A stretch of DNA of 64,000 bases from Bdellovibrionales bacterium GWA1_52_35 (lineage in GTDB: Bacteria > Bdellovibrionota > UBA1018), in NCBI GenBank assembly GCA_001769805.1, contig MEPO01000028.1:1-64000 (forward strand), given 5' to 3'. The position numbers and the translations under genes are program-made. The notes below the pieces were generated by a model. The model ran no database searches, was not told the origin of the DNA, and saw only the letters and a program-made list of their open reading frames with translations. Below, piece after piece: positions 1-64,000 of this stretch (position 1 is its first letter; every line of letters starts with the position of its first letter).

Positions 1-629
1 TCAGTGCGAAGGTGGACAAGGTTGGAACTCCGACTAACGGCAATATTGCTGTATGGAACGGAAGTGGTCAGATCATTGATGGCCCGGCACCGAGTACTTT
101 TGCGTCAAGCTCGCATAATCATAATGCGAGCTATCTGGCGCTGAACGGCGGCACACTGACGGGCGCTCTTTCGATGGGCGCGAACGATCTGACGACGACC
201 GGCAAGGTGACCACAGGAACCCTGCAGGTCACGGGCGGAACACCGGGTTCCGGAAAAGTCCTCACCTCGGACGCGACGGGAAATGCCACCTGGGCACCGG
301 TCGCTTCCCAGGCCTACGTCACGCTCACAGATGGAGCGACCATCACCTGGACTGTTGCTGGGCTTGTCAATAATGCGGTGGTTACGCTTGGTGGAAATCG
401 CACTTTAGCTTTCTCCGGCTTGGCGAATGGGATGAGCGGTACTCTGATCGTGAAGCAGGGCGCGACGGGTGGCCGCACGCTCTCTTTGCCGTCGCAATGT
501 ACAAATAAGGTTATCGGCGGCGGCGGTGGTGCCGTTGTTCTATCAGCTGTTGCCAACGCCATCGATATCCTGAGCTTTACGTACGATGGAACAAATTGTT
601 ACTGGACCTATGGAAAGAACTATAATTAA
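1..629 (+). CDS. Phage-tail-like structural protein, C-terminal part (cut by window edge)
   Basis: The reading frame is open from the left edge, so this is the C-terminal part of a longer gene; the GTG at 12 is only the first possible start inside the window. The visible part is rich in Gly, Thr and Ser. It contains a tail-fibre-like stretch (HNHNASYLALNGGTLTGAL) and ends in a beta-rich module with DGATITW, LGGNRTLAFSG and IDILSFTYDGTNCYW. That module resembles the C-termini of phage tail and virion-surface proteins. Function as a tail-like or secreted adhesive fibre is inferred from these motifs. The next gene starts 8 bases after the stop, so the two are probably co-transcribed. No other phage gene is visible. 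Confidence 0.6.
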   Translation, partial: SAKVDKVGTPTNGNIAVWNGSGQIIDGPAPSTFASSSHNHNASYLALNGGTLTGALSMGANDLTTTGKVTTGTLQVTGGTPGSGKVLTSDATGNATWAPVASQAYVTLTDGATITWTVAGLVNNAVVTLGGNRTLAFSGLANGMSGTLIVKQGATGGRTLSLPSQCTNKVIGGGGGAVVLSAVANAIDILSFTYDGTNCYWTYGKNYN

Positions 630-636
630 GCACATT

Positions 637-1371
637 ATGCGAAAATACAGCATTCTTGCATTTGTATTTGTTTTTGCACTCACTATAATGGAAGTATTCG
701 GTCTTTCATTGGCTCATGCTTTCAATCCGGTCTTCTTTGCGCAGAATGCCTGCCAGGTGCGTCTCGCAAAACTGACCTATGGTGGCACTGCAAGTCCTGT
801 CACCACGCATACAATAACCATTCCCGCAACGAGTACTGGTAACACTCTGATTGTGACAGCGACCTGGGCCGCTCCTAATTGCAACCTGACCAGTGTCACT
901 GACAATGCTTCAGGAGGAAGCAATAGCTATGTGACAACAAACGCGAATGGAAACTATTCTTTTGGAACCACCTCCATCTGGTACGCCAAAAATGTCAAAG
1001 CTGGCGCGACCTCCGTAACGATCTCTTCTTCAACCTGTGTTGGAGAAGGAGTTGGTGTTGCGATCTACGAGGTCGCGGGCCTGAGTGCAACCAGCCCTTT
1101 AGACCAAGCATCCGGCACCGGCGAACTGGGTAGGTCCACAACGGCAAACGCTCCCTTGGTAACGCCGACTTCGGCGTGCACATTTATAGTGAGCGCTGTG
1201 TGCGTGGAAACCTTTGTCACTTCAGGTACGAATGCGTTCACTAACTTTGTAGATATCTATGGCAACGGGCAATCCTATTACCTAACCCAGTCGGCCAGCG
1301 GGAGCTATGGCGCCTCTTGGAGTCTAAATTCAGCGGGTTTTTATAGCGCGAGTACTGTAAACTTCAAGTAG
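637..1371 (+). CDS. Secreted beta-sandwich protein of unknown function
   Basis: This protein of about 244 residues begins MRKYSILAFVFVFALTIMEV and has a hydrophobic signal peptide ending near SLAHA. I chose ATG 637 rather than the longer frame from 586 because the signal peptide starts there and the longer version would overlap the upstream gene. The mature part is rich in Thr, Ser, Asn and Gly. It has the pattern GNTLIVTATW, SVTDNASGG, IWYAKNVKAGATSVTISSS and IYEVAGL, which resembles a beta-sandwich module found in many secreted bacterial proteins. Three or more Cys residues could form disulfides. It follows the tail-like gene closely, suggesting that the pair is made together. The substrate or partner is unknown. 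Confidence 0.65.
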   Translation: MRKYSILAFVFVFALTIMEVFGLSLAHAFNPVFFAQNACQVRLAKLTYGGTASPVTTHTITIPATSTGNTLIVTATWAAPNCNLTSVTDNASGGSNSYVTTNANGNYSFGTTSIWYAKNVKAGATSVTISSSTCVGEGVGVAIYEVAGLSATSPLDQASGTGELGRSTTANAPLVTPTSACTFIVSAVCVETFVTSGTNAFTNFVDIYGNGQSYYLTQSASGSYGASWSLNSAGFYSASTVNFK

Positions 1372-1389
1372 AAAAATTTCCGCTTCCCT

Positions 1390-2442
1390 TCAAAGCGCAT
1401 AGCCCACGCTTAACGAAAATGACGAGCTGTTGATCGCGGTGTTCTCAATTAATAAATCAAGAGTCGCGTAATCCGCGTTGAACGATATGACATTTCCGCC
1501 CGCCAGGCGATGAGTCCAGCCCAGACCCACTGCTATTTCGCGATTGCTTAGTTCCATAAAGGAGAATCCGCTCCCGATCGGTGAAAATTTAAAATATCCG
1601 GAAACGGAATCTGCGCCCAATGTCCTCCTCAGCACCGGAAATATTTGAGGACCCATCAGATTTGCAAACCCGAAACGATTTTGCGTTACCAACATCGTCG
1701 TGAAATACCCTCCAAATTGCAGTGAGAGCTTCCAGGGGTCCGGGGTGGTCACTTGGTAGCCGACCTTTCCATTGATTCCGATATACCGTGCAGTTACACC
1801 TGACGTGCTCGAGCTCAAGGGTAGAGCGGTGAAATAAGTATTCAGTCCCATATCCCAGAGGGGAGACAGTTGATAAGCGTACCCGATCTTCGCCGTCAGG
1901 GCTGTTTCAGAAAACGGGAGCTGATGAGTCTCCGAGTATTGAATGAAACTCAAGCCGATCGAGGGAGCCAGTACGTATCTTTTGGCCGGTCGGTGCGAGG
2001 TGGGCGGCCTCGCTGCCTTCATGTATTTGGAATAGGAGCTGAATGAAATCTGGACTATTTTCGTTTCTGCCTCTCCAAAAGGGCCGATGGCCAGGATTTC
2101 CAATGGAGTTACCGCACCCTTAAGAGCGGCTACAATGATGATCGGATCGCTCGCTTTCGATGGCATCGTGACTTTGATCTGTTTGGGGTCAACCGAACTC
2201 AGAGTCCAGTCCTCTTCCTTGAGCTCTACCTGCAGTTTGACATATAAGTGAGTATTTCCGCCGGATTCCTGCTTTAAAACGGGAATTTTAAGCTGTTTCC
2301 AGATCAGGCCCGGGATTTTATTTTTTTCCAAAGGCGGGAGAATCGACGCATACTCCGGGACATACTCTGCCCGCGCAGCAGGGGCCAGAAGAAGTGCGCC
2401 TATGATAAAAAAGGCGAGAACTTGCAGTCGATTGGGGGTCAT
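1390..2442 (-). CDS. Exported, probably outer-membrane beta-barrel protein of unknown function
   Basis: The frame extends upstream to 2568, but ATG 2442 is preferred because the signal peptide (MTPNRLQVLAFFIIGALLLAP, cleavage near ARA-E) begins there. It also places the gene 13 bases after the upstream polymerase gene on the same strand. An AGGGAG sequence abuts the ATG. The C-terminal half has many alternating hydrophobic and aromatic strands (IGYAYQLSPLWDMGLNTYF, FQFGGYFTTM-like) and ends FSLSVGYAL, as expected of a barrel inserted in the outer membrane. I do not recognise a named family. Confidence 0.6.
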   Translation of the reverse strand: MTPNRLQVLAFFIIGALLLAPAARAEYVPEYASILPPLEKNKIPGLIWKQLKIPVLKQESGGNTHLYVKLQVELKEEDWTLSSVDPKQIKVTMPSKASDPIIIVAALKGAVTPLEILAIGPFGEAETKIVQISFSSYSKYMKAARPPTSHRPAKRYVLAPSIGLSFIQYSETHQLPFSETALTAKIGYAYQLSPLWDMGLNTYFTALPLSSSTSGVTARYIGINGKVGYQVTTPDPWKLSLQFGGYFTTMLVTQNRFGFANLMGPQIFPVLRRTLGADSVSGYFKFSPIGSGFSFMELSNREIAVGLGWTHRLAGGNVISFNADYATLDLLIENTAINSSSFSLSVGYAL

Positions 2443-2455
2443 CTCCCTGAAAGTA

Positions 2456-3703
2456 TCAAGAATTTTCGTCTTCCGCAGGAATTCTCGTGAAAGCGATTCG
2501 TAAGGGTGCGAGTCCGGCTGATTCATGAGTCGCCCCGAAGTGAACCGTATCCTTCCCGTACCTTTCATTGAGCCGATCCAGTGTTTTGGTCAGGCGATCC
2601 CGACGGGGGTCATCAAAAAGCGATGGCGCGTGCAGGGCATCCGGAACCAGGCCGGATAAAATTATTCCTACTGCGTAAAAAGCGCCAGCCGGCGCTTGCT
2701 TCCAGACTCGTTCGATTGCATGAACGAAATCGATCGTATCCTGCGTCTCGATCATCCCGCATCTTGCTTTCCAGGTGTCTTGCCCCTGGTATTTCACAAA
2801 TACCTGGAGACTTGACGCCCAAAGGTCTTCTTTTCTCATGCGGAGAGCCGCTTTCGTAACCAGTTTCTTGAGAACCTGTAGTGCTCCCTGATCGTGACGG
2901 AACTCCGGAGGGAGAACATGAGACTGGCTGATGGATTTTCGCTCTGACTCTTTAATCGCCAGGTCCTCTCCGCGAAGGAGATGCCATATTTCTTCACCGC
3001 AAGTGCTTCCCCACGCATCCGCCATTTCCCGGGCCGATAATGAGCAGAGTCTTTCCATTGATCCGATACCCCGGGCCAGAAGGCGCGCTTCCATCTGCGG
3101 TCCGATGCCAGGCAAATCGCGAAGACCCAAACTGTGGAGAGCTTGCGGCAGATCGGCTTGCAGTAGGACCGAGTACCCATCGGGTTTTTTTAGATCAGCT
3201 GCGATCTTTGCGAGATAGCGGTTCGCGGCGACCCCGATCGAGCAGCGCAGAGTCGCGCCGACGTTCCGCCTGATCGCCAATTTAATTTTCATTGCCAGGG
3301 CTTCTGCTTTCTGTAAATCGCGTTGCGATCCAGTCAAACGGCAGGCGATCTCGTCGATCGAACAAACGGCCTCGACGGGGATACAGGATTCCACCGTTTC
3401 AACGATTCGATGATGGTAACGGATGTAGTTCTCGTGATTTCCTTCAATAAACCGGATTCCACGGCATAGGCGTTTGGCTTCCCCGACTGTCGTTCCAGTT
3501 TTCACACCATAGGCTTTGGCTTCATAACTGACGGCGATGCAAACGGTCGTATCCGCCACCAGAGGAACGACGGCCACGGGCTTGCCCCGCAAAGCCGGAT
3601 TCATTTCCTGCTCGACCGAGGCAAAATACGAATTCATGTCGAGATAAAGCCATCGAAGTGAGTCTGAAGCCTGGTCCGAAGTATGAGTTGAGTCCGCCTC
3701 CAT
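2456..3703 (-). CDS. dinB: Y-family DNA polymerase (DNA polymerase IV / DinB-like)
   Basis: The protein is 415 residues and belongs to the UmuC/DinB family of translesion polymerases. The N-terminal catalytic motif LDMNSYFASVEQ carries the metal-binding Asp22. The second motif CSIDE carries Asp117 and Glu118, so both catalytic acid sites are present. A helix-hairpin-helix-like stretch LPGIGPQMEARLLARGI follows, then the little-finger region. It is longer than E. coli DinB (about 350 residues), with a C-terminal tail ending LRIAFTRIPAEDENS. The tail may carry a clamp-binding function, but I see no clear QLxLF motif. The role is error-prone bypass of damaged DNA. Assignment to DinB rather than an ImuB/UmuC relative is likely but not certain. 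Confidence 0.85.
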   Translation of the reverse strand: MEADSTHTSDQASDSLRWLYLDMNSYFASVEQEMNPALRGKPVAVVPLVADTTVCIAVSYEAKAYGVKTGTTVGEAKRLCRGIRFIEGNHENYIRYHHRIVETVESCIPVEAVCSIDEIACRLTGSQRDLQKAEALAMKIKLAIRRNVGATLRCSIGVAANRYLAKIAADLKKPDGYSVLLQADLPQALHSLGLRDLPGIGPQMEARLLARGIGSMERLCSLSAREMADAWGSTCGEEIWHLLRGEDLAIKESERKSISQSHVLPPEFRHDQGALQVLKKLVTKAALRMRKEDLWASSLQVFVKYQGQDTWKARCGMIETQDTIDFVHAIERVWKQAPAGAFYAVGIILSGLVPDALHAPSLFDDPRRDRLTKTLDRLNERYGKDTVHFGATHESAGLAPLRIAFTRIPAEDENS

Positions 3704-3821
3704 CGGTTGAAACTAGCTTTTCCGGAACCACTTGTCACGAGGGCGGAAAGAGCAAGCTAGCGGCCATGTTTTGACGCGCAATGTTGACTTCGGCAGTCCA
3801 TTCCCCTATGGTCACGAACTC

Positions 3822-5051
3822 ATGAAAACTTTCACGTCTTTAGAACTGCTTCCGTCACTTCAAGAAACTCTCGATGAAAAGAGTTTTATCAGCCTTACTG
3901 AAATTCAGAGGCGCGCCCTCCCGTTGCTGCTCAAAGGACGCTCGATCGTTGGTGTCGCCGAAACCGGTAGCGGTAAAACCCTGGCCTATGCGCTCCCTGT
4001 TCTTCATATTCTAAAGTCACTGGAGCTCGAAGGTGATCCGATCCAAGTCGATGCTCAGCCTCGTGCGTTGATTCTGGTTCCCACCCGGGAACTGGGTGAG
4101 CAGGTCACCCGAGTGTTCAAGCCCTTCACCCATACGACGCGTTTGCGCGTTAGGAGTCTGGGCGGAAATGGCTTGGATATTTCGAGGAAAAACGTCAGTG
4201 GCCCCTTCGAAGTTCTGGTGGCAACACCCGGACGCCTGATCAAGCTGATCGATTCCAAGCTGGTGAATTTGAGCGATGTGCGCATTCTGGTATTCGATGA
4301 AGCCGACCAGATGCTGGATCAGGGTTTCCTTCCCAGCGCCATGCGGATCGCGCGCGCTTGCACGTCTGTGACCCAGATGGCGATGTTTTCAGCCACGGTG
4401 TCGCCAAAAGTCCAGAATCTGATCCGCCAGCTTTTTTCAAAAGCCGAGGTGATTCGCAGTGAGGGCAGTCATCAGGTCGTCTCCGGGCTGACGACGAAAA
4501 ATCTGAAAGTTCTGGATGGAAAACGTTATCCGATTCTGGAAAAGCTGCTTTCGGCGAAAATCGAAGGTGGAACCATGATTTTCACCAACACCCGGGAGCA
4601 ATGCGACAAGCTCGCGCATGAAATGAAAAAGACCGGTTACACCAGTGCCGTTTATCGCGGCGAGATGGATAAGGTCGAACGCCGGAAAAATCTTAAACTT
4701 TTCCGCGACGGGAAAATTCCATTTCTGATTTCAACTGACCTGGCCTCCAGAGGCTTGGACGTGGAACACGTCGGAAGAGTCATCAATTATCATCTCCCGC
4801 AGCAGGTCGAAAATTATCTGCACCGGGTGGGGCGCACCGCGCGCGCCGGTCGCAAAGGCTTGGTTATCAATTTTGTCACGGAGCGGGACGAGGATTTTGT
4901 AACAAAGATCGAAAAGCTCCAGTCCAGAAAAGCCTCCGGCGGCCGCCCGGTTTCCGTTTCGGACGCAGAAGAGTGGCCTGAAGAACCTGTTCACAAGAAA
5001 CCGGTGGCCAAAATCACGCCGGTTGCCAAAGCGATTTTAAAAAAGTCATAA
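3822..5051 (+). CDS. DEAD-box ATP-dependent RNA helicase
   Basis: The protein has 409 residues from ATG 3822; a TTG at 3732 is in frame, but ATG gives the usual start a few residues before the Q motif. All core motifs are visible: FTSLELLPSL with Gln29, Walker A AETGSGKT (46-53), PTRELGEQV, TPGRL, the DEAD box VFDEADQML, the SAT motif, TDLASRGLD and HRVGRTARAGRKG. The C-terminal tail is short and basic (KKPVAKITPVAKAILKKS), which could bind RNA. Members unwind structured RNA in ribosome assembly, mRNA decay or cold adaptation. Which of the Rhl/Srm/Dea subgroups it belongs to cannot be decided here. Confidence 0.92.
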   Translation: MKTFTSLELLPSLQETLDEKSFISLTEIQRRALPLLLKGRSIVGVAETGSGKTLAYALPVLHILKSLELEGDPIQVDAQPRALILVPTRELGEQVTRVFKPFTHTTRLRVRSLGGNGLDISRKNVSGPFEVLVATPGRLIKLIDSKLVNLSDVRILVFDEADQMLDQGFLPSAMRIARACTSVTQMAMFSATVSPKVQNLIRQLFSKAEVIRSEGSHQVVSGLTTKNLKVLDGKRYPILEKLLSAKIEGGTMIFTNTREQCDKLAHEMKKTGYTSAVYRGEMDKVERRKNLKLFRDGKIPFLISTDLASRGLDVEHVGRVINYHLPQQVENYLHRVGRTARAGRKGLVINFVTERDEDFVTKIEKLQSRKASGGRPVSVSDAEEWPEEPVHKKPVAKITPVAKAILKKS

Positions 5052-5083
5052 ATATCATCAATATAGCTCGTTACTTAAATGAA

Positions 5084-5099
5084 TTGACGCCGAGCGTTA
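5084..5099 (+). promoter_or_regulatory. Putative upstream element TTGAC-N5-GCGTKA
   Basis: The 16-base sequence TTGACGCCGAGCGTTA lies about 38 bases before the start of the small exported gene at 5137. Near-identical elements precede the genes at 6750 and 22115 (minus). It could be a -35 region or a regulator site; no convincing -10 hexamer follows. Confidence 0.3.
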
Positions 5100-5136
5100 A
5101 GTCTGAGAGAACTCAGTCCGCATAAGGAGCTTGTTT

Positions 5137-5493
5137 ATGAAGTTACACATGATCATATTGCTTGGCGTTCTCTCAATCGGCAGCGTTTTCGCCCTACAGG
5201 CGGGCGCGCAAACCGACAGCGGCAGTGCTCTCGTCTGTTATCAGGCGATTGAGATTGCCGACAGAACCGTCCCTACTGAGGGCACATCATTGCCTGCCGT
5301 TCAGCAGATGCTGGAAGCCATCGCAGTCTGTGAGCGTGAGATGCTTCCGGATTTTACGGCGAATTATCGTAAGATGAAAAAACTTTGCATCACCAGTTGG
5401 GCAGAGGAGCAGACGTCCGAAGGACGCGCTTCGATGGTGAGGTGCCAGATGAACGCTGCGCGATACATTGATTCCTTGAATTCGGGAATCTGA
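5137..5493 (+). CDS. Small exported cysteine-containing protein of unknown function
   Basis: The product is 118 residues. ATG 5137 is preferred over TTG 5131 because AAGGAG lies 7 bases upstream. The signal peptide MKLHMIILLGVLSIGSVFAL is followed by a likely cleavage after AGA-Q. The mature protein is about 95 residues and carries four Cys (in VCYQ, VCERE, LCITS and RCQM) that could make two periplasmic disulfides. It is otherwise alpha-helical in appearance. No family is recognised. A short perfect hairpin (CTGAG/CTCAG) lies in the leader. Confidence 0.65.
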   Translation: MKLHMIILLGVLSIGSVFALQAGAQTDSGSALVCYQAIEIADRTVPTEGTSLPAVQQMLEAIAVCEREMLPDFTANYRKMKKLCITSWAEEQTSEGRASMVRCQMNAARYIDSLNSGI

Positions 5494-5495
5494 GA

Positions 5496-5837
5496 TTACT
5501 TGGTACCTTTGAAGAGGGTGAGTAAAAAACGCATGGGCGAAAGCGCTTTCAACGCGTGTTTTGCCCCCGACGGCATCATCAGAAAGTCATTGGGACCCAG
5601 CTCAAAAGTTTCACTCTCAAGTTGAAACTGGAGCTTGCCTTCCAGTACGTGGACGGTAGCAGGATATGAGGAGGCATGTGAGCTCATCTCCTCTTCCGTA
5701 TCCATTGAAAACAGAATTTGCTTCACACCAAGATCTTCTATCAGCGTTTTGCTTGTCGTTCCCTGTGACGCCATTTCAATGCTTTGGGACAGGTTGAGCC
5801 GTAACGGTTTATCTAAAGTGACCAGCGGTTTTGCCAT
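5496..5837 (-). CDS. Small cupin-domain protein
   Basis: This 113-residue protein is a single conserved beta-barrel cupin. Motif 1 (SSHASSYPATVHVLEGKLQFQL) and motif 2 (LGPNDFLMMPSGAKHAL) are visible, with metal-ligand-type His residues in HASS, VHVL and KHAL. AAGGAG lies 6 bases before ATG 5837. Single-domain cupins of this type are often small-molecule sensors or quercetinase/auxin-binding-like enzymes; the substrate here is unknown. It is convergent with the preceding exported gene, with only 2 bases between stops. Confidence 0.75.
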   Translation of the reverse strand: MAKPLVTLDKPLRLNLSQSIEMASQGTTSKTLIEDLGVKQILFSMDTEEEMSSHASSYPATVHVLEGKLQFQLESETFELGPNDFLMMPSGAKHALKALSPMRFLLTLFKGTK

Positions 5838-5896
5838 GAGATCTCCTTGGTTACAAATTGAGTATCACAGGAAGTTCGCCGATCAATCCTTGGTAT

Positions 5897-6121
5897 CTAT
5901 GCCGCCCGATTTTTGTTTTTTCGACTGCCTTGCTGCGGAGGTTGCGGCAAAGTGGGGCGGGTGAATTTATGAGGATTGGTGTCAAAGGTGAGACTCTGTT
6001 GAGGTGCATTATTCGGAGTCAAAGGGCCCTGTTGGGGAACTCGCGTCGAGTTTCCTTTGTTCACTGGCGTGTTTTGATTGCGATTATTCCCTCGGCCGAT
6101 GCGGCCACCTTTTTTTGCCAT
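5897..6121 (-). CDS. Small basic, disordered protein of unknown function
   Basis: The 74-residue frame begins MAKKGGRIGRGNNRNQNTPV and is rich in Asn, Gln, Pro, Arg and Lys, with no predicted fold. A strong GAGGAGG ribosome-binding site stands 10 bases upstream of its ATG, which is the main argument that it is real. It could bind nucleic acid, but this is only suggested by charge. Frames on the plus strand over the same bases lack a comparable ribosome-binding site. Confidence 0.45.
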   Translation of the reverse strand: MAKKGGRIGRGNNRNQNTPVNKGNSTRVPQQGPLTPNNAPQQSLTFDTNPHKFTRPTLPQPPQQGSRKNKNRAA

Positions 6122-6260
6122 GGTGCAATGCCTCCTCGTTCAGGAGACTGCAATAAGGAGTCCTTTTGAAGAGAGTAGAATATGGTGGTGCACCTGGACT
6201 ATGAATTTGCTCGCGTGATAATAGTTTTACCCTAACATTTTCAATAAACCTGAGGCGAAA

Positions 6261-6668
6261 ATGAGCACAACCATCTCTGCACAAAATGACACCCACAGCA
6301 TACCAATAGGCTATCTGTTCTGGATTTTCGGATTCACCGGGGCCCATCGGTTCTATTATGGGAAACCGATCAGCGGAACAATCTACTTTTTCACATTGGG
6401 TCTGCTGGGCATTGGATGGCTCATCGACGCTTTCCTTATTCCTTCAATGGATCGCGAAGCGGATCACCGCTACGCTTCAGGATCGAATAATTACACCGTG
6501 ACCTGGGCACTGCTTACTTTTCTGGGTGGATTTGGTATTCACCGGTTCTATCTCGGCAAGTGGATTACCGGAATCGTCTGGCTTCTCACCGGAGGGTTCT
6601 TTCTCATGGGATATCTCTACGATTTTTGGACTCTCAACGAGCAAATTGCCGAAGCTAATAAGAAGTAA
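6261..6668 (+). CDS. TM2-domain membrane protein
   Basis: This 135-residue protein carries two TM2 modules. Each has a pair of membrane helices joined around a Gly/His/Arg/Phe-Tyr motif: first GFTGAHRFYYGKPISGT, then GGFGIHRFYLGKWITGI. Four membrane helices are expected, with a short polar N-terminus and a polar linker. TM2 proteins are widespread in bacteria and eukaryotes; no enzymatic role is established for most. GAGG precedes the start. It is transcribed apart from its neighbours. Confidence 0.85.
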   Translation: MSTTISAQNDTHSIPIGYLFWIFGFTGAHRFYYGKPISGTIYFFTLGLLGIGWLIDAFLIPSMDREADHRYASGSNNYTVTWALLTFLGGFGIHRFYLGKWITGIVWLLTGGFFLMGYLYDFWTLNEQIAEANKK

Positions 6669-6707
6669 TCTCAGAGCCGGTTCAAAATGCCTTTCATTTG
6701 ATTCGAT

Positions 6708-6723
6708 TTGACGCAGGGCGTGA
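6708..6723 (+). promoter_or_regulatory. Putative upstream element TTGAC-N5-GCGTKA
   Basis: The sequence TTGACGCAGGGCGTGA lies about 27 bases before ATG 6750. It shares the TTGAC-N5-GCGT-K-A pattern with the elements at 5084 and 22135. It could be a -35 region plus extension, or an operator. Confidence 0.3.
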
Positions 6724-6749
6724 TTTAGGCTTGTCTTTGGGCACCCCTT

Positions 6750-7625
6750 ATGTCAAAAGCGGCCATGACTCATCTCTCCCGCTTTGGAATAATTTTCGCC
6801 GCACTCATGTTCTGTGTTCTTCATCACGGCGAGTCGGCTCAGGCTCATATTCCGGAAATCACCCTGTTAAAGCAGCAGTTTACTGCGAATCCGGTGAGCC
6901 CGCTCCGTTTAGCGGATGCAGTTCGTGGATCCCTTGTCATTCATTTCAAGTCGTCTTGGGATGAGGGTTTATTTGGATTTTTCGAGCTTCGCCTGAATCC
7001 GGAAGCCCTGCCTGTTCGCATTTTTGAAGGCGAAGTCAAAGTTCCAGCTGACTACCCGGTGGAGTTTTCTCGTCCTCATATTGCTGTTCAGGGTGACCAG
7101 GTAACGATCACCATTTCAGATGTGAATGCCCTTAAATATAAATCATTTTCAATCGGAGTGCGCGCGATCGGACATGCTGCACCTTGGGTTTCCTTTGAGC
7201 AGGAGCTTGTGCCTTCTGTCAATTGTGATCACGTGATCGATCTTGCCAATCGATTCGATTATCCGCAGGGCGGTCAGGCTGCTCTGGAGCAGTGGATCAG
7301 TGAGCTTTTCGAAAAAACATTAGTAGTTTTGGGAACTGAACGCATGCTGAGCATTGCTGTGGATTATTTCTATAGCGTTTCTCCAGGTATTGAGGCGAGT
7401 CTCCCGATCATTTTTACGGTTCCCATGAATTACGATCCGAGCTTGGCCGCTACCCTCTCAAGACAGATTTTGGATTGGTACGAGAAAGCGGCACCCCAAT
7501 CGACGCGTGCTGCATTGAATTTCAACTTGACCATTTTCAAGGGAAAACCGGAGCAGGTGGTCCCCCAAATTCAATTGAGCAAACTCCGGCTGCCTGTCGA
7601 GCGGATTGATTTCAATCAGCGATAA
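6750..7625 (+). CDS. Exported protein of unknown function
   Basis: The product is 291 residues with an N-terminal signal peptide (RFGIIFAALMFCVLHHGESAQA). The mature N-terminal half alternates hydrophobic strands (GSLVIHFKSSW, GFFELRLNP, HIAVQGDQVTITISDV), suggesting a beta-sandwich. The C-terminal half is more helical. No family motif is recognised. Its last 14 bases overlap the end of the convergent permease gene. Confidence 0.6.
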   Translation: MSKAAMTHLSRFGIIFAALMFCVLHHGESAQAHIPEITLLKQQFTANPVSPLRLADAVRGSLVIHFKSSWDEGLFGFFELRLNPEALPVRIFEGEVKVPADYPVEFSRPHIAVQGDQVTITISDVNALKYKSFSIGVRAIGHAAPWVSFEQELVPSVNCDHVIDLANRFDYPQGGQAALEQWISELFEKTLVVLGTERMLSIAVDYFYSVSPGIEASLPIIFTVPMNYDPSLAATLSRQILDWYEKAAPQSTRAALNFNLTIFKGKPEQVVPQIQLSKLRLPVERIDFNQR

Positions 7626-8697
7626 TCGCCAGTCGGTCAGGGAGCGGTCGCTTCTCATTTCGAATTGCCGGTGCACGGCGGTTCTCCATCAGACTTGGAG
7701 CCGACAATACGGCGATTGCACCGATGATGATCAGGGCTCCGAGCAATTCAGGGTTGCTCGGGAATTTCTTGTCCGCAAAAAACCACAAAGCAAGGGTCGC
7801 AGCGAGGCCAGCCAAAACGCTTGAGGCGCGATTTACCGGTACACAAAAAGTGTTTTCACGCTTATCCAAAAGTACGAGCCCTCCAAATATACCGGTTCCC
7901 TGGGAGAAGAGCCCGATTGAAATAGCGATCAAAACAATGAGGCTCGGTTGACTGAAAAATCCGGTGAACCCGCTCCAGGTGGATGCGGCCACGGCGCTGG
8001 TTCCCATTCCACCTGTGAGTAGAAGCATCAAAACAAGAACGGGTGTCGCCACCATTTGTTCTTCAACGAAGTAGCGCTTTTTAGCATCGGGATCATTCGA
8101 TTTCGCAAGGCGGGTCATGAAACGGAGCCGGACAAAATAGGCGGCAAGATAAATCGCGACGGTGAGTATCGCGACCAAGGTCATCTCAAAACTCTTGCCT
8201 GAGAAACCAACAAAGAGAGCACTTAAGGCTAAAGCCAGCGCCACCCAGGATGTCCATCGTACTTTCCTTTTGCTGAATATATCCACAATAGGGGCGATGA
8301 CCAAAACGCCGCCACGCATGAGGAGCATCATGAACACGATCGATACTCCGGTGAATGTGTAAGCCAACGTCGTGGTGGGGATGATCGCTGCCGTGCAGAA
8401 GCCGGAGAGGAGAGTCCACTTTGTGGGACAGGGGAATTCGACTCCCAGGAACTTGCGACGGCCGGCAAATTTCCACCATCCCATCGCGGACACAAAGGCG
8501 AACATTCCCACCAGCGATGCCATCGCGGTGCTTGGAAGAAGTTCAAACCCGGCAATCCCGCCTGTCATTCCGGGAACCAAACCATCTGCCAACGCTTTGG
8601 TAAGTGCGCTGTAAGGCACGTACGCAGCGAAGTAGCCGAATGCGTACCACCAGATCATGTAATCGTTTGAACGACTGCTTGGCGAGTCGGACTCCAT
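7612..8697 (-). CDS. EamA/DMT-like multi-spanning membrane protein
   Basis: The 361-residue protein has about ten hydrophobic helices and few charged loops, typical of the drug/metabolite transporter superfamily. Two similar halves of five helices can be guessed, with a central loop (RLAKSNDPDAKKRYFVEEQ). Near the end is the pattern CVPVNRASSVLAGLAATL, which resembles the second EamA half. The strong Shine-Dalgarno GGAGGGGG precedes ATG 8697. The substrate cannot be inferred. The overlapping convergent end with 6750-7625 suggests that this gene pair is compact rather than co-regulated. Confidence 0.7.
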   Translation of the reverse strand: MESDSPSSRSNDYMIWWYAFGYFAAYVPYSALTKALADGLVPGMTGGIAGFELLPSTAMASLVGMFAFVSAMGWWKFAGRRKFLGVEFPCPTKWTLLSGFCTAAIIPTTTLAYTFTGVSIVFMMLLMRGGVLVIAPIVDIFSKRKVRWTSWVALALALSALFVGFSGKSFEMTLVAILTVAIYLAAYFVRLRFMTRLAKSNDPDAKKRYFVEEQMVATPVLVLMLLLTGGMGTSAVAASTWSGFTGFFSQPSLIVLIAISIGLFSQGTGIFGGLVLLDKRENTFCVPVNRASSVLAGLAATLALWFFADKKFPSNPELLGALIIIGAIAVLSAPSLMENRRAPAIRNEKRPLPDRLAIIAD

Positions 8698-8833
8698 ACT
8701 CTTTCCCCCTCCGAGAATAAAACTATTTCAGGGGGTAAAGGCAATGTCTATGCCTGATTCAGATCGGTTGCGAAGAATGCGTCGCTGTGTTTTCAAAGGC
8801 CTTTATCAACCGAAATTTTGACACAGCGAGCAT

Positions 8834-11800
8834 GTGGACATTTCGCACCAGCGAATTCTGAGCACAATTTATCTGCTTCGAATAATCGATTGTTTTCACG
8901 ATATATGCATTAAAGCTGGCTCCAATGTTTACGCAGTATGCTATCGTGCGGAATGTAAGCGGGGCGAGAAAGTTGTGAGAAAGTTGGATGATAGAACAAA
9001 TGGCAGCAGAAAAATCAGTTCATCTCGAAGGAGCACTTTTGCAGGCAAGCGGGCTAACGTGAAGGCTGCAAAGAAGCCGATCGGGAAGAAGTCTATACCT
9101 CAAACATCCGCCACCTCTCAAAAACGCTCGATGCGAATGAGCTCTGGATTTCCAATCGTCGGAATCGGAGCATCGGCAGGAGGACTGGAAGCGTTTACAA
9201 AACTTTTGAGTCATCTTTCAACCGATTCCGGTCTGGCTTTCGTTCTGTTGCAACATTTAGATCCCAAGCATGCAAGTATGTCAGCCGAAATTCTCTCGCG
9301 CGCGACTAAGATGCCCGTAACCGAAGTCCAAGACGGTGCGCATGTAGAACCGAACTCTGTCTATATTATTCCGCCCAACTTCGGAATGGAAATACTGCAT
9401 GGAGTACTCAAGCTGATTCCGCGCACGGAAGTTCGCGGTCAACATTTTGTGATTGATTCCTTTTTTCGGTCCCTTGCACAAGACCAGAAAAGCCTCGCCA
9501 TAGGAGTAGTACTATCGGGAACGGGAACCGATGGGACCCAAGGATTAATGGCTATCAAGGCAGAAGGCGGCATTACATTTGCTCAAGCTCCGAAATCCGC
9601 AAAATTCGACAATATGCCCGAGAGTGCGATTGCTTCGGGGATGGTCGACCTCGTCTTATCGCCCGAGCAGATTGCGGGAGAATTAGCGCGAATCGCGCAA
9701 CATCCGTATGTGATTTCGACACCAGTGGAAGCGGCGATCGTCGAGGAACCGCTGCTCAAAGCACAAGACAGTCTCAGCAAGATTTTTCTCCTGCTCCGGA
9801 ATCAGTGCCATGTTGATTTTGCATTTTATAAAGCAAACACAGTTAAGCGACGCATCGAACGCCGAATGGTGTTGCATAGGATTGGTGATTTGAAGGCGTA
9901 TAGTGCGTATCTTTCGCACCACCCTGACGAGGTGGGGGCCCTTTATGCTGATATTTTGATTCATGTGACGGGGTTTTTCCGAGACCCAGAAGCGTTTGAG
10001 GCATTGAAGTCAGAAGTGTTTCCAAAGTTTATGGAAAATCGCATACCTGGAAACCCGATCCGCGTCTGGGTTCCGGGCTGTTCGACGGGCGAGGAAGTGT
10101 ATTCCATCGTCATTTCGCTCTTGGAGTTCCTTGGTGAAAAAAGTTCTTCCACACCCATTCAAATCTTTGCCTCCGATATAAGCGAACGGGCGATTCAGAA
10201 GGCACGTTCCGGAGAATACCCGGATACTATCAGTGATGATGTCTCGCGTGAACGCCTGAGTCGCTATTTCATAAAAATGGAAGGAGGGGGCTATAAGATT
10301 GCAAAAGCGATCCGAGATGTCTGCCTGTTTTCGCGGCATGACATCACGGCTGATCCCCCCTTTTCAAAACTTGATCTCGTTTCGTGTCGCAATGTGCTTA
10401 TCTATTTTACGGCTACTTTGCAGAAACATGTCATTCCCATTTTTCATTATGCGCTCGCGCCACATGGTTTTCTCTGGCTCGGAAAGTCCGAAACAATCGG
10501 AGGGTCTTCGGATCTATTCTCTCTTCTCGACAAAGTGAATAAGATCTACGCCCGGAAAGATGCTCCCGTTGCCCTCAATCTTCGTTTTCCGTCGAGTACC
10601 TATGTGCATGAAAAAAAAGAAAGCGCTCCCGTGCCGAAGACTTTCAAAACCGGCACGTTAGATGTTCAAAAAATTACAGAACAAACGATTCAGGCTGAAT
10701 ATCCTGGCGTTCTTGTCAATGAAGAAATGGAAATTGTGCAATTGCGTGGCCGCACAGTTCCGTTTATCGAGCCGGCACCCGGAGTTCCCAGTTATCATCT
10801 TTTTAAAATGGCGCACCCTGAATTGCTGCGCGACTTGCGAGTGGCTATCCAGTCGGCCAAGAAGCTGAACAATGCAGTGAGAAAAGAAGACTTGAGCATC
10901 GGTAAGGGCGCGATGCACAGGACATTTAATTTGAACGTGATTCCCATCAGGGTTTCGCCGCACAGTAAAGAGCGTTTATATCTGATTCTTTTTGAAAAAA
11001 TATTGGAGCGGAAACCGAATAAGAGTAGCAAAATCGTTCGATCGGTGCGGAAAGGCAATAAAAGTAGCGGAAAGAAAGATCCCTATGTTTTGGAGTTGCT
11101 GCAGGAATTAGCAAGAGCGCAAGAAGATCGGCATTTGTTGATCGAAAAGTTTGAAGCAGCGCAAGAGGATCTCACAACGGCAAACGAAGAGCTTCAAAGC
11201 GCAAATGAGGAGCTACAAAGCGCTAACGAGGAGCTTGAGACCGCTAAAGAAGAATTGCAAAGTGGTAATGAGGAACTCTCGACAGTAAACGATGAATTGC
11301 AAACTCGGAGTTTTGAACAGATCCAGACAACTAACGACTTGGTAAATCTGCTGGGCAGCGTTGAAATTCCTATTGTAATGCTCAGCGAGGACCGAAGGGT
11401 GCGGAGGTTTACTCCGCTCGCGGGAAAGGCACTCAATCTCATCCCAACGGATATTGGACGTCCGTTGAGCGATCTCAGACTCAATTTCAGCGCACCAGAC
11501 GTAGATTTGAATTTGGAGCAGATGGTCTCGCAAACGATTGAAACGATGAATTCCCAGGAAGTGGAAGTTCAAGACGCAAAAGGGCGCTGGTTTCGTCTGC
11601 AGGTGAGGCCCTACAAGACTGTTGATAATAGGATTGATGGCGCAGTGCTCGCTCTCGTCGATATTGACGATCTAAGGGTAAGTCTCAAGGGAGTGAAAGA
11701 AGCACGAAGCGAAGCTGAGAATGTCAACCGTGCAAAGGACCTCTTTTTGGCTACGCTTTCACATGAACTCAGGACGCCGCTTACCTCGATCCTCTCCTGG

Positions 11801-12901
11801 GCACAGATGCTCCGCATGGGTAAGCTGGATGCTGAAAAGACCAAACGAGCTGGCGAAATTATCGAAGAAAGCGGGAAAACCCAGGCCCAATTAATTAATG
11901 ATCTTTTGGACGTGTCGCGCATCGTGGCGGGAAAGCTTTCGCTGGAAACAAGGGAAGTGAACCCTGCCGCAGCCATTAAATCCGCTATCGAGGCGGTTCG
12001 CCCCATTGCGGAGGCAAGGTCGATTCAAATTGAAACCTTCTTTTCTCCCAGCGTGGGAACGATCATGGCTGATCCAGTGCGGCTCCAACAAGTGTTTTGG
12101 AATTTACTGACTAATGCCGTTAAATTCTCTGCACCGGAATCGAAGGTTTCCGTCAAGATGGAGCGCATCATTGATCATGAGGGTGAAAAGGCGAAGGCAA
12201 TGATTCAAGTGTCGGACTCGGGAAAGGGTATCGATGCGGAATTTCTGCCGCAGATTTTTGACCGTTTCAGCCAGGAAGATAGTTCCAGTGTTCGGATACA
12301 TGGGGGGCTGGGTTTGGGGCTCGCGATTGTGAGAAATCTGGTCGAATTGCACGGTGGAACCATTCGTGCAGAAAGTCTCGGCAATAAACTGGGTGCGACG
12401 TTCACCGTCATTCTTCCCATTAAATCGGATCAAGGACTCGCAGGTCCGCAGGCAATTCATTTCGACTCTCAGAATGGTTCAATTGGAGCAGGAAGTGTTC
12501 CGGTCAGACTCGATGGGATTCGTGTTCTCATCGTAGATGACGAGGCAAATGCCAGAGAGGCGCTTGGCGAGATGCTTCGTTCCTGTGGAGCTGAGATCAG
12601 AGCCGCCGAAACTGCCAAGGAGGCACTTGAGAGTTTTCAGCAGTTTAAGCCTCATGTCCTGGTGAGTGATATCGCGATGCCCGGCGAAGACGGATATAGT
12701 TTGATTGAGAAGATCAGAACATTGAGTCCCGCGAAAGGCGGCAATACGCCTTCACTGGCGCTGACGGCGTATGCCGGAGTCGACGATGCTAGGCGTGCCC
12801 TTTCAGCGGGTTTTCAAGCTCATCTGGCCAAGCCCGTCGATGGGCAGCATTTAGTAAAAACGATTGCCAGGTTGGCGGGGAAGAATCTCAAGCCAGTCTG
12901 A
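8834..12901 (+). CDS. CheB-CheR-PAS hybrid histidine kinase fused to a receiver domain
   Basis: This 1355-residue protein is a signalling fusion. After a basic linker comes a CheB-like methylesterase domain (about 107-290) with GASAGG (Ser114), LQHLDP and TGTDGT, matching the family's Ser-His-Asp triad. A CheR-like methyltransferase domain follows (about 310-580: CSTGEEVYSI, SCRNVLIYF). A coiled coil of repeated NEELQSANEEL units comes next, then a PAS-like region. A HisKA/HATPase_c kinase has phospho-acceptor His977 in SHELRTP, and a C-terminal receiver has Asp1279 in SDIAMPGEDG. The start is uncertain: GTG 8834 gives the longest frame, but residues 1-47 look unlike the family and GTG 8975 or TTG 8984 are plausible. 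No other chemotaxis gene is nearby. Confidence 0.9.
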   Translation: MDISHQRILSTIYLLRIIDCFHDICIKAGSNVYAVCYRAECKRGEKVVRKLDDRTNGSRKISSSRRSTFAGKRANVKAAKKPIGKKSIPQTSATSQKRSMRMSSGFPIVGIGASAGGLEAFTKLLSHLSTDSGLAFVLLQHLDPKHASMSAEILSRATKMPVTEVQDGAHVEPNSVYIIPPNFGMEILHGVLKLIPRTEVRGQHFVIDSFFRSLAQDQKSLAIGVVLSGTGTDGTQGLMAIKAEGGITFAQAPKSAKFDNMPESAIASGMVDLVLSPEQIAGELARIAQHPYVISTPVEAAIVEEPLLKAQDSLSKIFLLLRNQCHVDFAFYKANTVKRRIERRMVLHRIGDLKAYSAYLSHHPDEVGALYADILIHVTGFFRDPEAFEALKSEVFPKFMENRIPGNPIRVWVPGCSTGEEVYSIVISLLEFLGEKSSSTPIQIFASDISERAIQKARSGEYPDTISDDVSRERLSRYFIKMEGGGYKIAKAIRDVCLFSRHDITADPPFSKLDLVSCRNVLIYFTATLQKHVIPIFHYALAPHGFLWLGKSETIGGSSDLFSLLDKVNKIYARKDAPVALNLRFPSSTYVHEKKESAPVPKTFKTGTLDVQKITEQTIQAEYPGVLVNEEMEIVQLRGRTVPFIEPAPGVPSYHLFKMAHPELLRDLRVAIQSAKKLNNAVRKEDLSIGKGAMHRTFNLNVIPIRVSPHSKERLYLILFEKILERKPNKSSKIVRSVRKGNKSSGKKDPYVLELLQELARAQEDRHLLIEKFEAAQEDLTTANEELQSANEELQSANEELETAKEELQSGNEELSTVNDELQTRSFEQIQTTNDLVNLLGSVEIPIVMLSEDRRVRRFTPLAGKALNLIPTDIGRPLSDLRLNFSAPDVDLNLEQMVSQTIETMNSQEVEVQDAKGRWFRLQVRPYKTVDNRIDGAVLALVDIDDLRVSLKGVKEARSEAENVNRAKDLFLATLSHELRTPLTSILSWAQMLRMGKLDAEKTKRAGEIIEESGKTQAQLINDLLDVSRIVAGKLSLETREVNPAAAIKSAIEAVRPIAEARSIQIETFFSPSVGTIMADPVRLQQVFWNLLTNAVKFSAPESKVSVKMERIIDHEGEKAKAMIQVSDSGKGIDAEFLPQIFDRFSQEDSSSVRIHGGLGLGLAIVRNLVELHGGTIRAESLGNKLGATFTVILPIKSDQGLAGPQAIHFDSQNGSIGAGSVPVRLDGIRVLIVDDEANAREALGEMLRSCGAEIRAAETAKEALESFQQFKPHVLVSDIAMPGEDGYSLIEKIRTLSPAKGGNTPSLALTAYAGVDDARRALSAGFQAHLAKPVDGQHLVKTIARLAGKNLKPV

Positions 12902-12962
12902 TTTGCGAGCCGTGCGGAGCCCCTGTGGGCGCAGGAAGTTGCGCCGAGCGGATCCGGCCGCG

Positions 12963-14732
12963 CTATTTTCCAGCGGAAAGCGGGTTGACCTGGACGGCTC
13001 CGGCATCAAACCGCATACCTCCTTCGATTTGCGGCAGGTTCATGATTTTCCGGAATTCGCGTTCCACTGCGGCTTTCAAAGCGAGGTTTTTGCTGCCTGG
13101 TCCCGACAAGATGATGTCCACCATTCCTGTTTTGGAATTCCATGGGACCAGATCAACAGCGATGTTTGTCTCTTGGAGGGGCTGGAGGAGTTCGGGCCTT
13201 TCCAGTTGAATCCGTAGCTGCTTTTCAATTCTTTCCGCCCGACCAATCAAGGACTCCCGCAAGGCTCCTGAGAGCCTCCCTTTGTTTTTGAATTCCGCAT
13301 TCAGAAAAACAATGCGGGATCCGGAGGGGCTGTCGGACCGGGAGACGCGATCGAGGAAGGCGAGCTTGTCCTTCGGTGAAAGTTCCTGGGTCGGGGCGAA
13401 AATGCCGTCATCACCCGAAAAATACATCTTGCCGTCCGGATTGATAACCATGCCGTTTGCCTCCAAGACTTGTTTGCGCTCGACAAACCTTCGTGTCACC
13501 TCGTCCTGGTTTTTTTTGGATTGAACGAGGATGTTCTGGACGTACTCGGATTCGCTTTTCTTCGCGGCAGACGGGAGCAGGGCTTCCATCGTGGCTGCGG
13601 TATTCTTCGCGCCCAGTCCGGAAAAGTCCACGCTCACCAGACCTTTGTGGGCTGATTCATAGGGGAGGCGGGCGGAGCTTGGCTGCAGGAGACTCAGCGT
13701 AAAGGTGTCCGCAAGGCGGTAATACTCCTGGATCGCGAGGGTCTGCTCTTTTGTCACTTCGGTACCAAATGCGCGGGTCAGGCGGTCCTGCAGCTTGTTG
13801 ATGTACTTGTCGAAGCTGTTCTTATCTTCAACGGCCCGGAGGATCTGGATCGCTTCGGGTGAGAGCACGTAACGCGTGGGCTCACCTTTGGTGCTACGCG
13901 TGCGGACCGGCAGCAGGATACGGCCGTCCTTCGGAAGTACTCTTTGTACATAACTGCGATGGCTCTCGATCTCGTCGAGGCGTTTCTTGAGAAGCGGGGC
14001 GATCTTTTCGAATTCCTGCGCAAGGGGCTCACCTTTGGCGAAAAGCGGAAATTGCACCCGCGCAAAGCGAGCCGAGATCCCCGCTTCATCTGCGGTGCTC
14101 CCAAAACCGGCGAGTTGCCAGGCAGCCGGATCGCGTGCAATTCCGGAATGCGGGATCCGGATATCATAGGAGCCGATGAACTCCTGGAAGTTCTGGGTAG
14201 CGCGGCGGTAGAGATCGCCAAGAGCTGCACGAAGTTCCGGGGTGTCGCGGTTTAGGGCGAGTCGCACAGCCTTATAATCGGTGTATTTCGCGATGAGATG
14301 CTCGCGCACCAATCGGGCGCCGGGATCCGAAGGGTGGTTGAGCTGGTCAAAGAAAGTCTGTTTGTACTTATTGGTGACCGCAGTCGCCAAATTCATATCG
14401 AGCGCTTCGTTCATCTCTTTCAAAATGGGATTCTCCATCTCATAGAAGAGACGGCCCGGGGAGTTCTGGGCGAGGGCGACTTCGGCGAACTTGCGGTTGT
14501 CTTCCGGAGTGGTGAGGGGTTTAAAGCGCTCGGTGAATTTTTCCTGGAACTCCTTGAGCAGCAGCGGTTTCGAAGTCAGGCCGCGGCCGAGCAGGGGTTC
14601 CTTGACCTGTTGGTAAAAGCAGCTGGAGTCGTTCCCTGGCCCAGCCGCATGGGAGTCAGGTGCATTGAGGGGCAGGCTCGCTGAGATCGCCGCGGCCGCT
14701 GCAATGATGAGGATGGTTAGTTTCTCTTTCAA
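12963..14732 (-). CDS. Large exported protein of unknown function
   Basis: The product is 589 residues and has a signal peptide (KLTILIIAAAAAISASLPLN, cleavage near SHA-A). AAGGAATCC precedes the ATG. The mature protein is rich in charged helices, with one Cys near its start (SSCFYQQ). The last 120 residues look like a compact alpha/beta domain (GSRIVFLNAEF, NIAVDLVPWNSK, MVDIILSGPG). No known family or catalytic motif is recognised. It is convergent with the sensor kinase, with only 61 bases between their stops. Confidence 0.65.
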   Translation of the reverse strand: MKEKLTILIIAAAAAISASLPLNAPDSHAAGPGNDSSCFYQQVKEPLLGRGLTSKPLLLKEFQEKFTERFKPLTTPEDNRKFAEVALAQNSPGRLFYEMENPILKEMNEALDMNLATAVTNKYKQTFFDQLNHPSDPGARLVREHLIAKYTDYKAVRLALNRDTPELRAALGDLYRRATQNFQEFIGSYDIRIPHSGIARDPAAWQLAGFGSTADEAGISARFARVQFPLFAKGEPLAQEFEKIAPLLKKRLDEIESHRSYVQRVLPKDGRILLPVRTRSTKGEPTRYVLSPEAIQILRAVEDKNSFDKYINKLQDRLTRAFGTEVTKEQTLAIQEYYRLADTFTLSLLQPSSARLPYESAHKGLVSVDFSGLGAKNTAATMEALLPSAAKKSESEYVQNILVQSKKNQDEVTRRFVERKQVLEANGMVINPDGKMYFSGDDGIFAPTQELSPKDKLAFLDRVSRSDSPSGSRIVFLNAEFKNKGRLSGALRESLIGRAERIEKQLRIQLERPELLQPLQETNIAVDLVPWNSKTGMVDIILSGPGSKNLALKAAVEREFRKIMNLPQIEGGMRFDAGAVQVNPLSAGK

Positions 14733-14895
14733 GGATTCCTTGCCTTTAACAGCAGGCCACTACTGCCTTGTAATCAGTATCGGAATTCATGAGCTTTTTC
14801 TAAACTCATTTAATTGTCTTGGTTTTTGCAGGATAATCACAGACACACTCTGATAATCCAATAAGCGTCACTGAGTTGACGTTTTTCTCGTGTGC

Positions 14896-15372
14896 TCAGG
14901 TCTCGGTTCTGCTGAACTCGCATTCAATGATGCATCTCACTGGTGGATGCTTCGGGTCGGGACGAAGTGAGCAGCGAACCCGGTTTTGTCCGTGAGCGTC
15001 CAGATATTCGCGGCATCGGACCCGATTGAAGGCATCATCGATCTGGAAATTTCCTCCCATGCGGGTGGACCAATCATACCAACGACGATGGAAGCGGATC
15101 TCATCGGCTCCGGTCCTGAAATTCAATTTGGGGCCCCGGGCGAAACTATCGCACTCGGAATCATAAAAATCGAAAAGACGAATTGCCAGCCGGTCCCGGG
15201 CGCGCTCCTCGGTGCGTGCGGTTTCAGTGATGTCCACACAGAACTCCGACGGGCACAAGTCATTCCAAAACATTTCTTCCGGAACCAAATAGCGTGAGGC
15301 CGTTATTTCAGCAGAAAATGCAACGCTCGCAAGAGGGAAGGCCAACGCCAGCAGAATAGAAGTTTTAGACAT
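14896..15372 (-). CDS. Exported cysteine-rich protein of unknown function
   Basis: This 158-residue protein has a signal peptide (KTSILLALAFPLASVAFSA-E). The mature part has eight Cys residues (LCPSEFC, SECDS, VRCRE, VRCSL, VRCIIEC) that could form four disulfides. The C-terminal third is basic. No family is recognised. It is oriented with the large exported gene at 12963-14732, but 160 bases separate them, so co-transcription is uncertain. Confidence 0.6.
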   Translation of the reverse strand: MSKTSILLALAFPLASVAFSAEITASRYLVPEEMFWNDLCPSEFCVDITETARTEERARDRLAIRLFDFYDSECDSFARGPKLNFRTGADEIRFHRRWYDWSTRMGGNFQIDDAFNRVRCREYLDAHGQNRVRCSLRPDPKHPPVRCIIECEFSRTET

Positions 15373-15483
15373 GAACTCGCCTCGCTATTTCATCGCACAC
15401 ATAGATGAGAATCCGGGCTCAGTCAAGATCAACCTGGGGAATGGTCAGATTCCCGAGCGTCGGCAATGATGCTGCGTTCCTGA

Positions 15484-15896
15484 GGATGGTCTGATTCGTA
15501 CTTCATTATTGGCAGTCCAGATGAGGGCCTTAACATGGGATTTCCCGAAGACCAGCTGCCAGGCACAGCCGGTTCCGTCAAGACGGTCACGATTGAAATC
15601 AATGGCAAAAGATTCGAAGCTTGCAACGGCGGGAGCCCGTTTGAGTTCTCCATGGGGGTTCTTTTTTCACGAACTGCGAATCGCAGGAAGAGGTCGACAA
15701 GTATACCAAAGCCCTCCTTCATGGCGGGGCCGAGCAGCTGGACTGCGGGTGGGTAAAAGACCGCTTTGGCCTTTTCTGGCAAATCGCCCCAGCATTTATG
15801 GTCGACGTTATGAATGGACCAGATAAGGAGCGGGCCGCCCGGATGTCAGTGGCGCTTTTTCAGATGAAGAAAATCGATATTGCCAAGCTTCACTAA
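15484..15896 (+). pseudogene. Broken VOC/PhnB-like (3-demethylubiquinone methyltransferase-like) gene
   Basis: Two frames carry the two halves of one VOC-superfamily (PhnB-like) protein. The first (to about 15660) reads GFPEDQLPGTAGSVKTVTIE and then GKRFEACNGG. The second resumes one frame over with FFTNCESQEEVDKY, CGWVKDRFGLFWQIAP and FQMKKIDIAKLH and then a TAA at 15894. Joining them needs one inserted base or two removed at the run of five G and six T at 15654-15667. The usual N-terminal 30-40 residues (the PFLWFDG-type strand) are also absent, with a TGA at 15481. Truncation plus frameshift argues for decay rather than a read error alone. Confidence 0.75.
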
Positions 15897-16126
15897 GCTG
15901 TCTTCTTAAGGCCCTTGGCTAGGGTGCTTAAATTCAGAATCTGGATTTCTATTACGTGCCCCTTTGCGTCTTCAGAAAAAATGAATCCGTTTTTCTCGTA
16001 GGATTTAGCTTCGACCCCGGGACTGAGGCGAATAGAAGCAAAATCATTTTCCTTGTCCACGTAAACTTCAGGCGTATGGACCATTTTTTTCGACGAAAGT
16101 TTACCATGACTCTGAGTACGAGTCAT
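15893..16126 (-). CDS. Small DUF2283-like protein
   Basis: The frame has 77 residues. The core YVDKENDFASIRLSPGVEAK followed by FIFSEDAKGHVIEIQILNLS fits the DUF2283 pattern (VDYDPEADALYIRL ... DEDGRLVGIEILNAS). An alternative start at the internal Met of KKMVHTPEV would give about 63 residues. The function of the family is not established; it often sits in accessory or toxin-antitoxin neighbourhoods. Its end overlaps the stop of the broken VOC gene by 4 bases on the other strand. Confidence 0.6.
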   Translation of the reverse strand: MTRTQSHGKLSSKKMVHTPEVYVDKENDFASIRLSPGVEAKSYEKNGFIFSEDAKGHVIEIQILNLSTLAKGLKKTA

Positions 16127-16266
16127 AGATTTTCACCCTTTTTCTTTAAAGCACTTCAGCAACCTTGTTAATTTGAGTGAAGCAGCGCAGGGAAAGTCAG
16201 GGTAACGACCACTTCGTTTATACAAAATTCCTTGGGTTGCCCTGGTGGTAGGTTTGGGGTTATCGG

Positions 16267-16740
16267 CTACTTGTCCAAAATATAAGACAGCGGATCGACC
16301 GGAACCCCGCTGACAAACACCTGATAAAAGAGCGGCGCATCACCAGCTAAGCCAATTTTCGCGCCCCGCAAAACTTTCGTTCCCCTTTTAACATTTGAGG
16401 TCGTGAGATTTCCATAAGAGGTTTCGAGATTATTCCCGTGTTCGACAGTGATTCGCATTGAGCCGTGTTTACCCACCACCTCTTTAACAGTACCAGGGGC
16501 AGTCGCAGCAACAGGGGATCCGTTTTTTGCCTGGATATCGAGACCCTCGTGCATTTCGTTATTTTTCTTTTTATCGATGCCATAGCCCTTAACGTAAAGT
16601 CCCGGAACAGGCTTAATTGTCGGTAGAGAACGCAGCCGAGAGGAATCATTGCTGAGGTTATTCGCCGTTTCTTCAGCGTGGAGAACTCCATTAAAACTGG
16701 CTAGAAGAGTAAAGGCGATTGCCGTAATCAGAAGTCTCAT
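16267..16740 (-). CDS. Degenerate M23 peptidase-like exported protein, coupled to hicA
   Basis: The product is 157 residues with a signal peptide (MRLLITAIAFTLLASFNGVL, cleavage near HAE). It has the LytM/M23 fold signature NEMHEGLDI with the first two zinc ligands (His64, Asp68). The usual GPHLHYE is replaced by APLFYQ, so the last zinc-ligand His is Phe, and the WYGH catalytic His is Asn (YGNL). It is therefore probably inactive as a metallopeptidase. The end [11 protein letters not shown] nearly matches that of the intact M23 protein at 26092-27072, suggesting paralogy. Its ATG overlaps the hicA stop as ATGA, with GAGGAG 5 bases upstream, so translation is coupled to the toxin. Confidence 0.75.
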   Translation of the reverse strand: MRLLITAIAFTLLASFNGVLHAEETANNLSNDSSRLRSLPTIKPVPGLYVKGYGIDKKKNNEMHEGLDIQAKNGSPVAATAPGTVKEVVGKHGSMRITVEHGNNLETSYGNLTTSNVKRGTKVLRGAKIGLAGDAPLFYQVFVSGVPVDPLSYILDK

Positions 16741-16961
16741 AGCAACTCCTCAAGAGTATCTTTGGTTAGATCACAGTCCTGTAAAATTTTAAGGAGCAGT
16801 CCTGGTCCGATGTTTTCGCCTGAATGAACTGGGACCACGGTCGATCTTCCGTCTGCATGGCGCACGAAGTGGTGACTTCCTTTGATGCGAATGACTTCAA
16901 ACCCCGCCCGCTTGAGTGCCGAAAGTAGCTCCTTACCTCGGATACGTGGAAGCTTTGCCAT
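16737..16961 (-). CDS. hicA: HicA-family mRNA interferase toxin
   Basis: The 74-residue protein fits HicA throughout: RIRGKELLSALKRAGFEVIR, then KGSHHFVRHADG with the conserved catalytic His of GSH (His30), then VPVHSGENIGPGLLLKILQD. HicA is a small double-stranded-RNA-binding-like fold that cleaves mRNA and tmRNA when not held by HicB. The gene lies 3 bases after hicB and its stop overlaps the start of a degenerate M23 gene. Size and motifs indicate an intact toxin. Confidence 0.9.
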   Translation of the reverse strand: MAKLPRIRGKELLSALKRAGFEVIRIKGSHHFVRHADGRSTVVPVHSGENIGPGLLLKILQDCDLTKDTLEELL

Positions 16962-16964
16962 GTT

Positions 16965-17183
16965 CTAGATCGCTATACGTTGAACGCCGATGAACTCAAA
17001 AGACTCGGTGTCCTTTTGAACTTCGAGACACAATTCAATCGCTTCTCGAATACGTTTCATCAGAATGTCGAGCGATTTGGCCTGGCTGTGGCAACCCTTC
17101 AGTTCTGGAACCGTTGCAACGAAGAAGCCTTCGGAATCTCGTTCGATGATGACGTTAAATTCTCGTTTTTTTTTCTTCTTCAT
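16965..17183 (-). CDS. hicB: HicB-family antitoxin
   Basis: The 72-residue product has the HicB partial RNase-H-like fold: FNVIIERDSEGFFVATVPEL followed by GCHSQAKSLDILMKRIREAI. It is a short HicB with no room for a separate DNA-binding domain after residue 65, so autoregulation may need another factor. The N-terminus MKKKKKREF is strongly basic. GAGG stands before the ATG. Antitoxin-first order (hicB then hicA) gives HicB priority in translation. It begins only 57 bases downstream of the tmRNA 3' end and on the same strand. Confidence 0.88.
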   Translation of the reverse strand: MKKKKKREFNVIIERDSEGFFVATVPELKGCHSQAKSLDILMKRIREAIELCLEVQKDTESFEFIGVQRIAI

Positions 17184-17240
17184 GCGGTAACCTCAAAAAT
17201 AACGCACCGAGCATCACAAAGTAAGCGGATACTCTAAATT

Positions 17241-17598
17241 TGGTGGAGACGGCGGGAGTTGAACCCGCGTCCGAAAGCAATCAATCGCCAGAATCTACAT
17301 GTGTGTTTCGTGTTTTTGATTGAGTCAGTGGCGTCCACGAACAAACTACGCTGACCCTCCGCCGACCATTGGTTCGCCTCTCAGGCGCCTGCGATACCTG
17401 AAAGGCTAGCCCACTAAATGACGTTCTATCCCAATCCGTGGGCGAAACCGGGTAGAACGCGTAGCTTAGATTAACGAATTAATTAAGCTGCGAGTGCGTA
17501 ATCGTTGCCAATTACTAGTTGCCATTTTTTTACGAGGCCTATGGCACCTCGACATGCATCTGGGACGTCAATACTCCCGTCGAAGCCGTATCGTCCCC
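17241..17598 (-). ncRNA. ssrA: tmRNA (transfer-messenger RNA)
   Basis: The 5' end reads GGGGACGATACGGCTTCGAC and the 3' end reads CCGCCGTCTCCACCA with an encoded CCA, the two halves of the tRNA-like domain. The T-loop TTCAACTC is visible near the 3' end. The tag frame lies at 17483-17509 and reads GNDYALAA followed by TAA, if GGC is the resume codon. The YALAA end is the usual protease signal. Total length of about 358 bases is normal. tmRNA with SmpB rescues stalled ribosomes. The gene is followed directly by hicBA. Confidence 0.95.
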
Positions 17599-17711
17599 AT
17601 GGCGGTATCATAGCAGAATCTGAAGGTTTTTTCCTTTAGTAATCCGATTTAGGATCTATTGAAACAATTGATTGAAATGATAGAAGAAAAGGACTAAAAA
17701 GACGCTGGCTC

Positions 17712-18224
17712 ATGAGGTATGGAATGAAAATCAAGTCACTATCAATAGGGGTTTTGAGTATTGCTGTTCTGCTCGTTTCAGGGGCGGCTTTGAGGGCAGA
17801 GGCCTCTTCTGTTCAGTTGCTCGGGCGCGCATATCAATCCAACTGCACCTACTACACGGCAGGCATCGGAGATTTCCGGATCAGTTACCTCAACGACCAG
17901 GTGGAGCCCGGTTCAAGCATCACCCTCGTCTACGGCTTTAACGATGAATTTCAAGCGAGATGCTGGGTCCATCAGGGCCATGCAGAGATGAAACAAATTA
18001 CCGGCGGTCATTGGCTGGTAGACTTGCTTGATCAGCAGATCGATGCGCGCGGCTCATATTTTTTGAACGAAATTGAATTCGTTTTCCAGATCCACAAGCC
18101 TAATGGTGAAATCTATTACGACAACGGCGGCAAAGCGCCAATGGGATATTACCTGGCATCCATTCCTCAGCGGACCTGCCCCAAGCCCCCGCAGATGGAT
18201 TACATCCCGGTCGATGCTCGCTGA
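17712..18224 (+). CDS. Small exported protein of unknown function
   Basis: The product is 170 residues (or 166 from ATG 17724). A signal peptide (MKIKSLSIGVLSIAVLLVSG) is cleaved near RAEA. The mature part has beta-strand character (DFRISYLNDQVEPGSSITLV) and three Cys (SNCTYY, ARCWVH, RTCPKP). The end has a conserved-looking stretch EFVFQIHKPNGEIYYDNGG, which somewhat resembles carbohydrate-binding beta-sandwich modules. This is only a resemblance. It is transcribed divergently from ssrA. Confidence 0.6.
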   Translation: MRYGMKIKSLSIGVLSIAVLLVSGAALRAEASSVQLLGRAYQSNCTYYTAGIGDFRISYLNDQVEPGSSITLVYGFNDEFQARCWVHQGHAEMKQITGGHWLVDLLDQQIDARGSYFLNEIEFVFQIHKPNGEIYYDNGGKAPMGYYLASIPQRTCPKPPQMDYIPVDAR

Positions 18225-18389
18225 GCTGACTGTCTAATTTTTGTACACCCGCACCTCCTGCCATCACGACATCGGTGCTCAGCTGCTTTAGATCGCTTGT
18301 GCATTGAGGCATAGCTCTTGCTCTATCGAGCCCAATTCAGGTGCTGATCCGATCGGGGCAGTACCCAAATTCATTGACGTTGAGGCAGA

Positions 18390-20264
18390 ATGCGCGGATG
18401 TTGCGGCGGAATCCATAAATTGAAATTCCTATGGCTTGCGGCAGTATTCCTGCTCAGCGGACCTATTCTGGCTTGTGCAAAAAAACACGATGATTCAGCC
18501 AAACTTGCTGCCGCAATTATGAATCTGCGCTCTGGCGCTGTTGTTCAAGCAGTTGAAAATGCTGCCGCAGAGGAGTCCAACTCTGCCATTAAAACCGGGC
18601 CAGAGCATCTCATGTCGGGCCCGGTCGCCGACCCCTGTTTCCAAATTCCAGTTTTGGAAGGATCAGAAATCCCTGCATTGTCAGAAGAAGACGCTCAAAG
18701 AATGCTGCTGGCGTTGAACACCTGTGTGCGGGGACTTTTTGCGCCAAGTAAGCGCATCGCTACCGAGTTCATTCACTACCAGCTCTTCGTCAAGGATCGT
18801 GGCAGGACAGAATTGCGGAACCGCTTCAGTGATTCCGAACTCGAAGACCTGCAAGACCTCGCCGCTGCACGCAGACTGGCACTCATCCAGGCGGAAGCGC
18901 AAACGCTCGCCGCATTTGAATCACGAAGAAAACTGCTCGAGCGCTTTGCAGTCGAAGTGGATCGCTACACCGTGCTTCTCGCATACATGGATTCCGTGCG
19001 GAATCCCAGCGATTCGGAATTTTTTGAAAGCCTGAGCAGGACCCTGAAATTCACCAGTATTCGCTTTCCGAGAGATATTCCTGAGTTTCCGAAGCATCTT
19101 CTCCGACCCTATGCTCTTGAGGCATTGATTGCCGAACCTGGCCGCGATTTTGAGTCACTCCGAGGGACTCAGGAGAATCCATTCAGCCGGACTCAAGCCG
19201 CAGAGCAGTCCCTTGCCGGCATGCCGGAGCAAGTCACGGAAAGGCTCGCAGCGTACCGGAAATGGCGCGACCAGGACAACCCTGCATTACCGCTGTTTAC
19301 GCCCGCCCATGAGCGTGCGGCTCGGGTCGCGTTCATTGATTCAGGATTGGATTTCATAAAATTCCCGGAACTCGGAATATTTCTGGGTCATTCTCATGAT
19401 TTTGCAGACGACGATGAGAACCCCTGGTTGCCGGCCATCAGGCCGGATTTTGCCCATGGTTCGGGAACCATCGCAACTCTCCTTACCGTCGTATCTGCTC
19501 AAAACCCCGAGATTCTAGCTGATCGTAAAATCGAAGTTTCTGTTTGGAAGACCTTGTCCCTCCGGCAACTTTTAGCGGGAGCAGCAAGCGTTGCGACCCC
19601 CTCCTTCGGCTGGGATAATCGGAAAGCCGAGAGCGCGGCTATTGTCACGCAAGGCGAAAGCGATCTCCTCAGCGAGACCGGGGCAAGCCGAATCATTTCG
19701 GTTTCCGAAAGCTTTCGTCTGGCACCCCATCTTAAGCACCTGCCGCAACATTTTATCCGTAGCCTTCCGTGGCTGTGGGTCATGGCGGCGGGAAACGCAG
19801 GCGTGGATCTCGACAATGCGGCAATCCCGAGCTGTCTGAATGATCTATCGGAAGAGGGCAGGGATGATCGTAAAATCATCTGTGTCGGTGCACTCGTCCG
19901 AGACGGAGGCAAGACAAAAATCGCGGGCTATTCCAACTTCGGGGAGCGTGTCGATGTTTATGCTTTTGATTCCTACACCGGTCTTTGTCCGAGCGGCACC
20001 TCCTGTTCCACTCCGGCAGTCACGGCCGCAGTAGCGGTCCTTGCGGCCAAATTCCCAGACCTCTCCCCTGAGCAGCTTAAGGCCAGCATTATAGCCGCCG
20101 CCGATTTGCGGGAGCTAGAAGTGGACCTGTTGCACCAGCATGGGCCCGCGCCGCTGCGAGCGATTCGGGTTTTTGATCCGCTCACTTCTCTGGTGCATGC
20201 CATCGATCATGCGCAGAAGCTATTGCCGGTTCAGAAAACGGGAAAGCGCGATCAGCGGGAATGA
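18390..20264 (+). CDS. Subtilisin-like serine peptidase, probable lipoprotein
   Basis: This 624-residue protein has a lipoprotein-type signal (FLWLAAVFLLSGPILACAKK) with a lipobox ILAC. After about 270 residues that may form a propeptide comes a subtilase domain: Asp317 in VAFIDSGLDF, His356 in FAHGSGT, an oxyanion-hole Asn in MAAGNAG, and Ser540 in GTSCSTPA. All three catalytic residues are present. The insertion between His and Ser is long. It would act in the periplasm or at the cell surface, perhaps with prey or nutrient proteins as substrates (inference). The stop overlaps the convergent cyclase-like gene by 45 bases. TTGACG lies 16 bases before the ATG. Confidence 0.9.
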   Translation: MRGCCGGIHKLKFLWLAAVFLLSGPILACAKKHDDSAKLAAAIMNLRSGAVVQAVENAAAEESNSAIKTGPEHLMSGPVADPCFQIPVLEGSEIPALSEEDAQRMLLALNTCVRGLFAPSKRIATEFIHYQLFVKDRGRTELRNRFSDSELEDLQDLAAARRLALIQAEAQTLAAFESRRKLLERFAVEVDRYTVLLAYMDSVRNPSDSEFFESLSRTLKFTSIRFPRDIPEFPKHLLRPYALEALIAEPGRDFESLRGTQENPFSRTQAAEQSLAGMPEQVTERLAAYRKWRDQDNPALPLFTPAHERAARVAFIDSGLDFIKFPELGIFLGHSHDFADDDENPWLPAIRPDFAHGSGTIATLLTVVSAQNPEILADRKIEVSVWKTLSLRQLLAGAASVATPSFGWDNRKAESAAIVTQGESDLLSETGASRIISVSESFRLAPHLKHLPQHFIRSLPWLWVMAAGNAGVDLDNAAIPSCLNDLSEEGRDDRKIICVGALVRDGGKTKIAGYSNFGERVDVYAFDSYTGLCPSGTSCSTPAVTAAVAVLAAKFPDLSPEQLKASIIAAADLRELEVDLLHQHGPAPLRAIRVFDPLTSLVHAIDHAQKLLPVQKTGKRDQRE

Positions 20265-22115
20265 ATACGGGTAAGCCGGGTAGTTCATGTAAATCAATCC
20301 CGGGTGCCCCGTTCCCACTGTAGAAAGATCCTTCCACTTGCCGTTGATCGCCAGCTGATCGATCAGATAAGAGGAAGCTCGCTCCAGGGCTTCATTACTG
20401 CTTGCATCAACCGCATGGGGATCCGCTTCCATTAAAGCCAGCATCGCCCAGGCAGTCTGTGACGGTGTGCTGGGCCCGCGGCCGAAGTAAGCAGGATCAC
20501 GATAGGAAAGGCTGCTTTCGCCGAATCCGCCATCCCGGTTCTGAATCGTCATGATCCAGGCAACTGCTTTGCGTATCGCTTTGGAACTCGGCAACTCTCC
20601 CGTTTTCCGCAAACCGATGACCGCTGCGCTGGTTCCGTAAATGCGGTTGATTCCCCAGCGGCCTTCCCAGGTTCCTGTTTTCGGTTCCTGGGTTTTAAGT
20701 AAATATTTCTGCGCTTTCCGAACCGTAGTCGAATTTTCGGGGTTCCAGCCGTAAGTACCGAGTGCTTCCAGAATGTGACCGGTCACGTCCGCTGAACTTT
20801 CATCGAAGAGGTCAGCAGAATCCTCGAAGGCGCGCGTGTAGGCCGCCAGAATGAAATTACCATTGTTATCTTTCGAGAACGCGCCCCAGCCACCGTTTTT
20901 ATTCTGCATGGAGCGCAGCCAATGGAGGGCACGTTCAACTGGTTTTTGAAAATCGGGGTAATGAGAGAGGAGAAGCAGGATTTCCGCCGTGTCGTCGGTA
21001 TCCGGTGCGAACTCAAAGTCCTCTCCAAAGGCAAAGCCCCCATTCGGAGATTGCCGACTGATCAGATATTCAGCCGTACTTCGCAGCTCTGAAGCAGGTG
21101 TGCCCGCTTCCAGTGCGGCGATTCCCATGAGAGCCGTGTCCCAATAGCGGCCGTCATCCAAAACACCGAGATACGCGCTTTCGCCGCTCGAAAAGTACAT
21201 TTCATCCACAAAATTGAGTGCGCGTTCTGTGACCAGGTCGATTTGGGAATTTTTGTCTGGAAAAAAAGAAGAATAATGATCGAGCGTCATCAGGGCCAGC
21301 AAAGTCGAAACCGTGTAGGCACCCCAGCTCCCTTTGGGCTGCTGCAGTTCGAGCATGTCTTCGACCAGCCGTGTTTCGCGCGAACGAGGCCGGGGTTGGA
21401 TGATGGGCAGGTTTGTGCTGCTCTCTCCGCTCGTCCAGAGTTCATCGAGGCGATATTTCATACCCAGATCTTTGGAGACCTGCATCTTCCTGAGATAGGC
21501 GATCGGCAAGAGATGGGGGCCGATCCACTGGGCAAAATCATGATCATTCAACGGGAACCAGTTCGAGAAAAGAATGTAGGGGATTTCCGGAATTTCCTCC
21601 CAGGAATAATTATGAAAAAGCGCCAGAAAGGTTTTTGTAAAAAGATTCGCGTTTTGCAAGCCGCCTTGCGAGACAATGTATAGGCGGGCTTTACTGAGAG
21701 CGGGGCTGGCAAGTGGCAGGTCCAATGCTTTCAGTGCCCAGTAATTTATGATCGTGGCATTCAGGTCCTCGGACAAAATGCTGGCATCGCGAACCGCATA
21801 CCAGGATCCGTCTGAAAGCTGGGTTTTTATCAGAAGCTTGCGGAGCTGATTGCGATCGAGCTGGGACTTTCGAATCATACCGCTCGCTGTGAGCCAATCT
21901 TCGATGAGAGAGAATTGGGAAATGTAATGAGTCCCCAGATAAGACGGCAAATTCCAGAAGGTTTTCCCATCGGCTTGTGCTTTGCGTAAAATCATGACGT
22001 TAGCACGTGCTTTTGAAATCGAGTTTCGAACCAACTCCGGCCTGAGGTCGGCCACAGCCTGCTGAGAGGCCGCAAAGAGGAAAGCCGTTAAAAAGAGTGA
22101 GGAAAACAGGCGCAT
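20220..22115 (-). CDS. Exported squalene-hopene cyclase-like class II terpenoid cyclase
   Basis: The 631-residue protein belongs to the squalene-hopene/oxidosqualene cyclase fold. It has repeated QW-type motifs (QLSDGSW, QQPKGSW, QSPNGGF, MQNKNGGW, TQEPKTGTW, IQNRDGGF). The class II catalytic motif DXDD is present as DTDD (residues 372-375), close in position to that of hopene synthase. Unlike typical family members, it begins with a clear signal peptide (MRLFSSLFLTAFLFAASQQA, cleavage after AVA). It may act in the periplasm, or be a fold relative with a new substrate. No squalene synthase or other hopanoid gene is in the window. Confidence 0.8.
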   Translation of the reverse strand: MRLFSSLFLTAFLFAASQQAVADLRPELVRNSISKARANVMILRKAQADGKTFWNLPSYLGTHYISQFSLIEDWLTASGMIRKSQLDRNQLRKLLIKTQLSDGSWYAVRDASILSEDLNATIINYWALKALDLPLASPALSKARLYIVSQGGLQNANLFTKTFLALFHNYSWEEIPEIPYILFSNWFPLNDHDFAQWIGPHLLPIAYLRKMQVSKDLGMKYRLDELWTSGESSTNLPIIQPRPRSRETRLVEDMLELQQPKGSWGAYTVSTLLALMTLDHYSSFFPDKNSQIDLVTERALNFVDEMYFSSGESAYLGVLDDGRYWDTALMGIAALEAGTPASELRSTAEYLISRQSPNGGFAFGEDFEFAPDTDDTAEILLLLSHYPDFQKPVERALHWLRSMQNKNGGWGAFSKDNNGNFILAAYTRAFEDSADLFDESSADVTGHILEALGTYGWNPENSTTVRKAQKYLLKTQEPKTGTWEGRWGINRIYGTSAAVIGLRKTGELPSSKAIRKAVAWIMTIQNRDGGFGESSLSYRDPAYFGRGPSTPSQTAWAMLALMEADPHAVDASSNEALERASSYLIDQLAINGKWKDLSTVGTGHPGLIYMNYPAYPYSFPLIALSRFLNRQ

Positions 22116-22134
22116 CCGGGAAACAAATAATAAA

Positions 22135-22150
22135 TAACGCGCCCAGTCAA
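22135..22150 (-). promoter_or_regulatory. Putative upstream element TTGAC-N5-GCGTKA
   Basis: Read on the minus strand the sequence is TTGACTGGGCGCGTTA, starting 35 bases before the cyclase ATG at 22115. It matches elements at 5084 and 6708 in 12 of 16 positions shared by all three. AT-rich DNA (TTATTTATTATTTG) follows. Confidence 0.3.
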
Positions 22151-22215
22151 TTATTTTAATTTGTTTGTGATATTAATGGGATAGTCTTGTCTGGTGCTTA
22201 TGTAAAAACAGTGTC

Positions 22216-23226
22216 TTACTGAGCCAGCTTGCGAACGGCGGTACCGGCAACGGTGAGACGGTACTGGCTCGGGAGCTGAAGCGTGGTCAGCTGTGCCGAA
22301 AAATTGAGAATTCCAATAGCCTGTTTGTAATAGGCTTTGTATCTCAACTCCCGCTGCAGGGCTTCGAGCGTTTCTTGATATTCGGCAGAACCTTGTGCTT
22401 CAACCAGGGTGGTCCGTAGCGCCGCTGAGGCGGTCAGTACATCTATGACGCAAAACCCGTCGACCTCCGGGAGCGTGTCCCCGGTCGTGATAGGCAGTCC
22501 TTCGGCGGGGTGCTTGGAGCCGGTGCGAAAGGTGATGTTTTGCTTTTCGTCGGCAGCTGCGGCCATTTTTTCGTCGGTTGAGGTCAGGGTGGCTTCTGTC
22601 GAAAAAACCTCGTCCGCCGGTGCGAGCCTGAGAACCGCATTCGTATCTCGCAGGGCCTGAACCAGTAATACTCCTGCAAACTCGCTGATTCTCGGTATCA
22701 AAATGTGATTGCCGTCAAATTGGGTCTCCAGATCCACTTTGGAAATCCCCATCTTCTCACGAGAAAGAATGTCGCCAAGTTTGTCTTTTTCGTCGGCATT
22801 GAGTTCACCGGTAATCAAGAGACTGAAAGGAAAAGCGGCGGGTACACCTTCTTTGACATTGGAGAGTTGCTCAGAATATTCGCGGATCGTATTGATCACG
22901 TCTGAATTCAGGCTGCGATCGGCTACTGGAGGGGTGGGGGCGAGTTCAGGTGGTGCAACGAGAATTGCAGAATTGTCCAGAACCCGCGAGGCCTCCTGGA
23001 ATCCACTGCTTTCAATGGGGGCAAAATCCTCCAGGTCCTCGGCAGAGGGCTGAGTCAGACTATTAGAAGACGTATCATTTGTTAACGAAGAGGCTGAAGG
23101 GGCAGAAAGCCGTTGTTTAGAGAGATCCGAGATGGAAGTCAGGTCGCGCGTATCCGTTTGACCTTCGGGCCGATCTGGACTGGCTTCCGCGGCCGGAGTT
23201 TCTGGAAAATCCTCTTCGTCGTTCAA
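22216..23226 (-). CDS. Unknown protein encoded directly downstream of secA
   Basis: The frame runs upstream into secA (to 23361), but that part is a shadow of the SecA C-terminus. TTG 23226, one base after the secA stop, is the most economical start and gives about 336 residues; the start is uncertain. The first 130 residues are acidic, Ser/Thr/Pro-rich and probably disordered. A folded part follows (FSLLITGELNADEKDKLGDI, LIPRISEFAGVLLVQALRD). No membrane helix or known family is seen. Adjacency to secA suggests co-transcription but proves no role in export. Confidence 0.6.
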   Translation of the reverse strand: MNDEEDFPETPAAEASPDRPEGQTDTRDLTSISDLSKQRLSAPSASSLTNDTSSNSLTQPSAEDLEDFAPIESSGFQEASRVLDNSAILVAPPELAPTPPVADRSLNSDVINTIREYSEQLSNVKEGVPAAFPFSLLITGELNADEKDKLGDILSREKMGISKVDLETQFDGNHILIPRISEFAGVLLVQALRDTNAVLRLAPADEVFSTEATLTSTDEKMAAAADEKQNITFRTGSKHPAEGLPITTGDTLPEVDGFCVIDVLTASAALRTTLVEAQGSAEYQETLEALQRELRYKAYYKQAIGILNFSAQLTTLQLPSQYRLTVAGTAVRKLAQ

Positions 23227-23227
23227 C

Positions 23228-26053
23228 TCAGACCCCGTGACATTTTTTATATTTTTTGCCGCTGCCACAAGGACAGGGATCGTTTCGTCCGGCTTTCGCC
23301 ACATTGCTTGCGCTGACCGGTGCTGCACTTGAGGCAGCTCCCTGGTTTCCCATCGGTCCACGTCCCATCGTCATCTGTTTGGGCGCGCGCATGTTGGGCA
23401 TGAGCATCGGCTGGGGTGCTCGAACCGGTGTTGCTTCAGGAGCTTTTGGTTTCGCGGCCGTCGGAACCAGTTCGCCATCCGCCGTCAGATTATACTGAAT
23501 ATTGGCTTCCTGTTCTTCATATTCCTGGGCTTCCTCTTCGAGAAGTTCAGAGGGAGCCACCTGGACTGCAAAGAGCTTGCGAATCACGTCTCCGGTGATC
23601 TGGTTCATCATCATGGAGAAGAAGCGGAATGCCTGTTTCTTGTACTCGATCAAAGGATCTTTCTGTCCATAACCCTGCAGGCCGATGCCTTCGCGCAGGT
23701 GATCCATCGCCAGCAGGTGGTCTTTCCAGAGCTGATCGATCGTGCTGAGCAGAATGATGCGCTCCAGTTGGCGCATATTATCCAAACCCAGCTGCTCTTC
23801 CTTCAAACGATAAGCGGCTTCCGCATGGTTGTGGATGAGCTTGAACAAACCCTCGTCATTGAAAGGATCAATATCCTTTTCTTCAATCTGGGCCGGGATC
23901 TGGAACGTGACGCGAATCGCATCATTCAATTCCTTGGCGTCCAGTCCTCGGTGGCCGTCCGTCCGTTTGAGTTTGCCACCGGGAAAAAAATCGTTGGCGA
24001 TTGCTTTGGCAAGCTCGTCAACCATGGAGAAGACCATTACGCGCAGTTCTCCGCGCGAAAGGACTTCCTTGCGCCAGGCGTAAACGACTTTGCGCTGTTG
24101 ATTCATTACATCGTCATACTCGAGCAGATGTTTGCGAATATCGTAATTGTGACCTTCGACTTTGCGTTGCGCGTTCTCGATCGCCTTGGAAATCCATTTA
24201 TGCTCGATCGGCATGTCCTCTTCCATGAAGCGCGCGATATTGACGCTTCCGAAGATGCGCATGAGATCGTCATCCAAAGACAGGTAAAACCGGCTCTCAC
24301 CCGGGTCGCCCTGGCGTCCGGCGCGGCCACGGAGCTGGTTGTCAATGCGGCGGGATTCGTGCCTTTCGGTGCCGAGAATGAAAAGTCCTCCGGCGGCGCA
24401 GACTTCCTCGCGCTCCTTCGCGCATTTTTCTTTCCACTTGGCCATGGCTGCAGTGAGTGCCTTTTCGTATTCGGCTTTTTCTTCCGGTGAGGCATCCGAC
24501 TTGATCGCGCCGGCCTCGGCCTTGGCGAGCGATTCCGGATTCCCACCCAGCAGGATATCGGTACCGCGACCGGCCATGTTGGTGGCAATCGTCACGGAGC
24601 CCTTGCGGCCGGCTTGCGCGACGATTTCGGCTTCGCGTTCATGTTGTTTGGCATTCAGAACGTGATGTTTAATGCCTTCGCGTTTCAAAATGCCTGAGAT
24701 TCTTTCTGATTTCTCGACCGAAACGGTACCAACCAGAACGGGCTGTCCTTTTTCGACAATGGTCCGGAGATCGGTCAGTATTGATTTCAGTTTGCTGGCT
24801 TCGGATTTGTAAATGACATCGGCCTGATCTTTTCGGATCATGTTTCTGTGGGTCGGGATCACGCTGACATCCAGTTTGTAAATCTGTCTGAACTCAGTGG
24901 CTTCCGTATCGGCCGTACCGGTCATTCCGGAGAGCTTGTTGTACATGCGGAAATAATTCTGGAAAGTGATGGTGGCGAGCGTCTGGTTCTCGTTCTCGAT
25001 ATTGACGCCTTCTTTGGCTTCGATTGCCTGGTGCAAGCCATCGGACCAGCGACGACCCGGCATCAGACGGCCGGTGAACTCGTCGACGATCATGACTTCG
25101 CCTTCTTTTACAACGTAATCGACGTCTCTCTTGAAAAGGACATGGGCGCGCAAAGCCTGATTCGTGTGATGCAGGACTTCAATGTTGGAAGGGTCATAAA
25201 GATTGGCGATACCCAACCTTTTTTCCATTCGCTCCACGCCGGCTTCGGTCAGGGAGGCGGTTTTGGATTTTTCGTCGATAGTGTAGTCGATTTCCTTTGT
25301 TAATCCTCCATCTGCGAGAATGTGGCGGTCGAGTTTGTAATAAAGGTCCGTCGAATCCTCCGTGGGGCCGCTGATGATCAAGGGGGTTCGGGCTTCATCG
25401 ATCAGGATGGAGTCGACTTCGTCGACAATGGCAAAATTCAGTTCGCGTTGAACATAGTCTTCCAACCGGAATTTCATGTTGTCGCGCAGATAGTCAAAGC
25501 CGAACTCATTGTTCGTGCCGTAGGTAATGTCGCAGCCGTAATTCTGCTGGCGCTGAACATCAGTCAGACCGTGAACAATGACACCCGTTGAAAGTCCGAG
25601 AAAATTATGGATCTGTCCCATCCACTGCGAGTCACGTCGGGCCAGATAATCGTTGACGGTAATGACGTGGACTCCTTTACCGGTCAGGCCGTTCAAATAG
25701 CAGGGCAGAGTTGCGACCAGGGTTTTTCCTTCACCGGTACGCATTTCGGCAATACGGCCGCGGTGGAGCGTGACACCGCCGATGAGCTGTTCATCATAGT
25801 GGCGTTGCCCAATCGTTCGCAGAGACGCTTCGCGAACGACAGCAAAGGATTCCGGGAGTAGAGCGTCGAGCGGCTCTCCCCGTTCCAGACGTTGTTTGAA
25901 TTCCGCGGTTTTGGCCCGAAGCTGGTCATTGCTCAGGGCCTTGATGGCGGCTTCAAATTCGTTGGTCCGTACGACCAAGGGTCTGATGGATTTGAGCTCG
26001 CGCTCATTCTGGGTGCCGAAAATCTTTTTCGCAATATTTTGAAAGGGTTGCAT
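23228..26053 (-). CDS. secA: Protein translocase ATPase SecA
   Basis: SecA is the motor that drives unfolded preproteins through SecYEG. The protein is 941 residues from ATG 26053 ([21 protein letters not shown], the normal N-terminus); a longer frame from GTG 26092 overlaps the preceding gene. Walker A is MRTGEGKT, the DEAD-like box is in [13 protein letters not shown], and motifs [10 protein letters not shown] and [11 protein letters not shown] are present. The C-terminus has a linker rich in Pro and Met and then the zinc-binding [13 protein letters not shown], which binds SecB and phospholipid. The gene is complete and of normal length. It lies in a minus-strand run after the PP2C and M23 genes. 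Confidence 0.98.
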
Positions 26054-26091
26054 AACTTTTGACACTTTAACCAGAGCCGGGACTGGTGTCA

Positions 26092-27072
26092 CTAATTTTC
26101 AAGAATATAGGACAGGGGGTCGACCGGCCAGCCCCGGACGCGGACTTCATAATGAAGGTGGGGGCCGGTGGAGCGCCCGGTATTGCCCAGGAGCGCAATT
26201 TGTTCGCCGCGCCGTACCTTTTGGCCCTTGGTGACGAGCAGTTTGCTGTTATGTCCATACCAGGTTTCCACGCCATAACCGTGATCGAGGATCAGCGTTT
26301 GGCCATAGCCTGCTTTCGCGTCTGAAAAAAGCACAATACCGTCGGCAGGCGCGCGGACCATGGTACCCGGATGATTGGCAATATCGAGACCTTCATGCAT
26401 CTTGATCTTGCCGCCGTAGGGCGATCGTCTGATTCCGAAGCCGGAAGTAAAGTAGCCGACCGCCGGCTTGCGGGTGGGGAGGGCGGCGAGAAACGCTTTC
26501 TGATCAGCCAAAAGTTCGTAAAGGTCCTGCAGAACCTGCTCGGTCATAAGGGATTCGTGATTCAAAAGCGAAAAATGGCTGTCGAGCTGCTCGGCTTCCT
26601 TCCTGAGAATTTCCTCCTCCGGATCGCCGGTCACGAGTGCGAATTCGCCAGAGCCCCCTGCTTCGGATGAAGCCGCCGCAGGTGCCGGTACTGTCAAGCC
26701 GATGTTGGTGGCTGCATCGGGAATTTTCTCATTCAATGTCTGCAAGAGGGTCCCGCGGTCCTCGATGTTCGTTATGACCTTGAGGCGAGTGGCGAAAGTC
26801 TTGACCCGTTCCATCGTGCTTTCAATGGTAGTCATTTTGTTTTTAAAGACTTGGACCTGCTGGCGTAGTCGGCGGTTTTCAAGCTTGAGCTGTTTGTTTT
26901 CACCGATCTGGCTCATGACGAACCAGTAATCAAAGAGCATGATAATGCCGACCAGGGTGATCAGCGAGAGCGCGATCGCGGCACCCTTCAGGATCCAACC
27001 CGGAACGACGATCTTGCGAACCTGGGAGGTCTTTTCCGGAACGATCAGGAGGGTGTAAAATCTATTGGCCAT
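26092..27072 (-). CDS. M23-family (LytM-like) peptidase with membrane anchor and coiled coil
   Basis: The 326-residue protein has a short cytoplasmic N-terminus and one membrane helix (about 27-48: [20 protein letters not shown]). A periplasmic coiled coil ([20 protein letters not shown]) leads to a C-terminal M23 domain. The zinc ligands are His226 and Asp230 in HEGLDIANH and His307 in GPHLHYE, with WYGH also present, so it should be active or an EnvC/NlpD-type activator. It would cut or regulate cell-wall peptide cross-links. It lies between PP2C and secA, 2 bases after the former. The end [11 protein letters not shown] matches the degenerate relative at 16267. Confidence 0.9.
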
Positions 27073-27074
27073 AT

Positions 27075-27812
27075 TCAGCTTACCTTGACGATGACGGCTG
27101 TAACATTATCATCGCCGCCATTTTCATTCGCGCGACGAATGAGCTCCTCGACAGCCTGCTTCGGATCATTATCCTCTATGGCGCTTTTATGCACAATTTG
27201 TAAAATCACCTCGTCGGTTACCAGTCCCGAAAGCCCGTCCGAACACAGAAGCAGGGCGTCGCCAGGTTTGACTTCCAATTCGTAGACTTCAACATCAATT
27301 GCCGGCTCAAATCCTACCGAGCGGGTAATCACGTTCTTCATGCGATCAAATTTGGCCTGTTCACGGGTGATCAGGCCGGCACGGATTTTTTCTTGAACCA
27401 GAGAATGGTCCCGGGTCGCCTGCCAGAGCGAATTGTTTACAATGTAATAGCAGCGGCTATCACCGACATGTCCGATCGTCAGCATGTTGTTCTGGAACAG
27501 AAGAGCAGTGGTGGTTGTTCCCATGCCCTCCAGTTCGGCATCTTCCGCGGCTTTTTTGAAAATAGTCGTATTTGCCGTGCGAATGGCTTCGACAATGACT
27601 GCCCGTGGGTTCCAGGTTTCCATCCGCAGTGCCTCGGCCACAACTTCAGGAACAACTTGTGCGACAATCGCGCTGGCGGTTTCACCGCCGCGATGTCCGC
27701 CCATGCCATCAGCAACGAGGAATAAACCGAGTTCAGGTACAACACTGAAGTTGTCCTGATTCTTGGAGCGCCTCTGACCAATATTTGTCGCGGACCCGAT
27801 ATTAAATTGCAT
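27075..27812 (-). CDS. PP2C-family serine/threonine protein phosphatase
   Basis: The 245-residue protein is a complete bacterial PP2C (Stp/PrpC-like). Metal-binding motifs are visible: RSKNQDNF, LFLVADGMGGHRGGE, IGHVGDSRCYYI, LLCSDGLSGLV and GGDDNVTAVIV. It dephosphorylates Ser/Thr proteins, usually opposing Hanks-type kinases; no such kinase is in the window, although prkA starts divergently 245 bases away. Its ATG follows a possible TTGACT-N17-TTTAAA promoter so closely that the mRNA could be nearly leaderless. It is the first gene of a run with M23, secA and the unknown. Confidence 0.93.
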   Translation of the reverse strand: MQFNIGSATNIGQRRSKNQDNFSVVPELGLFLVADGMGGHRGGETASAIVAQVVPEVVAEALRMETWNPRAVIVEAIRTANTTIFKKAAEDAELEGMGTTTTALLFQNNMLTIGHVGDSRCYYIVNNSLWQATRDHSLVQEKIRAGLITREQAKFDRMKNVITRSVGFEPAIDVEVYELEVKPGDALLLCSDGLSGLVTDEVILQIVHKSAIEDNDPKQAVEELIRRANENGGDDNVTAVIVKVS

Positions 27813-27817
27813 GCGAT

Positions 27818-27846
27818 TTTAAACGTTCTCCTAGATAATGAGTCAA
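27818..27846 (-). promoter_or_regulatory. Possible sigma-70-like promoter for the PP2C-secA run
   Basis: On the minus strand TTGACT is followed after 17 bases by TTTAAA, 5 bases before the PP2C ATG. If used, transcription would start at or just inside the start codon, giving a leaderless message. No ribosome-binding site stands at a normal distance. Confidence 0.3.
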
Positions 27847-27958
27847 GTTTACGAAAAGTTCCATCATATTAAGCCCGAGCGATTGCTTCGTCTGACCGGT
27901 ACACTCGGTTATCCAATTTGGTTGAGCCGGACGAGTGTAGAACTTTACGACAGGGTTC

Positions 27959-27988
27959 TCGACACAGGGTTCTAGCTCTGGGTACAAT
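27959..27988 (+). promoter_or_regulatory. Possible sigma-70-like promoter for prkA-yeaH-spoVR
   Basis: TCGACA is followed after 18 bases by TACAAT. The predicted start would lie near 27995, about 63 bases before ATG 28058 of prkA. A perfect 7-base-pair hairpin follows immediately at 28000-28016. Confidence 0.4.
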
Positions 27989-27999
27989 GAAAGGAACAG

Positions 28000-28016
28000 A
28001 GCGTCTCGGAGACGCT
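28000..28016 (+). promoter_or_regulatory. Hairpin in the prkA leader
   Basis: AGCGTCT-CGG-AGACGCT forms a perfect 7-base-pair stem with a 3-base loop just after the proposed transcription start. No long T run follows, so it is not an obvious terminator. It could stabilise the mRNA or bind a protein. Confidence 0.4.
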
Positions 28017-28057
28017 TTACTCCAGGATAGTCTCAAGAAAGTCTAAGGAAGGCGGGC

Positions 28058-30136
28058 ATGATGGGCACAGTAGGTTCGGGCGATTGGCTGAAAATTCTTG
28101 AAAATAACAATGCAGCACGGGATTTTAGAAGTTTTCATTGGGAAGGATCGCTCATCGATTATCTCGATCTCGTTAAAAAGAACCCGGCGCTCAGTCGCAA
28201 CGCTTTTCAGCGCATGTACGACATGGTTCTGACCTGGGGCACGGCCTCTTACGTTGAATACAAGAAAAACATCATTCGTTACAAATTTTTCGATGACCCC
28301 ATTGATCACGGTCAGGACGCTGTCTTCGGACTCGATGTTCCGCTGATGAAGCTCGTGCATTTTTTCAAATCCGCAGCTTACGGCTATGGCACCGAAAAAC
28401 GCGTTCTGCTTCTGCACGGACCCGTCGGATCGGCCAAATCGACGATCGCCAGACTGCTGAAGAAGGGAATCGAACGCTATTCCCGTACCGATGAAGGTGC
28501 CCTTTACACTTTCAAATGGGTCGATACGAGCGGAGACAAGATTTTGGGCAATGCGACTGAGATGCCCTGTCCGATGCACGAAGAGCCGCTCAAGATTTTC
28601 CCGGAAGAATTCCGGGTCAAGCTCCTGGAAGAGCTGAATAAGGGAAATAAAACACCTTATAAAGTCGCCATCCAGGGCGATCTCTGTCCGGCCTGCCGTT
28701 TTGTGCAACGTGAATTCATGAAACGCTACAATGGTGATTTCAATAAAGTCATGGAACACGTGAAGGTCACCCGGATGATCCTTGCCGAAAAGGATCGCAT
28801 GGGTATCGGCACGTTTCAGCCCAAAGATGAGAAAAACCAGGATTCCACCGAACTCACTGGCGACATCAATTACCGAAAGATCGCGGAATACGGCTCGGAT
28901 TCTGATCCTCGGGCCTTCAATTTCGACGGCGAATTCAATATCGCGAATCGCGGTATCGTGGAGTTTATCGAAGTGCTCAAGCTGGATGTGGCATTTCTTT
29001 ATGACTTGCTTGGCGCCTCCCAGGAGCACAAGATAAAGCCGAAAAAATTCCCCCAGACGGATATCGATGAAGTCATCATTGGTCACACGAATGAACCGGA
29101 ATTCAAAAAGCTCCAGAACAACGAATTCATGGAAGCTCTTCGTGACCGTACCGTGAAAATCGATATTCCGTACATCACCAAGCTCAAGCAGGAAATCAAG
29201 ATCTACGAGAAGGATTTCAACGCGAACAAGATTAAAGGCAAGCACATTGCACCCCATACGATCGCGGTGGCGGCGATGTGGGCGATTCTGACCCGTCTGG
29301 AACAGCCGAAGAAAGCGAATCTCTCACTGATCCAGAAACTGAAGCTTTATGATGGCAAGACTCTGACCGGTTACACCGAAGACAACGTGAAGGAGCTTCG
29401 CAAGGAAGCGATTCGCGAAGGCCTCGATGGTATCAGTCCACGTTACGTGCAGGACAAGATTTCCAATTCCCTGGTGAATGACAAAGCCGGGGAAGTGGGC
29501 TGCGTGAACCCCTTCATGGTGATGAACGAGCTGGATGGCGGTCTCAAACATCATGCGCTGATCGGGAGTGATGAGAAGCGGCGGGAGTATAAAGAACTGC
29601 TCGCGACCGTGAAGCAGGAATACGAGGACATCGTCAAAAACGAAGTACAGCGCGCCATTTCCGCCGATGAAGACGCAATCTCCAAACTCTGCGCCAATTA
29701 CGTTGATAATATCAAAGCCTATACCCAGCGGGAGAAGGTTCGTAACAAGTACACGGGTCAGGACGAAGAGCCGGACGAAAGACTCATGCGCTCGATCGAG
29801 GAGAAAATCGATATTCCGGAGAGCCGGAAGGACGATTTCCGCCGCGAGATCATGAATTACATCGGGGCGCTCGCGATCGAAGGACGCACGTTTGATTACA
29901 AAACAAACGAACGCCTGCACAAGGCGCTCGAATTGAAGCTCTTTGAGGACCAGAAGGACACGATCAAGCTGACGTCGCTGGTTTCGAACGTCGTGGATAA
30001 GTCCACGCAGGAGAAAATCGATATCGTGAAGACCCGGCTGATCCAGAACTTCGGCTATTGCGAAATCTGTTCGACCGATGTGCTGAACTTCGTGGCAAGT
30101 ATCTTCGCGCGCGGAGATGTGAAGAAGCAGCGCTAA
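28058..30136 (+). CDS. prkA: PrkA-family serine protein kinase (YeaG-like)
   Basis: The 692-residue protein matches PrkA/YeaG: an N-terminal AAA+-like domain with Walker [14 protein letters not shown], a central region ([20 protein letters not shown]), and a C-terminal kinase-like domain. It is slightly longer than E. coli YeaG (about 640). AAGGAAGG precedes ATG 28058. In other bacteria it is induced in stationary phase and stress, and its operon partners are yeaH and spoVR homologues, exactly as here. In Bacillus an ATP-dependent protease activity has been reported, so 'kinase' is the family name rather than a proven activity here. Substrates are unknown. Confidence 0.95.
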
Positions 30137-30156
30137 GGTAAAGAGGGTCCCTTGAG

Positions 30157-31266
30157 ATGATCTATAATATTAAGCGCGATCATTCCCGGTTCCGTCAGAT
30201 CGTCAAAGGGAAGATCAAGCATGATCTCAAGAAGTATGTCACCCACGGCGAGATGATCGGCCGCAAGGGCAAGGACACGGTCACGATCCCCATTCCCCAG
30301 ATTGAAATCCCGCGATTTCGCTTCGGTGAAAAAGAGCAAGGCGGGGTTGGCCAGGGGGAGGGTGAACCCGGGGATCCGGTGGGCCAGGGTGATCCGAAAG
30401 ATGGGCAGGGGGAGGCCGGCAATCAAGGCGGCGAACACATGCTCGAGGTGGATCTCACGCTGCAGGAATTGGCGGAAATCCTCGGCGAGGAGCTCGCGCT
30501 TCCCAAAATCGAACCCCGCGGCCATAAGACAATGAAGTCCAAGACGGAAAAATATACGGGCATAGCGATGCAGGGCCCTGATTCTCTCCGCCACTTCAAA
30601 CGGACCTTCAAGGAAACCCTGAAAAGGCAGATCAGCGCGGGAACCTATGATCCGAATGAGCCGTTCATTGTCCCGATTCGCCGTGACATGCGCTTCCGCT
30701 CCTGGAAAAGCGTTACGCGTACCGAGAACAGCGCTGTCATTATTTACATGATGGACGTGTCCGGTTCCATGGGAGACGAGCAGAAGGAAATTGTCCGGAC
30801 GGAGGCCTTCTGGATCGATACCTGGTTGCGGTCCCAGTACAAAGGGATTGAGACCCGCTACATCATTCATGATGCGACGGCGCGCGAAGTGGATGAGGAG
30901 ACCTTTTTCAAAACCAAGGAATCGGGCGGTACTCTCATCAGCTCCGCTTACAAGTTATGCGAAAAGATCATTCATGACGAATATCCCCCGTCTGAGTGGA
31001 ATATTTATCCTTTTCATTTTTCTGATGGCGACAATTGGTCGGGAGAAGACACCAAGGTCTGCCTGGACCTTCTGGACAATTCGCTGCTGAAAATGAGCAA
31101 TGTCTTCTGTTATGGCCAGGTCGAATCCCGGTATGGCTCGGGACAATTTTTCAAGGACCTGAAAGAGCATTATGGCGAAGAGCACGACACGGTGATCACG
31201 TCGAAGATCGAGAACAAGGAAGGTATTCTGCAGTCCATCAAGGACTTCCTCGGGAAGGGCAAGTAG
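30157..31266 (+). CDS. YeaH/YhbH-family protein (DUF444, VWA-like)
   Basis: The 369-residue protein fits DUF444. After a basic N-terminus ([20 protein letters not shown]) comes a Gly/Gln-rich linker ([20 protein letters not shown]). A von Willebrand A-like domain has the metal-ion-dependent adhesion motif [10 protein letters not shown]. The stretch [15 protein letters not shown] may carry the additional MIDAS Thr. It starts 20 bases after prkA and ends 4 bases before spoVR, so the three are one operon. Its molecular role is not known; it is thought to work with PrkA under stress. Confidence 0.95.
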
Positions 31267-31270
31267 CGCG

Positions 31271-32761
31271 ATGTCTAACGACTTCATGAGCAGCGATCTT
31301 ACACCTGAGCTGGCCCGACATCGGGACCAGATTCGTAAATATGCCGAAGATTACGGCCTCGATTTTTTCGAAACTGTTTTTGAAATGGTCGATTACGAGC
31401 AGATCAATTCACTTGCCGCCCTGGGGGGGTTCCCGGTTCGTTATCCTCATTGGCGCTTTGGCATGGAGTACGACCAGCTTTCCAAGGGGTATGCCTGGGG
31501 TCTTCAGAAGATTTACGAAATGGTGATCAACACGGATCCGTCCTACGCCTACCTGATGAAATCCAACAGCGTGGCGGACCAGAAGATCGTGATGGCACAC
31601 GTTTACGGCCATGTGGATTTTTTCAAAAATAATTACTGGTTTTCGAAAACCAATCGCAAAATGCTCGATGCAATGGCCAACCACGCGGTTCGGATCCGGG
31701 CCCATATGGATCGCTATGGTCAGGACACTGTGGAATCGTTTATCGACAAGTGCCTCAGTATTGAAGGCCTGATCGATCCGTTTCAGTCGTATGTTGGGGT
31801 CAAAAGACCGACGGAAGAAAGAGAAGTGGACCGGGAGCCCGGCAAGATCAAGACTGACCGGCAGTACATGGACAAGTTCATCAATCCGCCGGAGTTTCTC
31901 GAGGAACAGCGTAACCGGATGCGGGAAGAGGCCAAAAAAGCCAAACGCAATCCCGCCACTCCGATGAAAGATGTTCTCGCGTTCCTCCTGGAAAACGCGC
32001 CGCTCGCGGACTGGGAGCACGATGTTCTCGGTATGATTCGAGATGAGGCCTATTATTTTTCGCCCCAGGGTCAAACCAAGATCATGAATGAAGGCTGGGC
32101 TTCGTACTGGCATTCCAAGATCATGACGCAAAAAGCGCTCAAAGATTCCGAGATCGTGGATTTCGCCGATCACCACGCGGGCGTGATGGCCATGGCTCCC
32201 GGGCAGATCAACCCGTATAAAATAGGCCTGGAGCTGTTTCGGGACATCGAAGACCGCTGGAATCGCGGCAAATTCGGCAAAGACTACGACGATTGCGATG
32301 ACATGGTTCTCAAAGCCCGTTGGGACAAGAAGCTCGATCTCGGCAGGAGTAAAATATTTGAAGTCAGACGGGTCTGTAATGACATCACCTTCATTGATGA
32401 GTACCTCACCGAGGAATTTGTCGAACGGCTGAAGATGTACACTTATGCTTTCAATCGCCGGACCAATCAATATGAAATCGTGGACCGGGACTGGACGAAA
32501 GTCCGGGAGAAGCTGCTTTTCCAGCTGACGAATCGCGGACAGCCATTCATCTATGTCACCGATGGAAATTTCCAAAACAAAGGTGAGCTGCTGCTCTCGC
32601 ACAAACACCAGGGACTGGATCTTGATGTCCGCTGGTCACGTGAAACCATGACGAGTCTTGCGGCAATCTGGGGTCGGCCGGTAAACGTCGAAACCGAATA
32701 TGATGGTCAGAAGAAGCTTCTGACCTATGCGGATGGCGAGTTCACCGAAAAGTTTCTTTAA
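31271..32761 (+). CDS. SpoVR-family protein (YcgB-like)
   Basis: The 496-residue protein matches SpoVR: YGLDFFETVFEMVDYEQINS, then GGFPVRYPHWRFGMEYDQLS, MAHVYGHVDFFKNNYWF and MNEGWASYWHSKIM. The name comes from Bacillus spore-cortex formation, but the family is common in non-spore-formers beside prkA and yeaH. This context points to stress or starvation survival. Length is normal for the family. The last 4 bases overlap the end of the convergent formate ligase gene. Confidence 0.95.
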   Translation: MSNDFMSSDLTPELARHRDQIRKYAEDYGLDFFETVFEMVDYEQINSLAALGGFPVRYPHWRFGMEYDQLSKGYAWGLQKIYEMVINTDPSYAYLMKSNSVADQKIVMAHVYGHVDFFKNNYWFSKTNRKMLDAMANHAVRIRAHMDRYGQDTVESFIDKCLSIEGLIDPFQSYVGVKRPTEEREVDREPGKIKTDRQYMDKFINPPEFLEEQRNRMREEAKKAKRNPATPMKDVLAFLLENAPLADWEHDVLGMIRDEAYYFSPQGQTKIMNEGWASYWHSKIMTQKALKDSEIVDFADHHAGVMAMAPGQINPYKIGLELFRDIEDRWNRGKFGKDYDDCDDMVLKARWDKKLDLGRSKIFEVRRVCNDITFIDEYLTEEFVERLKMYTYAFNRRTNQYEIVDRDWTKVREKLLFQLTNRGQPFIYVTDGNFQNKGELLLSHKHQGLDLDVRWSRETMTSLAAIWGRPVNVETEYDGQKKLLTYADGEFTEKFL

Positions 32762-34488
32762 AACAAGCCGCTGATCGTGCCGTTTTCATCGACATCAATC
32801 GAGCGATAAGCCGGATCTCCGCCGAGCCCCGGCATCGTACGCATGTCGCCAAGCAGGGGGTACAGGAACCCCGCACCCAGGCTGGCCCGGATGTCCCGGA
32901 CGGTCACCTTAAAACCACGGGGTCTGCCCTTGAGGTCGGGGTCCGCGCTCAACGAGAGATGGGTCTTGGCCATGCAGATGGGCAATTTGCCATACCCGAG
33001 TTCCGTGAATTTCTTGATCTTGGTTTCGGCTTCCGGAAGGTAATTGACTCCAGCCGCTCCGTAGATTTCTGTCGCGATTGTCTCGATCTTCTGCTTGATC
33101 GAATAATCGTCAGGATAGAGAAAATTGAAATTCGAAGGCTGCGCGCAGGCTTTGACGACTTCCTGGGCGGCTTCCACTGAGCCCGCTCCACCATGCATCC
33201 AGCACTCGATCGGTACGGAGGCGCTGGCGCCGGCGCTCTCGGCTCGCTTCTGGATCATTTTGATCTCGTCATCATGATCGAAAACGAAACGATTGATCGT
33301 GTTGACTACGGGGATTCCGTACTTGCGCATATTCTCGATGTGCTTGTCGAGATTTTCTAGGCCCTTCTCGAGATACTCGTCATGGCGGCCCTTGAGAACC
33401 TCAGAAAGTTTTTTGGCATTCAGGCCTTTGATCATCGCCGCGGGCATGCCGTGCATCTTCAGCGCGCGAACCGTGCAGGTAATCACGACGCAATTGGGTT
33501 TGAAGCCACCCACCCGGCACGTGATGTCCATGAATTTCTCGGCACCCATGTCCGAGGCAAAACCGGATTCCGTGACAACGTAATCTCCGAGCTTGAGAGC
33601 TACGCGATCCGCAATCACGGAGTTATTGCCATGAGCGATATTGGCAAACGGTCCGGCATGAATGAAGGCAGGATTGCCTTCCAGCGATTGAATCAGGTTG
33701 GGCTTGATGGCGTCCTTCAGGAGGGCTGTCATTGCACCAGCGACCTTTAGATCTTCAGCTGTGACCGGCTGTCCGTCATAATTGTATCCGAGCAGGATTC
33801 TGCCGATTCTCTGCCGGAGATCCTTCAGATCACTGGCAAGTGCGAGAATGGCCATGAGTTCGGAAGCGACGGCAATATCAAAACCGGTTTCGCGCGGAAC
33901 ACCGTTCTCCTTGCCGCCTAGTCCTACAACAATCTGCCGCAGACACCGATCATTCATATCGACCACCCGTCGCCACTGAACGCTGAGCGGATTGATATTC
34001 AGGGGGTTCTTCAAAAGGATCGAGGTGTCGATGGCAGCGGCACAGAGGTTATGAGCAATGGAAATCGCGTGAATGTCGCCGGTGAAGTGAAGGTTCAGGT
34101 CTTCCATCGGAACAACCTGGGAATAACCTCCGCCAGCCGCGCCGCCTTTGATTCCGAAGACCGGACCCAGACTGGGTTCACGCAGGCAAAGCATCGAACG
34201 CTTCCCGATGTGATTCAGCCCTTCGTTGAGGCCGATGGAGGTGACGGTCTTGCCTTCTCCAAGCGGGGTAGGAGTGCAGGCAGTCACATCGATCAATTTT
34301 CCATCGGGATGATTCTGAAGACGCGCAAGTACCTTGCGATAATCAATCTTGGCTTTGTAATTGCCGTAGTACTCAATCTCCTCTTCCTTGAGACCCGCTT
34401 TTTCAGCAATCTGCCGGATATGGGTCATCTTGTGGGATTGAGCGATTTCGATATCAGATGGGACGTTCTTGGGCGCCAGCTTTGACAT
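32758..34488 (-). CDS. fhs: Formate-tetrahydrofolate ligase
   Basis: The enzyme joins formate to tetrahydrofolate using ATP, feeding 10-formyl-THF to purine and fMet synthesis. The protein is 576 residues from ATG 34488; GTG 34494 is an alternative. GAGG lies 5 bases before the ATG. Family signatures are clear: ATP loop TPTPLGEGKT, LREPSLGPVFGIKGGAAGGG, FTGDIHAISIAHNL and GFASDMGAEKF. Length fits the usual 555-580 residues. It is not clustered with other one-carbon genes. A strong hairpin lies between it and the upstream DsbA-like gene, so it is probably transcribed on its own. Confidence 0.97.
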   Translation of the reverse strand: MSKLAPKNVPSDIEIAQSHKMTHIRQIAEKAGLKEEEIEYYGNYKAKIDYRKVLARLQNHPDGKLIDVTACTPTPLGEGKTVTSIGLNEGLNHIGKRSMLCLREPSLGPVFGIKGGAAGGGYSQVVPMEDLNLHFTGDIHAISIAHNLCAAAIDTSILLKNPLNINPLSVQWRRVVDMNDRCLRQIVVGLGGKENGVPRETGFDIAVASELMAILALASDLKDLRQRIGRILLGYNYDGQPVTAEDLKVAGAMTALLKDAIKPNLIQSLEGNPAFIHAGPFANIAHGNNSVIADRVALKLGDYVVTESGFASDMGAEKFMDITCRVGGFKPNCVVITCTVRALKMHGMPAAMIKGLNAKKLSEVLKGRHDEYLEKGLENLDKHIENMRKYGIPVVNTINRFVFDHDDEIKMIQKRAESAGASASVPIECWMHGGAGSVEAAQEVVKACAQPSNFNFLYPDDYSIKQKIETIATEIYGAAGVNYLPEAETKIKKFTELGYGKLPICMAKTHLSLSADPDLKGRPRGFKVTVRDIRASLGAGFLYPLLGDMRTMPGLGGDPAYRSIDVDENGTISGLF

Positions 34489-34549
34489 ACTCACCTCAGA
34501 AATTGGATTGAGCCGTCAGCTTATCAACAGAGAGTGGTACTTTTGAAGT

Positions 34550-34592
34550 CAAAAATAAAAAAGGCGGGCCCGCTTGCGCGAACCCGCCTTTG
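34550..34592 (-). terminator. Rho-independent terminator after the DsbA-like gene
   Basis: AAGGCGGG (34561-34568) pairs with CCCGCCTT (34583-34590) around a 14-base loop. On the minus strand the stem is followed by a T-rich tract (complement of 34550-34560). It lies 20 bases after the stop of the DsbA-like gene and just upstream of fhs. Confidence 0.85.
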
Positions 34593-34612
34593 AAGATCCA
34601 ACCAACTCCAGC

Positions 34613-35701
34613 TTATTTCTTGGCTGCGAGTTCGTCGTCGATGAGCTCAGAGAAGCTTTCGATCGGTACCGCTCCGCTGATGATCTGGCCATTGACGAAG
34701 AAGGTCGGGGTGGATTTCACTCCGATCTTTTCGCCATATTCCATGTCAGCCTGAACGGCCTGGGCATATTTCTTGGCCTGCATGCATTCATTGTACTTCT
34801 TGACGTCGCCGCCGGCTTCTTTGGCGTACTTCTCGAGGTTTGCAGCATCCAGTTTGTCCTGATTCTTGAAGAGAATGTCATGGAACTTCCAGAATTTGGA
34901 AGTGCCCTGTTCGTTCAAGCAGAGAGATGCTTCAGCGGCTGGCTTGGCGTCCTTGTGCATAGGAAGAGGGAAGTGGCGGAAGGCGATCTTTACCTTGTTG
35001 CCATACTTCTTCTGGACTTCATGAACGGTTTCAGCAGCGCGAGAGCAGAAGGGACACTGGAAATCTGAGAATTCGACGATCGTAACGGCAGCTTTCTCGC
35101 TGCCGACAAACGGAGCATTGCCAGCTTCCACTGCGACCTGCATTTTGGGCTTGGAGAAATAGACTTCCACCGGATTGTTCTTGGTGAGCTTCGCAACGTG
35201 TTGCTGAATCATTTCCTGCTTCTTCATGGTTTGCAGGTAATTGACAATGCGCTCTTTGATCTGCGGATTGATCTGGCTTTCGGGAATGTGCTTTTCAGCA
35301 ATGAATTTTTTCAAATCCTTGTCAGAGATCTTGATTTCTCCACCAACAATCTTCTTGTTGATGTAGTCATCCTGGCTCATGTTGGCGGCTTTGGCTTCGG
35401 CGCCCACAAGACGGTCGACCATGAGTTTGTTGAGGCGATCCATCTTCAGCTCATATTCGCGTTTTTTAAGATCAAAGAAGTCGAGCTTGTCGTCTCCGAT
35501 CAAGGCGTCTTCAGTAATCACTTCATTGCCGATCTTCGCCACCACTCCCGGCTGCGGGGCGGACTTGAAGACCAGGTTCGGCTTCGCTTTGGCCTGACGA
35601 TCCGAGCAGGCGGAAACGAGCACGAATGAAAATACTGCGATGAGGGTTGTTGCTAAAGTAAATGAGACATATTTTTTATTGGCGCGATTCTGCACGATCA
35701 T
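34613..35701 (-). CDS. DsbA-like thiol-disulfide oxidoreductase lipoprotein with SurA-like N-terminal domain
   Basis: The 362-residue protein begins with a lipoprotein signal (FTLATTLIAVFSFVLVSAC; lipobox VSAC). Residues about 50-175 are helical and charged (KIGNEVITEDAL, DRLNKLMVDRLVGAEAKAAN), resembling the SurA/PpiC N-terminal chaperone region. The C-terminal half is a DsbA-type thioredoxin domain with the active site DFQCPFCSRA and a cis-Pro loop VKSTPTFFVNGQIISGA. It should oxidise or isomerise disulfides in the periplasm while bound to a membrane. GGGGAG directly abuts the ATG. The fusion of chaperone-like and thioredoxin domains is known in other bacteria. Confidence 0.9.
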   Translation of the reverse strand: MIVQNRANKKYVSFTLATTLIAVFSFVLVSACSDRQAKAKPNLVFKSAPQPGVVAKIGNEVITEDALIGDDKLDFFDLKKREYELKMDRLNKLMVDRLVGAEAKAANMSQDDYINKKIVGGEIKISDKDLKKFIAEKHIPESQINPQIKERIVNYLQTMKKQEMIQQHVAKLTKNNPVEVYFSKPKMQVAVEAGNAPFVGSEKAAVTIVEFSDFQCPFCSRAAETVHEVQKKYGNKVKIAFRHFPLPMHKDAKPAAEASLCLNEQGTSKFWKFHDILFKNQDKLDAANLEKYAKEAGGDVKKYNECMQAKKYAQAVQADMEYGEKIGVKSTPTFFVNGQIISGAVPIESFSELIDDELAAKK

Positions 35702-35749
35702 CTCCCCTTGAAATCTACTGCGTTTTTAAATAGGTTTTAATGGTACGGC

Positions 35750-36019
35750 CTACGAACAGCGTAAGCAACGCAAAATTGATTTTTTTGCGCGGATACGGAG
35801 TCGGACAAGTTGAATTCCGATGATGACTTGTCCGACGCACCACGTCCAAATCACCCAGTGAAGAGACGGGTTCGTGCGAATGCGATCTATCACCAGAAGG
35901 AATGCGACAAAACTGATTGCGAACAGTATTTGGGTTTTCACCGGATAAGGGGCGAGAGGACGGAAGACCATCTCGGCTCCGCAGCGTGGACATTTTTCAG
36001 AACTGTTTTGCAAGGTCAT
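35750..36019 (-). CDS. Small zinc-ribbon membrane protein
   Basis: About 89 residues from ATG 36019 (99 from an upstream start at 36049). A CPRCGAEM half zinc ribbon near the N-terminus is followed by two membrane helices (KTQILFAISFVAFLLVI and HWVIWTWCVGQVIIGIQLV). A basic tail ends RCLRCS, which could complete the zinc site. Function is unknown. The start lies inside the end of the kdsD-like gene (overlap of 23 bases), suggesting translational coupling. Confidence 0.6.
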   Translation of the reverse strand: MTLQNSSEKCPRCGAEMVFRPLAPYPVKTQILFAISFVAFLLVIDRIRTNPSLHWVIWTWCVGQVIIGIQLVRLRIRAKKSILRCLRCS

Positions 36020-37004
36020 GTACGCGGACCAATCCTTCCCAATTCCCATCGGTATCGACCACCGGTAGAACGCTGATCTGGCTGGGTCTGTTCTCCATCA
36101 GATCCAGGGCAGTTCGAGCCAGCTCTTGAGGTGTGATGGTCGCCGGACGGACGGTCATCACTTCGGAGGCCTTCATTTCAAAAAAGCGTTCCTTGTGTTT
36201 CAGCGCCCGGCGAATGTCGCCATCAGTAATAATACCCAGCAGTTTTTTCTCACTGACGACCAAAACGCCACCCAGTTTCTTCTGGGTCGAAATCGTGATC
36301 ACCTCGTCCATGGAGGCGTTCTCGGAAACAGTCCCGACATCCTCGCCCCGGTGCATGACATCACTGACTTTGAGATTCAGCCGGTTTCCCAGCGAACCCC
36401 CCGGATGAAAAGCCGCGAAGGCAGCGGCATCGAAACCACGGAGCTGCATCAGTGCCAGGGCCAGAGCGTCCCCCACTGCAAGCGCGAGGGTGGTGCTGGT
36501 CGTCGGGGCCAGATTATGCGGGCAGGCTTCCTGTCCGACGAAGGTATCGATCCAAACTTCGGTTTCTTTGGCGAGACGGGAATTCTTGCTGCCGCAAATG
36601 GCGATCACCGGGACACTCAGGTTCTTGAGCGAAGGAAGCAGTCGGACGACCTCATCCGTATTGCCCGTATGGCTCAGCGCGAGGACAGCATCTTTTTTGG
36701 TGATCAGACCGAGATCTCCATGGAGACCTTCTGCAGGGTGCAGGAAAACCGCGAGACTGCCCGTACTGCAGAGAGTGGCAGCGATCTTCTGTCCCACCTT
36801 TCCCGATTTACCGATTCCGGTGACGATGATCTTTCCGCCGCTGTTCAAAGATGTATTCAGAACTTCGATCGCGCGTCGAAAGCGTTCTGAAGACTGGGGA
36901 TCTTTGCTAGTACGTTCAGCACAATCGAGAATCGCCTGACCTTCAAGTCGGAGCACGCGCAATATTTCATTCAGAACATCAAAAGACCGCTTGGAGGGAG
37001 TCAT
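35997..37004 (-). CDS. kdsD: Arabinose-5-phosphate isomerase (KdsD/GutQ family)
   Basis: The enzyme interconverts ribulose-5-phosphate and arabinose-5-phosphate, the first step of KDO synthesis for lipopolysaccharide. From ATG 37004 the protein is 335 residues (E. coli KdsD is 328); TTG 37040 is a longer alternative. An N-terminal SIS domain has VTGIGKSGKVGQKIAATLCS, LHPAEGLHGDLG and LAPTTSTT. Two CBS domains follow (VSDVMHRGEDVGTV ... ASEVMTVRPATI). AAGGAG abuts the ATG. The presence of this gene agrees with a Gram-negative outer membrane. Confidence 0.92.
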   Translation of the reverse strand: MTPSKRSFDVLNEILRVLRLEGQAILDCAERTSKDPQSSERFRRAIEVLNTSLNSGGKIIVTGIGKSGKVGQKIAATLCSTGSLAVFLHPAEGLHGDLGLITKKDAVLALSHTGNTDEVVRLLPSLKNLSVPVIAICGSKNSRLAKETEVWIDTFVGQEACPHNLAPTTSTTLALAVGDALALALMQLRGFDAAAFAAFHPGGSLGNRLNLKVSDVMHRGEDVGTVSENASMDEVITISTQKKLGGVLVVSEKKLLGIITDGDIRRALKHKERFFEMKASEVMTVRPATITPQELARTALDLMENRPSQISVLPVVDTDGNWEGLVRVHDLAKQF

Positions 37005-37064
37005 CTCCTTCGTTTTGCACCGGTCATTGACAAAGCGCAACGTGTTTCTGTACCCTGGATTTGA

Positions 37065-37616
37065 ATGCTGAGCAGCCGGCCGATTTGCCTGATTTTAGCC
37101 GTTCTTGTGTGGGGCGCCGTGGGCGCCTTGAACGGTGGTTGCGTGAGCGCTTATAAAAAAAGCGTGGGCAGCGATACGTCCCAGGTCTTTAGGCGGATTT
37201 ATCTGACGGATTTCAATACCGCCTGGCAGTCGGTTCGTGATTCGTTGCAGAACAGTCCGATCGATATCGAGGTCCGCGACGCCGGTTATCTCCAGACCAA
37301 ATGGACTGATAATACCTCCGAAAAAAACTTCACGGATTCATTCGCTGGTGCGGATGCCTATTTGAAGGCGCAATACCGGTTCCGGGTGACGGTTGCGAAG
37401 GGCTTTTATAACGGCAAGCCTTCAATCAAGGTGAGTGTCCAGAAAGACCAGCTCGTGCAACGCGATGTTCTGGAAGGCTGGAAGCCGGTGGAAACCGATT
37501 CGTATGATGAGAACACGCTTCTTTACCGGATCGGCCGCATCATCCTGATCAAAACCAAGCTCGCCCAAATTGAAGAGGAGCGTTCAAAACGCGAGATGGA
37601 AAATTCGGAATTTTAG
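37065..37616 (+). CDS. BamC/NlpB-like outer-membrane lipoprotein
   Basis: The 183-residue protein has a lipoprotein signal (ICLILAVLVWGAVGALNGGC; lipobox NGGC). The mature part has an alpha/beta fold resembling one BamC-like (helix-grip) domain: VFRRIYLTDFNTAWQSVRD, then DIEVRDAGYLQTKWT and YRFRVTVAKG. The C-terminus is charged and helical (KTKLAQIEEERSKREMENS). A role in outer-membrane protein assembly is suggested by this resemblance only. A terminator follows at 37626. Confidence 0.6.
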   Translation: MLSSRPICLILAVLVWGAVGALNGGCVSAYKKSVGSDTSQVFRRIYLTDFNTAWQSVRDSLQNSPIDIEVRDAGYLQTKWTDNTSEKNFTDSFAGADAYLKAQYRFRVTVAKGFYNGKPSIKVSVQKDQLVQRDVLEGWKPVETDSYDENTLLYRIGRIILIKTKLAQIEEERSKREMENSEF

Positions 37617-37625
37617 GCAGCTTCT

Positions 37626-37671
37626 GCCGGGTACCCGGAAGGAACCAGGCAAAACCTACCCGGGCTTTTTC
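37626..37671 (+). terminator. Rho-independent terminator after the BamC-like gene
   Basis: GCCGGGTA (37626-37633) pairs with TACCCGGGC (37657-37665) with one bulged base, followed by TTTTT. It begins 10 bases after the stop codon. Confidence 0.8.
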
Positions 37672-37805
37672 TAGCTAAATCCGGGTCTTTTCGACAGATT
37701 GAAAATAAACCTTTAATTCCAATTCTGGATTTTAGTGACCGAGTCAGGCATTTGACGGTTTTTTTGGTACGTGGCTTGCTGTGTAAGAATATTGGAGGCC
37801 AGTGA

Positions 37806-39848
37806 ATGTCCAGTGTCTCGCCATCCGATGGCGGCTATCAATATTACCAGCGAACGGTCACCGAGTTGGAGGACGAGCTTGCAAAGGAAGTCCGCCGTGC
37901 CCGGGAGCGTGAAGAATCGGGTGCGGCCAGACTGGAGCAGAATTACAAGGATGAACTCGCCAAGCGCGACCGGGACCTTGAGGATACCGTCAATTCAATA
38001 AAGAAGAATTCGGATCGTTACGTTGCCAGCGAGCGCGCCAATGCGCGCGCGGAAGTGGACGAACTGAAGGCCAAAACGTACGATCGGAACGGACGTTACA
38101 ATTCGGAGGCAAGTGCGCTTGCGCGCCAGCTCGCCGAACAGGAACGGGCGCACGAGACTGTGGAGGACCGCAACCGGACCCGGATGAATGAAGCACAGGA
38201 AGACAGCAGTCGTCGGACTGAAGAGCTGCACAAGGAATATGAAGGCAAGCTCGAAAAAGCCGTGACCGACACGCGCAAGTCGATTCTGGAAAGCACGGGC
38301 AAGACTTCTGAAGAGCGGAATCACGAGAACGAAAACACCCGGCTCGAAATCCAGAAACGCTACGATAAGATGGACCGCGAGCGGATCGAAGAAGTCAATA
38401 TGCAGAGGCGTCGTTTCGAAGCCGCTTACGGAGAGACCGAGCGGGATCAGGAGCACCGGACCAAAGGGTTGCTCGAGACCTCGCAGAAAATGTTGCAGAC
38501 CCGGCGCGATGATGATCAGAAGCGGATCGAACGCGATACGAAGCGCCTGACCGAAAGTCACGAGAACGAGACCAAGCTGCTCCGTTCGCAGGTTTCGCTT
38601 CTTGCGGATCAGGGGAAGGACTACGTCAAGGGGAAGGCCGAGGGGGTTTCTGAAGCCGTCAAGCAATATGAAGATGATTGGCGCGATCGCGTGAAAATGA
38701 CCGCCAATGCTTACGAAAATGAAATTTCCAGCCTGAAGGACCAGGCCAAGAAGTCGGATATCTATTTCAACCATCTGAACACGGAAAGTCTGCGTGACAA
38801 GGATGCCTACTTTGCCAAGCTTCTTGCGCGGCAGGGGCTTGAGAGCCATCAAAGGGAAAAATCACTTGAAAACACCTTCAACAAGGACCGGGAGCAAATT
38901 GAAAAAAAGTTGAGCGAAGAGAGATCCCAGTCCAAGAAGCAACTGAATGCCGAGCTGAAAGACGCTGATCGTCTGCGGGCGACCGCCCTCGAAAATCAGG
39001 CCAAGACGTACCAGGAGCAGATGCAGAGGCAGCGGGTCAACAACAATGAAAAGCTCGATAAGCTCGAAAGTTCGCTGAAGGGCATCCAGACTTCTAGTGA
39101 TGCATCGGATATATCCCCGGCAGCTGAAAGTGCCGTAAGGAAGAGCATCAATTCAGAATACGAGAAGAACTTCAATGAGGAGCGGGAGCGCAACAAGCGG
39201 TCCACTGAAAGCATCCGGCAGGAATATTCATCCCGGGTCAGGGATGCGCTGGAGCAGGGCGAGGCGGTCAAGACCCGGTTGACCCGGGCCCATGCCTCAG
39301 AAAACAATCTGGAACGCATGCAGTTTCTGGATCACGTGACCGATGTACTTGAAGACAAAAATTCGGCCGTCAACGCCAAAGAGGCGGATTCCCGTCGGCA
39401 GGCTGACCTGGCCCAGAAAAATGTGGCGCAATATATCGAAAAGCAGCGGCGGGAATTTGAGGAAATAGCGCGGACCCAGAAGGAAGAGTCGAGTACCCGG
39501 TTGATGTCTGTTCAGCAGCAGGCAAATTTTAACATGAAAATGGCACAGAGAGCTTTCGCTGCGAAGCAAAATGAGATAGTCCGGGAGTACGACAAAAAGC
39601 TCACGGATCAGAAGCGGGAATACGACGACCGTCTGGATGAGATGAAATCTCAAAGTCATCAGGCGGTCAGGGATGCGGATCGAAGGAACAAGCTGGCGCT
39701 CGACGAGCAGCAGCGGATGTTTGATCAGCGATTGTCTCAGTTGGAAGTCCAGCATAAAGAACGCGAGCGCTACATCACGGAAAACTATCAGGAAGACCTG
39801 GAGAAAGTGAAGCGTTCCAATGCTCTCCTCATTCAAAAGAAGAGTTAA
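37806..39848 (+). CDS. Long coiled-coil protein of unknown function
   Basis: The 680-residue protein is almost wholly predicted coiled coil: heptad-like, rich in Glu, Lys, Arg and Gln (TVTELEDELAKEVRRARERE, RNKRSTESIRQEYSSRV). There is no signal peptide and no membrane helix, so it is cytoplasmic. GGAGG precedes the ATG. Its last 29 bases overlap the start of pyruvate kinase, so the two are probably co-translated. A cytoskeletal, scaffold or Smc-like role is possible, but no ATPase head is present. No named family is recognised. Confidence 0.8.
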   Translation: MSSVSPSDGGYQYYQRTVTELEDELAKEVRRAREREESGAARLEQNYKDELAKRDRDLEDTVNSIKKNSDRYVASERANARAEVDELKAKTYDRNGRYNSEASALARQLAEQERAHETVEDRNRTRMNEAQEDSSRRTEELHKEYEGKLEKAVTDTRKSILESTGKTSEERNHENENTRLEIQKRYDKMDRERIEEVNMQRRRFEAAYGETERDQEHRTKGLLETSQKMLQTRRDDDQKRIERDTKRLTESHENETKLLRSQVSLLADQGKDYVKGKAEGVSEAVKQYEDDWRDRVKMTANAYENEISSLKDQAKKSDIYFNHLNTESLRDKDAYFAKLLARQGLESHQREKSLENTFNKDREQIEKKLSEERSQSKKQLNAELKDADRLRATALENQAKTYQEQMQRQRVNNNEKLDKLESSLKGIQTSSDASDISPAAESAVRKSINSEYEKNFNEERERNKRSTESIRQEYSSRVRDALEQGEAVKTRLTRAHASENNLERMQFLDHVTDVLEDKNSAVNAKEADSRRQADLAQKNVAQYIEKQRREFEEIARTQKEESSTRLMSVQQQANFNMKMAQRAFAAKQNEIVREYDKKLTDQKREYDDRLDEMKSQSHQAVRDADRRNKLALDEQQRMFDQRLSQLEVQHKERERYITENYQEDLEKVKRSNALLIQKKS

Positions 39849-41298
39849 AATAGTTGCTACCCTGGGGCCCTCGACCTGTTCCCTGCAGCAGATCTCCGGG
39901 CTGGTGAGCGATGGTCTGGACGTGGCCCGGTTAAATTTCAGCCACGGCAGCCATGATTTTCATCGCGAGCTGTTCAGGAATGTCCGCGAGGCCGCGTCCC
40001 AGGCGGATCGTCATGTCGCAATCATGCAGGACCTGCAAGGTCCCAAGCTGCGGGTCGGGAAAGTGAAAGCCGGCGGCCTGGAGCTCAAAGCAGGGGATCA
40101 TCTTCTGCTTTTCCCCGAAGGCGCGGAGCCGAGGAGCTCGCTGCAGGGGCGAATTGCCGTGCCGATTTCAGCGGAGATAGCGCACGCCATTGCCGCTGAT
40201 CTTGAAAAGGGCGCGAGAATACTTTTTGATGACGGACGAATTGCAACCCGGGTTATCGAAGTCCGGGCTCCGGAAGTTGTCGTGGAAGTCGAGCTGGGCG
40301 GGCGCCTCACCGATCATAAAGGCATGAATCTGCCCGGCACACCTTTGTCGATGCCCTGCCTTTCGGAAAAGGACCTCGCTGATTTGAAATTTGGGCTCGA
40401 GCAGGGCGCGGATGCGGTTGCGCTTTCGTTTGTCCGTTCAGTCAAAGACATTGAAATTCTGCGGCAAGAGATCCGGAAGGTGACGAATAACCCGCCTCTG
40501 GTGATCGCCAAAATTGAACGCGAAGAGGCAATTGAAGAGCAGGATGCGATCGTCGCGGCGACGGATGGCATCCTGATCGCCCGGGGCGACATGGCCGTTG
40601 AAATCGGACCCGAGCGCGTTCCTTCGGTTCAGAAGTCGCTGATTCGCGCCTGCAATGAGCGGGGTGTGCCGGTGATCACCGCCACGCAGATGCTGGAATC
40701 CATGATCAGTGCTCCGACTCCCACCCGCGCTGAAGCGAGCGATGTGGCCAACGCCGTTTTCGACGGAACCGATGCAGTGATGCTTTCGGGTGAAACCGCC
40801 GCCGGACAGTATCCGAGGGAAGCCCTCCAGACTATGGTGCGAATCATTCAGAATGCGGAACACTGGAAGGGTGATTACTCCGCTCATCGTGAAGCTCTTC
40901 CAATCGAAGGTTCAGTACTGGACGCCATTGAGGCGAGCGCCGCGTTTTCCGCCAAACAGGTCGGTGCCGTGGCGATCGCCTGTATCAGCAATTCCGGGCT
41001 TGCCGTGCGCACTCTTGCAAAGTTCCGGCCCGATGTTCCTGTTCTTGCGGTTTTGGATGATGCGGCCATTTTACGGAAGCTCGCTTTCATCTGGGGTGTT
41101 CGTGGAGCCGTAATTCCCAAGTTGGTACCCACCGACGATTTGTTCTCGGTTGTGGAAAAAATGTTTATCACTCGTGGGTGGGCCCAGCTTGGTGATCTGG
41201 TCGTCGTGACTGCCGGTATTCCAACCCTCAGACGCGGCACCACCAATATGATGAAGGTGCATCGAATCGGCTCGGCTAATGGTTTGCATCACACATAG
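39820..41298 (+). CDS. pyk: Pyruvate kinase
   Basis: The enzyme makes pyruvate and ATP from phosphoenolpyruvate and ADP. The 492-residue protein has the normal start KRRVKIVATLGPSTCS, LNFSHGSHDFH, MQDLQGPKLRVG, the metal/substrate motif VIAKIEREEAIE, and IARGDMAVEIGPERVP. TATQMLESMI and SDVANAVFDGTDAVMLSGE are also present. The C-terminal allosteric domain is complete. Its ATG overlaps the end of the upstream coiled-coil gene by 29 bases, and mutS begins 5 bases after its stop. Confidence 0.97.
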   Translation: MLSSFKRRVKIVATLGPSTCSLQQISGLVSDGLDVARLNFSHGSHDFHRELFRNVREAASQADRHVAIMQDLQGPKLRVGKVKAGGLELKAGDHLLLFPEGAEPRSSLQGRIAVPISAEIAHAIAADLEKGARILFDDGRIATRVIEVRAPEVVVEVELGGRLTDHKGMNLPGTPLSMPCLSEKDLADLKFGLEQGADAVALSFVRSVKDIEILRQEIRKVTNNPPLVIAKIEREEAIEEQDAIVAATDGILIARGDMAVEIGPERVPSVQKSLIRACNERGVPVITATQMLESMISAPTPTRAEASDVANAVFDGTDAVMLSGETAAGQYPREALQTMVRIIQNAEHWKGDYSAHREALPIEGSVLDAIEASAAFSAKQVGAVAIACISNSGLAVRTLAKFRPDVPVLAVLDDAAILRKLAFIWGVRGAVIPKLVPTDDLFSVVEKMFITRGWAQLGDLVVVTAGIPTLRRGTTNMMKVHRIGSANGLHHT

Positions 41299-41303
41299 GA
41301 TAA

Positions 41304-44024
41304 ATGATGTCGACCGGAGCAGATGAAAAGGATGCAAGCACGCCACTCATGAAGCAGTTCTGGGAGTTGAAATCCCAGGCCGGTGATGCGCTCCTGCTTT
41401 TTCGCATGGGAGATTTTTACGAGCTCTTCGGTCCAGACGCGATCGAGGCAGCACGAATCCTGGAAATTACCCTCACAAGCAGGGATAAAAACAAGCCTCA
41501 CCCCGTACCCATGTGCGGAGTTCCTCATCACAGCGTGCAGAGTTATATCCAGAAGTTGCTGCGCTCCGGGAAAAAAGTCGCGATCGGCGAACAAATGGAG
41601 GATCCCGCTGCGCTCAAAGCCGGCAGCAAGCTGGTCCGTCGCGCCGTCGTGAGAACCTTTACGCCGGGTATTCATTTTGATTCCGAAGGCGCCGAGGCGA
41701 ATTACCTGGGTGTCATTGTCCCGGGGCGCCCGGGTGTCTGGGCTCTGGCCTGTCTGGATGCCGCTACAGGCGAAGCCCTGATCAGTGAGGAAATTTCCGG
41801 TGAAGCGCTTGAAGCGGAAGCCGGCGGGCTGCCGATCCGGCACGTTCTGGTGCTTGGAGAAAAGCAGCACTGGGAAGGTAAAGTCGGAGCAGCCGCAGGG
41901 GTTTTGTTTGAGAGCCTGCCCACGAATTATCTTTCGATCGAGCAGGCCAGTGACGCTTTGAAAAAGCATTATGACCTGGAACAGCTCTCTGGCTTGGCAT
42001 CTTCTGAAACCGCACTTCGCGCCCTCGGAATTGCCGTCGTCTATACCTTGCGCAGTCAGCAGCAGGCTCAACTGAGTCATCTCAGGTTGCCGGTACCGCT
42101 TCGCAAACCCAGCACCCTGGTGCTGGGCCCCCGAACCGCGCAACATCTGGACCTGATCAGCCTAGGGGGACAGGATACAACCCCCACGCTTTATCAGCTG
42201 ATCAATCGAACGAGTTCCGCCCTGGGTGCGAGAACCTTGCGCCAATGGCTCCTCGCACCGCTGCGCGACGTCGGCGAGATCTCCGCAAGACAAGCCGGTG
42301 TCCGCGAATTTGCAAACGGAAGCGAAGCCGGGATACGGGTTTTTTCAAAATTATTGAGCGAAGTCTACGATCTGGAGCGGATCATGGGGCGCGTGAATGC
42401 GAACCTCGCGAATCCGCGCGATACCCTTGCGCTCGGCAGGACCTTGAGCGTTCTTCCGGGGTTGGTTCATCTTCTTTCGAATTTCCAGGCTCCGGGTCTT
42501 TTGGAGCTAAAAAAACGCACGGCTCGCCTTGCCGCTGAACTTCAGGAGCTGGCACTGAGGATCACCACGCAGCAAGAGGACGAAGCACCGTTTGTAACGC
42601 GGGACGGCGGCATTTTCAAATCGGGTGTGGACCCCGAACTGGACCGATTGCTTTCGCTCAGTAAAAACGGCCAACTCTGGCTCGTGGAACTCGAGGCGCG
42701 GGAACGGGCGGCCACCGGTATTTCGACGCTCAAGGTGCGCTACAACCGCGTCTTTGGCTATTACATCGAAGTGACGCAAACCCATTTGAAAAATGTGCCT
42801 GCCCATTACCAACGCAAACAGACCACCGTGGGTTCCGAGCGCTTTTTCACGGAAGAGTTGAAAAAATTCGAAGACGATTTTGTCAATGCCTCAACTCGCC
42901 AGAAGGCATTGGAACAGGAATTGTTCCAGGCCCTGCTCACCACGATTCAATCGAAAACGGCTCCGGTCATGGAAGCCGCCGCCGTGCTGGGTGAAGTCGA
43001 TTCCAATATCGCTTTGGCAAAACTTGCGTTGGAGCCCGGCTGGAATTTTCCGGAGATCAATGATTCGCTGGAGCTGGTGATCGAAGCAGGCCGCCATCCA
43101 CTCGTCGACGTGGCGATGCGGGGGGGCTTTGTTCCTAATGATCTGAATCTGGGGACCGAGCCTGCAGGGGTGCGAACTCTGATTATCACGGGCCCGAACA
43201 TGGGTGGCAAATCGACGATCATGCGGCAGACTGCGTTGATTGTGGTACTCGGTCAGATGGGCGCGCCCGTGCCGGCACTCCAAGCGCGATGGGGAGCGGT
43301 CTCCTCTTTATATACGAGAATTGGTGCCCACGACGCGATCGCCCGGGGCCAAAGTACGTTCATGGTGGAAATGAGTGAACTCGCCCATATTCTGAACTAC
43401 GCGGATCAGCACTCTTTGATCATCCTCGACGAAATCGGTCGAGGAACCAGCACTTATGATGGAATGAGCGTGGCTTGGGCTGCACTGGAATGGCTTTGCA
43501 CGCGAATACGCGCTCGGACGTTGTTTGCAACCCATTACCATGAGCTGACCCGTCTCAGTGCGACTTTGCCCGCAACCGGCAATGCACATCTGGCCGTTGA
43601 AGGAACCCGCGCTTTGCGCGGGGGCTCGCTGCGGTTCCTTTATAAATTGAAGGACGGACCCACGAATGAAAGTTTCGGTATTCATGTCGCGCAGATCGCC
43701 GGTTTGCCCAAAGCGGTCGTTCAGCGCGCCTGGGGAGTTCTTGAGGAATTGGAATCTCATGCGCCTCAAGGCGGGACGGGGTCCCATATCCCAGGTCAAT
43801 TGTCGCTTTTTGGTTCACTCTCAAAATCCGAAGATGATGCCTCCGTTCCGGCTGCACCCGAAGAGATCGTGCCCCATCCGGTCCTCTTGGAATTGGAAAA
43901 TGCCGATGTGAACGGCATGACTCCGATTCAGGCGCTCAATCTCATTGCAAAGCTTCGGGAAATGTCTCTCGAAGCTTCTTCAGGGTCCGGCGCAGAGCCG
44001 AGCCGAAAGCCAGGCCGGGAGTAG
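41304..44024 (+). CDS. mutS: DNA mismatch repair protein MutS
   Basis: MutS binds mismatches and starts repair. The 906-residue protein has the mismatch-binding domain with the Phe-X-Glu motif (RMGDFYELF), the connector, lever and clamp domains, and the ATPase domain with Walker A TGPNMGGKST and motifs IILDEIGRGTSTYDGMS and LFATHYHELTRL. ATG 41307 is an alternative start three bases later. The C-terminal 27 codons overlap the end of mutY on the opposite strand by 83 bases. MutL is not in the window. It probably shares a message with pyk. Confidence 0.97.
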   Translation: MMSTGADEKDASTPLMKQFWELKSQAGDALLLFRMGDFYELFGPDAIEAARILEITLTSRDKNKPHPVPMCGVPHHSVQSYIQKLLRSGKKVAIGEQMEDPAALKAGSKLVRRAVVRTFTPGIHFDSEGAEANYLGVIVPGRPGVWALACLDAATGEALISEEISGEALEAEAGGLPIRHVLVLGEKQHWEGKVGAAAGVLFESLPTNYLSIEQASDALKKHYDLEQLSGLASSETALRALGIAVVYTLRSQQQAQLSHLRLPVPLRKPSTLVLGPRTAQHLDLISLGGQDTTPTLYQLINRTSSALGARTLRQWLLAPLRDVGEISARQAGVREFANGSEAGIRVFSKLLSEVYDLERIMGRVNANLANPRDTLALGRTLSVLPGLVHLLSNFQAPGLLELKKRTARLAAELQELALRITTQQEDEAPFVTRDGGIFKSGVDPELDRLLSLSKNGQLWLVELEARERAATGISTLKVRYNRVFGYYIEVTQTHLKNVPAHYQRKQTTVGSERFFTEELKKFEDDFVNASTRQKALEQELFQALLTTIQSKTAPVMEAAAVLGEVDSNIALAKLALEPGWNFPEINDSLELVIEAGRHPLVDVAMRGGFVPNDLNLGTEPAGVRTLIITGPNMGGKSTIMRQTALIVVLGQMGAPVPALQARWGAVSSLYTRIGAHDAIARGQSTFMVEMSELAHILNYADQHSLIILDEIGRGTSTYDGMSVAWAALEWLCTRIRARTLFATHYHELTRLSATLPATGNAHLAVEGTRALRGGSLRFLYKLKDGPTNESFGIHVAQIAGLPKAVVQRAWGVLEELESHAPQGGTGSHIPGQLSLFGSLSKSEDDASVPAAPEEIVPHPVLLELENADVNGMTPIQALNLIAKLREMSLEASSGSGAEPSRKPGRE

Positions 44025-45036
44025 AAGCCGAAATCCACTGAAAGCCCTGGGGTACTTTGCCGCAGAAGCGGGCGCCGCTGCCCTGTATCAGGTGAGTGGT
44101 TCTGGAAATTTTGTGACGTGTGACAATGTGGCGGGTTTCGATCCTGCCCAGAGACTTCCACGATGTCCTTGCCGAGAAGCGCGGGAAAATATTCTCGAGT
44201 TCCTGGCGGTTCGGAAGATCCCAGAGTCCTGCCCGCCACTCTCCAGGTAAACGCTTTCGTACAAGAATTTGCGTTTGCGTTTCATTGGCTATCAGACAGT
44301 AGAGTTCTTCTTGGATCTGCAGCCAGATTTTCTTTTTACGCGCTGTCGGAAAATTTTCGGGATCGCCTTTGCTGCGGGCCTGGCAAAAAGATTTCAAGGG
44401 ACAGGTCTGGCATGCTGGTTTTTTCGGACTGCAGACAGTCGCTCCGAGTTCCATGAGAGCCTGATTCAAAATACTGGGCGCGATCTTTTTTTCAAAAGCG
44501 GATTTTACAAAAAAGTCTGCAGCCCGCCAAAGCAGTTTTTTGTCTGAGTTCCGGTAAACGCGTGAAAGAACCCGCTCCACGTTTCCATCCAGAATGGGTT
44601 CAGGCTGATTCAAGGCGATCGAGAGAATCGCGCCCGCGGTATAATTTCCGATTCCGGGAAGTTCGAGCCAGGTTTCGCGGTCTTTGGGAAAACCCCGGGC
44701 CCCAATCAAAATAGCCGTCCGGTGGAGATTTCTCGCGCGGGAATAGTAGCCCAGTCCCGCCCATTGCGAGAGGACCTCGTCTTCAGAGGATTGGGCAAGC
44801 GTTTCAATATCCGGAAAGCGAGTCAGAAAACGTTCGAAATATGGGATAACCGTGGCGACCTGGGTTTGCTGCAACATGATTTCCGAGATCCAGACCCGGT
44901 AAAGCGTGGGCTTGTCCCGCCAGGGCAGAATCCTGCGACGCCGTTCAAACCAGTCTTCCAGACGCCGAAGCGTGCCAAAAAATTGACTGTTTTTCTTTTT
45001 GATAAACTTGCTCACTGCGCATCCATCCCATAACAT
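43942..45036 (-). CDS. mutY: A/G-specific adenine glycosylase MutY
   Basis: MutY removes adenine mispaired with 8-oxoguanine. From ATG 45036 it is about 364 residues; a TTG at 45051 and GTG at 45015 are other starts. The catalytic Glu is in WISEIMLQQTQV, the helix-hairpin-helix in LPGIGNYTAGAI, and the catalytic Asp in LDGNVERVLSR. The iron-sulfur cluster Cys residues are in CSPKKPACQTCPLKSFC. The C-terminal NUDIX-like domain is short. The gene converges on mutS with an 83-base overlap. Together with mutS it forms a small repair neighbourhood. Confidence 0.93.
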   Translation of the reverse strand: MLWDGCAVSKFIKKKNSQFFGTLRRLEDWFERRRRILPWRDKPTLYRVWISEIMLQQTQVATVIPYFERFLTRFPDIETLAQSSEDEVLSQWAGLGYYSRARNLHRTAILIGARGFPKDRETWLELPGIGNYTAGAILSIALNQPEPILDGNVERVLSRVYRNSDKKLLWRAADFFVKSAFEKKIAPSILNQALMELGATVCSPKKPACQTCPLKSFCQARSKGDPENFPTARKKKIWLQIQEELYCLIANETQTQILVRKRLPGEWRAGLWDLPNRQELENIFPRFSARTSWKSLGRIETRHIVTRHKISRTTHLIQGSGARFCGKVPQGFQWISASTPGLAFGSALRRTLKKLRETFPEALQ

Positions 45037-45066
45037 TTCCCTAGGCAGCAAGAAGGAATTTCCAGG

Positions 45067-45945
45067 ATGGATTTCAAGCTAAGCTCCAAAGTTTTATCGA
45101 CCGTCATCTGCGCGCTCGCGTGCACTTGCGGATCACAGGCTTCAGGAGCAGTTAAACCAAATTTCAAAGTCGTCATCGATCCTGGTCACGGGGGGGCGGA
45201 CCACGGCACGATCTTCGACAACGGCAAAATCCGTATTGCCGAAAAGGATGTCACCCTAGCGATTGCGCGACAGGTGGTCCAAAAGCTCAAAGCCCGTGGA
45301 ATTTCCGCGGCGCTCACGCGCAATTCAGATCTGGGTCTGGGGTTGCAGGCCCGTACGGCCCTGGCGAATAAATCCAAAGCCAATGTCTTCATTTCAATTC
45401 ACATGAATTCGGCTTCCGTGAAGGGCGTCACCGATGCCGGTGGTATCGAGACTTACATTCTGAACAATACCAGCAACTCACTCTCTCAGCGGCTTGCTCA
45501 TTTTGAAAATGCCGTGCAGTCTCCCGGTTCCACTCTGGCAGGTGGCGAGGAGGTCTCGGATAATCTGGATGTGGAGCTCATTCTCAAGGATTTGAGGCTG
45601 GATGCCAATCTTTCTGAAAGCAAGTTACTGGCCTGCGCGCTCCAGGGTTCCCTGACGCATGTGTCGCGGAAGATCGCTTCCAAAACGCGATCCTCTCCCA
45701 CCCTGCAGACCATGAAAGATCGCGGCGTGAAGCAGGCTCTCTTTTATATTCTGATGGGAGCCGACATGCCGAGCGCACTGGTGGAAGCGGGATTCCTTGG
45801 TAATGCCCGGGATCGTTCGATCGTGCTTTCTCAGGAGGGCCGGGAGGCCATGGGGATCGCAATTGCCCGGGCTGTCGAGCAATTCCGGCAATCCAAAGTG
45901 TCGATGGAAACCTCATCAGCGCTGAGCAGGTGTAAAGTAAATTGA
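45067..45945 (+). CDS. N-acetylmuramoyl-L-alanine amidase (Amidase_3)
   Basis: The enzyme cuts the bond between N-acetylmuramic acid and L-Ala of peptidoglycan. The 292-residue protein has a signal peptide (LSTVICALACTCGSQASGA) and a complete Amidase_3 domain. Zinc and catalytic motifs are VVIDPGHGGADHG, AEKDVTLAIA, FISIHMNSAS and ALVEAGFLGN (Glu). It lacks an AMIN domain or SPOR domain, so localisation must depend on other factors. It would act in cell separation or remodelling. It is divergent from mutY, sharing about 30 bases of intergenic DNA. Confidence 0.93.
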   Translation: MDFKLSSKVLSTVICALACTCGSQASGAVKPNFKVVIDPGHGGADHGTIFDNGKIRIAEKDVTLAIARQVVQKLKARGISAALTRNSDLGLGLQARTALANKSKANVFISIHMNSASVKGVTDAGGIETYILNNTSNSLSQRLAHFENAVQSPGSTLAGGEEVSDNLDVELILKDLRLDANLSESKLLACALQGSLTHVSRKIASKTRSSPTLQTMKDRGVKQALFYILMGADMPSALVEAGFLGNARDRSIVLSQEGREAMGIAIARAVEQFRQSKVSMETSSALSRCKVN

Positions 45946-46047
45946 CAGGTTTTGTACAGGGTTTGTCTATCGCACAGTCATCGGACTATTAAATATAGTT
46001 CTATTATTTCAATTACATATAGCTATTTTCCGTAAAGCAGGTCTGAA

Positions 46048-46053
46048 TTGACG
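46048..46053 (+). promoter_or_regulatory. TTGACG hexamer upstream of the small lipoprotein gene
   Basis: TTGACG lies about 99 bases before ATG 46152, in otherwise AT-rich intergenic DNA (45946-46140). It could be a -35 element; the downstream CTCTAT at 18 bases is a poor -10. Confidence 0.25.
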
Positions 46054-46151
46054 CAGCTGGCATTTGCCTTGCTCTATTCCCTCCCGAGAGAGTTGTTATC
46101 GTGACGAAAGCAGGATGTAGGAGTCACGAAGTTGAATGAGTGGAGGAAGAT

Positions 46152-46814
46152 ATGAAAGATGTAAATAAAAGGCGAATTGCTGCGATAGCAGCTGGCGCCG
46201 GACTTCTTGCCCTGACGGGCTGCGGAGGTCAGGCGAATAACGGTGGAGTCGGAGGCATCGGAGGCGGGCTGATTGGAGGCTGTATTCCAATCACTGCCCA
46301 AATCGGATTCACAGGAACCAATGTCTACTATGATTCCAGTAATATCCGTGGCGGGTTGATTCCCGGAACCAATCAAGCGATCGGACAGATTTCGGTCACG
46401 ACAGCTGCCGCAGGTGGACCTTATCAACGGCAGGGCTCTGACGGAACCATCAGCATGAATGTGCTTCCCCAGGGTGTTGTGGCACCCCAATACCCGTACA
46501 ATACGGGTTATTACCCGCCCGTAAATTCTTACCAGCCCCAGGGTGGTGCCAGTGTCACGGGCTTTATTGCCCTCAGTCAGCTGGTTCAGAATGACATTAT
46601 GATGAAATTCAGCAATGGAATGACCAATACCGGCTATGCGTATCCTTACACGCAGCCAGGAGTGGTCAATCCCTACACCCCACAAATACCAAATGTCTGT
46701 GTGAGTGGTGTTGCGATGGACGTCGGTCACACGTATCAGACTCACATGCTTTACGGTGGCAGATTCTATCTTTATATGAACAACACCCAGAATGGGTACA
46801 TTCTGTATATCTAA
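46152..46814 (+). CDS. Small Gly/Asn/Tyr-rich lipoprotein of unknown function
   Basis: The product is about 220 residues from ATG 46152, which has GGAGGAAG just upstream. The lipoprotein signal is RRIAAIAAGAGLLALTGCGG (lipobox LTGC). The next part is Gly-rich (GGVGGIGGGLIGGC), and the mature protein has a repeated Pro/Tyr/Asn pattern (APQYPYNTGYYPPVNSYQPQ). It has no recognised domain. A surface-exposed outer-membrane lipoprotein is likely. A strong hairpin terminator lies at 47016. Confidence 0.7.
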   Translation: MKDVNKRRIAAIAAGAGLLALTGCGGQANNGGVGGIGGGLIGGCIPITAQIGFTGTNVYYDSSNIRGGLIPGTNQAIGQISVTTAAAGGPYQRQGSDGTISMNVLPQGVVAPQYPYNTGYYPPVNSYQPQGGASVTGFIALSQLVQNDIMMKFSNGMTNTGYAYPYTQPGVVNPYTPQIPNVCVSGVAMDVGHTYQTHMLYGGRFYLYMNNTQNGYILYI

Positions 46815-46840
46815 ATTATCAAGACTCCTCCACGCGGGTT

Positions 46841-47017
46841 GTGGAAGTTGAAACGGTAGCAGAAGTGCCAGCGGAAGTTGAAGCAGAGTTGGGGCCAGTT
46901 GTGAAGTGTGAAGACATGCCCAGGTCGTCAAGAGTGCAAGCTGATGTTGATGCTGATGTAGAAGCTGAACAGACCCGCAAAAACCTTACGAAACGAAGCG
47001 AAGTGATCGTAAGTTAA
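46841..47017 (+). other. Possible small acidic reading frame, 58 codons
   Basis: GTG 46841 begins a frame rich in Val/Glu/Ala codons (VEVETVAEVPAEVEAELGPV and then VQADVDADVEAEQ) ending at TAA 47017. It is in a different frame from the upstream lipoprotein and lacks a ribosome-binding site. It may be a decayed acidic tail, or chance. Confidence 0.25.
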
Positions 47018-47053
47018 GAAAGGGACCCACACAGGATGTGGGCCCCTTTCTTA
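47016..47053. terminator. Strong hairpin terminator, possibly bidirectional
   Basis: AAGAAAGGG (47016-47024) pairs with CCCTTTCTT (47044-47052), extended after one mismatch by CCCACA/TGTGGG. It stands between the ends of two convergent genes. Confidence 0.8.
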
Positions 47054-47054
47054 G

Positions 47055-47789
47055 TTATTCTATCGGCTCGATCACGAGATCGGTATTGCTCGGCAGCCGG
47101 GCATTCTTGAACGGGCTTTCGCCTGTCTGATAGCCGCGAATTCTGGGAAACTTATGGATCACTTCCGAAAGCAGGTTTCCCGCGGTTTTGTTTTCCTTCA
47201 GCTCCATCGGGATTTCGAGCAACATGCCTGAGACCGGGGGCCGAATTCCTTTTGCCAGCACCTTGGCTTGCTGGCTGTCGTCTAAAATTTCGAATCTGAA
47301 ATAACCCTGGAAAACACTTTGAAGTCGTTGCTCCAGACGGCTGCTCTTCTTAATTTTCTCCATGTGCCGGAAGGCCTGATTCCTCAAATATTCGGACCTC
47401 GGTGCAGGAAGGGGGAAATTTGCATGAAGCTTGAAGTCCTGATCGATCGTGAGCTGATCGTGGACTTCGCCTTTTTCTTCGGAAGTCGCGGTAATCAGAA
47501 GCCGGCTGCCGGATTCCTGCACGTTCAATGCGATGGAGTCGGCGACGGTAGCTGGAATCACATAGCCGACGCGGTTTAATAGTTTTGTGAAGTGCCCGTG
47601 GGATTTCTTGAATTCGTGTTGAGCCGAGACCAACTGGTCGAGAGCCTCGATCAATTCGATTTTCAAACTGAGATTTTCGGCTGCGGGAGTGCGGTCCTGG
47701 TTCTGGGGAAGGTCTCGTGTGTCGGTCCATCGTACGACGACCGTCAGGAGGAGTGTGAAAATGCTGAGAAAAATATATCTTCGTAACAT
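47055..47789 (-). CDS. Single-membrane-span protein of unknown function, with a pilin-like look
   Basis: The 244-residue protein has one N-terminal membrane helix (RRYIFLSIFTLLLTVVVRW). Past it, ALDQLVSAQHEFKKSHGHFTKLLNRVG resembles the first soluble segment of type IV pilin-like proteins, but no prepilin peptidase site is seen. The middle has beta-strands (LLITATSEEKGEVHDQL) and a conserved-looking stretch FKNARLPSNTDLVIEPIE at the end. Its start codon lies inside the first of several ATTCCGG repeats. Confidence 0.55.
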   Translation of the reverse strand: MLRRYIFLSIFTLLLTVVVRWTDTRDLPQNQDRTPAAENLSLKIELIEALDQLVSAQHEFKKSHGHFTKLLNRVGYVIPATVADSIALNVQESGSRLLITATSEEKGEVHDQLTIDQDFKLHANFPLPAPRSEYLRNQAFRHMEKIKKSSRLEQRLQSVFQGYFRFEILDDSQQAKVLAKGIRPPVSGMLLEIPMELKENKTAGNLLSEVIHKFPRIRGYQTGESPFKNARLPSNTDLVIEPIE

Positions 47790-47875
47790 TCCGGGTATTC
47801 CGGTTTTAATTGAATTGCAAAGATAGTGCCGGAATTTTTAACAAAGTTAAAAAATATTTCATTATAATTCCGGGT
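47788..47875. repeat. Cluster of ATTCCGG repeats with nested inverted repeats
   Basis: ATTCCGGGT occurs at 47788-47796 and 47867-47875, ATTCCGG at 47797-47803, and the inverse CCGGAAT at 47829-47835. CCGGAATT (47829) and AATTCCGG (47866-47873) form an inverted repeat. Inside it, TTTAAC-AAA-GTTAAA forms another. The cluster lies between divergent genes and is a candidate regulator-binding region. Confidence 0.5.
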
Positions 47876-47923
47876 GTTTACAGAGTGCCTGATTAATTAA
47901 CTCTGGATTGACTTACTACCGCC

Positions 47924-47938
47924 TTTGACAGTGTCAAA
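47924..47938. promoter_or_regulatory. Palindrome TTTGACA-G-TGTCAAA
   Basis: A perfect 7-base inverted repeat around a single G, 42 bases upstream of ATG 47980. It overlaps a TTGACA hexamer that could be a -35 element, so it may be an operator. Confidence 0.45.
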
Positions 47939-47979
47939 AGCTTAGACATTCGCAAGGTTTGCGTTAAGGAAGAGAGACG

Positions 47980-49599
47980 ATGAAAAATTACGTTTTGAGT
48001 ATCTCAATCTTGTTTATGTTCCTGGGTTTTGTCGGAGAGGTTCATGCTGCCAATCCCGTTTACCCCAATCGACCAAAACTGATTCTCACGCTGGTGATCG
48101 ATCAGTTCAGGGCGGATTATTTGACTCGGTTTGAAAGCCGTTTTCTTCCTTCAAAGGGGCCCCGGGGAGTGGGTGGGTTCCGCTATCTCATGAACGAAGG
48201 CGCTTATTATCCCTTTGGTCAATACGACATTCTCCACAGCATGACGGGGCCAGGGCATGCCACGATCCTGACTGGTGCCTACCCTTACAAAAATGGTATC
48301 CCGATGAATTATTGGTTTGATCGGGAGAAGCAGGTCAAAACGTATTGTACCGAGGGAGGTTCTCCTCAGAACCTGCTGGCAACCACGGTGGGAGACGAGT
48401 TGAAGAACGCGGGGTTGCCGTCGCGAGTGGTTTCTTTCGCCCTGAAGGATCGGGCAGCCATTCTGATGGGCGGACATCGTGCGGATCTGGCTTTCTGGTT
48501 CGACAATAAGGGTCCGGGCTGGACATCCAGCAGCTTTTATCAGGACGGTGCTCTTCCTGCATGGCTCGTGAAGCTGAATCGGGAAATCCAGGTTCGAAAA
48601 GGTGAAAAGTATATTTGGAATGTATCGGGAAAGCCCACCGGTTACTCAGCGGATGATGCAATTGCGTATCAGCCGAAAGTCCCCTCTCTGGGTAAGGGTT
48701 TTCCGCATGAGGCGCTCTTCGGTTCCCGTGAGTCTTTCGCGATGCCGCTCGGTCTTGACCTGATCGAAACGGCGGCGGAGCGGGTGATCACTGCAATGGG
48801 GCTTGGCAAGGGCAAGTCAACGGACCTGCTGGCGATCAGCTTTTCAAATCACGATTATATGGGGCATGCCTTTGGTCCGAATAGTCTCGAGATGGAAGAG
48901 ATGACAGTTGCTGAAGACCGGGTGATTTCGAAACTCCTGAATTTCGTGCAGAAGAATGTTCCCGGCGGACTCAAGGATGTCCTGATCGTGCTGACTGCCG
49001 ACCATGGCGCCCCGCTCAGTCCCGAGTGGATGAAGGCTCATAAAATGGATGCAGGACGGATTCAGGAGAAGGCACTTGCCGAAAAGGTGAATCAACGTCT
49101 GAACGACAAATTCGGCAAGCCGGATTCCGGTGACTGGGTTTCCTTTGTCTATGATCTCGAAATCTATCTGAACCACCACCTGATCAGGGATAAGAAACTG
49201 GATCGGGCGCGCGTTCAGGCAGAGGCCAAAACGGCGCTGCTCGGGACCCCGGGGCTCGCCTTTGTTTTCACGGAGGCGGAGTACTATGAACGCAAACTTC
49301 CACCCGTCATGCATGAGCGACAGGCGTTAAAGACCTACTTTCCGGCAAGAAGTGGCGATCTGGTTCTGATCGCCAGGCCTTACTGGGTTCCCCAGACGGA
49401 TGACGCCATTGAGCACGTGACTGGATATAATTATGATCGAACTGTCCCCGTTATTTTTGCGGGGCCTAGTATCCGGGCTGGGATTTATCCGAAGCTGATT
49501 GAAGTCGTGGATATCGCACCGACGCTTTCTTTCGTGAGTGGAATTCTAATGCCGAGTGTTTCTGAGGGGCGGGTGCTCTCAGAGGTTCTGAAATATTGA
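47980..49599 (+). CDS. Alkaline phosphatase family protein (PafA-like)
   Basis: The 539-residue protein has a signal peptide (YVLSISILFMFLGFVGEVHA). It belongs to the type I phosphodiesterase/alkaline phosphatase superfamily: metal ligand Asp41 in LTLVIDQFRADYL, and nucleophile Thr89 in HSMTGPGHATILTG. Further metal sites are in SFSNHDYMGHAFGP and VLTADHGAPLSP. This is the PafA-like pattern of calcium- or zinc-dependent phosphomonoesterases. It would release phosphate in the periplasm. GGAAGAG precedes the ATG. A palindrome stands upstream. Confidence 0.9.
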   Translation: MKNYVLSISILFMFLGFVGEVHAANPVYPNRPKLILTLVIDQFRADYLTRFESRFLPSKGPRGVGGFRYLMNEGAYYPFGQYDILHSMTGPGHATILTGAYPYKNGIPMNYWFDREKQVKTYCTEGGSPQNLLATTVGDELKNAGLPSRVVSFALKDRAAILMGGHRADLAFWFDNKGPGWTSSSFYQDGALPAWLVKLNREIQVRKGEKYIWNVSGKPTGYSADDAIAYQPKVPSLGKGFPHEALFGSRESFAMPLGLDLIETAAERVITAMGLGKGKSTDLLAISFSNHDYMGHAFGPNSLEMEEMTVAEDRVISKLLNFVQKNVPGGLKDVLIVLTADHGAPLSPEWMKAHKMDAGRIQEKALAEKVNQRLNDKFGKPDSGDWVSFVYDLEIYLNHHLIRDKKLDRARVQAEAKTALLGTPGLAFVFTEAEYYERKLPPVMHERQALKTYFPARSGDLVLIARPYWVPQTDDAIEHVTGYNYDRTVPVIFAGPSIRAGIYPKLIEVVDIAPTLSFVSGILMPSVSEGRVLSEVLKY

Positions 49600-49688
49600 T
49601 GCAAAGCGCTATATTCAATGTTTTTCCGGGAAGTCGTTTCATAATTGGGGTGTTTTGAGCTATATCTTTCCACCGGAAGGGCCGATGC

Positions 49689-52448
49689 GTGGAACCGTTC
49701 AGTTACCTCAATAATACCAATGCAGCTTACATAGACGAACTTCATTCGAGTTACCTCAATGATCCGGAATCTGTGGATTCGAGCTGGAAGTATTTCTTTC
49801 AGGGAATTGAGCTGGGCCTGAGTGGTGCCGCAGCGGTTTCGGTCGAGGTGGATTTCAGCTCTGAAGTGAAAGTCGCGGACCTGATCAATGCTTATCGGGA
49901 CCTTGGGCGCCTCGTCGCCGACCTTGATCCGTTGAGTCCTCCTCCTGCAGGGCATCCCTTGCTGGAGCTGTCCCGTTTTGAATTATCGGAAGCGGATTTG
50001 GATCGTGAATTCACAGCTGCCCGGCTGCTGGGAATGGAGCGGGCTCCTCTTTGGAAAATTCTCGAGCGCTTGCGCGAAACCTACTGTGCTTCGGTTGGCG
50101 TGGAGTTTACTCATATTCATAATTTCGCCGAGCGGAGCTGGCTGCAGGAGAGAATGGAGGGGGCGCGAAACCGTATGGCATTACCGGTTGAGACCCGGAA
50201 GTTTATTTACGAGAGACTTGCCCGCAGTGAAGGTTTTGAGCGGTTCCTTCATACGCGTTATGTCGCGCAGAAGAGATTTTCGCTGGAAGGCGGCGAGGCT
50301 GTGATTACCGCGTTGGATTGCATGATCGAGGTGGCGGGCCAACTCGGTGCCGAGCAGGTCGTGTTCGGGATGGCTCATCGGGGGCGGCTGAATGTCCTCG
50401 CAAATATTTTCGGGAAAAGACCTGAATACATTTTCACCGAATTCGAGGGCAATTACAGCGTGGACTCCTCGGCAGGTGAGGGTGATGTGAAATACCATCT
50501 GGGGTATTCGGCGGATTTCGCGACCCGGCAGGGGAAAAAGCTGCATCTCACCCTGGTTTCGAATCCGAGTCATCTGGAATTTGTGAATCCGGTCATCGAG
50601 GGGATCGCGCGAGCCAAGCAGGATCTGCTTGGAGACCAGGCACGTACCCGGGTGATTCCGGTGGCGATTCATGGAGATGCTGCCTTCGCGGGACAGGGAG
50701 TCTGTTACGAAACTCTGAACCTGGCCCAGCTGGACGGATATTCCAGTGGTGGCACGCTTCACCTCGTGATCAATAATCAAATTGGTTTCACGGCCTCACC
50801 CAAGGAGAGTCGCTCGACGACCTACGCAACTGATCTGGCGAAGATGCTCGAAGTACCGATTTTTCATGTCAATGGGGACGATCCCGAGGCCGTTTGGTAT
50901 GTTGCCCGGCTTTGTGCGGAATACCGGCAGAAATTCAACAAAGACGTATTCATTGATCTGCTTTGTTACAGACGCCATGGTCATAACGAAGGTGATGAGC
51001 CATCGTTCACGCAGCCGGCACTTTATTCAAAGGTTAAAGCCCATCCGGGTACCCGCCAGATTTATGGGAACCGGTTGTTGGGTGAGGGTGTGTTTTCGCG
51101 CGAGGAGTTACAGGCTGTTTCGGATGCGCTGACGGAGAGGTACACGCAAGCTCAAGGGATCGCCAGAGCGGAGGCTCCGCATCCACCCATTTCCGCTTTT
51201 GAGGGGGAGTGGAAGGGGTTCCGCGCCACGAGCCAAAAGGAAGGCGACCCTGATCTTTTCAAACCGGTCAAGACTTCGGTTTCCGTACGCGAGCTTCTGA
51301 AGTATTCTGAAAAGCTCAACAGGATTCCTGAAAATTTCAAGTTACATCCCAAGCTACAGCGTTTTTTTGAAACCCGCCTGCGGACAGTTCAGGACGGCAA
51401 AAATATCGATTGGGGCAATGGTGAGGTCCTGGCCTATGCCACTCTTCTTATGGAGGGGCATCGCGTACGCCTTTCGGGTCAGGATGCCGGCCGCGGAACT
51501 TTCACTCATCGGCACGCAGTTCTTCATGACGTGGAGACAGGCGAAAAGTATCTTCCTCTGAATCACCTTTCAAATACTCAGGCACGGTTTGAGGCGTACA
51601 ACAGTCATCTTTCTGAAGCCGGTGTTCTGGGTTTCGAGCATGGCTATTCGCTGGCGGATCCCCAGAGCCTGGTGATCTGGGAGGCGCAGTTCGGCGACTT
51701 TGCCAACAGTGCACAGGTGATCATTGATCAGTTTATCTCGTCCTCCGAATCCAAATGGCTGCGCTATTCCGGACTGGTTTTGCTCCTGCCTCATGGAATG
51801 GAGGGACAGGGGCCTGAGCATTCCAGCGCAAGACTAGAGCGATTCCTTCAACTCTGTGGCAAAAACAACCTGATTGTCAGTAATCTGACCACGCCGGCCC
51901 AGCTCTTTCATGCTCTGCGAAGACAGCTTGCTCGGGATTTCCGGAAGCCACTGGTGATCGCTTCACCCAAAAGTCTATTGAGAAATGCCAAAGCGGTTTC
52001 CACTATCGAGGAATTTGCTGAGGGAAGTTTCCAGGAAGTGCTGGATGACACCACGGTGGATAAGTTCGCAGTGAAGAAGATCCTGCTTTGTTCCGGGAAA
52101 ATTTATTACGATCTTCTGCTGGAACGGGATGTGCGAGAGCTCAAGACCCTGGCCATCATCAGAATAGAGCAGCTTTATCCCTGGCCCGTCCAGAAGCTGG
52201 CTCAAATTCTCAAAAAGTATTCCAAAGCCCGGCAGGCAGTCTGGGTTCAGGAAGAACCGAGGAACATGGGGGCCTGGAGTTACGTATTCGGTGTCTGGTC
52301 CGGCGGTTTGTCGGACTTTTCCGAAAAGGTGGATGGACTCAGGTTGGGGTATGTTGGACGAGAGATTGGTGCGGCTCCGGCAGTCGGATCCGCCAAGCTT
52401 CACGAGCGAGAGCAGAAGGCACTCCTGGATGGAGCAATGCAGTTGTGA
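49689..52448 (+). CDS. sucA: 2-oxoglutarate dehydrogenase E1 component
   Basis: This is the thiamine-dependent decarboxylase of the TCA-cycle 2-oxoglutarate dehydrogenase complex. The protein has 919 residues (E. coli SucA 933) from GTG 49689, with GGAAGGG upstream. The N-terminal motif SYLNNTNAAYIDELHSSYLN binds E2. The core includes VVFGMAHRGRLNVLANIF, HGDAAFAGQGVCYETLN, NNQIGFTASP and CYRRHGHNEGDEPSFTQP. The C-terminal EEPRNMGAWSYV is usual for the family. It is followed at 24 bases by E2 and then E3, so the whole complex is one operon. Confidence 0.97.
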   Translation: MEPFSYLNNTNAAYIDELHSSYLNDPESVDSSWKYFFQGIELGLSGAAAVSVEVDFSSEVKVADLINAYRDLGRLVADLDPLSPPPAGHPLLELSRFELSEADLDREFTAARLLGMERAPLWKILERLRETYCASVGVEFTHIHNFAERSWLQERMEGARNRMALPVETRKFIYERLARSEGFERFLHTRYVAQKRFSLEGGEAVITALDCMIEVAGQLGAEQVVFGMAHRGRLNVLANIFGKRPEYIFTEFEGNYSVDSSAGEGDVKYHLGYSADFATRQGKKLHLTLVSNPSHLEFVNPVIEGIARAKQDLLGDQARTRVIPVAIHGDAAFAGQGVCYETLNLAQLDGYSSGGTLHLVINNQIGFTASPKESRSTTYATDLAKMLEVPIFHVNGDDPEAVWYVARLCAEYRQKFNKDVFIDLLCYRRHGHNEGDEPSFTQPALYSKVKAHPGTRQIYGNRLLGEGVFSREELQAVSDALTERYTQAQGIARAEAPHPPISAFEGEWKGFRATSQKEGDPDLFKPVKTSVSVRELLKYSEKLNRIPENFKLHPKLQRFFETRLRTVQDGKNIDWGNGEVLAYATLLMEGHRVRLSGQDAGRGTFTHRHAVLHDVETGEKYLPLNHLSNTQARFEAYNSHLSEAGVLGFEHGYSLADPQSLVIWEAQFGDFANSAQVIIDQFISSSESKWLRYSGLVLLLPHGMEGQGPEHSSARLERFLQLCGKNNLIVSNLTTPAQLFHALRRQLARDFRKPLVIASPKSLLRNAKAVSTIEEFAEGSFQEVLDDTTVDKFAVKKILLCSGKIYYDLLLERDVRELKTLAIIRIEQLYPWPVQKLAQILKKYSKARQAVWVQEEPRNMGAWSYVFGVWSGGLSDFSEKVDGLRLGYVGREIGAAPAVGSAKLHEREQKALLDGAMQL

Positions 52449-52472
52449 TGCAAAAATGGAGAACCACGAATC

Positions 52473-53609
52473 ATGAAACATAATATTCTGGCGCCCAACG
52501 TGGGTGAGTCGATCGTGGAAGTCAGTATTTTGAAATGGACCAAGCAAGAGGGACAGGCTGTCAGAGCCGGGGAACTTCTGCTTGAAGTCGAATCTGACAA
52601 GGCGACCGTCGAGATTGTCGCTGAGCATTCGGGCGCTTTGACGATCTTGAGAGCTCCGGGCGAGAGGATCCAGATCGGGGCCGTGATCGGCGTCATCGAT
52701 GATCAGGTGGTGGGAAAGGAGTCCGCAAAAACCGATTCAACCGCGCCGCTCAGTCCTGCGGTGAAGAAGCTCGTTCAGGAGCGTGGAATCGATCCTGCAT
52801 CTATTCCAGGCTCCGGTCGGGGGGGGCGCGTGACAAAGGGAGATGTATTGCAAATGGAGGCTGCTGCGGCTCCAAAAGCGGGTGTCACCCTGAAGCCGGC
52901 CGCAGTAAAACCAGGTGAGCGCCGTGCGCCGATGTCACTTCTTAGACAAAAAATTGCGGAACGGCTGGTTCAGGCCCAGCATGCAGCGGCCATCCTGACG
53001 ACCTTCAATGAAGTGGATATGACGGCGATTCAGAAATTGAGAGCTGAACACAAGGAAGCTTTCAAGGCCAGGCACGGAGTTTCGCTGGGTTTCATGTCTT
53101 TCTTCACTCGTGGGGCTGTCGAAGCACTCAAGAAGCTTCCGGAGATCAATTCGTCAATCGATGGCACGGATGTGGTTTATCATGATTACCAGGACATCGG
53201 GATTGCGGTGGGAACGGAACGTGGACTGGTTGTTCCGGTGATCAAAGATGCGGGTCAGCTTGGCTTTGTCGCGCTTGAAAAAAAGATCGCTGAGTACGGG
53301 ACCAGGGCCCGTGACAGCAAGCTTTCGATCGCGGAACTGACGGGGGGAACATTCACGATTTCAAACGGGGGTGTTTATGGATCGCTGCTTTCCACTCCGA
53401 TCCTGAATCCTCCCCAGAGCGCGATTCTTGGGATGCACAAGATTCAGGAGCGTCCCATTGCTGTAAACGGCAAAGTGGAGATTCGACCGATGATGTATCT
53501 CGCCCTTTCTTATGATCATCGCCTGATCGATGGCAAAGGTGCGGTTACGTTCCTGATCACCCTGAAAGACTATCTCGAAAACCCAGAAAAACTCGGATTG
53601 GAGTATTGA
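52473..53609 (+). CDS. sucB: 2-oxoglutarate dehydrogenase E2 (dihydrolipoamide succinyltransferase)
   Basis: The 378-residue protein has a lipoyl domain with Lys43 in [10 protein letters not shown], a peripheral-subunit-binding domain ([20 protein letters not shown]), and a catalytic domain with the active-site His in [15 protein letters not shown]. The linkers are short and Ala/Pro/Lys-rich. It transfers the succinyl group to CoA and forms the core of the complex. Stop TGA at 53609 is one base before the lpd start, so the genes are coupled. Confidence 0.96.
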
Positions 53610-53610
53610 C

Positions 53611-55032
53611 ATGGCAACTGAACAATTTGATCTGATTATTATCGGTGGCGGACCTGGTGGATACGTTGGCGCGATCCGGGCGGGACAGCTTGGCTTGAAA
53701 ACAGCTTGTGTCGAAAAAAGAAAAGCACTCGGTGGAACCTGTCTGAATATCGGCTGCATTCCGTCCAAAGCCCTTTTGGAGTCGAGTGAGCATTTTCACC
53801 ATGCACGCACCAAGTTCCAGAAGCACGGGATTTTGGTTTCGGACGTGAAAATTGATTTGCCGCAGATGATGAAGCGCAAGGACGCTGTCGTGCGCCAGCT
53901 GACGAATGGGATCGGCGGACTCTTCAAGAAGAACGGCGTTGAAAACGTGAATGGAAAAGCAGAACTGGTTTCAGTCACCGGTGAGCAAAAGCAGGTCCGG
54001 GTGGAGCTGGAAGGCGGCACGGTGCGGATGCTTCAGGCTCCCAGGGTGATGCTTGCAACCGGGAGTGAGCCCGTGAATCTGCCGTTCATTCCTTTTGATG
54101 GCAAACGTGTGCTCAGTTCGACTGAAGCGCTTTCCATTCCGGAAGTCCCCAAGCATCTCGTTGTCATCGGCGGAGGCGTCATTGGTCTGGAGCTGGGGTC
54201 CGTCTGGCTTCGCCTCGGAGCGAAAGTCACGGTTGTCGAATTCATGGATCGCATAGTCCCGTTTGCTGATCCGCAGGTCGGAGCGGAGCTGCACAAAGCC
54301 CTGTCGAAGCAGGGAATGGAATTCAAGCTGGCGACCAAATGTCTTGGATCCAAGTCGCAGCCGAATGGCTTGCTGGTCGAGGTGGAAGAGCTTGCTTCCG
54401 GTACAAAGTCACAGATCGAATGTGATTATGTTCTGGTGGCCACCGGTCGCAAGCCGTACTCGGAGGGGCTCGGTCTTGAAAAGCTCGGCATCAAAAAAGA
54501 CAAAGCAGGACGTGTTGAGGTCGATGCTCATTATCAGACGGACGTACCGGGTTTGTATGCTGTGGGGGATTTGATTGTTGGACCGATGCTTGCCCATAAA
54601 GCTGAAGAAGAGGGAATTGCGGCAGTTGAGTTGATGGCGGGTCAGGCCGGGCATGTGAATTACAATGCAATCCCGAGCGTCGTTTACACTTCTCCTGAAT
54701 TGGCTTCAGTCGGAGCAACGGAGGATGAGCTCAAGGCCAAGGGTGTGCAGTTCAAGACCGGATCCTTTCCGTTTACGGCTAATGGGCGCGCGAAGTGCAT
54801 GGAGGACACGGAGGGCTTGGTCAAAATCATCGCCGATTCCAAAACTGACCGTGTGCTCGGTGTTCACATGGTGGGGCCACGGGTCAGTGAGTTGATTGCA
54901 GAAGCGGTTTCGGTGATCGAGTTCGGCGGCAGCGCTGAAGATATCGCCCGCACCTGTCATGCGCACCCCACTCTCGCGGAGGTCGTGAAGGAAGCGGCAA
55001 TGGCAGTCGATAAACGAGCTATTCATATGTGA
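53611..55032 (+). CDS. lpdA: Dihydrolipoyl dehydrogenase (E3)
   Basis: The 473-residue flavoprotein reoxidises the lipoyl group and makes NADH. It has the FAD-binding motif IIGGGPGGYVGAIRAGQLG, the redox-active disulfide GGTCLNIGCIPSK, an NAD-binding motif (VVIGGGVIGLELGSVW), and the C-terminal His-Glu motif in HAHPTLAEVVKEAA. The family's length is normal. As the only E3 in the window it serves 2-oxoglutarate dehydrogenase and perhaps also other complexes. Confidence 0.97.
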   Translation: MATEQFDLIIIGGGPGGYVGAIRAGQLGLKTACVEKRKALGGTCLNIGCIPSKALLESSEHFHHARTKFQKHGILVSDVKIDLPQMMKRKDAVVRQLTNGIGGLFKKNGVENVNGKAELVSVTGEQKQVRVELEGGTVRMLQAPRVMLATGSEPVNLPFIPFDGKRVLSSTEALSIPEVPKHLVVIGGGVIGLELGSVWLRLGAKVTVVEFMDRIVPFADPQVGAELHKALSKQGMEFKLATKCLGSKSQPNGLLVEVEELASGTKSQIECDYVLVATGRKPYSEGLGLEKLGIKKDKAGRVEVDAHYQTDVPGLYAVGDLIVGPMLAHKAEEEGIAAVELMAGQAGHVNYNAIPSVVYTSPELASVGATEDELKAKGVQFKTGSFPFTANGRAKCMEDTEGLVKIIADSKTDRVLGVHMVGPRVSELIAEAVSVIEFGGSAEDIARTCHAHPTLAEVVKEAAMAVDKRAIHM

Positions 55033-55093
55033 GTCAGGGCGGTGGGTGCTAACTCCGGTTTGCATTTAAACGTCGAATAACTGACCTAAACCC

Positions 55094-55122
55094 TCTAATA
55101 CACTGGGGATTAAAGTATTAGA
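55094..55122. promoter_or_regulatory. Perfect 8-base inverted repeat, operator-like
   Basis: TCTAATAC (55094-55101) and GTATTAGA (55115-55122) are exact inverse copies with a 13-base spacer, so the half-sites lie 21 bases apart, two helical turns. The repeat stands 32 bases before the lipoprotein at 55154. No T run follows, which argues against a terminator for lpdA. Confidence 0.5.
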
Positions 55123-55153
55123 CAAAGTTAAATATGTTAATTAATATTAATGC

Positions 55154-56047
55154 ATGAGCAATCGCTGCATTCATATTAATAAAGCAAGTGGAATAGCCTT
55201 GGTTCTATGCCTGGTTTTCGCAGGTGGATGTTCAAAAAAGAATGTTCCAAAGGACCAAGAAGCAGTTTCACCTTCAGGCGCAGCAGTTCAGCAGGATGCT
55301 CAGCCATCCATTCAGCCTTCTGCTCCGTCATTGGCTACCGAGAGTGTAGTTCCTGTTCAGGGAAGTGGGGCGGCACCAGCTGCTCCCGCAGTCCCCGGTG
55401 CAAAGCCCGGTGCACCAGCGGCACCTCTGATCGCTCCAGGAATACCGGTAGCTCCAGGTCTGCCGGGTGCTCCGGCTGTTGCACCGATTCCGTCGGGAAC
55501 ACCGAAAGCTGCTGCCGAGGTCAAGAAAGAGCCTGAGCCAGAGTGCTTCAGCATCGCCTTCCGCCATAAAAAAGTGGGCGGTCACTCCAGCAATGAAGAT
55601 TGCTCCCATCATAAGAACCTGCTTCGCCTCAAACATAAGAATGTCAATCCGGCGGCGATCTGCGTTCGTGTGAATGCCCGTCCCGTAGCCTTCAAGCAGG
55701 TCAAGGGTGCAGCGAGTGATCTGCTGATCGGTTCGATCGCAGGTCCGGAAGCAAAGATTCTGGTTAGCTATTGCGTTAACAAGGCCCGCTGCAATGACGA
55801 ATGCAAAGTTCCCAGGGACGAATTCATGGATGCGATTGGCGGAAGTGAAGAAGAATCAGCCAAAGCCGGCAAATGGGATTCTGGCGATGCAAACGCCCGT
55901 GATGTCGCTTCCGCTAAGATGGATGCCGAAATTCGCAAAGAGATGGCCGATATTGATGCCGAAGAAGATGTATTCGCCGATTGGATTGGCGATGCAGAAA
56001 CCGTTTTGGTTTGTCAGCTGAAGGCTAAACCCAAGGCGAAGCACTGA
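55154..56047 (+). CDS. Pro/Ala-rich lipoprotein of unknown function
   Basis: The 297-residue protein has a lipoprotein signal (SGIALVLCLVFAGGCSKK, lipobox AGGC). Residues about 40-130 are a flexible Pro/Ala/Gly linker (GAAPAAPAVPGAKPGAPAAP), long enough to reach across the peptidoglycan. A folded C-terminal domain has several Cys (PECFSIAF, NEDCSHH, AICVRV, SYCVNKARCNDEC). The end is acidic. No family is recognised. It heads a run with a VWA lipoprotein and the TolQ/TolR-like genes, 6 bases before the next gene. Confidence 0.7.
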   Translation: MSNRCIHINKASGIALVLCLVFAGGCSKKNVPKDQEAVSPSGAAVQQDAQPSIQPSAPSLATESVVPVQGSGAAPAAPAVPGAKPGAPAAPLIAPGIPVAPGLPGAPAVAPIPSGTPKAAAEVKKEPEPECFSIAFRHKKVGGHSSNEDCSHHKNLLRLKHKNVNPAAICVRVNARPVAFKQVKGAASDLLIGSIAGPEAKILVSYCVNKARCNDECKVPRDEFMDAIGGSEEESAKAGKWDSGDANARDVASAKMDAEIRKEMADIDAEEDVFADWIGDAETVLVCQLKAKPKAKH

Positions 56048-56053
56048 GGAGTT

Positions 56054-57652
56054 ATGAACAGCAGGACCATGCTATTAACGCTTTTGACCGCTGTCTTCGC
56101 GACTGGTTGTACCGGCCAGATCCCGAATTCATTTCGTCTGAGGCAGCAGGAAGAGGCGTTCAGCTCCCAGCTCCAGATTAATACCAAAATCGATCTTCTC
56201 TGGGTCGTTGATAATTCCTCCAGCATGGATGTATCGCAGGAAAAATTGCGGCAAGGCTTCCGAGGCTTTGCGGAAAAATACATGAAGCCGACCTGGGATA
56301 TTCGTATTGCGGTCATTACAACGGATACGTATCTGGCGGATTACAGATTCAATTCGTATTTGGAGACGGTCGTTCCTGGCACGGCTGATTTCAATCCCGA
56401 TACAGGCAGTTATTGGCAATCGTCTTACATGGCTTCAAAAAACCGTGCTGTTTGGAATCCGCTCTACAATCCCGTTACTCAGGCCTTTGACAATCCTTCG
56501 AGCAGCTATATTGGCGTGAAAATTCGCGACATGGTTCCGGTCTGGGATACGAGTTATGCGAAGCTGCAAGCCGGAAATCATGATGGACCGATCCCGGGTC
56601 TTTGTTTTGAGGGGCTTCCATACTTTCTTTTTGGTGTGACTGAATGCGCGATTCGTGATGACCAGGCGCGGTTTGGCGTTGCTTCCTGTTTGACCCCGGG
56701 AGCGGATCAGAGTTCGATCAGCGAATGTGTAAATACGGTCGAGAATAACACGGTCCGTTCGGGTAAGCCCATCCTGAGTACGACCCCCGCGGCTGATTAT
56801 ACTGGAACAAAGGAAGCCTGGACTGAGCAACTCATTGCAGACTTCCTGGTGAATATGACAACCGGGAGCGTGGGACACGGCTCTGAAAGAGGCCTCTCCT
56901 CGGTGCTGCAGCTACTCACGGACAACGAATCCGGAGATACCCGATTTTTCCGTAAAGGCGCATTACGCGGAATTATTTTTGTTTCCGATGAGGATGACCA
57001 GAGCATGGTAATCCCGGAAATTCCTGCTCCGGGTTTTTCTCCTTATACTGATTACACAACAGCCTGTGCCGCCAAAGACATTGAAGGGGCATCGCATACG
57101 GTGGCCTCCTGTCCGCTTACGGACAGCCTGATCCCTGTTGAGAACGTGAAATCGCAAATTGACGAGTTTTTTACGGCTCTTGATGAGACTGCGGTGGAAG
57201 AAGCAGCGAAAAGCTACTTCGTGGCTTCGATCGTTCCAAAGACAATGGAAGTGATCAATGCTCTGCAGGCCAGTCGTGATCTGGATGATATTGCTGTCGG
57301 CGCGCCTCTCAAGAAAGCCGTGGACCGCGGCGATCGCTATATCCAATTGGGAACTCTCGTTGGCAATGGCTCGGTTGCACTTGATATTGCAGGCGACTAC
57401 TCGCAGGTTCTGGATGTCATCGGTAGGGCGATCATCGAGAACAAGAGTACATTCACCCTGGAGCGCGCACCCACAGGTACGGAAGACATGATTGTAAAAG
57501 TTCTGCATGAAGACGGGACTACCACCATTATCCCTAGCGACAAGTACGTCGTGAGTGGAAAACAATTGATCATTACAGACCAGGATCTAGTTCTGGGTTT
57601 CAGCTCAACCGATCAGGTTCTGATCAATTATCAGCCGAAAACCCTTTATTGA
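56054..57652 (+). CDS. Lipoprotein with von Willebrand factor A-like domain
   Basis: The 532-residue protein has a lipoprotein signal (MLLTLLTAVFATGCTGQ, lipobox ATGC). A VWA-like domain begins at IDLLWVVDNSSSMDVSQEKL, where DNSSSM is the metal-ion-dependent adhesion site; IIFVSDEDDQSM follows. The domain has a long insertion, and a C-terminal beta-rich region reads DKYVVSGKQLIITDQDLVLG. It sits at the outer membrane or inner membrane facing the periplasm. Its position directly before the TolQ/TolR-like genes suggests that it is a stator, load or substrate component of that machine. Confidence 0.8.
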   Translation: MNSRTMLLTLLTAVFATGCTGQIPNSFRLRQQEEAFSSQLQINTKIDLLWVVDNSSSMDVSQEKLRQGFRGFAEKYMKPTWDIRIAVITTDTYLADYRFNSYLETVVPGTADFNPDTGSYWQSSYMASKNRAVWNPLYNPVTQAFDNPSSSYIGVKIRDMVPVWDTSYAKLQAGNHDGPIPGLCFEGLPYFLFGVTECAIRDDQARFGVASCLTPGADQSSISECVNTVENNTVRSGKPILSTTPAADYTGTKEAWTEQLIADFLVNMTTGSVGHGSERGLSSVLQLLTDNESGDTRFFRKGALRGIIFVSDEDDQSMVIPEIPAPGFSPYTDYTTACAAKDIEGASHTVASCPLTDSLIPVENVKSQIDEFFTALDETAVEEAAKSYFVASIVPKTMEVINALQASRDLDDIAVGAPLKKAVDRGDRYIQLGTLVGNGSVALDIAGDYSQVLDVIGRAIIENKSTFTLERAPTGTEDMIVKVLHEDGTTTIIPSDKYVVSGKQLIITDQDLVLGFSSTDQVLINYQPKTLY

Positions 57653-57673
57653 TTTGAATAGAAGGAGAAAGAC

Positions 57674-58387
57674 ATGAGCGGATTTTTTGAGTTTCTAAAG
57701 ACAAGTTTCTTCCACGTTGCTCCTATTTTGTTTGTAGGAGCGATCGGTATTGCGATCATTATCGAGCGTTCGCGGGCTCTTTTTTCGGTTTATCCGATCA
57801 AAGACCAGCGCGGATTCTTTGATAAAATGACAGAGCTCGTCCTGGCGGGCAAAATGGGCGAGGCCCTGAGTCTCTGTGACCGGATGCCGGCCAAACCGGT
57901 TGCTCAGGTCATGAAGCAGGGCTTGCTCCGCGCACATCAGCCGGAATCCCTGATTGAGCACGGGCTGCAGCTCGCCGTGGGCGACGTGACCCAGCAGGTC
58001 CAGAAACGTACGGCGTTTCTGGCGACGATCGCCAATGTGGCCACGTTGTTGGGTCTTTTTGGTACCATCGCAGGTCTGATTGCTTCGTTCGAGGCCGTCG
58101 GTGCCGCAGACCCCCAGCAGAAGTCCGCCATGTTGGCCGCCGGTATTTCGCAAGCCATGAATGCCACCATGCTCGGGTTGGGTGTGGCCATTCCGGCCAT
58201 GATCGCTTTCAGCTTTTTAATGAATCGCTCGAACCGCATGATTGCCGAGATTGATCATGCAGCCGTGCATGCCGTTGATATTCTGAAACAGCGCTATTAC
58301 GCCGTTGAAACCGAAGTTCTTGCTGCCGAAAGCTCCGGAGCCAGCGTGACCCGGATCCATCCTGAAAAAGCCGGGAGAGCCGCATGA
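57674..58387 (+). CDS. TolQ/ExbB/MotA-like proton-channel protein
   Basis: The 237-residue protein fits the MotA/TolQ/ExbB family: an N-terminal membrane helix (HVAPILFVGAIGIAIIIERS), a cytoplasmic helical region, then two helices with NVATLLGLFGTIAGLIASFEAV and MNATMLGLGVAIPAMIAFSF. These build a pentameric proton channel. GAAGGAG lies before the ATG. It overlaps the next gene by 4 bases. The arrangement with two TolR-like genes is like AglR-AglQ-AglS of gliding motility, rather than a Tol-Pal cluster, since no TolA, TolB or Pal is seen. Confidence 0.93.
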   Translation: MSGFFEFLKTSFFHVAPILFVGAIGIAIIIERSRALFSVYPIKDQRGFFDKMTELVLAGKMGEALSLCDRMPAKPVAQVMKQGLLRAHQPESLIEHGLQLAVGDVTQQVQKRTAFLATIANVATLLGLFGTIAGLIASFEAVGAADPQQKSAMLAAGISQAMNATMLGLGVAIPAMIAFSFLMNRSNRMIAEIDHAAVHAVDILKQRYYAVETEVLAAESSGASVTRIHPEKAGRAA

Positions 58388-58854
58388 GCGGAGCAGTCGA
58401 TTCCGGCCAAGGCGGGAAAGGTAAAGGCGGCAGTCAGGATTTTGATCTGAACCTGGCGCCGATCATTGACTCGTTCACGGTTTTGATCGCCTTCATGCTG
58501 GTCTCGGCTTCCTTTCTTTCGATCGGAATTCTGGATGCCGGTATCTCGGCTGCGGGGGTTGCGCCAACTTCGGATGCGCCCCCATCAGTGAATCTGACGG
58601 TAGAAGTTGCAGCGGATCAGCAGCTCATCCTGAAATTGGCTGGCAAAAGCGATGCCAAAGTGAGTCTTGCTGCCAAAGATGGAAAATATGATCTTCCGGC
58701 ACTTACGGAAAAAGTCGGCGGATATCGCAAGCAGTGGACTGATCTGAACGCGGTGACGCTGGTATCGGCTGATACCGTCCAGTACAAAGATGTCGTTCAG
58801 ATCATGGAAGCTTTGCGTAAAAATGTTCCCGTGGTTCTGTTGGGAGGGTTCTGA
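58384..58854 (+). CDS. TolR/ExbD-like protein, first copy
   Basis: The 156-residue protein has a single membrane helix near the N-terminus (APIIDSFTVLIAFMLVSASF) containing the conserved Asp of ExbD/TolR, then a periplasmic domain (SVNLTVEVAADQQLILKLAG, VSADTVQYKDVVQIMEALRK). It starts within the end of the TolQ-like gene (ATGA overlap). The helix length and Asp suggest a working proton-path partner. The domain differs from the second copy. Confidence 0.88.
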   Translation: MSGAVDSGQGGKGKGGSQDFDLNLAPIIDSFTVLIAFMLVSASFLSIGILDAGISAAGVAPTSDAPPSVNLTVEVAADQQLILKLAGKSDAKVSLAAKDGKYDLPALTEKVGGYRKQWTDLNAVTLVSADTVQYKDVVQIMEALRKNVPVVLLGGF

Positions 58855-58857
58855 GTC

Positions 58858-59361
58858 GTGAAGAAATCTTTTTTAAAAAAACGGGCGCCCCAAAGTGAAG
58901 ATATGGCCCTGCAGATCACTTCCATGGCCGACATTTTCATCATTGTCCTGGTATTTCTTTTGAAGGGGTACTCGACAGGCGCGATCACGGTTGCGCCCTC
59001 CGCAGGCTTGTCGCTTCCCCAGGCTGAAACCCAGGATGCCTCCGTAGAGGCACTGAAGGTGGAGATTACAGAGGGAGCAGTTCAGGTCGAAGGGCAGCAG
59101 GTTGCCAAACTCGAGCAGTTCCGGTTTGACAAGGGGGATCTGCAGGCTACCGGAATTTCAACCGCCCTCGGTCAGGCGATTTCGCGGCAACGCGAGAAGC
59201 AGCTCTTGATTGCCAAGGCCAATTCCGACGTCAAGGTTGATGCCAAGATCATGATTCTTGCGGATCAGCGGGCTCCGTATTCCACGGTTAAAACCGTATT
59301 GGCTTCCGCGGCCGTGCACGGGTACACCGATTTTAAATTGGCAGTGGTGAAGGGGGACTGA
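58858..59361 (+). CDS. TolR/ExbD-like protein, second copy
   Basis: The 167-residue protein starts at GTG 58858, 3 bases after the first copy. The membrane helix is TSMADIFIIVLVFLLKGYST with the conserved Asp. The periplasmic part has an ExbD-like fold (QLLIAKANSDVKVDAKIMIL, VKTVLASAAVHGYTDFKLAV). Two different TolR-like genes after one TolQ-like gene is the pattern of AglQ/AglS. It is followed 5 bases later by the large TPR-like gene. Confidence 0.9.
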   Translation: MKKSFLKKRAPQSEDMALQITSMADIFIIVLVFLLKGYSTGAITVAPSAGLSLPQAETQDASVEALKVEITEGAVQVEGQQVAKLEQFRFDKGDLQATGISTALGQAISRQREKQLLIAKANSDVKVDAKIMILADQRAPYSTVKTVLASAAVHGYTDFKLAVVKGD

Positions 59362-59366
59362 TTCTG

Positions 59367-62300
59367 ATGTCCCGCCGATTCTGTGCTTTAGTTGTTCTTT
59401 TTGCATTCTTCTTTGGGGCGGCTCCCGAGGCGCTGGCCAAATCACTCTCAACTCCCGAGGGAATGCAGGTGCGCAACAGTGCAGAGCGCAACGAAGAGTA
59501 TGAACGCGACGTCGACCAGGTGGCCTCGGCTTCCCAAGAACAGGCAATTGCCAAACTTTCAAATCTGCTCAGGAAGTACCGGGACACCCCGCAAGAGGCA
59601 GGTCTTCTGGCAAGATTGGCGGATTTTCAGCAGCAGTATTCGGCGATTCTTTTCCGGATCGGCCATGGCTATTCCAAGAGAACCGGGGGCTCAGACCTGA
59701 CCCGGTACAATAAATCGTTGCAGCAGAGTATTTCCACGCTGAACACGCTTGTAAGAAAATATCCCTCTTACGAAGGGGTTCCTCATGCCTATTTCATGCG
59801 TGCCAAAAATCTGGACGAAATCGGCAAAAAAGCGGCTTCGGTCGCGGATTATCAATACCTCGTAAACAATTTTCCGGAAGCCGAGGATACACCGGCCGCT
59901 TACATGGCGCTGGCGGAGGTTTCCATTATTGCCAATGATCACCCCAAAGCCATTCACTACCTGGGCGAGGTAGAGAAACTTCCGGATGACCCGCATTTTC
60001 CTTTCGCGCTTTATAAGCTCGCCTGGTCTCAATACAACCTGAAAAACGTCGGCCGTGCACTGGCTTATCTCGAAAAGCATATCGCGTATTACCGGGAGCT
60101 GAAGTTGGAAGCGACGACTAAGGGTTTTGTGGTTGAGCAAGACGCCGTCAATTCAGATCGCGCGCTCCAGGAAAACTCCCTTTTGGATATCGTTCTCTTC
60201 TATTTCGAAGGTTACGAGCAGAAGGACCCGCAGTATCAATTGTCCGATACCTTGAGTTACTTCAGAAAACTGGAGCCCGGCCCGGTATTTGGAAGAATGC
60301 TGGTCAAAATGGCCAAACTTCTCCGTTCGCATGGTCACGAGGCGGATCTGGTTTCCTGGAAAGACCAGGTTTTGCTTGCTGAAAGCAGTTTACCTGAATC
60401 GCTCGAAGTGGCTCTCACCACCTACGAATACCAGCTGAACAAGCGCAGATATCCACAGGTCGTCGAATCGGCACGCGACTTCATCAAAGTCTATTCCAAA
60501 CACGGCGGTAAAGAAGGCTTCATGCCGTTGTTCACTCAGGCGCAAAAGCTCTTGCTGGATACCGCCGAAGGGCTGCAGGCGATCATCATCAAGAACAAGG
60601 GCAATGAAGAAGCAAAACCGCTGAGCGCCACCTTGGCCGCAATTTATGAGTCGTTTACCCGAATTGTGGACGACAGCGATCTCAGGGTGCCCAGAGTTCA
60701 CTACAATCTTGCCGAAACCCTGTTTGCCATTCAGGATTACGAAGGTGCAACGGAGCATTATCGCTGGGTCGCTCTGCGCGGCGAAGGTGATGCTGACGCG
60801 AGTTTGAAGGCGATTGCCTCCCGTTACGAAGTTCTGCGGCTGAAGCAGCTTGCAGACCGGGAGATCAAAGCCAGGAAACTGCCGGCTGACACGACGGGTG
60901 ATGAAAGCCAGTCCATCCAGAATGCTGATCTCGACAAGCGACTTCTGCAATGGATCGCCTGGATCGATACGCATTATGACAAATATCACAGCCGGAAACC
61001 GGCTGATTCGGAGAAAATAGAATCATTCCTTTTTGAGGCGGATCGCGCCCTGTATGTCAACGGTCAGACGGCGGCGGCAACCCAGCGCTTGAGGAAGTTT
61101 GCGGAGAAAAATCCAAAATCCAAATTCGCGATTCCCGCTGCAACTCTTGTTGTCGATACCTATATCATCACTGCCAACTGGGAGAAGACCCATGAACTCG
61201 TCCTGGAGTTCCTGGAGGAGAAAGCCTGGAAGGGGGGAAGTTTCGAAACCCGGCTCGCCGGGTTGGCCGCCGATTCCTATTTTAAAGTCATGGAAGAAAA
61301 GTTCGGACGAAAGGAGTACGCGCAGGTCCTGAAAGACTCGGGAAAGTTCCTTAAAAAGTATGAAAAAAGTGAGCGCCTTCCGGATGGGCTCCGGCTCGCG
61401 GGACAATCCGCCCTGGCGATCGGTGACAAGCTGCTGGCAAAACACTATTTTTCACGTCTGATTCAAGAGCGGCCGAAAGCCGACGGATTTGGGGATGCTC
61501 TTCTGGCCCGTGGATCACTCGCTGAGGAAAACCATGAATTCAAGGCAGCCGCGGCCGATTACAGCGGTTTCCTTGGTTTAAGCGCAGAGAGCTACCGGAA
61601 AGCCCAGACCGACACCCTTCGAAAGAAAGTATTGATGTTAACCTGGCTCGCCGGAAATACGGGCGAGCTGCGGGCTCTTTTAGGAAATAAAGCGGTTTGC
61701 ACTGATAATTTGACAGAAGACTGCGAAAAATTTGAAGCATTAGTCGGTCTTGCGACTCCGGAAAGGTCCGGGAGTCAGGAGGACGCAGAAAAGGCTCTCA
61801 AGCGGGCCAAGGCAGCGTCTGGCGAAAACCGGGTCTTCTGGGCACTGGTGGGCCTGGAGGGTGCAAAGCATCTTGAATATCGTGATCGAGTGTATTTAAT
61901 CCGCCAGGTTGCTTCCAATTGGGATGATCTGGAGTCCATTTCCAAGTACGCCGTCCTGCCCCAGGTTTCCCGGTCAGTAGCGCGAGCCTTTGCATTCAAC
62001 AGGCAGGAAATGAGTGAAATCGCCCCGCTTCGCGCCAATGAGCGGTACATCAAGCGACGTGTTGAGGTGATCCGGGAGATGGAAAACGCCGCCACCAAGG
62101 CGATGAACCTCCCATGGGTAAGAATTCGAGCCGAGTTGCTCAATGAAGTAGCCCAGCTTTATCTTGATTTCTCAAAAGATCTGGCCAAACTTCCACCTCC
62201 CAAGAATATGCCGGCTGAGGATATTGCGCTTTATGAAGATACTGTCAGGAAACTCGTCCTACCTTTCGAAGAAAAGGGCCAAGACCTCCGACGGAAAGCT

Positions 62301-62906
62301 TTTGAGCTGGCCTCCAAATTTGCAGTCGAGGACGATTTGTTGAAAAAAATCGTCGACCCTTTCTTCGCTGAGAACCCATCTCAGGCAAAAAGTCTGAAGT
62401 CGAGTGTCGTCCTCCCTCCTCCCGCAGAGCTCGGTCTGGGTTACCTTTCTGTTTTGGATCCCACTGGGAACTGGAAAGTTTTTCTGAAGCAAAGCCCGAA
62501 AGAAATCATTTTTGAGATCACACAACCGGAAATGCGCCTGAAACAACTTTGGGTCACTGCATTATCTGCCAGTAACTGGCCCCAGATCGCGTTTGTGATG
62601 TCTGAAGCGAAAGACAAGAAGGCAGTGTCCGACGGAACTCTTTCAGTGATGCGCGCCATCGCGTTATCTCGCGCAGGTGCAAGAGCGGAAGGTTTATTGG
62701 AACTTGATGCAGCGAGAAAAGACCTGTCACCTGAGTCAGGCAATAACGTTGCATTGACCTTGATTGGATACTCCGCGCGCGCCTATTCGAAAGAACGGAT
62801 TTCTGAATGGCTGAATGCGCTGAAATTAGAGCAGTTGAACCAATATCAGAAGAACGCGATGATTGCTGCGTCTGCTTTCATTGGTGTTGAAATAAAAAAA
62901 CATTAG
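59367..62906 (+). CDS. Large exported TPR-like repeat protein
   Basis: The 1179-residue protein has a signal peptide (RRFCALVVLFAFFFGAAPEALA). The mature part is almost wholly helical, with TPR-like pairs: YMALAEVSIIANDHPKAIHY, FALYKLAWSQYNLKNVGRAL, VHYNLAETLFAIQDYEGATE and LPDGLRLAGQSALAIGDKLL. About ten or more repeats can be guessed. It is a likely periplasmic scaffold for the motor encoded just upstream, as Glt-type TPR proteins are in gliding bacteria (inference). The gene ends the cluster. Confidence 0.8.
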   Translation: MSRRFCALVVLFAFFFGAAPEALAKSLSTPEGMQVRNSAERNEEYERDVDQVASASQEQAIAKLSNLLRKYRDTPQEAGLLARLADFQQQYSAILFRIGHGYSKRTGGSDLTRYNKSLQQSISTLNTLVRKYPSYEGVPHAYFMRAKNLDEIGKKAASVADYQYLVNNFPEAEDTPAAYMALAEVSIIANDHPKAIHYLGEVEKLPDDPHFPFALYKLAWSQYNLKNVGRALAYLEKHIAYYRELKLEATTKGFVVEQDAVNSDRALQENSLLDIVLFYFEGYEQKDPQYQLSDTLSYFRKLEPGPVFGRMLVKMAKLLRSHGHEADLVSWKDQVLLAESSLPESLEVALTTYEYQLNKRRYPQVVESARDFIKVYSKHGGKEGFMPLFTQAQKLLLDTAEGLQAIIIKNKGNEEAKPLSATLAAIYESFTRIVDDSDLRVPRVHYNLAETLFAIQDYEGATEHYRWVALRGEGDADASLKAIASRYEVLRLKQLADREIKARKLPADTTGDESQSIQNADLDKRLLQWIAWIDTHYDKYHSRKPADSEKIESFLFEADRALYVNGQTAAATQRLRKFAEKNPKSKFAIPAATLVVDTYIITANWEKTHELVLEFLEEKAWKGGSFETRLAGLAADSYFKVMEEKFGRKEYAQVLKDSGKFLKKYEKSERLPDGLRLAGQSALAIGDKLLAKHYFSRLIQERPKADGFGDALLARGSLAEENHEFKAAAADYSGFLGLSAESYRKAQTDTLRKKVLMLTWLAGNTGELRALLGNKAVCTDNLTEDCEKFEALVGLATPERSGSQEDAEKALKRAKAASGENRVFWALVGLEGAKHLEYRDRVYLIRQVASNWDDLESISKYAVLPQVSRSVARAFAFNRQEMSEIAPLRANERYIKRRVEVIREMENAATKAMNLPWVRIRAELLNEVAQLYLDFSKDLAKLPPPKNMPAEDIALYEDTVRKLVLPFEEKGQDLRRKAFELASKFAVEDDLLKKIVDPFFAENPSQAKSLKSSVVLPPPAELGLGYLSVLDPTGNWKVFLKQSPKEIIFEITQPEMRLKQLWVTALSASNWPQIAFVMSEAKDKKAVSDGTLSVMRAIALSRAGARAEGLLELDAARKDLSPESGNNVALTLIGYSARAYSKERISEWLNALKLEQLNQYQKNAMIAASAFIGVEIKKH

Positions 62907-62939
62907 TCGGACATTCACTCAAAACTCATTTTGCACATT

Positions 62940-62968
62940 TCTTGAAGTACATTCCTAGCTTATATAAT
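62940..62968 (+). promoter_or_regulatory. Possible promoter of the glycogen debranching gene
   Basis: A perfect TATAAT (62963-62968) is preceded at 17 bases by TCTTGA, a weak -35. The start of transcription would lie near 62975, about 73 bases before ATG 63048. The rest of the intergenic DNA is AT-rich. Confidence 0.4.
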
Positions 62969-63047
62969 TAAAATTCTGTATTCTCTGAAAACATTATTGA
63001 AAATTCAGAATATCACCCTTAATTATTTAGGAACAAGGAAGCTTAAA

Positions 63048-64000
63048 ATGGACAGCGTTGATCGAAGTAGTGAATGGCTTCAGGCAAACCGCTACGGCTC
63101 GTTTGCCATGGGATCCATCGACCGGATTCCTCGCCGAAAATATCATTCATTGCTTTGCATAAGAGAGCCCGGAGTGGGTGATCCGCTCAATACTATTTTG
63201 GATGTCGGTGAATACATCGAGATTAATCAGAAACTCTTCATGCTTCACAGCTTTGATTTCGGTAATCGCATCGAGCCCAAAGGTTACACGCACCTCAAGG
63301 ATTTTCAGTTTCGTCCGATTCCGCTCTGGGATTATGAACTCGCGGGGACTCGTGTCCAACGCTCAATTCAAATGGATCACGAGCAGGATACGGTACGTAT
63401 TCATTACGTTTTCAAGGGCATCAAAGAACCGGTTCGTATCCGTTTGAGGCCTTTTGTCCTTGCTCGTCCTTTTCACAAGCTGACGCAAGCCAATCCCTTT
63501 CTCAATGGGGGTGTCGTTCAAAAGGATGACACGTTCAGGTTTCAGTTTTACCAGGACATTCCGGGTCTGGTCATGCGCGTTGTGGGTGCAAGCGCCCGCT
63601 ATGCGCCCAAGGGTGAATGGGTGGAGCGGATTCATTATTCCACGGAAAACGAGCGCGGTTACCCTCATACCGAAGACACCTTTGTTCCGGGAGAGTTCGA
63701 GATCGAGATCAACCAGAACACCGAATTTTATTTTGAGATCGGCCGAGAGCTAATAGGCGATCCCAAGCTGGCTTTTGCTAAAATTCCGAATCCAGAACTT
63801 CGATATCCACTTTCAGGAAAACTGGAATGGGCGGCTGAGCAATATCTGCTCACGACCCGCAAGGGCTTTCATTCGATTATTGCAGGGTACCCCTGGTTCG
63901 GTGATTGGGGTCGGGATACTTTTATTTCGTTGGCCGGGCTTTGCATCGAAAATGGCGAGCTCGACGAAGCGGATCATATCCTGAGCAGCTATGGTGATAA
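63048..64000 (+). CDS. Glycogen debranching enzyme (amylo-alpha-1,6-glucosidase), N-terminal part
   Basis: The frame is open to the right edge, giving 317 codons of a longer gene. AAGGA lies 8 bases before ATG 63048. The N-terminal domain matches the bacterial debranching family: SEWLQANRYGSFAMGSIDRI followed by RRKYHSLLCIRE. The start of the catalytic glycoside-hydrolase domain has the hallmark GYPWFGDWGRDTFISLAGL. The enzyme removes alpha-1,6 branches from glycogen. The catalytic part beyond this motif is outside the window. Confidence 0.93.
   Translation, partial: MDSVDRSSEWLQANRYGSFAMGSIDRIPRRKYHSLLCIREPGVGDPLNTILDVGEYIEINQKLFMLHSFDFGNRIEPKGYTHLKDFQFRPIPLWDYELAGTRVQRSIQMDHEQDTVRIHYVFKGIKEPVRIRLRPFVLARPFHKLTQANPFLNGGVVQKDDTFRFQFYQDIPGLVMRVVGASARYAPKGEWVERIHYSTENERGYPHTEDTFVPGEFEIEINQNTEFYFEIGRELIGDPKLAFAKIPNPELRYPLSGKLEWAAEQYLLTTRKGFHSIIAGYPWFGDWGRDTFISLAGLCIENGELDEADHILSSYGD

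Follow-up and report, generated by a model that had tools for sequence, protein, structure and literature searches.

Tetrahymanol is a substitute for cholesterol that allows protists and fungi of anaerobic habitats to do without sterols. Gammacerane, the fossil form of tetrahymanol, serves in reading ancient oceans. The published mark of the eukaryotic squalene-tetrahymanol cyclase (STC; tetrahymanol synthase) is a His at position 608, where most squalene-hopene cyclases (SHC) and oxidosqualene cyclases (OSC) carry Phe; by our own mapping, this position corresponds to F601 of the bacterial AacSHC. As of 2012, attempts to identify the donor of the eukaryotic STC gene had not succeeded. A bacterial route to tetrahymanol, Ths (Banta et al. 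2015), is cited in a passage of PMC12583986.

Here we describe a cyclase gene in a 64,000-nucleotide stretch (the window) of contig MEPO01000028.1 from Bdellovibrionales bacterium GWA1_52_35 (Table 1). The open reading frame is intact, and its product matches the Pfam families SQHop_cyclase_C (9.4e-77) and SQHop_cyclase_N (1.3e-43) as well as AacSHC (1gsz; 1.4e-75, 34% identity over aligned columns). Six QW-type repeats can be read in the protein (QLSDGSW, QQPKGSW, QSPNGGF, QNKNGGW, QEPKTGTW, and QNRDGGF). We thus confirmed the original prediction of a class II cyclase with a DTDD motif and QW-like repeats, and refine its label of “squalene-hopene-cyclase-like,” as the closest known kind is the tetrahymanol synthase. 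The gene is the sole cyclase detected in its genome. Its GC and GC3 are like those of its neighbors, and no promoter or terminator stood out. A structure predicted from the single sequence had a pLDDT of 34.7, too low to be of use.

Table 1. Features of the cyclase locus (positions in the window)
Feature	Position	Strand	Details
Gene for STC-like class II triterpene cyclase, predicted to be exported	20220..22115	-	631 aa, stop included, ATG start
Sec-type signal peptide (predicted), MRLFSSLFLTAFLFAASQQAVA	22050..22115	-	residues 1-22, cleavage predicted before D23 (heuristic and homologs)
Tyr267-Thr268	21312..21317	-	I261-Q262 in AacSHC; favored by tetrahymanol synthase model
Gly364	21024..21026	-	Q366 in AacSHC; favored by tetrahymanol synthase model
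DTDD, catalytic acid motif of squalene cyclases	20991..21002	-	residues 372-375; aligns with AacSHC D374-D377
Ser433	20817..20819	-	F437 in AacSHC; favored by tetrahymanol synthase model
His447	20775..20777	-	AacSHC H451 equivalent; alignment
His604, STC-type mark (GTGHP)	20304..20306	-	AacSHC F601 equivalent; alignment, residue probing, and literature
Subtilisin-like (S8) lipoprotein gene, convergent	18390..20264	+	overlaps cyclase 3' end by 45 nt

Our whole-genome search covered one phylum (368 genomes), of which six have STC-like cyclases: the window genome and five more. The other copies are 41 to 52% identical to the window protein, and the bacterial copies occur in three families. The best curated model for the window protein is TIGR04277 (tetrahymanol synthase) at 475.3 bits, short of the cut-off of 500. 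TIGR01507 (hopene cyclase) gave 332.8 bits, nearly 100 below its cut-off of 431.1, and TIGR03463 (OSC) gave 143 bits against a cut-off of 851. The six STC-like proteins score between 328 and 475 with TIGR04277, so that none reaches the cut-off, nor is it reached anywhere else among the 368 genomes. The 16 other cyclases scanned, leaving aside a relative in genome G182, score at most 222 with this model, and TIGR01507 is higher in all of them. The tree separates the STC-like proteins and the G182 relative from the 13 rows of hopene type with support of 100/100. Models and tree alike set the window protein apart from the hopene cyclases, so the earlier view that it lies outside ordinary SHC stands, and the outcome that might have overturned it, a place within ordinary SHC, was not what we found. 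On these sequence grounds, the window cyclase is of an STC-like type, not an ordinary hopene cyclase.

The active site points the same way. In the alignment, every one of the six STC-like proteins has His at the F601 site; Phe occupies it in 13 of the 14 hopene-type rows and in all three OSC-like rows. Of the seven active-site positions that we probed by residue swaps, five have a window residue that TIGR04277 clearly favors, as seen in the change in bits for TIGR04277 and TIGR01507, respectively, upon the swaps H604F (-3.8, +3.6), Y267I (-4.1, +3.6), G364Q (-3.4, +3.1), S433F (-3.2, +2.4), and T268Q (-2.9, +1.1). The other two swaps, M610L (+1.2) and I608F (-0.6), show no clear TIGR04277 preference for the window residue. 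The catalytic equipment is intact: equivalents of DxDD, W169, W312, F365, F434, H451, W489, Y495, Y609, and Y612 are retained in 6/6 STC-like proteins. Five of the six have a shorter segment than hopene cyclases from the DEL motif to the repeat that follows it, the region where AacSHC has its membrane helix.

The original prediction also included a cleavable N-terminal signal peptide. The N-terminus, MRLFSSLFLTAFLFAASQQAVA followed by DL, passes our home-made heuristic test, which was scored over possible starts. All six STC-like proteins have one or more possible starts that pass, with a lipoprotein-like signal peptide in one protein, compared to none of 16 hopene- or OSC-type proteins. A Shine-Dalgarno sequence is not clear at the starts of the window gene and of the nearest homolog, in genome G017, and the G269 protein passes only if its start is placed upstream of the best ATG. 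A true start further downstream would remove the signal peptide, but the homologs retain it, which argues against this. We read the window cyclase as an exported protein, residing in the periplasm or on the periplasmic side of a membrane.

Where would such an enzyme find squalene? The original prediction noted that no squalene genes lie nearby, and this now extends genome-wide: neither the window genome nor G017 has a detectable squalene/phytoene synthase (PF00494) or a match to a profile of the phylum's own squalene-synthase-like proteins. PF00494 is present in all seven genomes with hopene-type cyclases. In the window genome, which is 92.6% complete and in whose assembly we found no 16S, the undetected squalene synthase may reflect an assembly gap; G017 is 98% complete. 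Because squalene synthase was not found, the window organism probably obtains squalene from outside. Among the STC-like genomes, two (G269 and G303) contain a squalene-synthase-like gene, and G009 has a CrtB-like phytoene synthase only. For HpnN, the six STC-like genomes gave distant matches only, and a close one is also absent from most of the hopene-type genomes tested, so HpnN is uninformative as a marker.

Gene neighborhoods gave little guidance. The overlap of the cyclase 3' end with the subtilisin-like gene was as originally described, but any link to this neighbor is unsupported: it is not conserved beside other STC-like genes, and we do not regard it as belonging to the cyclase system. 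The STC-like gene neighbors an ABC1 kinase and, as we judge by sight, a presumably LolC/E-like gene in G017, a presumably YebC-like gene (again by sight) in G009, a P-type ATPase in G269, and PEPCK in G303; the neighbors in G017, G018, G269, and G303 have no common theme. No relative turned up in viral contigs, whether scanned with the STC-like or the mixed alignment, and a scan of genome contigs found one, in Paenibacillus. In plasmid records (57), relatives were all below 60% identity, with the 15 matches listed at 27 to 32%.

Altogether, we favor, with somewhat more belief than doubt, a Sec-exported, tetrahymanol-type cyclase that converts squalene, probably scavenged, to a gammacerane-type pentacycle. 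From sequence comparison, we infer squalene as substrate, tetrahymanol as product, squalene uptake, and a receiving membrane. Sec would export the cyclase to the periplasm or the periplasmic membrane face, where the DTDD acid, held by His447, would protonate a terminal double bond of squalene. His604, Tyr267, Thr268, Gly364, and Ser433 would then steer the cascade to a gammacerane-type pentacycle, e.g., tetrahymanol, destined for the outer or inner membrane, with export of the enzyme standing in for export of the product. The squalene of the window organism would probably come from prey, host, or environment, while G269 and G303 may use their own, given their squalene-synthase-like gene.

Other functions deserve consideration. 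An exported class II cyclase could instead act on another periplasmic polyisoprenoid, such as polyprenol, polyprenyl phosphate, or a quinone tail. This would suit the window genome and G017, which have no detected squalene synthase, G009 with phytoene synthase only, and the shortened segment where hopene cyclases hold extra residues. It would also suit the exported, diverged cyclase-fold proteins of G183 and G184, genomes with no PF00494 above cut-off. Nevertheless, we consider it unlikely, as the tetrahymanol synthase model is matched at most of the probed positions and a third of the STC-like genomes retain a squalene-synthase-like gene. The active sites of the G183 and G184 proteins are damaged, and so the cyclase fold appears to have been reused outside the cytoplasm; by extension, the window protein might bind a terpenoid without cyclizing it. 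The tested catalytic residues are all intact in the STC-like proteins, however, which makes a binding-only role very improbable. Least probable of all is an ordinary cytoplasmic SHC with a mis-called start and its squalene synthase in an assembly gap. In-frame GTG/TTG codons downstream of the window start, the conserved DTDD and aromatic residues, and the incomplete genome would allow for it. Against it stand the signal-peptide-like extensions, present in all six diverged homologs and in none of 16 others, the hopene cyclase score far below cut-off, the His at F601, and the more complete G017, which also has no detected squalene synthase.

The preferred reading, a tetrahymanol-type exported cyclase, raises the question of origin. 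Bacteria with an STC-like active site are a candidate donor lineage for the eukaryotic gene, and we infer a relationship between the two. Our tentative proposal, which we hold with more doubt than belief, is that an exported bacterial lineage including the window gene was the source of eukaryotic STCs, their ancestor being periplasmic and, in some species, working on the squalene of others. If true, the sterol substitute of anaerobic eukaryotes descends from a periplasmic bacterial enzyme. The reverse, in which bacteria acquired the genes from an anaerobic eukaryote and signal peptides were added later, is compatible with the same enzyme function; patchy occurrence in the phylum and likeness to the tetrahymanol synthase model would fit. 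We think this improbable, since the bacterial copies are deeply diverged and occur in three families, the composition of the window gene matches its neighbors, and the exported-looking G182 relative, with Phe601, joins the STC-like group, although its exact place is unsure.

Bacteria with an STC-like active site would also join the possible sources of gammacerane. To have a squalene cyclase outside the cytoplasm when no squalene synthase is detectable in the genome would be a new arrangement, in which the enzyme is exported rather than the product and the substrate may stem from other cells. Our search for squalene cyclases with export or the periplasm found nothing on point in openly licensed papers, and the claim of novelty is limited to that literature.

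The comparison with known systems can be drawn as follows. The window protein shares with eukaryotic STCs (TIGR04277; e.g., Tetrahymena THC1) the best curated model, the F601-site His, Tyr, Thr, Gly, and Ser at four sites, and DxDD. In contrast to them, it is bacterial, scores below the curated cut-off, and has a predicted signal peptide, and squalene/phytoene synthase is undetected in two of the six bacterial STC-like genomes. With bacterial SHC (TIGR01507; AacSHC, PDB 1gsz), it has in common the fold family, the DxDD-His451 pair, and the aromatic lining, but differs in F601H, I261Y, Q262T, Q366G, F437S, and predicted export. The OSC belong to the same superfamily, with the catalytic motif xxDC, present in L011, L012, and L023, whereas the window motif is DTDD. 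Finally, Ths is reportedly a distinct enzyme that acts after hopene cyclase, and the SHC of B. elkanii, a species reported with ths, retains Phe601, unlike the window protein.

Pfam models for the C- and N-terminal halves of the squalene-hopene cyclase fold both match the window cyclase (SQHop_cyclase_C, 9.4e-77; SQHop_cyclase_N, 1.3e-43). The protein matches the hopene cyclase structure 1gsz (AacSHC) at 1.4e-75 (phmmer against PDB), and is the sole protein of its kind found in the assembly of its genome, G000 (3.73 Mb, 35 contigs, 92.6% complete). The gene lies on a 90-kb contig near secA (identified by sight) and a tmRNA gene whose tag is presumably similar to that of Bdellovibrio, and its GC content (0.524) and GC3 (0.586) are like those of its neighbours. 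This setting and composition mark the gene as resident in the bacterium rather than a contaminant from a eukaryote. The Pfam S8 match of the adjacent lipoprotein is confined to residues 462-575. The listed GTG start of the 381-aa ORF falls within secA, so its true start is probably downstream.

Cyclase gene and nearby features in the window
Feature	Position	Strand	Remarks
tmRNA gene	17241-17598	-	tag peptide GNDYALAA
Subtilisin-like lipoprotein gene	18390-20264	+	convergent with cyclase gene, 45-nt overlap
Class II cyclase ORF	20220..22115	-	631 aa, ATG start
Predicted 381-aa protein gene	22219-23361	-	between secA and cyclase gene; without Pfam match

On NCBIfam, the window protein scores highest with TIGR04277 (squalene-tetrahymanol cyclase, STC; 475.3 bits) and next with TIGR01507 (squalene-hopene cyclase, SHC; 332.8 bits), under both curated cut-offs (500 and 431.1 bits). 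Proteins from five genomes of the same phylum behave like it (TIGR04277 bits: G017, 426; G009, 447; G018, 328; G303, 431; G269, 416), making up the STC-like six. In 16 other cyclases, TIGR04277 gives at most 222 bits and TIGR01507 always scores higher; G182, not counted among these, is in between (233 versus 266). A TIGR04277 profile search of 368 phylum genomes found matches in 20, with the STC-like six at 324-475 bits and others at 177 or less per match; the cut-off was reached in none of the 368. We take the seed of this model to be eukaryotic. By the curated models, then, the window protein is not a hopene cyclase, and given the cut-off it might not be filed as an STC.

In an alignment to AacSHC, whose numbering we use for the columns, DxDD is conserved throughout the STC-like six, as are the residues corresponding to W169, W312, F365, F434, H451, W489, Y495, Y609 and Y612. 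Six further columns show one shared residue in all of them: His at F601, Met at L607, Tyr at I261, Thr at Q262, Gly at Q366 and Ser at F437. Phe occupies the F601 column in 13 of the 14 hopene-type rows, AacSHC among them (Leu in the Paenibacillus row), in all three rows like oxidosqualene cyclase (OSC; xxDC motif), and in G182 and G163, with Ala in G183 and Val in G184. Takishita et al. 2012 (PMC3317845) tie His 608 of STCs to the C-ring cation, with Phe there in most SHC and OSC; by our mapping, position 608 is AacSHC F601. Glu was not found at the E93 column, which is shifted by one in this alignment. We also scored fragments of the window protein after single changes to the hopene-cyclase state (window-protein numbering; change on TIGR04277/TIGR01507, bits): H604F, -3.8/+3.6; Y267I, -4.1/+3.6; G364Q, -3.4/+3.1; S433F, -3.2/+2.4; T268Q, -2.9/+1.1; I608F, -0.6/+3.5; M610L, +1.2/+0.7. 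Five of the seven sites thus fit the tetrahymanol synthase model, not the hopene model; the other two, I608 and M610, show no clear preference for TIGR04277.

The original prediction had set the protein apart from ordinary SHC, which is borne out by the model scores and by phylogeny. In a 27-row tree, a branch at 100/100 separates the STC-like six and G182 from all other rows; with seven long or odd rows removed, the same grouping parts from the 13 hopene-type rows, again at 100/100. G182 may lie outside or inside the six (62/79 in the reduced tree). Its 964-aa exported-looking cyclase (locus L054, 865-3756) has an intact DADD, Phe601, Tyr at I261, Met at L607, a signal-peptide-like N-terminus, a long branch and ~200 additional C-terminal residues; it may be an intermediate, and perhaps a sister or early branch of the STC-like group. 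The OSC-like proteins (L011 in G013, L012 in G006, L023 in G018) have VTDC replacing DxDD and come from genomes of the window's own bacterial family; their owners are possible candidates for bacterial sterol makers.

A cleavable signal peptide had also been predicted, and the N-termini agree. Our home-made heuristic (positive n-region; uncharged 10-residue core with mean hydropathy >=2; small -3/-1 residues or lipobox) was run on in-frame starts upstream of the cyclase domain. At least one start passes in the window protein and all five STC-like relatives; among 16 proteins of hopene or OSC type, none has a passing start (Fisher p 1.3e-5, ignoring shared ancestry). The lipoprotein-like G269 sequence (IVAC), which may be lipid-anchored, passes when read from TTG and GTG codons further upstream and fails from its best ATG. 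No clear Shine-Dalgarno was seen before the window and G017 cyclase starts. Across the STC-like relatives, whose proteins are 41-52% identical to the window protein, the signal sequences vary in letters and keep the same character. Cutting the signal peptide off the G017 protein loses merely 3.3 TIGR04277 bits, so this model is uninformative on signal peptides in eukaryotic STCs. Among four more distant proteins (family f15), G183 and G184 pass, G163 fails, and G182 looks signal-peptide-like by eye, without a positive n-region. The G183 (L059, 298-2262) and G184 (L057, 1255-3363) proteins have damaged active sites (DSDV in G183; His451 gone and F601 not Phe in both), and both genomes lack PF00494 (squalene/phytoene synthases) over cut-off; here the cyclase fold may have a non-cyclase role outside the cytoplasm.

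The segment that links the conserved DEL motif to the following QW repeat spans 44-56 residues in five of the STC-like six (74 in G018) and 65-89 in hopene- and OSC-type rows. In AacSHC this stretch presumably contains helix alpha-8, the membrane anchor, and loss of that helix would fit an enzyme contacting the membrane another way.

The lack of squalene genes, first noted near the cyclase, holds for squalene/phytoene synthases across the whole G000 assembly: neither there nor in G017 was PF00494 found, nor any protein like squalene synthase (SQS), even at E 10 with a profile built from SQS-like proteins of this phylum (which by construction contains the G269 and G303 sequences). Conceivably, a synthase of G000 was lost in an assembly gap; 16S is likewise not found in that assembly. 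Among the cyclase-bearing genomes tested, PF00494 occurs in all seven of hopene type (G021, G040, G065, G072, G079, G086, G092), in two of three OSC-like genomes and in four of six STC-like genomes, G018 being counted under both of the latter. The STC-like cases are SQS-like in G303 (TIGR01559 best) and G269 (by alignment and score), phytoene-synthase-like in G009 (as in G020 and G026, both without a cyclase match), and truncated and ambiguous in G018, beside its OSC-like cyclase. Because PF00494 is also missing from all four f15 genomes (G182, G183, G184, G163; just a match at E 0.47 in G184), its absence is not peculiar to STC-like genomes and accompanies exported cyclases more broadly.

Judging from sequence, the window enzyme most likely works by Sec export and periplasmic squalene cyclisation at an STC-like site. 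Once exported by Sec, it would cyclise squalene, the presumed substrate, in the periplasm; a putative gammacerane-type triterpene would end up in the envelope, and species without a synthase would get squalene from outside.

How does this compare with known tetrahymanol systems? Neither an exported squalene cyclase nor this bacterial STC-like group was listed in the literature searched, which mostly excludes subscription journals, and passages of PMC11550330, PMC12924338 and PMC4967989 do not name a bacterial STC group. The donor of the eukaryotic STC could not be identified in 2012 (Takishita et al. 2012, PMC3317845). According to passages of two other papers, gut fungi acquired a prokaryotic STC gene (PMC7440791, citing another study), and bacterial tetrahymanol is associated with ths, a different enzyme (PMC12583986). 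We call the window protein a new exported bacterial variant, predicted to work like STC.

What the first reader, a model, noticed from the sequence alone, without database searches (positions are those of the whole stretch)
55094..62906. Agl/Glt-like motor cluster with two upstream lipoproteins, one bearing a VWA domain
One TolQ/ExbB-like protein, two different TolR/ExbD-like proteins and a 1179-residue TPR-like protein follow two lipoproteins with tight spacing and overlaps. AglR-AglQ-AglS is the known one-plus-two arrangement in gliding bacteria. The VWA lipoprotein and the Pro/Ala-linker lipoprotein are not part of that standard set and may be the machine's outer-membrane ends. TolA, TolB and Pal are absent, so it is not Tol-Pal. 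This may be a distinct proton-driven envelope machine.
Basis: partly seen in the sequence, partly recalled or inferred. Interest (0 to 1): 0.68.

Follow-up and report, generated by a model that had tools for sequence, protein, structure and literature searches.

The report
Half of a gliding-type envelope motor
This uncultured relative of the predator Bdellovibrio carries a six-gene operon that joins the proton-driven motor of a myxobacteria-type gliding machine to an integrin-like surface adhesin gene, while the machine's remaining parts sit elsewhere in the genome; it is a variant of a known machine rather than a new one, but it names candidate adhesin genes for a gliding system whose adhesin is unknown.

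Summary
Six tightly packed + strand genes (55154-62906) encode an anchored Pro/Ala-linker protein, a 532-aa MIDAS/VWA lipoprotein, one TolQ-like and two TolR-like proteins and a 1179-aa periplasmic TPR protein.

The set is the motor half of an Agl/Glt (gliding-transducer) operon. The TolQ-like protein groups with Glt-cluster motors (100/100), apart from TolQ/ExbB. The six-gene order recurs across uncultured Bdellovibrionota, usually followed directly by GltF/CglF-GltG-OM barrel-GltC. In the window that second half is missing, but it sits as an orphan block on another contig (G000:C13:78801-83716). Two related genera also have the orphan block, and trees of the two halves agree, so one ancestral operon was split.

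The VWA lipoprotein is a full-length profile homologue of the protein encoded by what I infer is Bd1483. Bd1483 is a Bdellovibrio MIDAS protein in a published agl operon (Bd1473-1483); bd1480 of that operon is surface-induced. The predicted VWA fold's best PDB matches are integrin beta subunits. By analogy with Myxococcus CglB it is probably the surface adhesin end; this is inferred.

The machine is therefore a known kind. New points: the expanded VWA protein, an undescribed partner family, and the split operon. Function is untested.

The parts
55154..56047 (+). LipoPA: N-terminal anchor (lipobox-like VFAGGC in the window, a plain membrane anchor in several orthologues), Pro/Ala-rich linker, conserved Cys-rich C-terminal beta domain (about residues 128-230). 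No known family.
   Evidence: No Pfam or NCBIfam hit; orthologues upstream of the VWA gene in 20 of 22 loci; conserved Cys 131, 170, 207, 213, 217, 287; domain pLDDT about 90; no significant fold match in the PDB.
56054..57652 (+). VWA/MIDAS lipoprotein, proposed surface adhesin; homologous over its length to the short VWA protein of the inferred B. bacteriovorus Bd1473-1483 operon (Bd1483), with extra insertions.
   Evidence: NCBIfam MIDAS adhesin 3.7e-9 and CglD 1.3e-5; profile-profile E 1.9e-33 with the Bd1483 type; invariant DxSxS and lipobox Cys19; model pTM 0.84, best PDB matches integrin beta chains.
57674..58387 (+). AglR-type TolQ/ExbB-like proton-channel subunit.
   Evidence: MotA_ExbB 1.6e-26; tree places it with Glt-cluster motors, 100/100, apart from TolQ/ExbB; channel Thr residues kept.
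58384..58854 (+). First AglQ/AglS-type TolR/ExbD-like protein; transmembrane Asp kept (APIIDSF).
   Evidence: Pfam ExbD 3.2e-13; alignment.
58858..59361 (+). Second AglQ/AglS-type TolR/ExbD-like protein; transmembrane Asp kept (TSMADIF).
   Evidence: Pfam ExbD 6.1e-14; alignment.
59367..62906 (+). GltD-type periplasmic TPR protein, 1179 aa, signal-peptide-like N terminus.
   Evidence: TPR_6 7.8e-11; profile-profile E 2.2e-34 over 796 columns with the TPR protein of the inferred HD100 agl operon; in most relatives followed directly by GltF/CglF-GltG-OMP-GltC.
62907..62996 (.). Break point: relatives with the full operon continue here with GltF/CglF-GltG-OM barrel-GltC; in this genome a glycogen-debranching gene follows, and the missing half lies at G000:C13:78801-83716 (outside the window).

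Best explanation
The locus is the motor-and-adhesin half of an Agl/Glt-type envelope machine of the B. bacteriovorus Bd1473-1483 kind. The AglR-type channel with two TolR-like subunits uses the proton gradient. The GltD-type TPR protein in the periplasm, together with GltF/CglF, GltG, an OM barrel and GltC from the split-off half at G000:C13, passes force to the outer membrane. There the MIDAS/VWA lipoprotein holds a surface (substrate or other cells), as CglB does in Myxococcus, so the cell glides or pulls on the contact. LipoPA probably anchors, loads or retains the VWA protein. Shown here by sequence: motor identity, conserved gene order, the split operon, and VWA homology to the Bd1483 type. 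Inferred: complex formation, surface exposure, adhesion, gliding, the role of LipoPA, and that the C13 half serves the window motor.
For: The TolQ-like protein groups with motors of GltC/GltG-containing clusters and of the inferred HD100 agl operon (100/100), away from the own-genome and E. coli TolQ and E. coli ExbB. Motor Asp/Thr residues are kept. In most relatives the six genes run straight into GltF/CglF (NF033764 3e-5), GltG (NF033760; NF033768 above cut-off), OMP_myx_plus (above cut-off) and GltC (NF033756). Split operon: orphan second halves in G000, G019 and G005 form one clade (100/99) with the same branching as the three matching motor halves (100/99; 98/97 against 90/84), which lie among suc-linked clusters. 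In G000, G001, G002 and G019 close GltG copies equal cassette motors, and in G005 they do if the cut-off C68 motor is counted. A scan with the VWA profile alone gave 22 loci; 19 are next to motor or Glt genes, 2 are cut by contig ends. Co-occurrence of long VWA and cassette motor in the family: 25/27 against 1/8, Fisher p 4e-5, not corrected for relatedness. Published: the Bd1473-1483 agl operon (PMC2797640), bd1480 surface-induced (PMC9140294), Bd1483 a lipobox MIDAS protein in the surface secretome (PMC11003981). An MglA-like GTPase 58% identical to that of the inferred HD100 genome is present.
Against: No experiment; gliding is unknown in this uncultured lineage. M. xanthus sequences themselves could not be retrieved, so AglR/GltD identity rests on curated NCBIfam models for neighbours and on Bdellovibrio homologues. 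No Roadblock/MglB was found, but it was also not found in the inferred HD100 genome. Deleting bd1483 gave no predation defect (PMC11003981). Some clusters lack a linked VWA gene (L027, L030, L034, L038), though in three genomes it is encoded elsewhere. GltE, GltI, GltH and GltK were not identified. The tree of second halves does not firmly place the orphan clade inside the suc-linked clade.
Confidence: 0.6

Rival explanations
1. A Glt-core machine that is not a motility device: as in the many non-gliders with a Glt core, or as in the M. xanthus sporulation relative, the motor moves or remodels an envelope component (for example surface polysaccharide), and the VWA protein is a periplasmic or outer-membrane binding partner rather than an adhesin.
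For: The Glt core occurs in bacteria without known gliding, and a closely related system serves sporulation in M. xanthus (PMC3169522). This genome has at least three further Glt-type motor clusters, at C24, C22 and C7, so not all need serve gliding. bd1483 deletion has no predation phenotype (PMC11003981).
Against: The Bdellovibrio counterpart operon contains surface-induced bd1480 (PMC9140294), and Bd1483 was found in a surface secretome (PMC11003981). The MIDAS architecture is integrin-like.
Confidence: 0.3
2. A separate vWA force-transducer system, as described in PVC bacteria and Proteobacteria (TPR + TolQ + two TolR + inner-membrane-tethered vWA protein driven at the motor's side).
For: The same gene types occur side by side (PMC12204202). 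LipoPA orthologues with a plain membrane anchor, Pro-rich linker and C-terminal domain have a TolA/TonB-like layout.
Against: Here the VWA protein has a lipobox and no transmembrane tether or SHLS motif was seen. It is homologous to Bd1483 over its length, and the operon continues into GltG/GltC in relatives. LipoPA has no TonB_C/TolA hit and no PDB fold match.
Confidence: 0.07
3. An ordinary Tol-Pal or Ton locus.
For: The best curated models for the TolQ-like protein are tolQ/exbB.
Against: All are far below cut-off (76.9 bits against 221); the tree separates them (100/100); two different TolR-like genes and GltD/GltG/GltC company; a separate TolQ/TolR-type locus exists at C13.
Confidence: 0.02

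Closest known systems
B. bacteriovorus HD100 agl operon Bd1473-Bd1483 (PMC2797640; Bd1483 in PMC11003981; bd1480 in PMC9140294)
   Same: In the genome inferred to be HD100: VWA/MIDAS lipoprotein first, then one TolQ-like, two TolR-like, a large TPR protein, a small protein, GltG and an OMP (L064); VWA and TPR are profile homologues over all or most of their length.
   Different: HD100 has a GYF/PilZ protein between VWA and motor and no LipoPA there; its VWA is 353 aa against 532; its first TolR-like protein lacks the membrane Asp; its operon is unbroken, whereas the window operon is split.
Myxococcus xanthus AglRQS-GltA-K gliding machine with CglB/CglD (PMC3169522, PMC4488436, PMC13104615)
   Same: One TolQ-like + two TolR-like + large periplasmic TPR protein (GltD 1191 aa), with GltG, GltC and OM barrel parts in the split-off half; VWA lipoprotein as the adhesin type.
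   Different: In M. xanthus the motor (M1), G1 and G2 sets are encoded apart; GltE, GltI, GltH and GltK were not found here; no direct M. xanthus sequence comparison was possible.
vWA force transducers next to TolQR-like motors (PMC12204202)
   Same: TPR + TolQ + two TolR + vWA neighbours.
   Different: Those vWA proteins are tethered in the inner membrane; this one is a lipoprotein homologous to Bdellovibrio MIDAS adhesins.
Tol-Pal / Ton-ExbBD
   Same: Shared motor superfamily.
   Different: Separate branch in the tree; no TolA/TolB/Pal/TonB at the locus; two different TolR-like genes.

Membership tests
Agl/Glt machine | One AglR-type plus two AglQ/S-type subunits in one operon | tested here: met
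Agl/Glt machine | TolQ-like subunit branches with Glt-cluster motors, not TolQ/ExbB | tested here: met
   (100/100); M. xanthus AglR itself not available, long outgroup branches
Agl/Glt machine | GltD-type periplasmic TPR protein of about 1200 aa | tested here: met
   (against the inferred HD100 operon, not M. xanthus)
Agl/Glt machine | GltG with AgmX/PglI (TonB-like) C-terminal domain | tested here: met
   Not in the window; orphan copy at G000:C13, NF033768 above cut-off; assignment to this motor by tree congruence only
Agl/Glt machine | GltC and OM beta-barrel | tested here: met
   Only in the split half at C13: NF033756 5.8e-13 (below cut-off), TIGR04565 above cut-off
Agl/Glt machine | GltE | tested here: inconclusive
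   No hit among the proteins scanned; whole genome not searched for it
Agl/Glt machine | Drives gliding or another force-dependent process | not testable with these tools
   needs experiment
MIDAS/CglB-type VWA surface adhesin | Lipobox plus DxSxS MIDAS motif in a VWA fold set in a beta-rich domain | tested here: met
MIDAS/CglB-type VWA surface adhesin | Above the curated model cut-off (Bd0875-type NF052240 or CglD NF033765) | tested here: not met
   36.2 of 700 bits and 23.3 of 400 bits: a homologue, not that equivalog
MIDAS/CglB-type VWA surface adhesin | Surface exposure and binding | not testable with these tools
   needs experiment
Tol-Pal | TolQ equivalog, TolA/TolB/Pal linkage | tested here: not met
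vWA force transducer (PMC12204202) | vWA protein tethered by a transmembrane helix with SHLS motif | tested here: not met
   Lipobox Cys19 invariant in 19 orthologues; no SHLS-type tether seen by eye

The most novel reading that the evidence does not exclude
LipoPA and the expanded MIDAS lipoprotein form a dedicated adhesin module, encoded with the motor, that couples the Glt machine of Bdellovibrionota to surfaces, with LipoPA as a new kind of force-transmitting or adhesin-gating protein (TolA/TonB-like layout, no known fold) that is absent from Myxococcus.
Probability: 0.2. Interest if true: 0.68.

Novelty: new variant of a known kind. Interest (0 to 1): 0.45.

Why it matters
[quoted passage not shown] The gene order found here, conserved across several families of the phylum and traceable to the inferred Bd1473-1483 operon, places a MIDAS lipoprotein in the same operon as the motor. 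That makes the Bd1483-type proteins (and the VWA gene bd3099, PMC9140294) direct candidates for the CglB-like adhesin, testable by deletion in a laboratory predator. The 2024 study of Bd1483 tested predation and, in the passages found, did not connect it to the gliding operon. The split operon gives a natural test of which half-machine belongs with which motor.

Tried and rejected
Tol-Pal and Ton were rejected by tree, curated models and a separate own-genome locus. A minimal machine lacking GltG/GltC was my first reading; it was rejected after finding the orphan second half in three genera. Reciprocal exchange with an alpha-glucan gene cluster as the cause of the split: both break points lie beside alpha-glucan genes, but none of the relatives tested shows the two glucan genes on one contig, so it is unproven. 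LipoPA as TonB/TolA: no domain hit and no credible fold match (best E 0.04, low probability, meaningless). The PDB sequence search with the VWA protein found nothing. MglB/Roadblock was not found. The promoter-like matches just upstream (55119-55148) are weak and such matches are about as common in shuffles. E. coli tolQ was first fetched at wrong coordinates and then corrected.

Full report
OBSERVATION. The region holds six tightly packed + strand genes: LipoPA 55154-56047, VWA 56054-57652, TolQ-like 57674-58387, TolR-like R1 58384-58854, TolR-like R2 58858-59361, TPR 59367-62906. Upstream are sucA-sucB-lpd (as judged from their sequences and recurring neighbours), downstream a glycogen-debranching gene. 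Pfam supports MotA_ExbB, two ExbD/TolR and TPR. LipoPA hits nothing, and VWA hits the curated MIDAS-adhesin (3.7e-9) and CglD (1.3e-5) models well below cut-off.

HOST. The window is part of G000, a 3.73 Mb draft in 35 contigs. Named relatives found with the VWA profile are uncultured Bdellovibrionota such as Bdellovibrionales bacterium GWB1_55_8.

RECURRENCE. A single scan of named genomes with the VWA profile (not with motor genes) gave 22 loci. LipoPA lies directly upstream in 20. Seventeen have the TolQ-like gene directly downstream, two (L053, L054) have LipoPA-VWA at the far end of a Glt cluster, two are cut by contig ends, and one (L059) is a broken VWA gene alone. Where the motor cluster has LipoPA but no VWA (G021, G005, G020), a VWA gene sits alone elsewhere in the genome. 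In the window's family the long VWA and the cassette-type motor co-occur: 25 of 27 genomes with the motor against 1 of 8 without, p 4e-5, with no correction for shared ancestry.

WHAT IT IS. In most relatives the TPR gene is followed by a small protein (CglF model NF033764, 3e-5), GltG (NF033760 and NF033768 'AgmX/PglI C-terminal domain', the latter above cut-off), a barrel (TIGR04565, above cut-off) and GltC (NF033756). The tree of TolQ-like proteins separates Glt-cluster motors from own-genome and E. coli TolQ and E. coli ExbB at 100/100 and puts the window among the former (the outgroup branches are long). R1 and R2 keep the membrane Asp, and the TolQ-like protein keeps the channel Thr residues.

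SPLIT OPERON. In the window and in G019 the second half is missing and a glycogen-debranching gene follows. A GltG profile search found unlinked close copies in G000 (C13), G019 (C20) and G005 (C100). Each is an orphan block GltF/CglF-GltG-OMP-GltC-GYF-like (G000:C13:78801-83716). The orphan blocks form one clade (100/99). The matching motor halves (window, G019, G005) form one clade (100/99). Both trees branch as (G000,(G019,G005)). In the motor tree the clade lies with suc-linked clusters (93/83). In G005 the contig ends inside the TPR gene, so the break is not seen directly there. The simplest reading is one break of a complete operon, both halves being kept. G000 also has a complete second operon at C24 (64% identical TolQ-like protein) and more distant Glt clusters at C22 and C7.

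LINK TO BDELLOVIBRIO. Handle G118 has one contig of 3,782,950 bases, which I recognise (from memory) as the genome size of B. bacteriovorus HD100; the gene order supports this. At 1.40 Mb (L064) it encodes VWA (353 aa)-GYF/PilZ-TolQ-R1-R2-TPR (1246 aa)-small protein-GltG-OMP. This fits the published agl operon Bd1473-Bd1483 (PMC2797640), with Bd1483 a lipobox MIDAS protein (PMC11003981) and bd1480 an aglQ gene induced on surfaces (PMC9140294). The window VWA family and this VWA type align over their length (E 1.9e-33); the window type has large insertions. The TPR families align over 796 columns (E 2.2e-34).

STRUCTURE. The VWA model (pTM 0.84) has integrin beta headpieces as its best PDB matches (E about 5e-7, low global TM, so the match is probably to the VWA core). 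PMC11003981 describes Bd1483 as a MIDAS fold set into a beta-rich domain made by the N and C termini, which fits. LipoPA has one confident beta domain (about 128-230) and no credible PDB match. Its N terminus is a lipobox in some orthologues and a bare membrane anchor in others, so its membrane is uncertain.

MECHANISM (inferred). Proton flow through the AglR-type/two-TolR motor moves the GltD-containing periplasmic complex. GltG/GltC/barrel from the C13 half complete the path to the outer membrane, and the MIDAS lipoprotein grips the surface. CglB and CglD are the VWA lipoproteins of Myxococcus gliding (PMC4488436, PMC13104615). An MglA-like GTPase is present (58% to the one in the inferred HD100 genome); no Roadblock/MglB was found in either.

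VERDICT. Known kind of machine, new variant: expanded VWA adhesin candidate, an undescribed partner protein family, and a split operon. Not Tol-Pal, and not a categorically new machine.

Noticed in passing
L064 6843-7400 (-) and the matching genes in L065-L069: In Bdellovibrio-type operons the first TolR-like protein (Bd1480 'AglQ' type) has lost the membrane Asp (LDLAPLLAVMVKL), while the second keeps it; the window and other lineages keep it in both. The motor may use one protonatable subunit.
   Followed up: partly
G000:C27:166331-166918 (L096 431-1018 +): MglA-like GTPase, 58% identical to the one in the inferred HD100 genome; no Roadblock/MglB found in either genome.
   Followed up: partly
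window 62997-64000 onward, and L085 607-8645: Both halves of the split operon sit beside alpha-glucan metabolism genes (debranching enzyme, glycogen synthase-like, phosphorylase here; maltokinase and 4-alpha-glucanotransferase at C13), which hints at how the operon was broken; not proven.
   Followed up: partly
L100 8340-10163, L101 9021-10640, L102 9015-10664: VWA genes encoded alone, away from motor clusters, in genomes whose motor cluster carries LipoPA without VWA.
   Followed up: partly
L071 7396-11526: Three VWA lipoprotein genes in a row after a GltC-like gene in a genome of another family, suggesting local expansion of adhesin variants.
   Followed up: no
window 17241-17598 (-): tmRNA gene with tag GNDYALAA.
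   Followed up: no
G000:C28:80839-81750 and 80018-80839 (L020): A MotA/MotB-like stator pair lies about 17 kb downstream of the operon.
   Followed up: no
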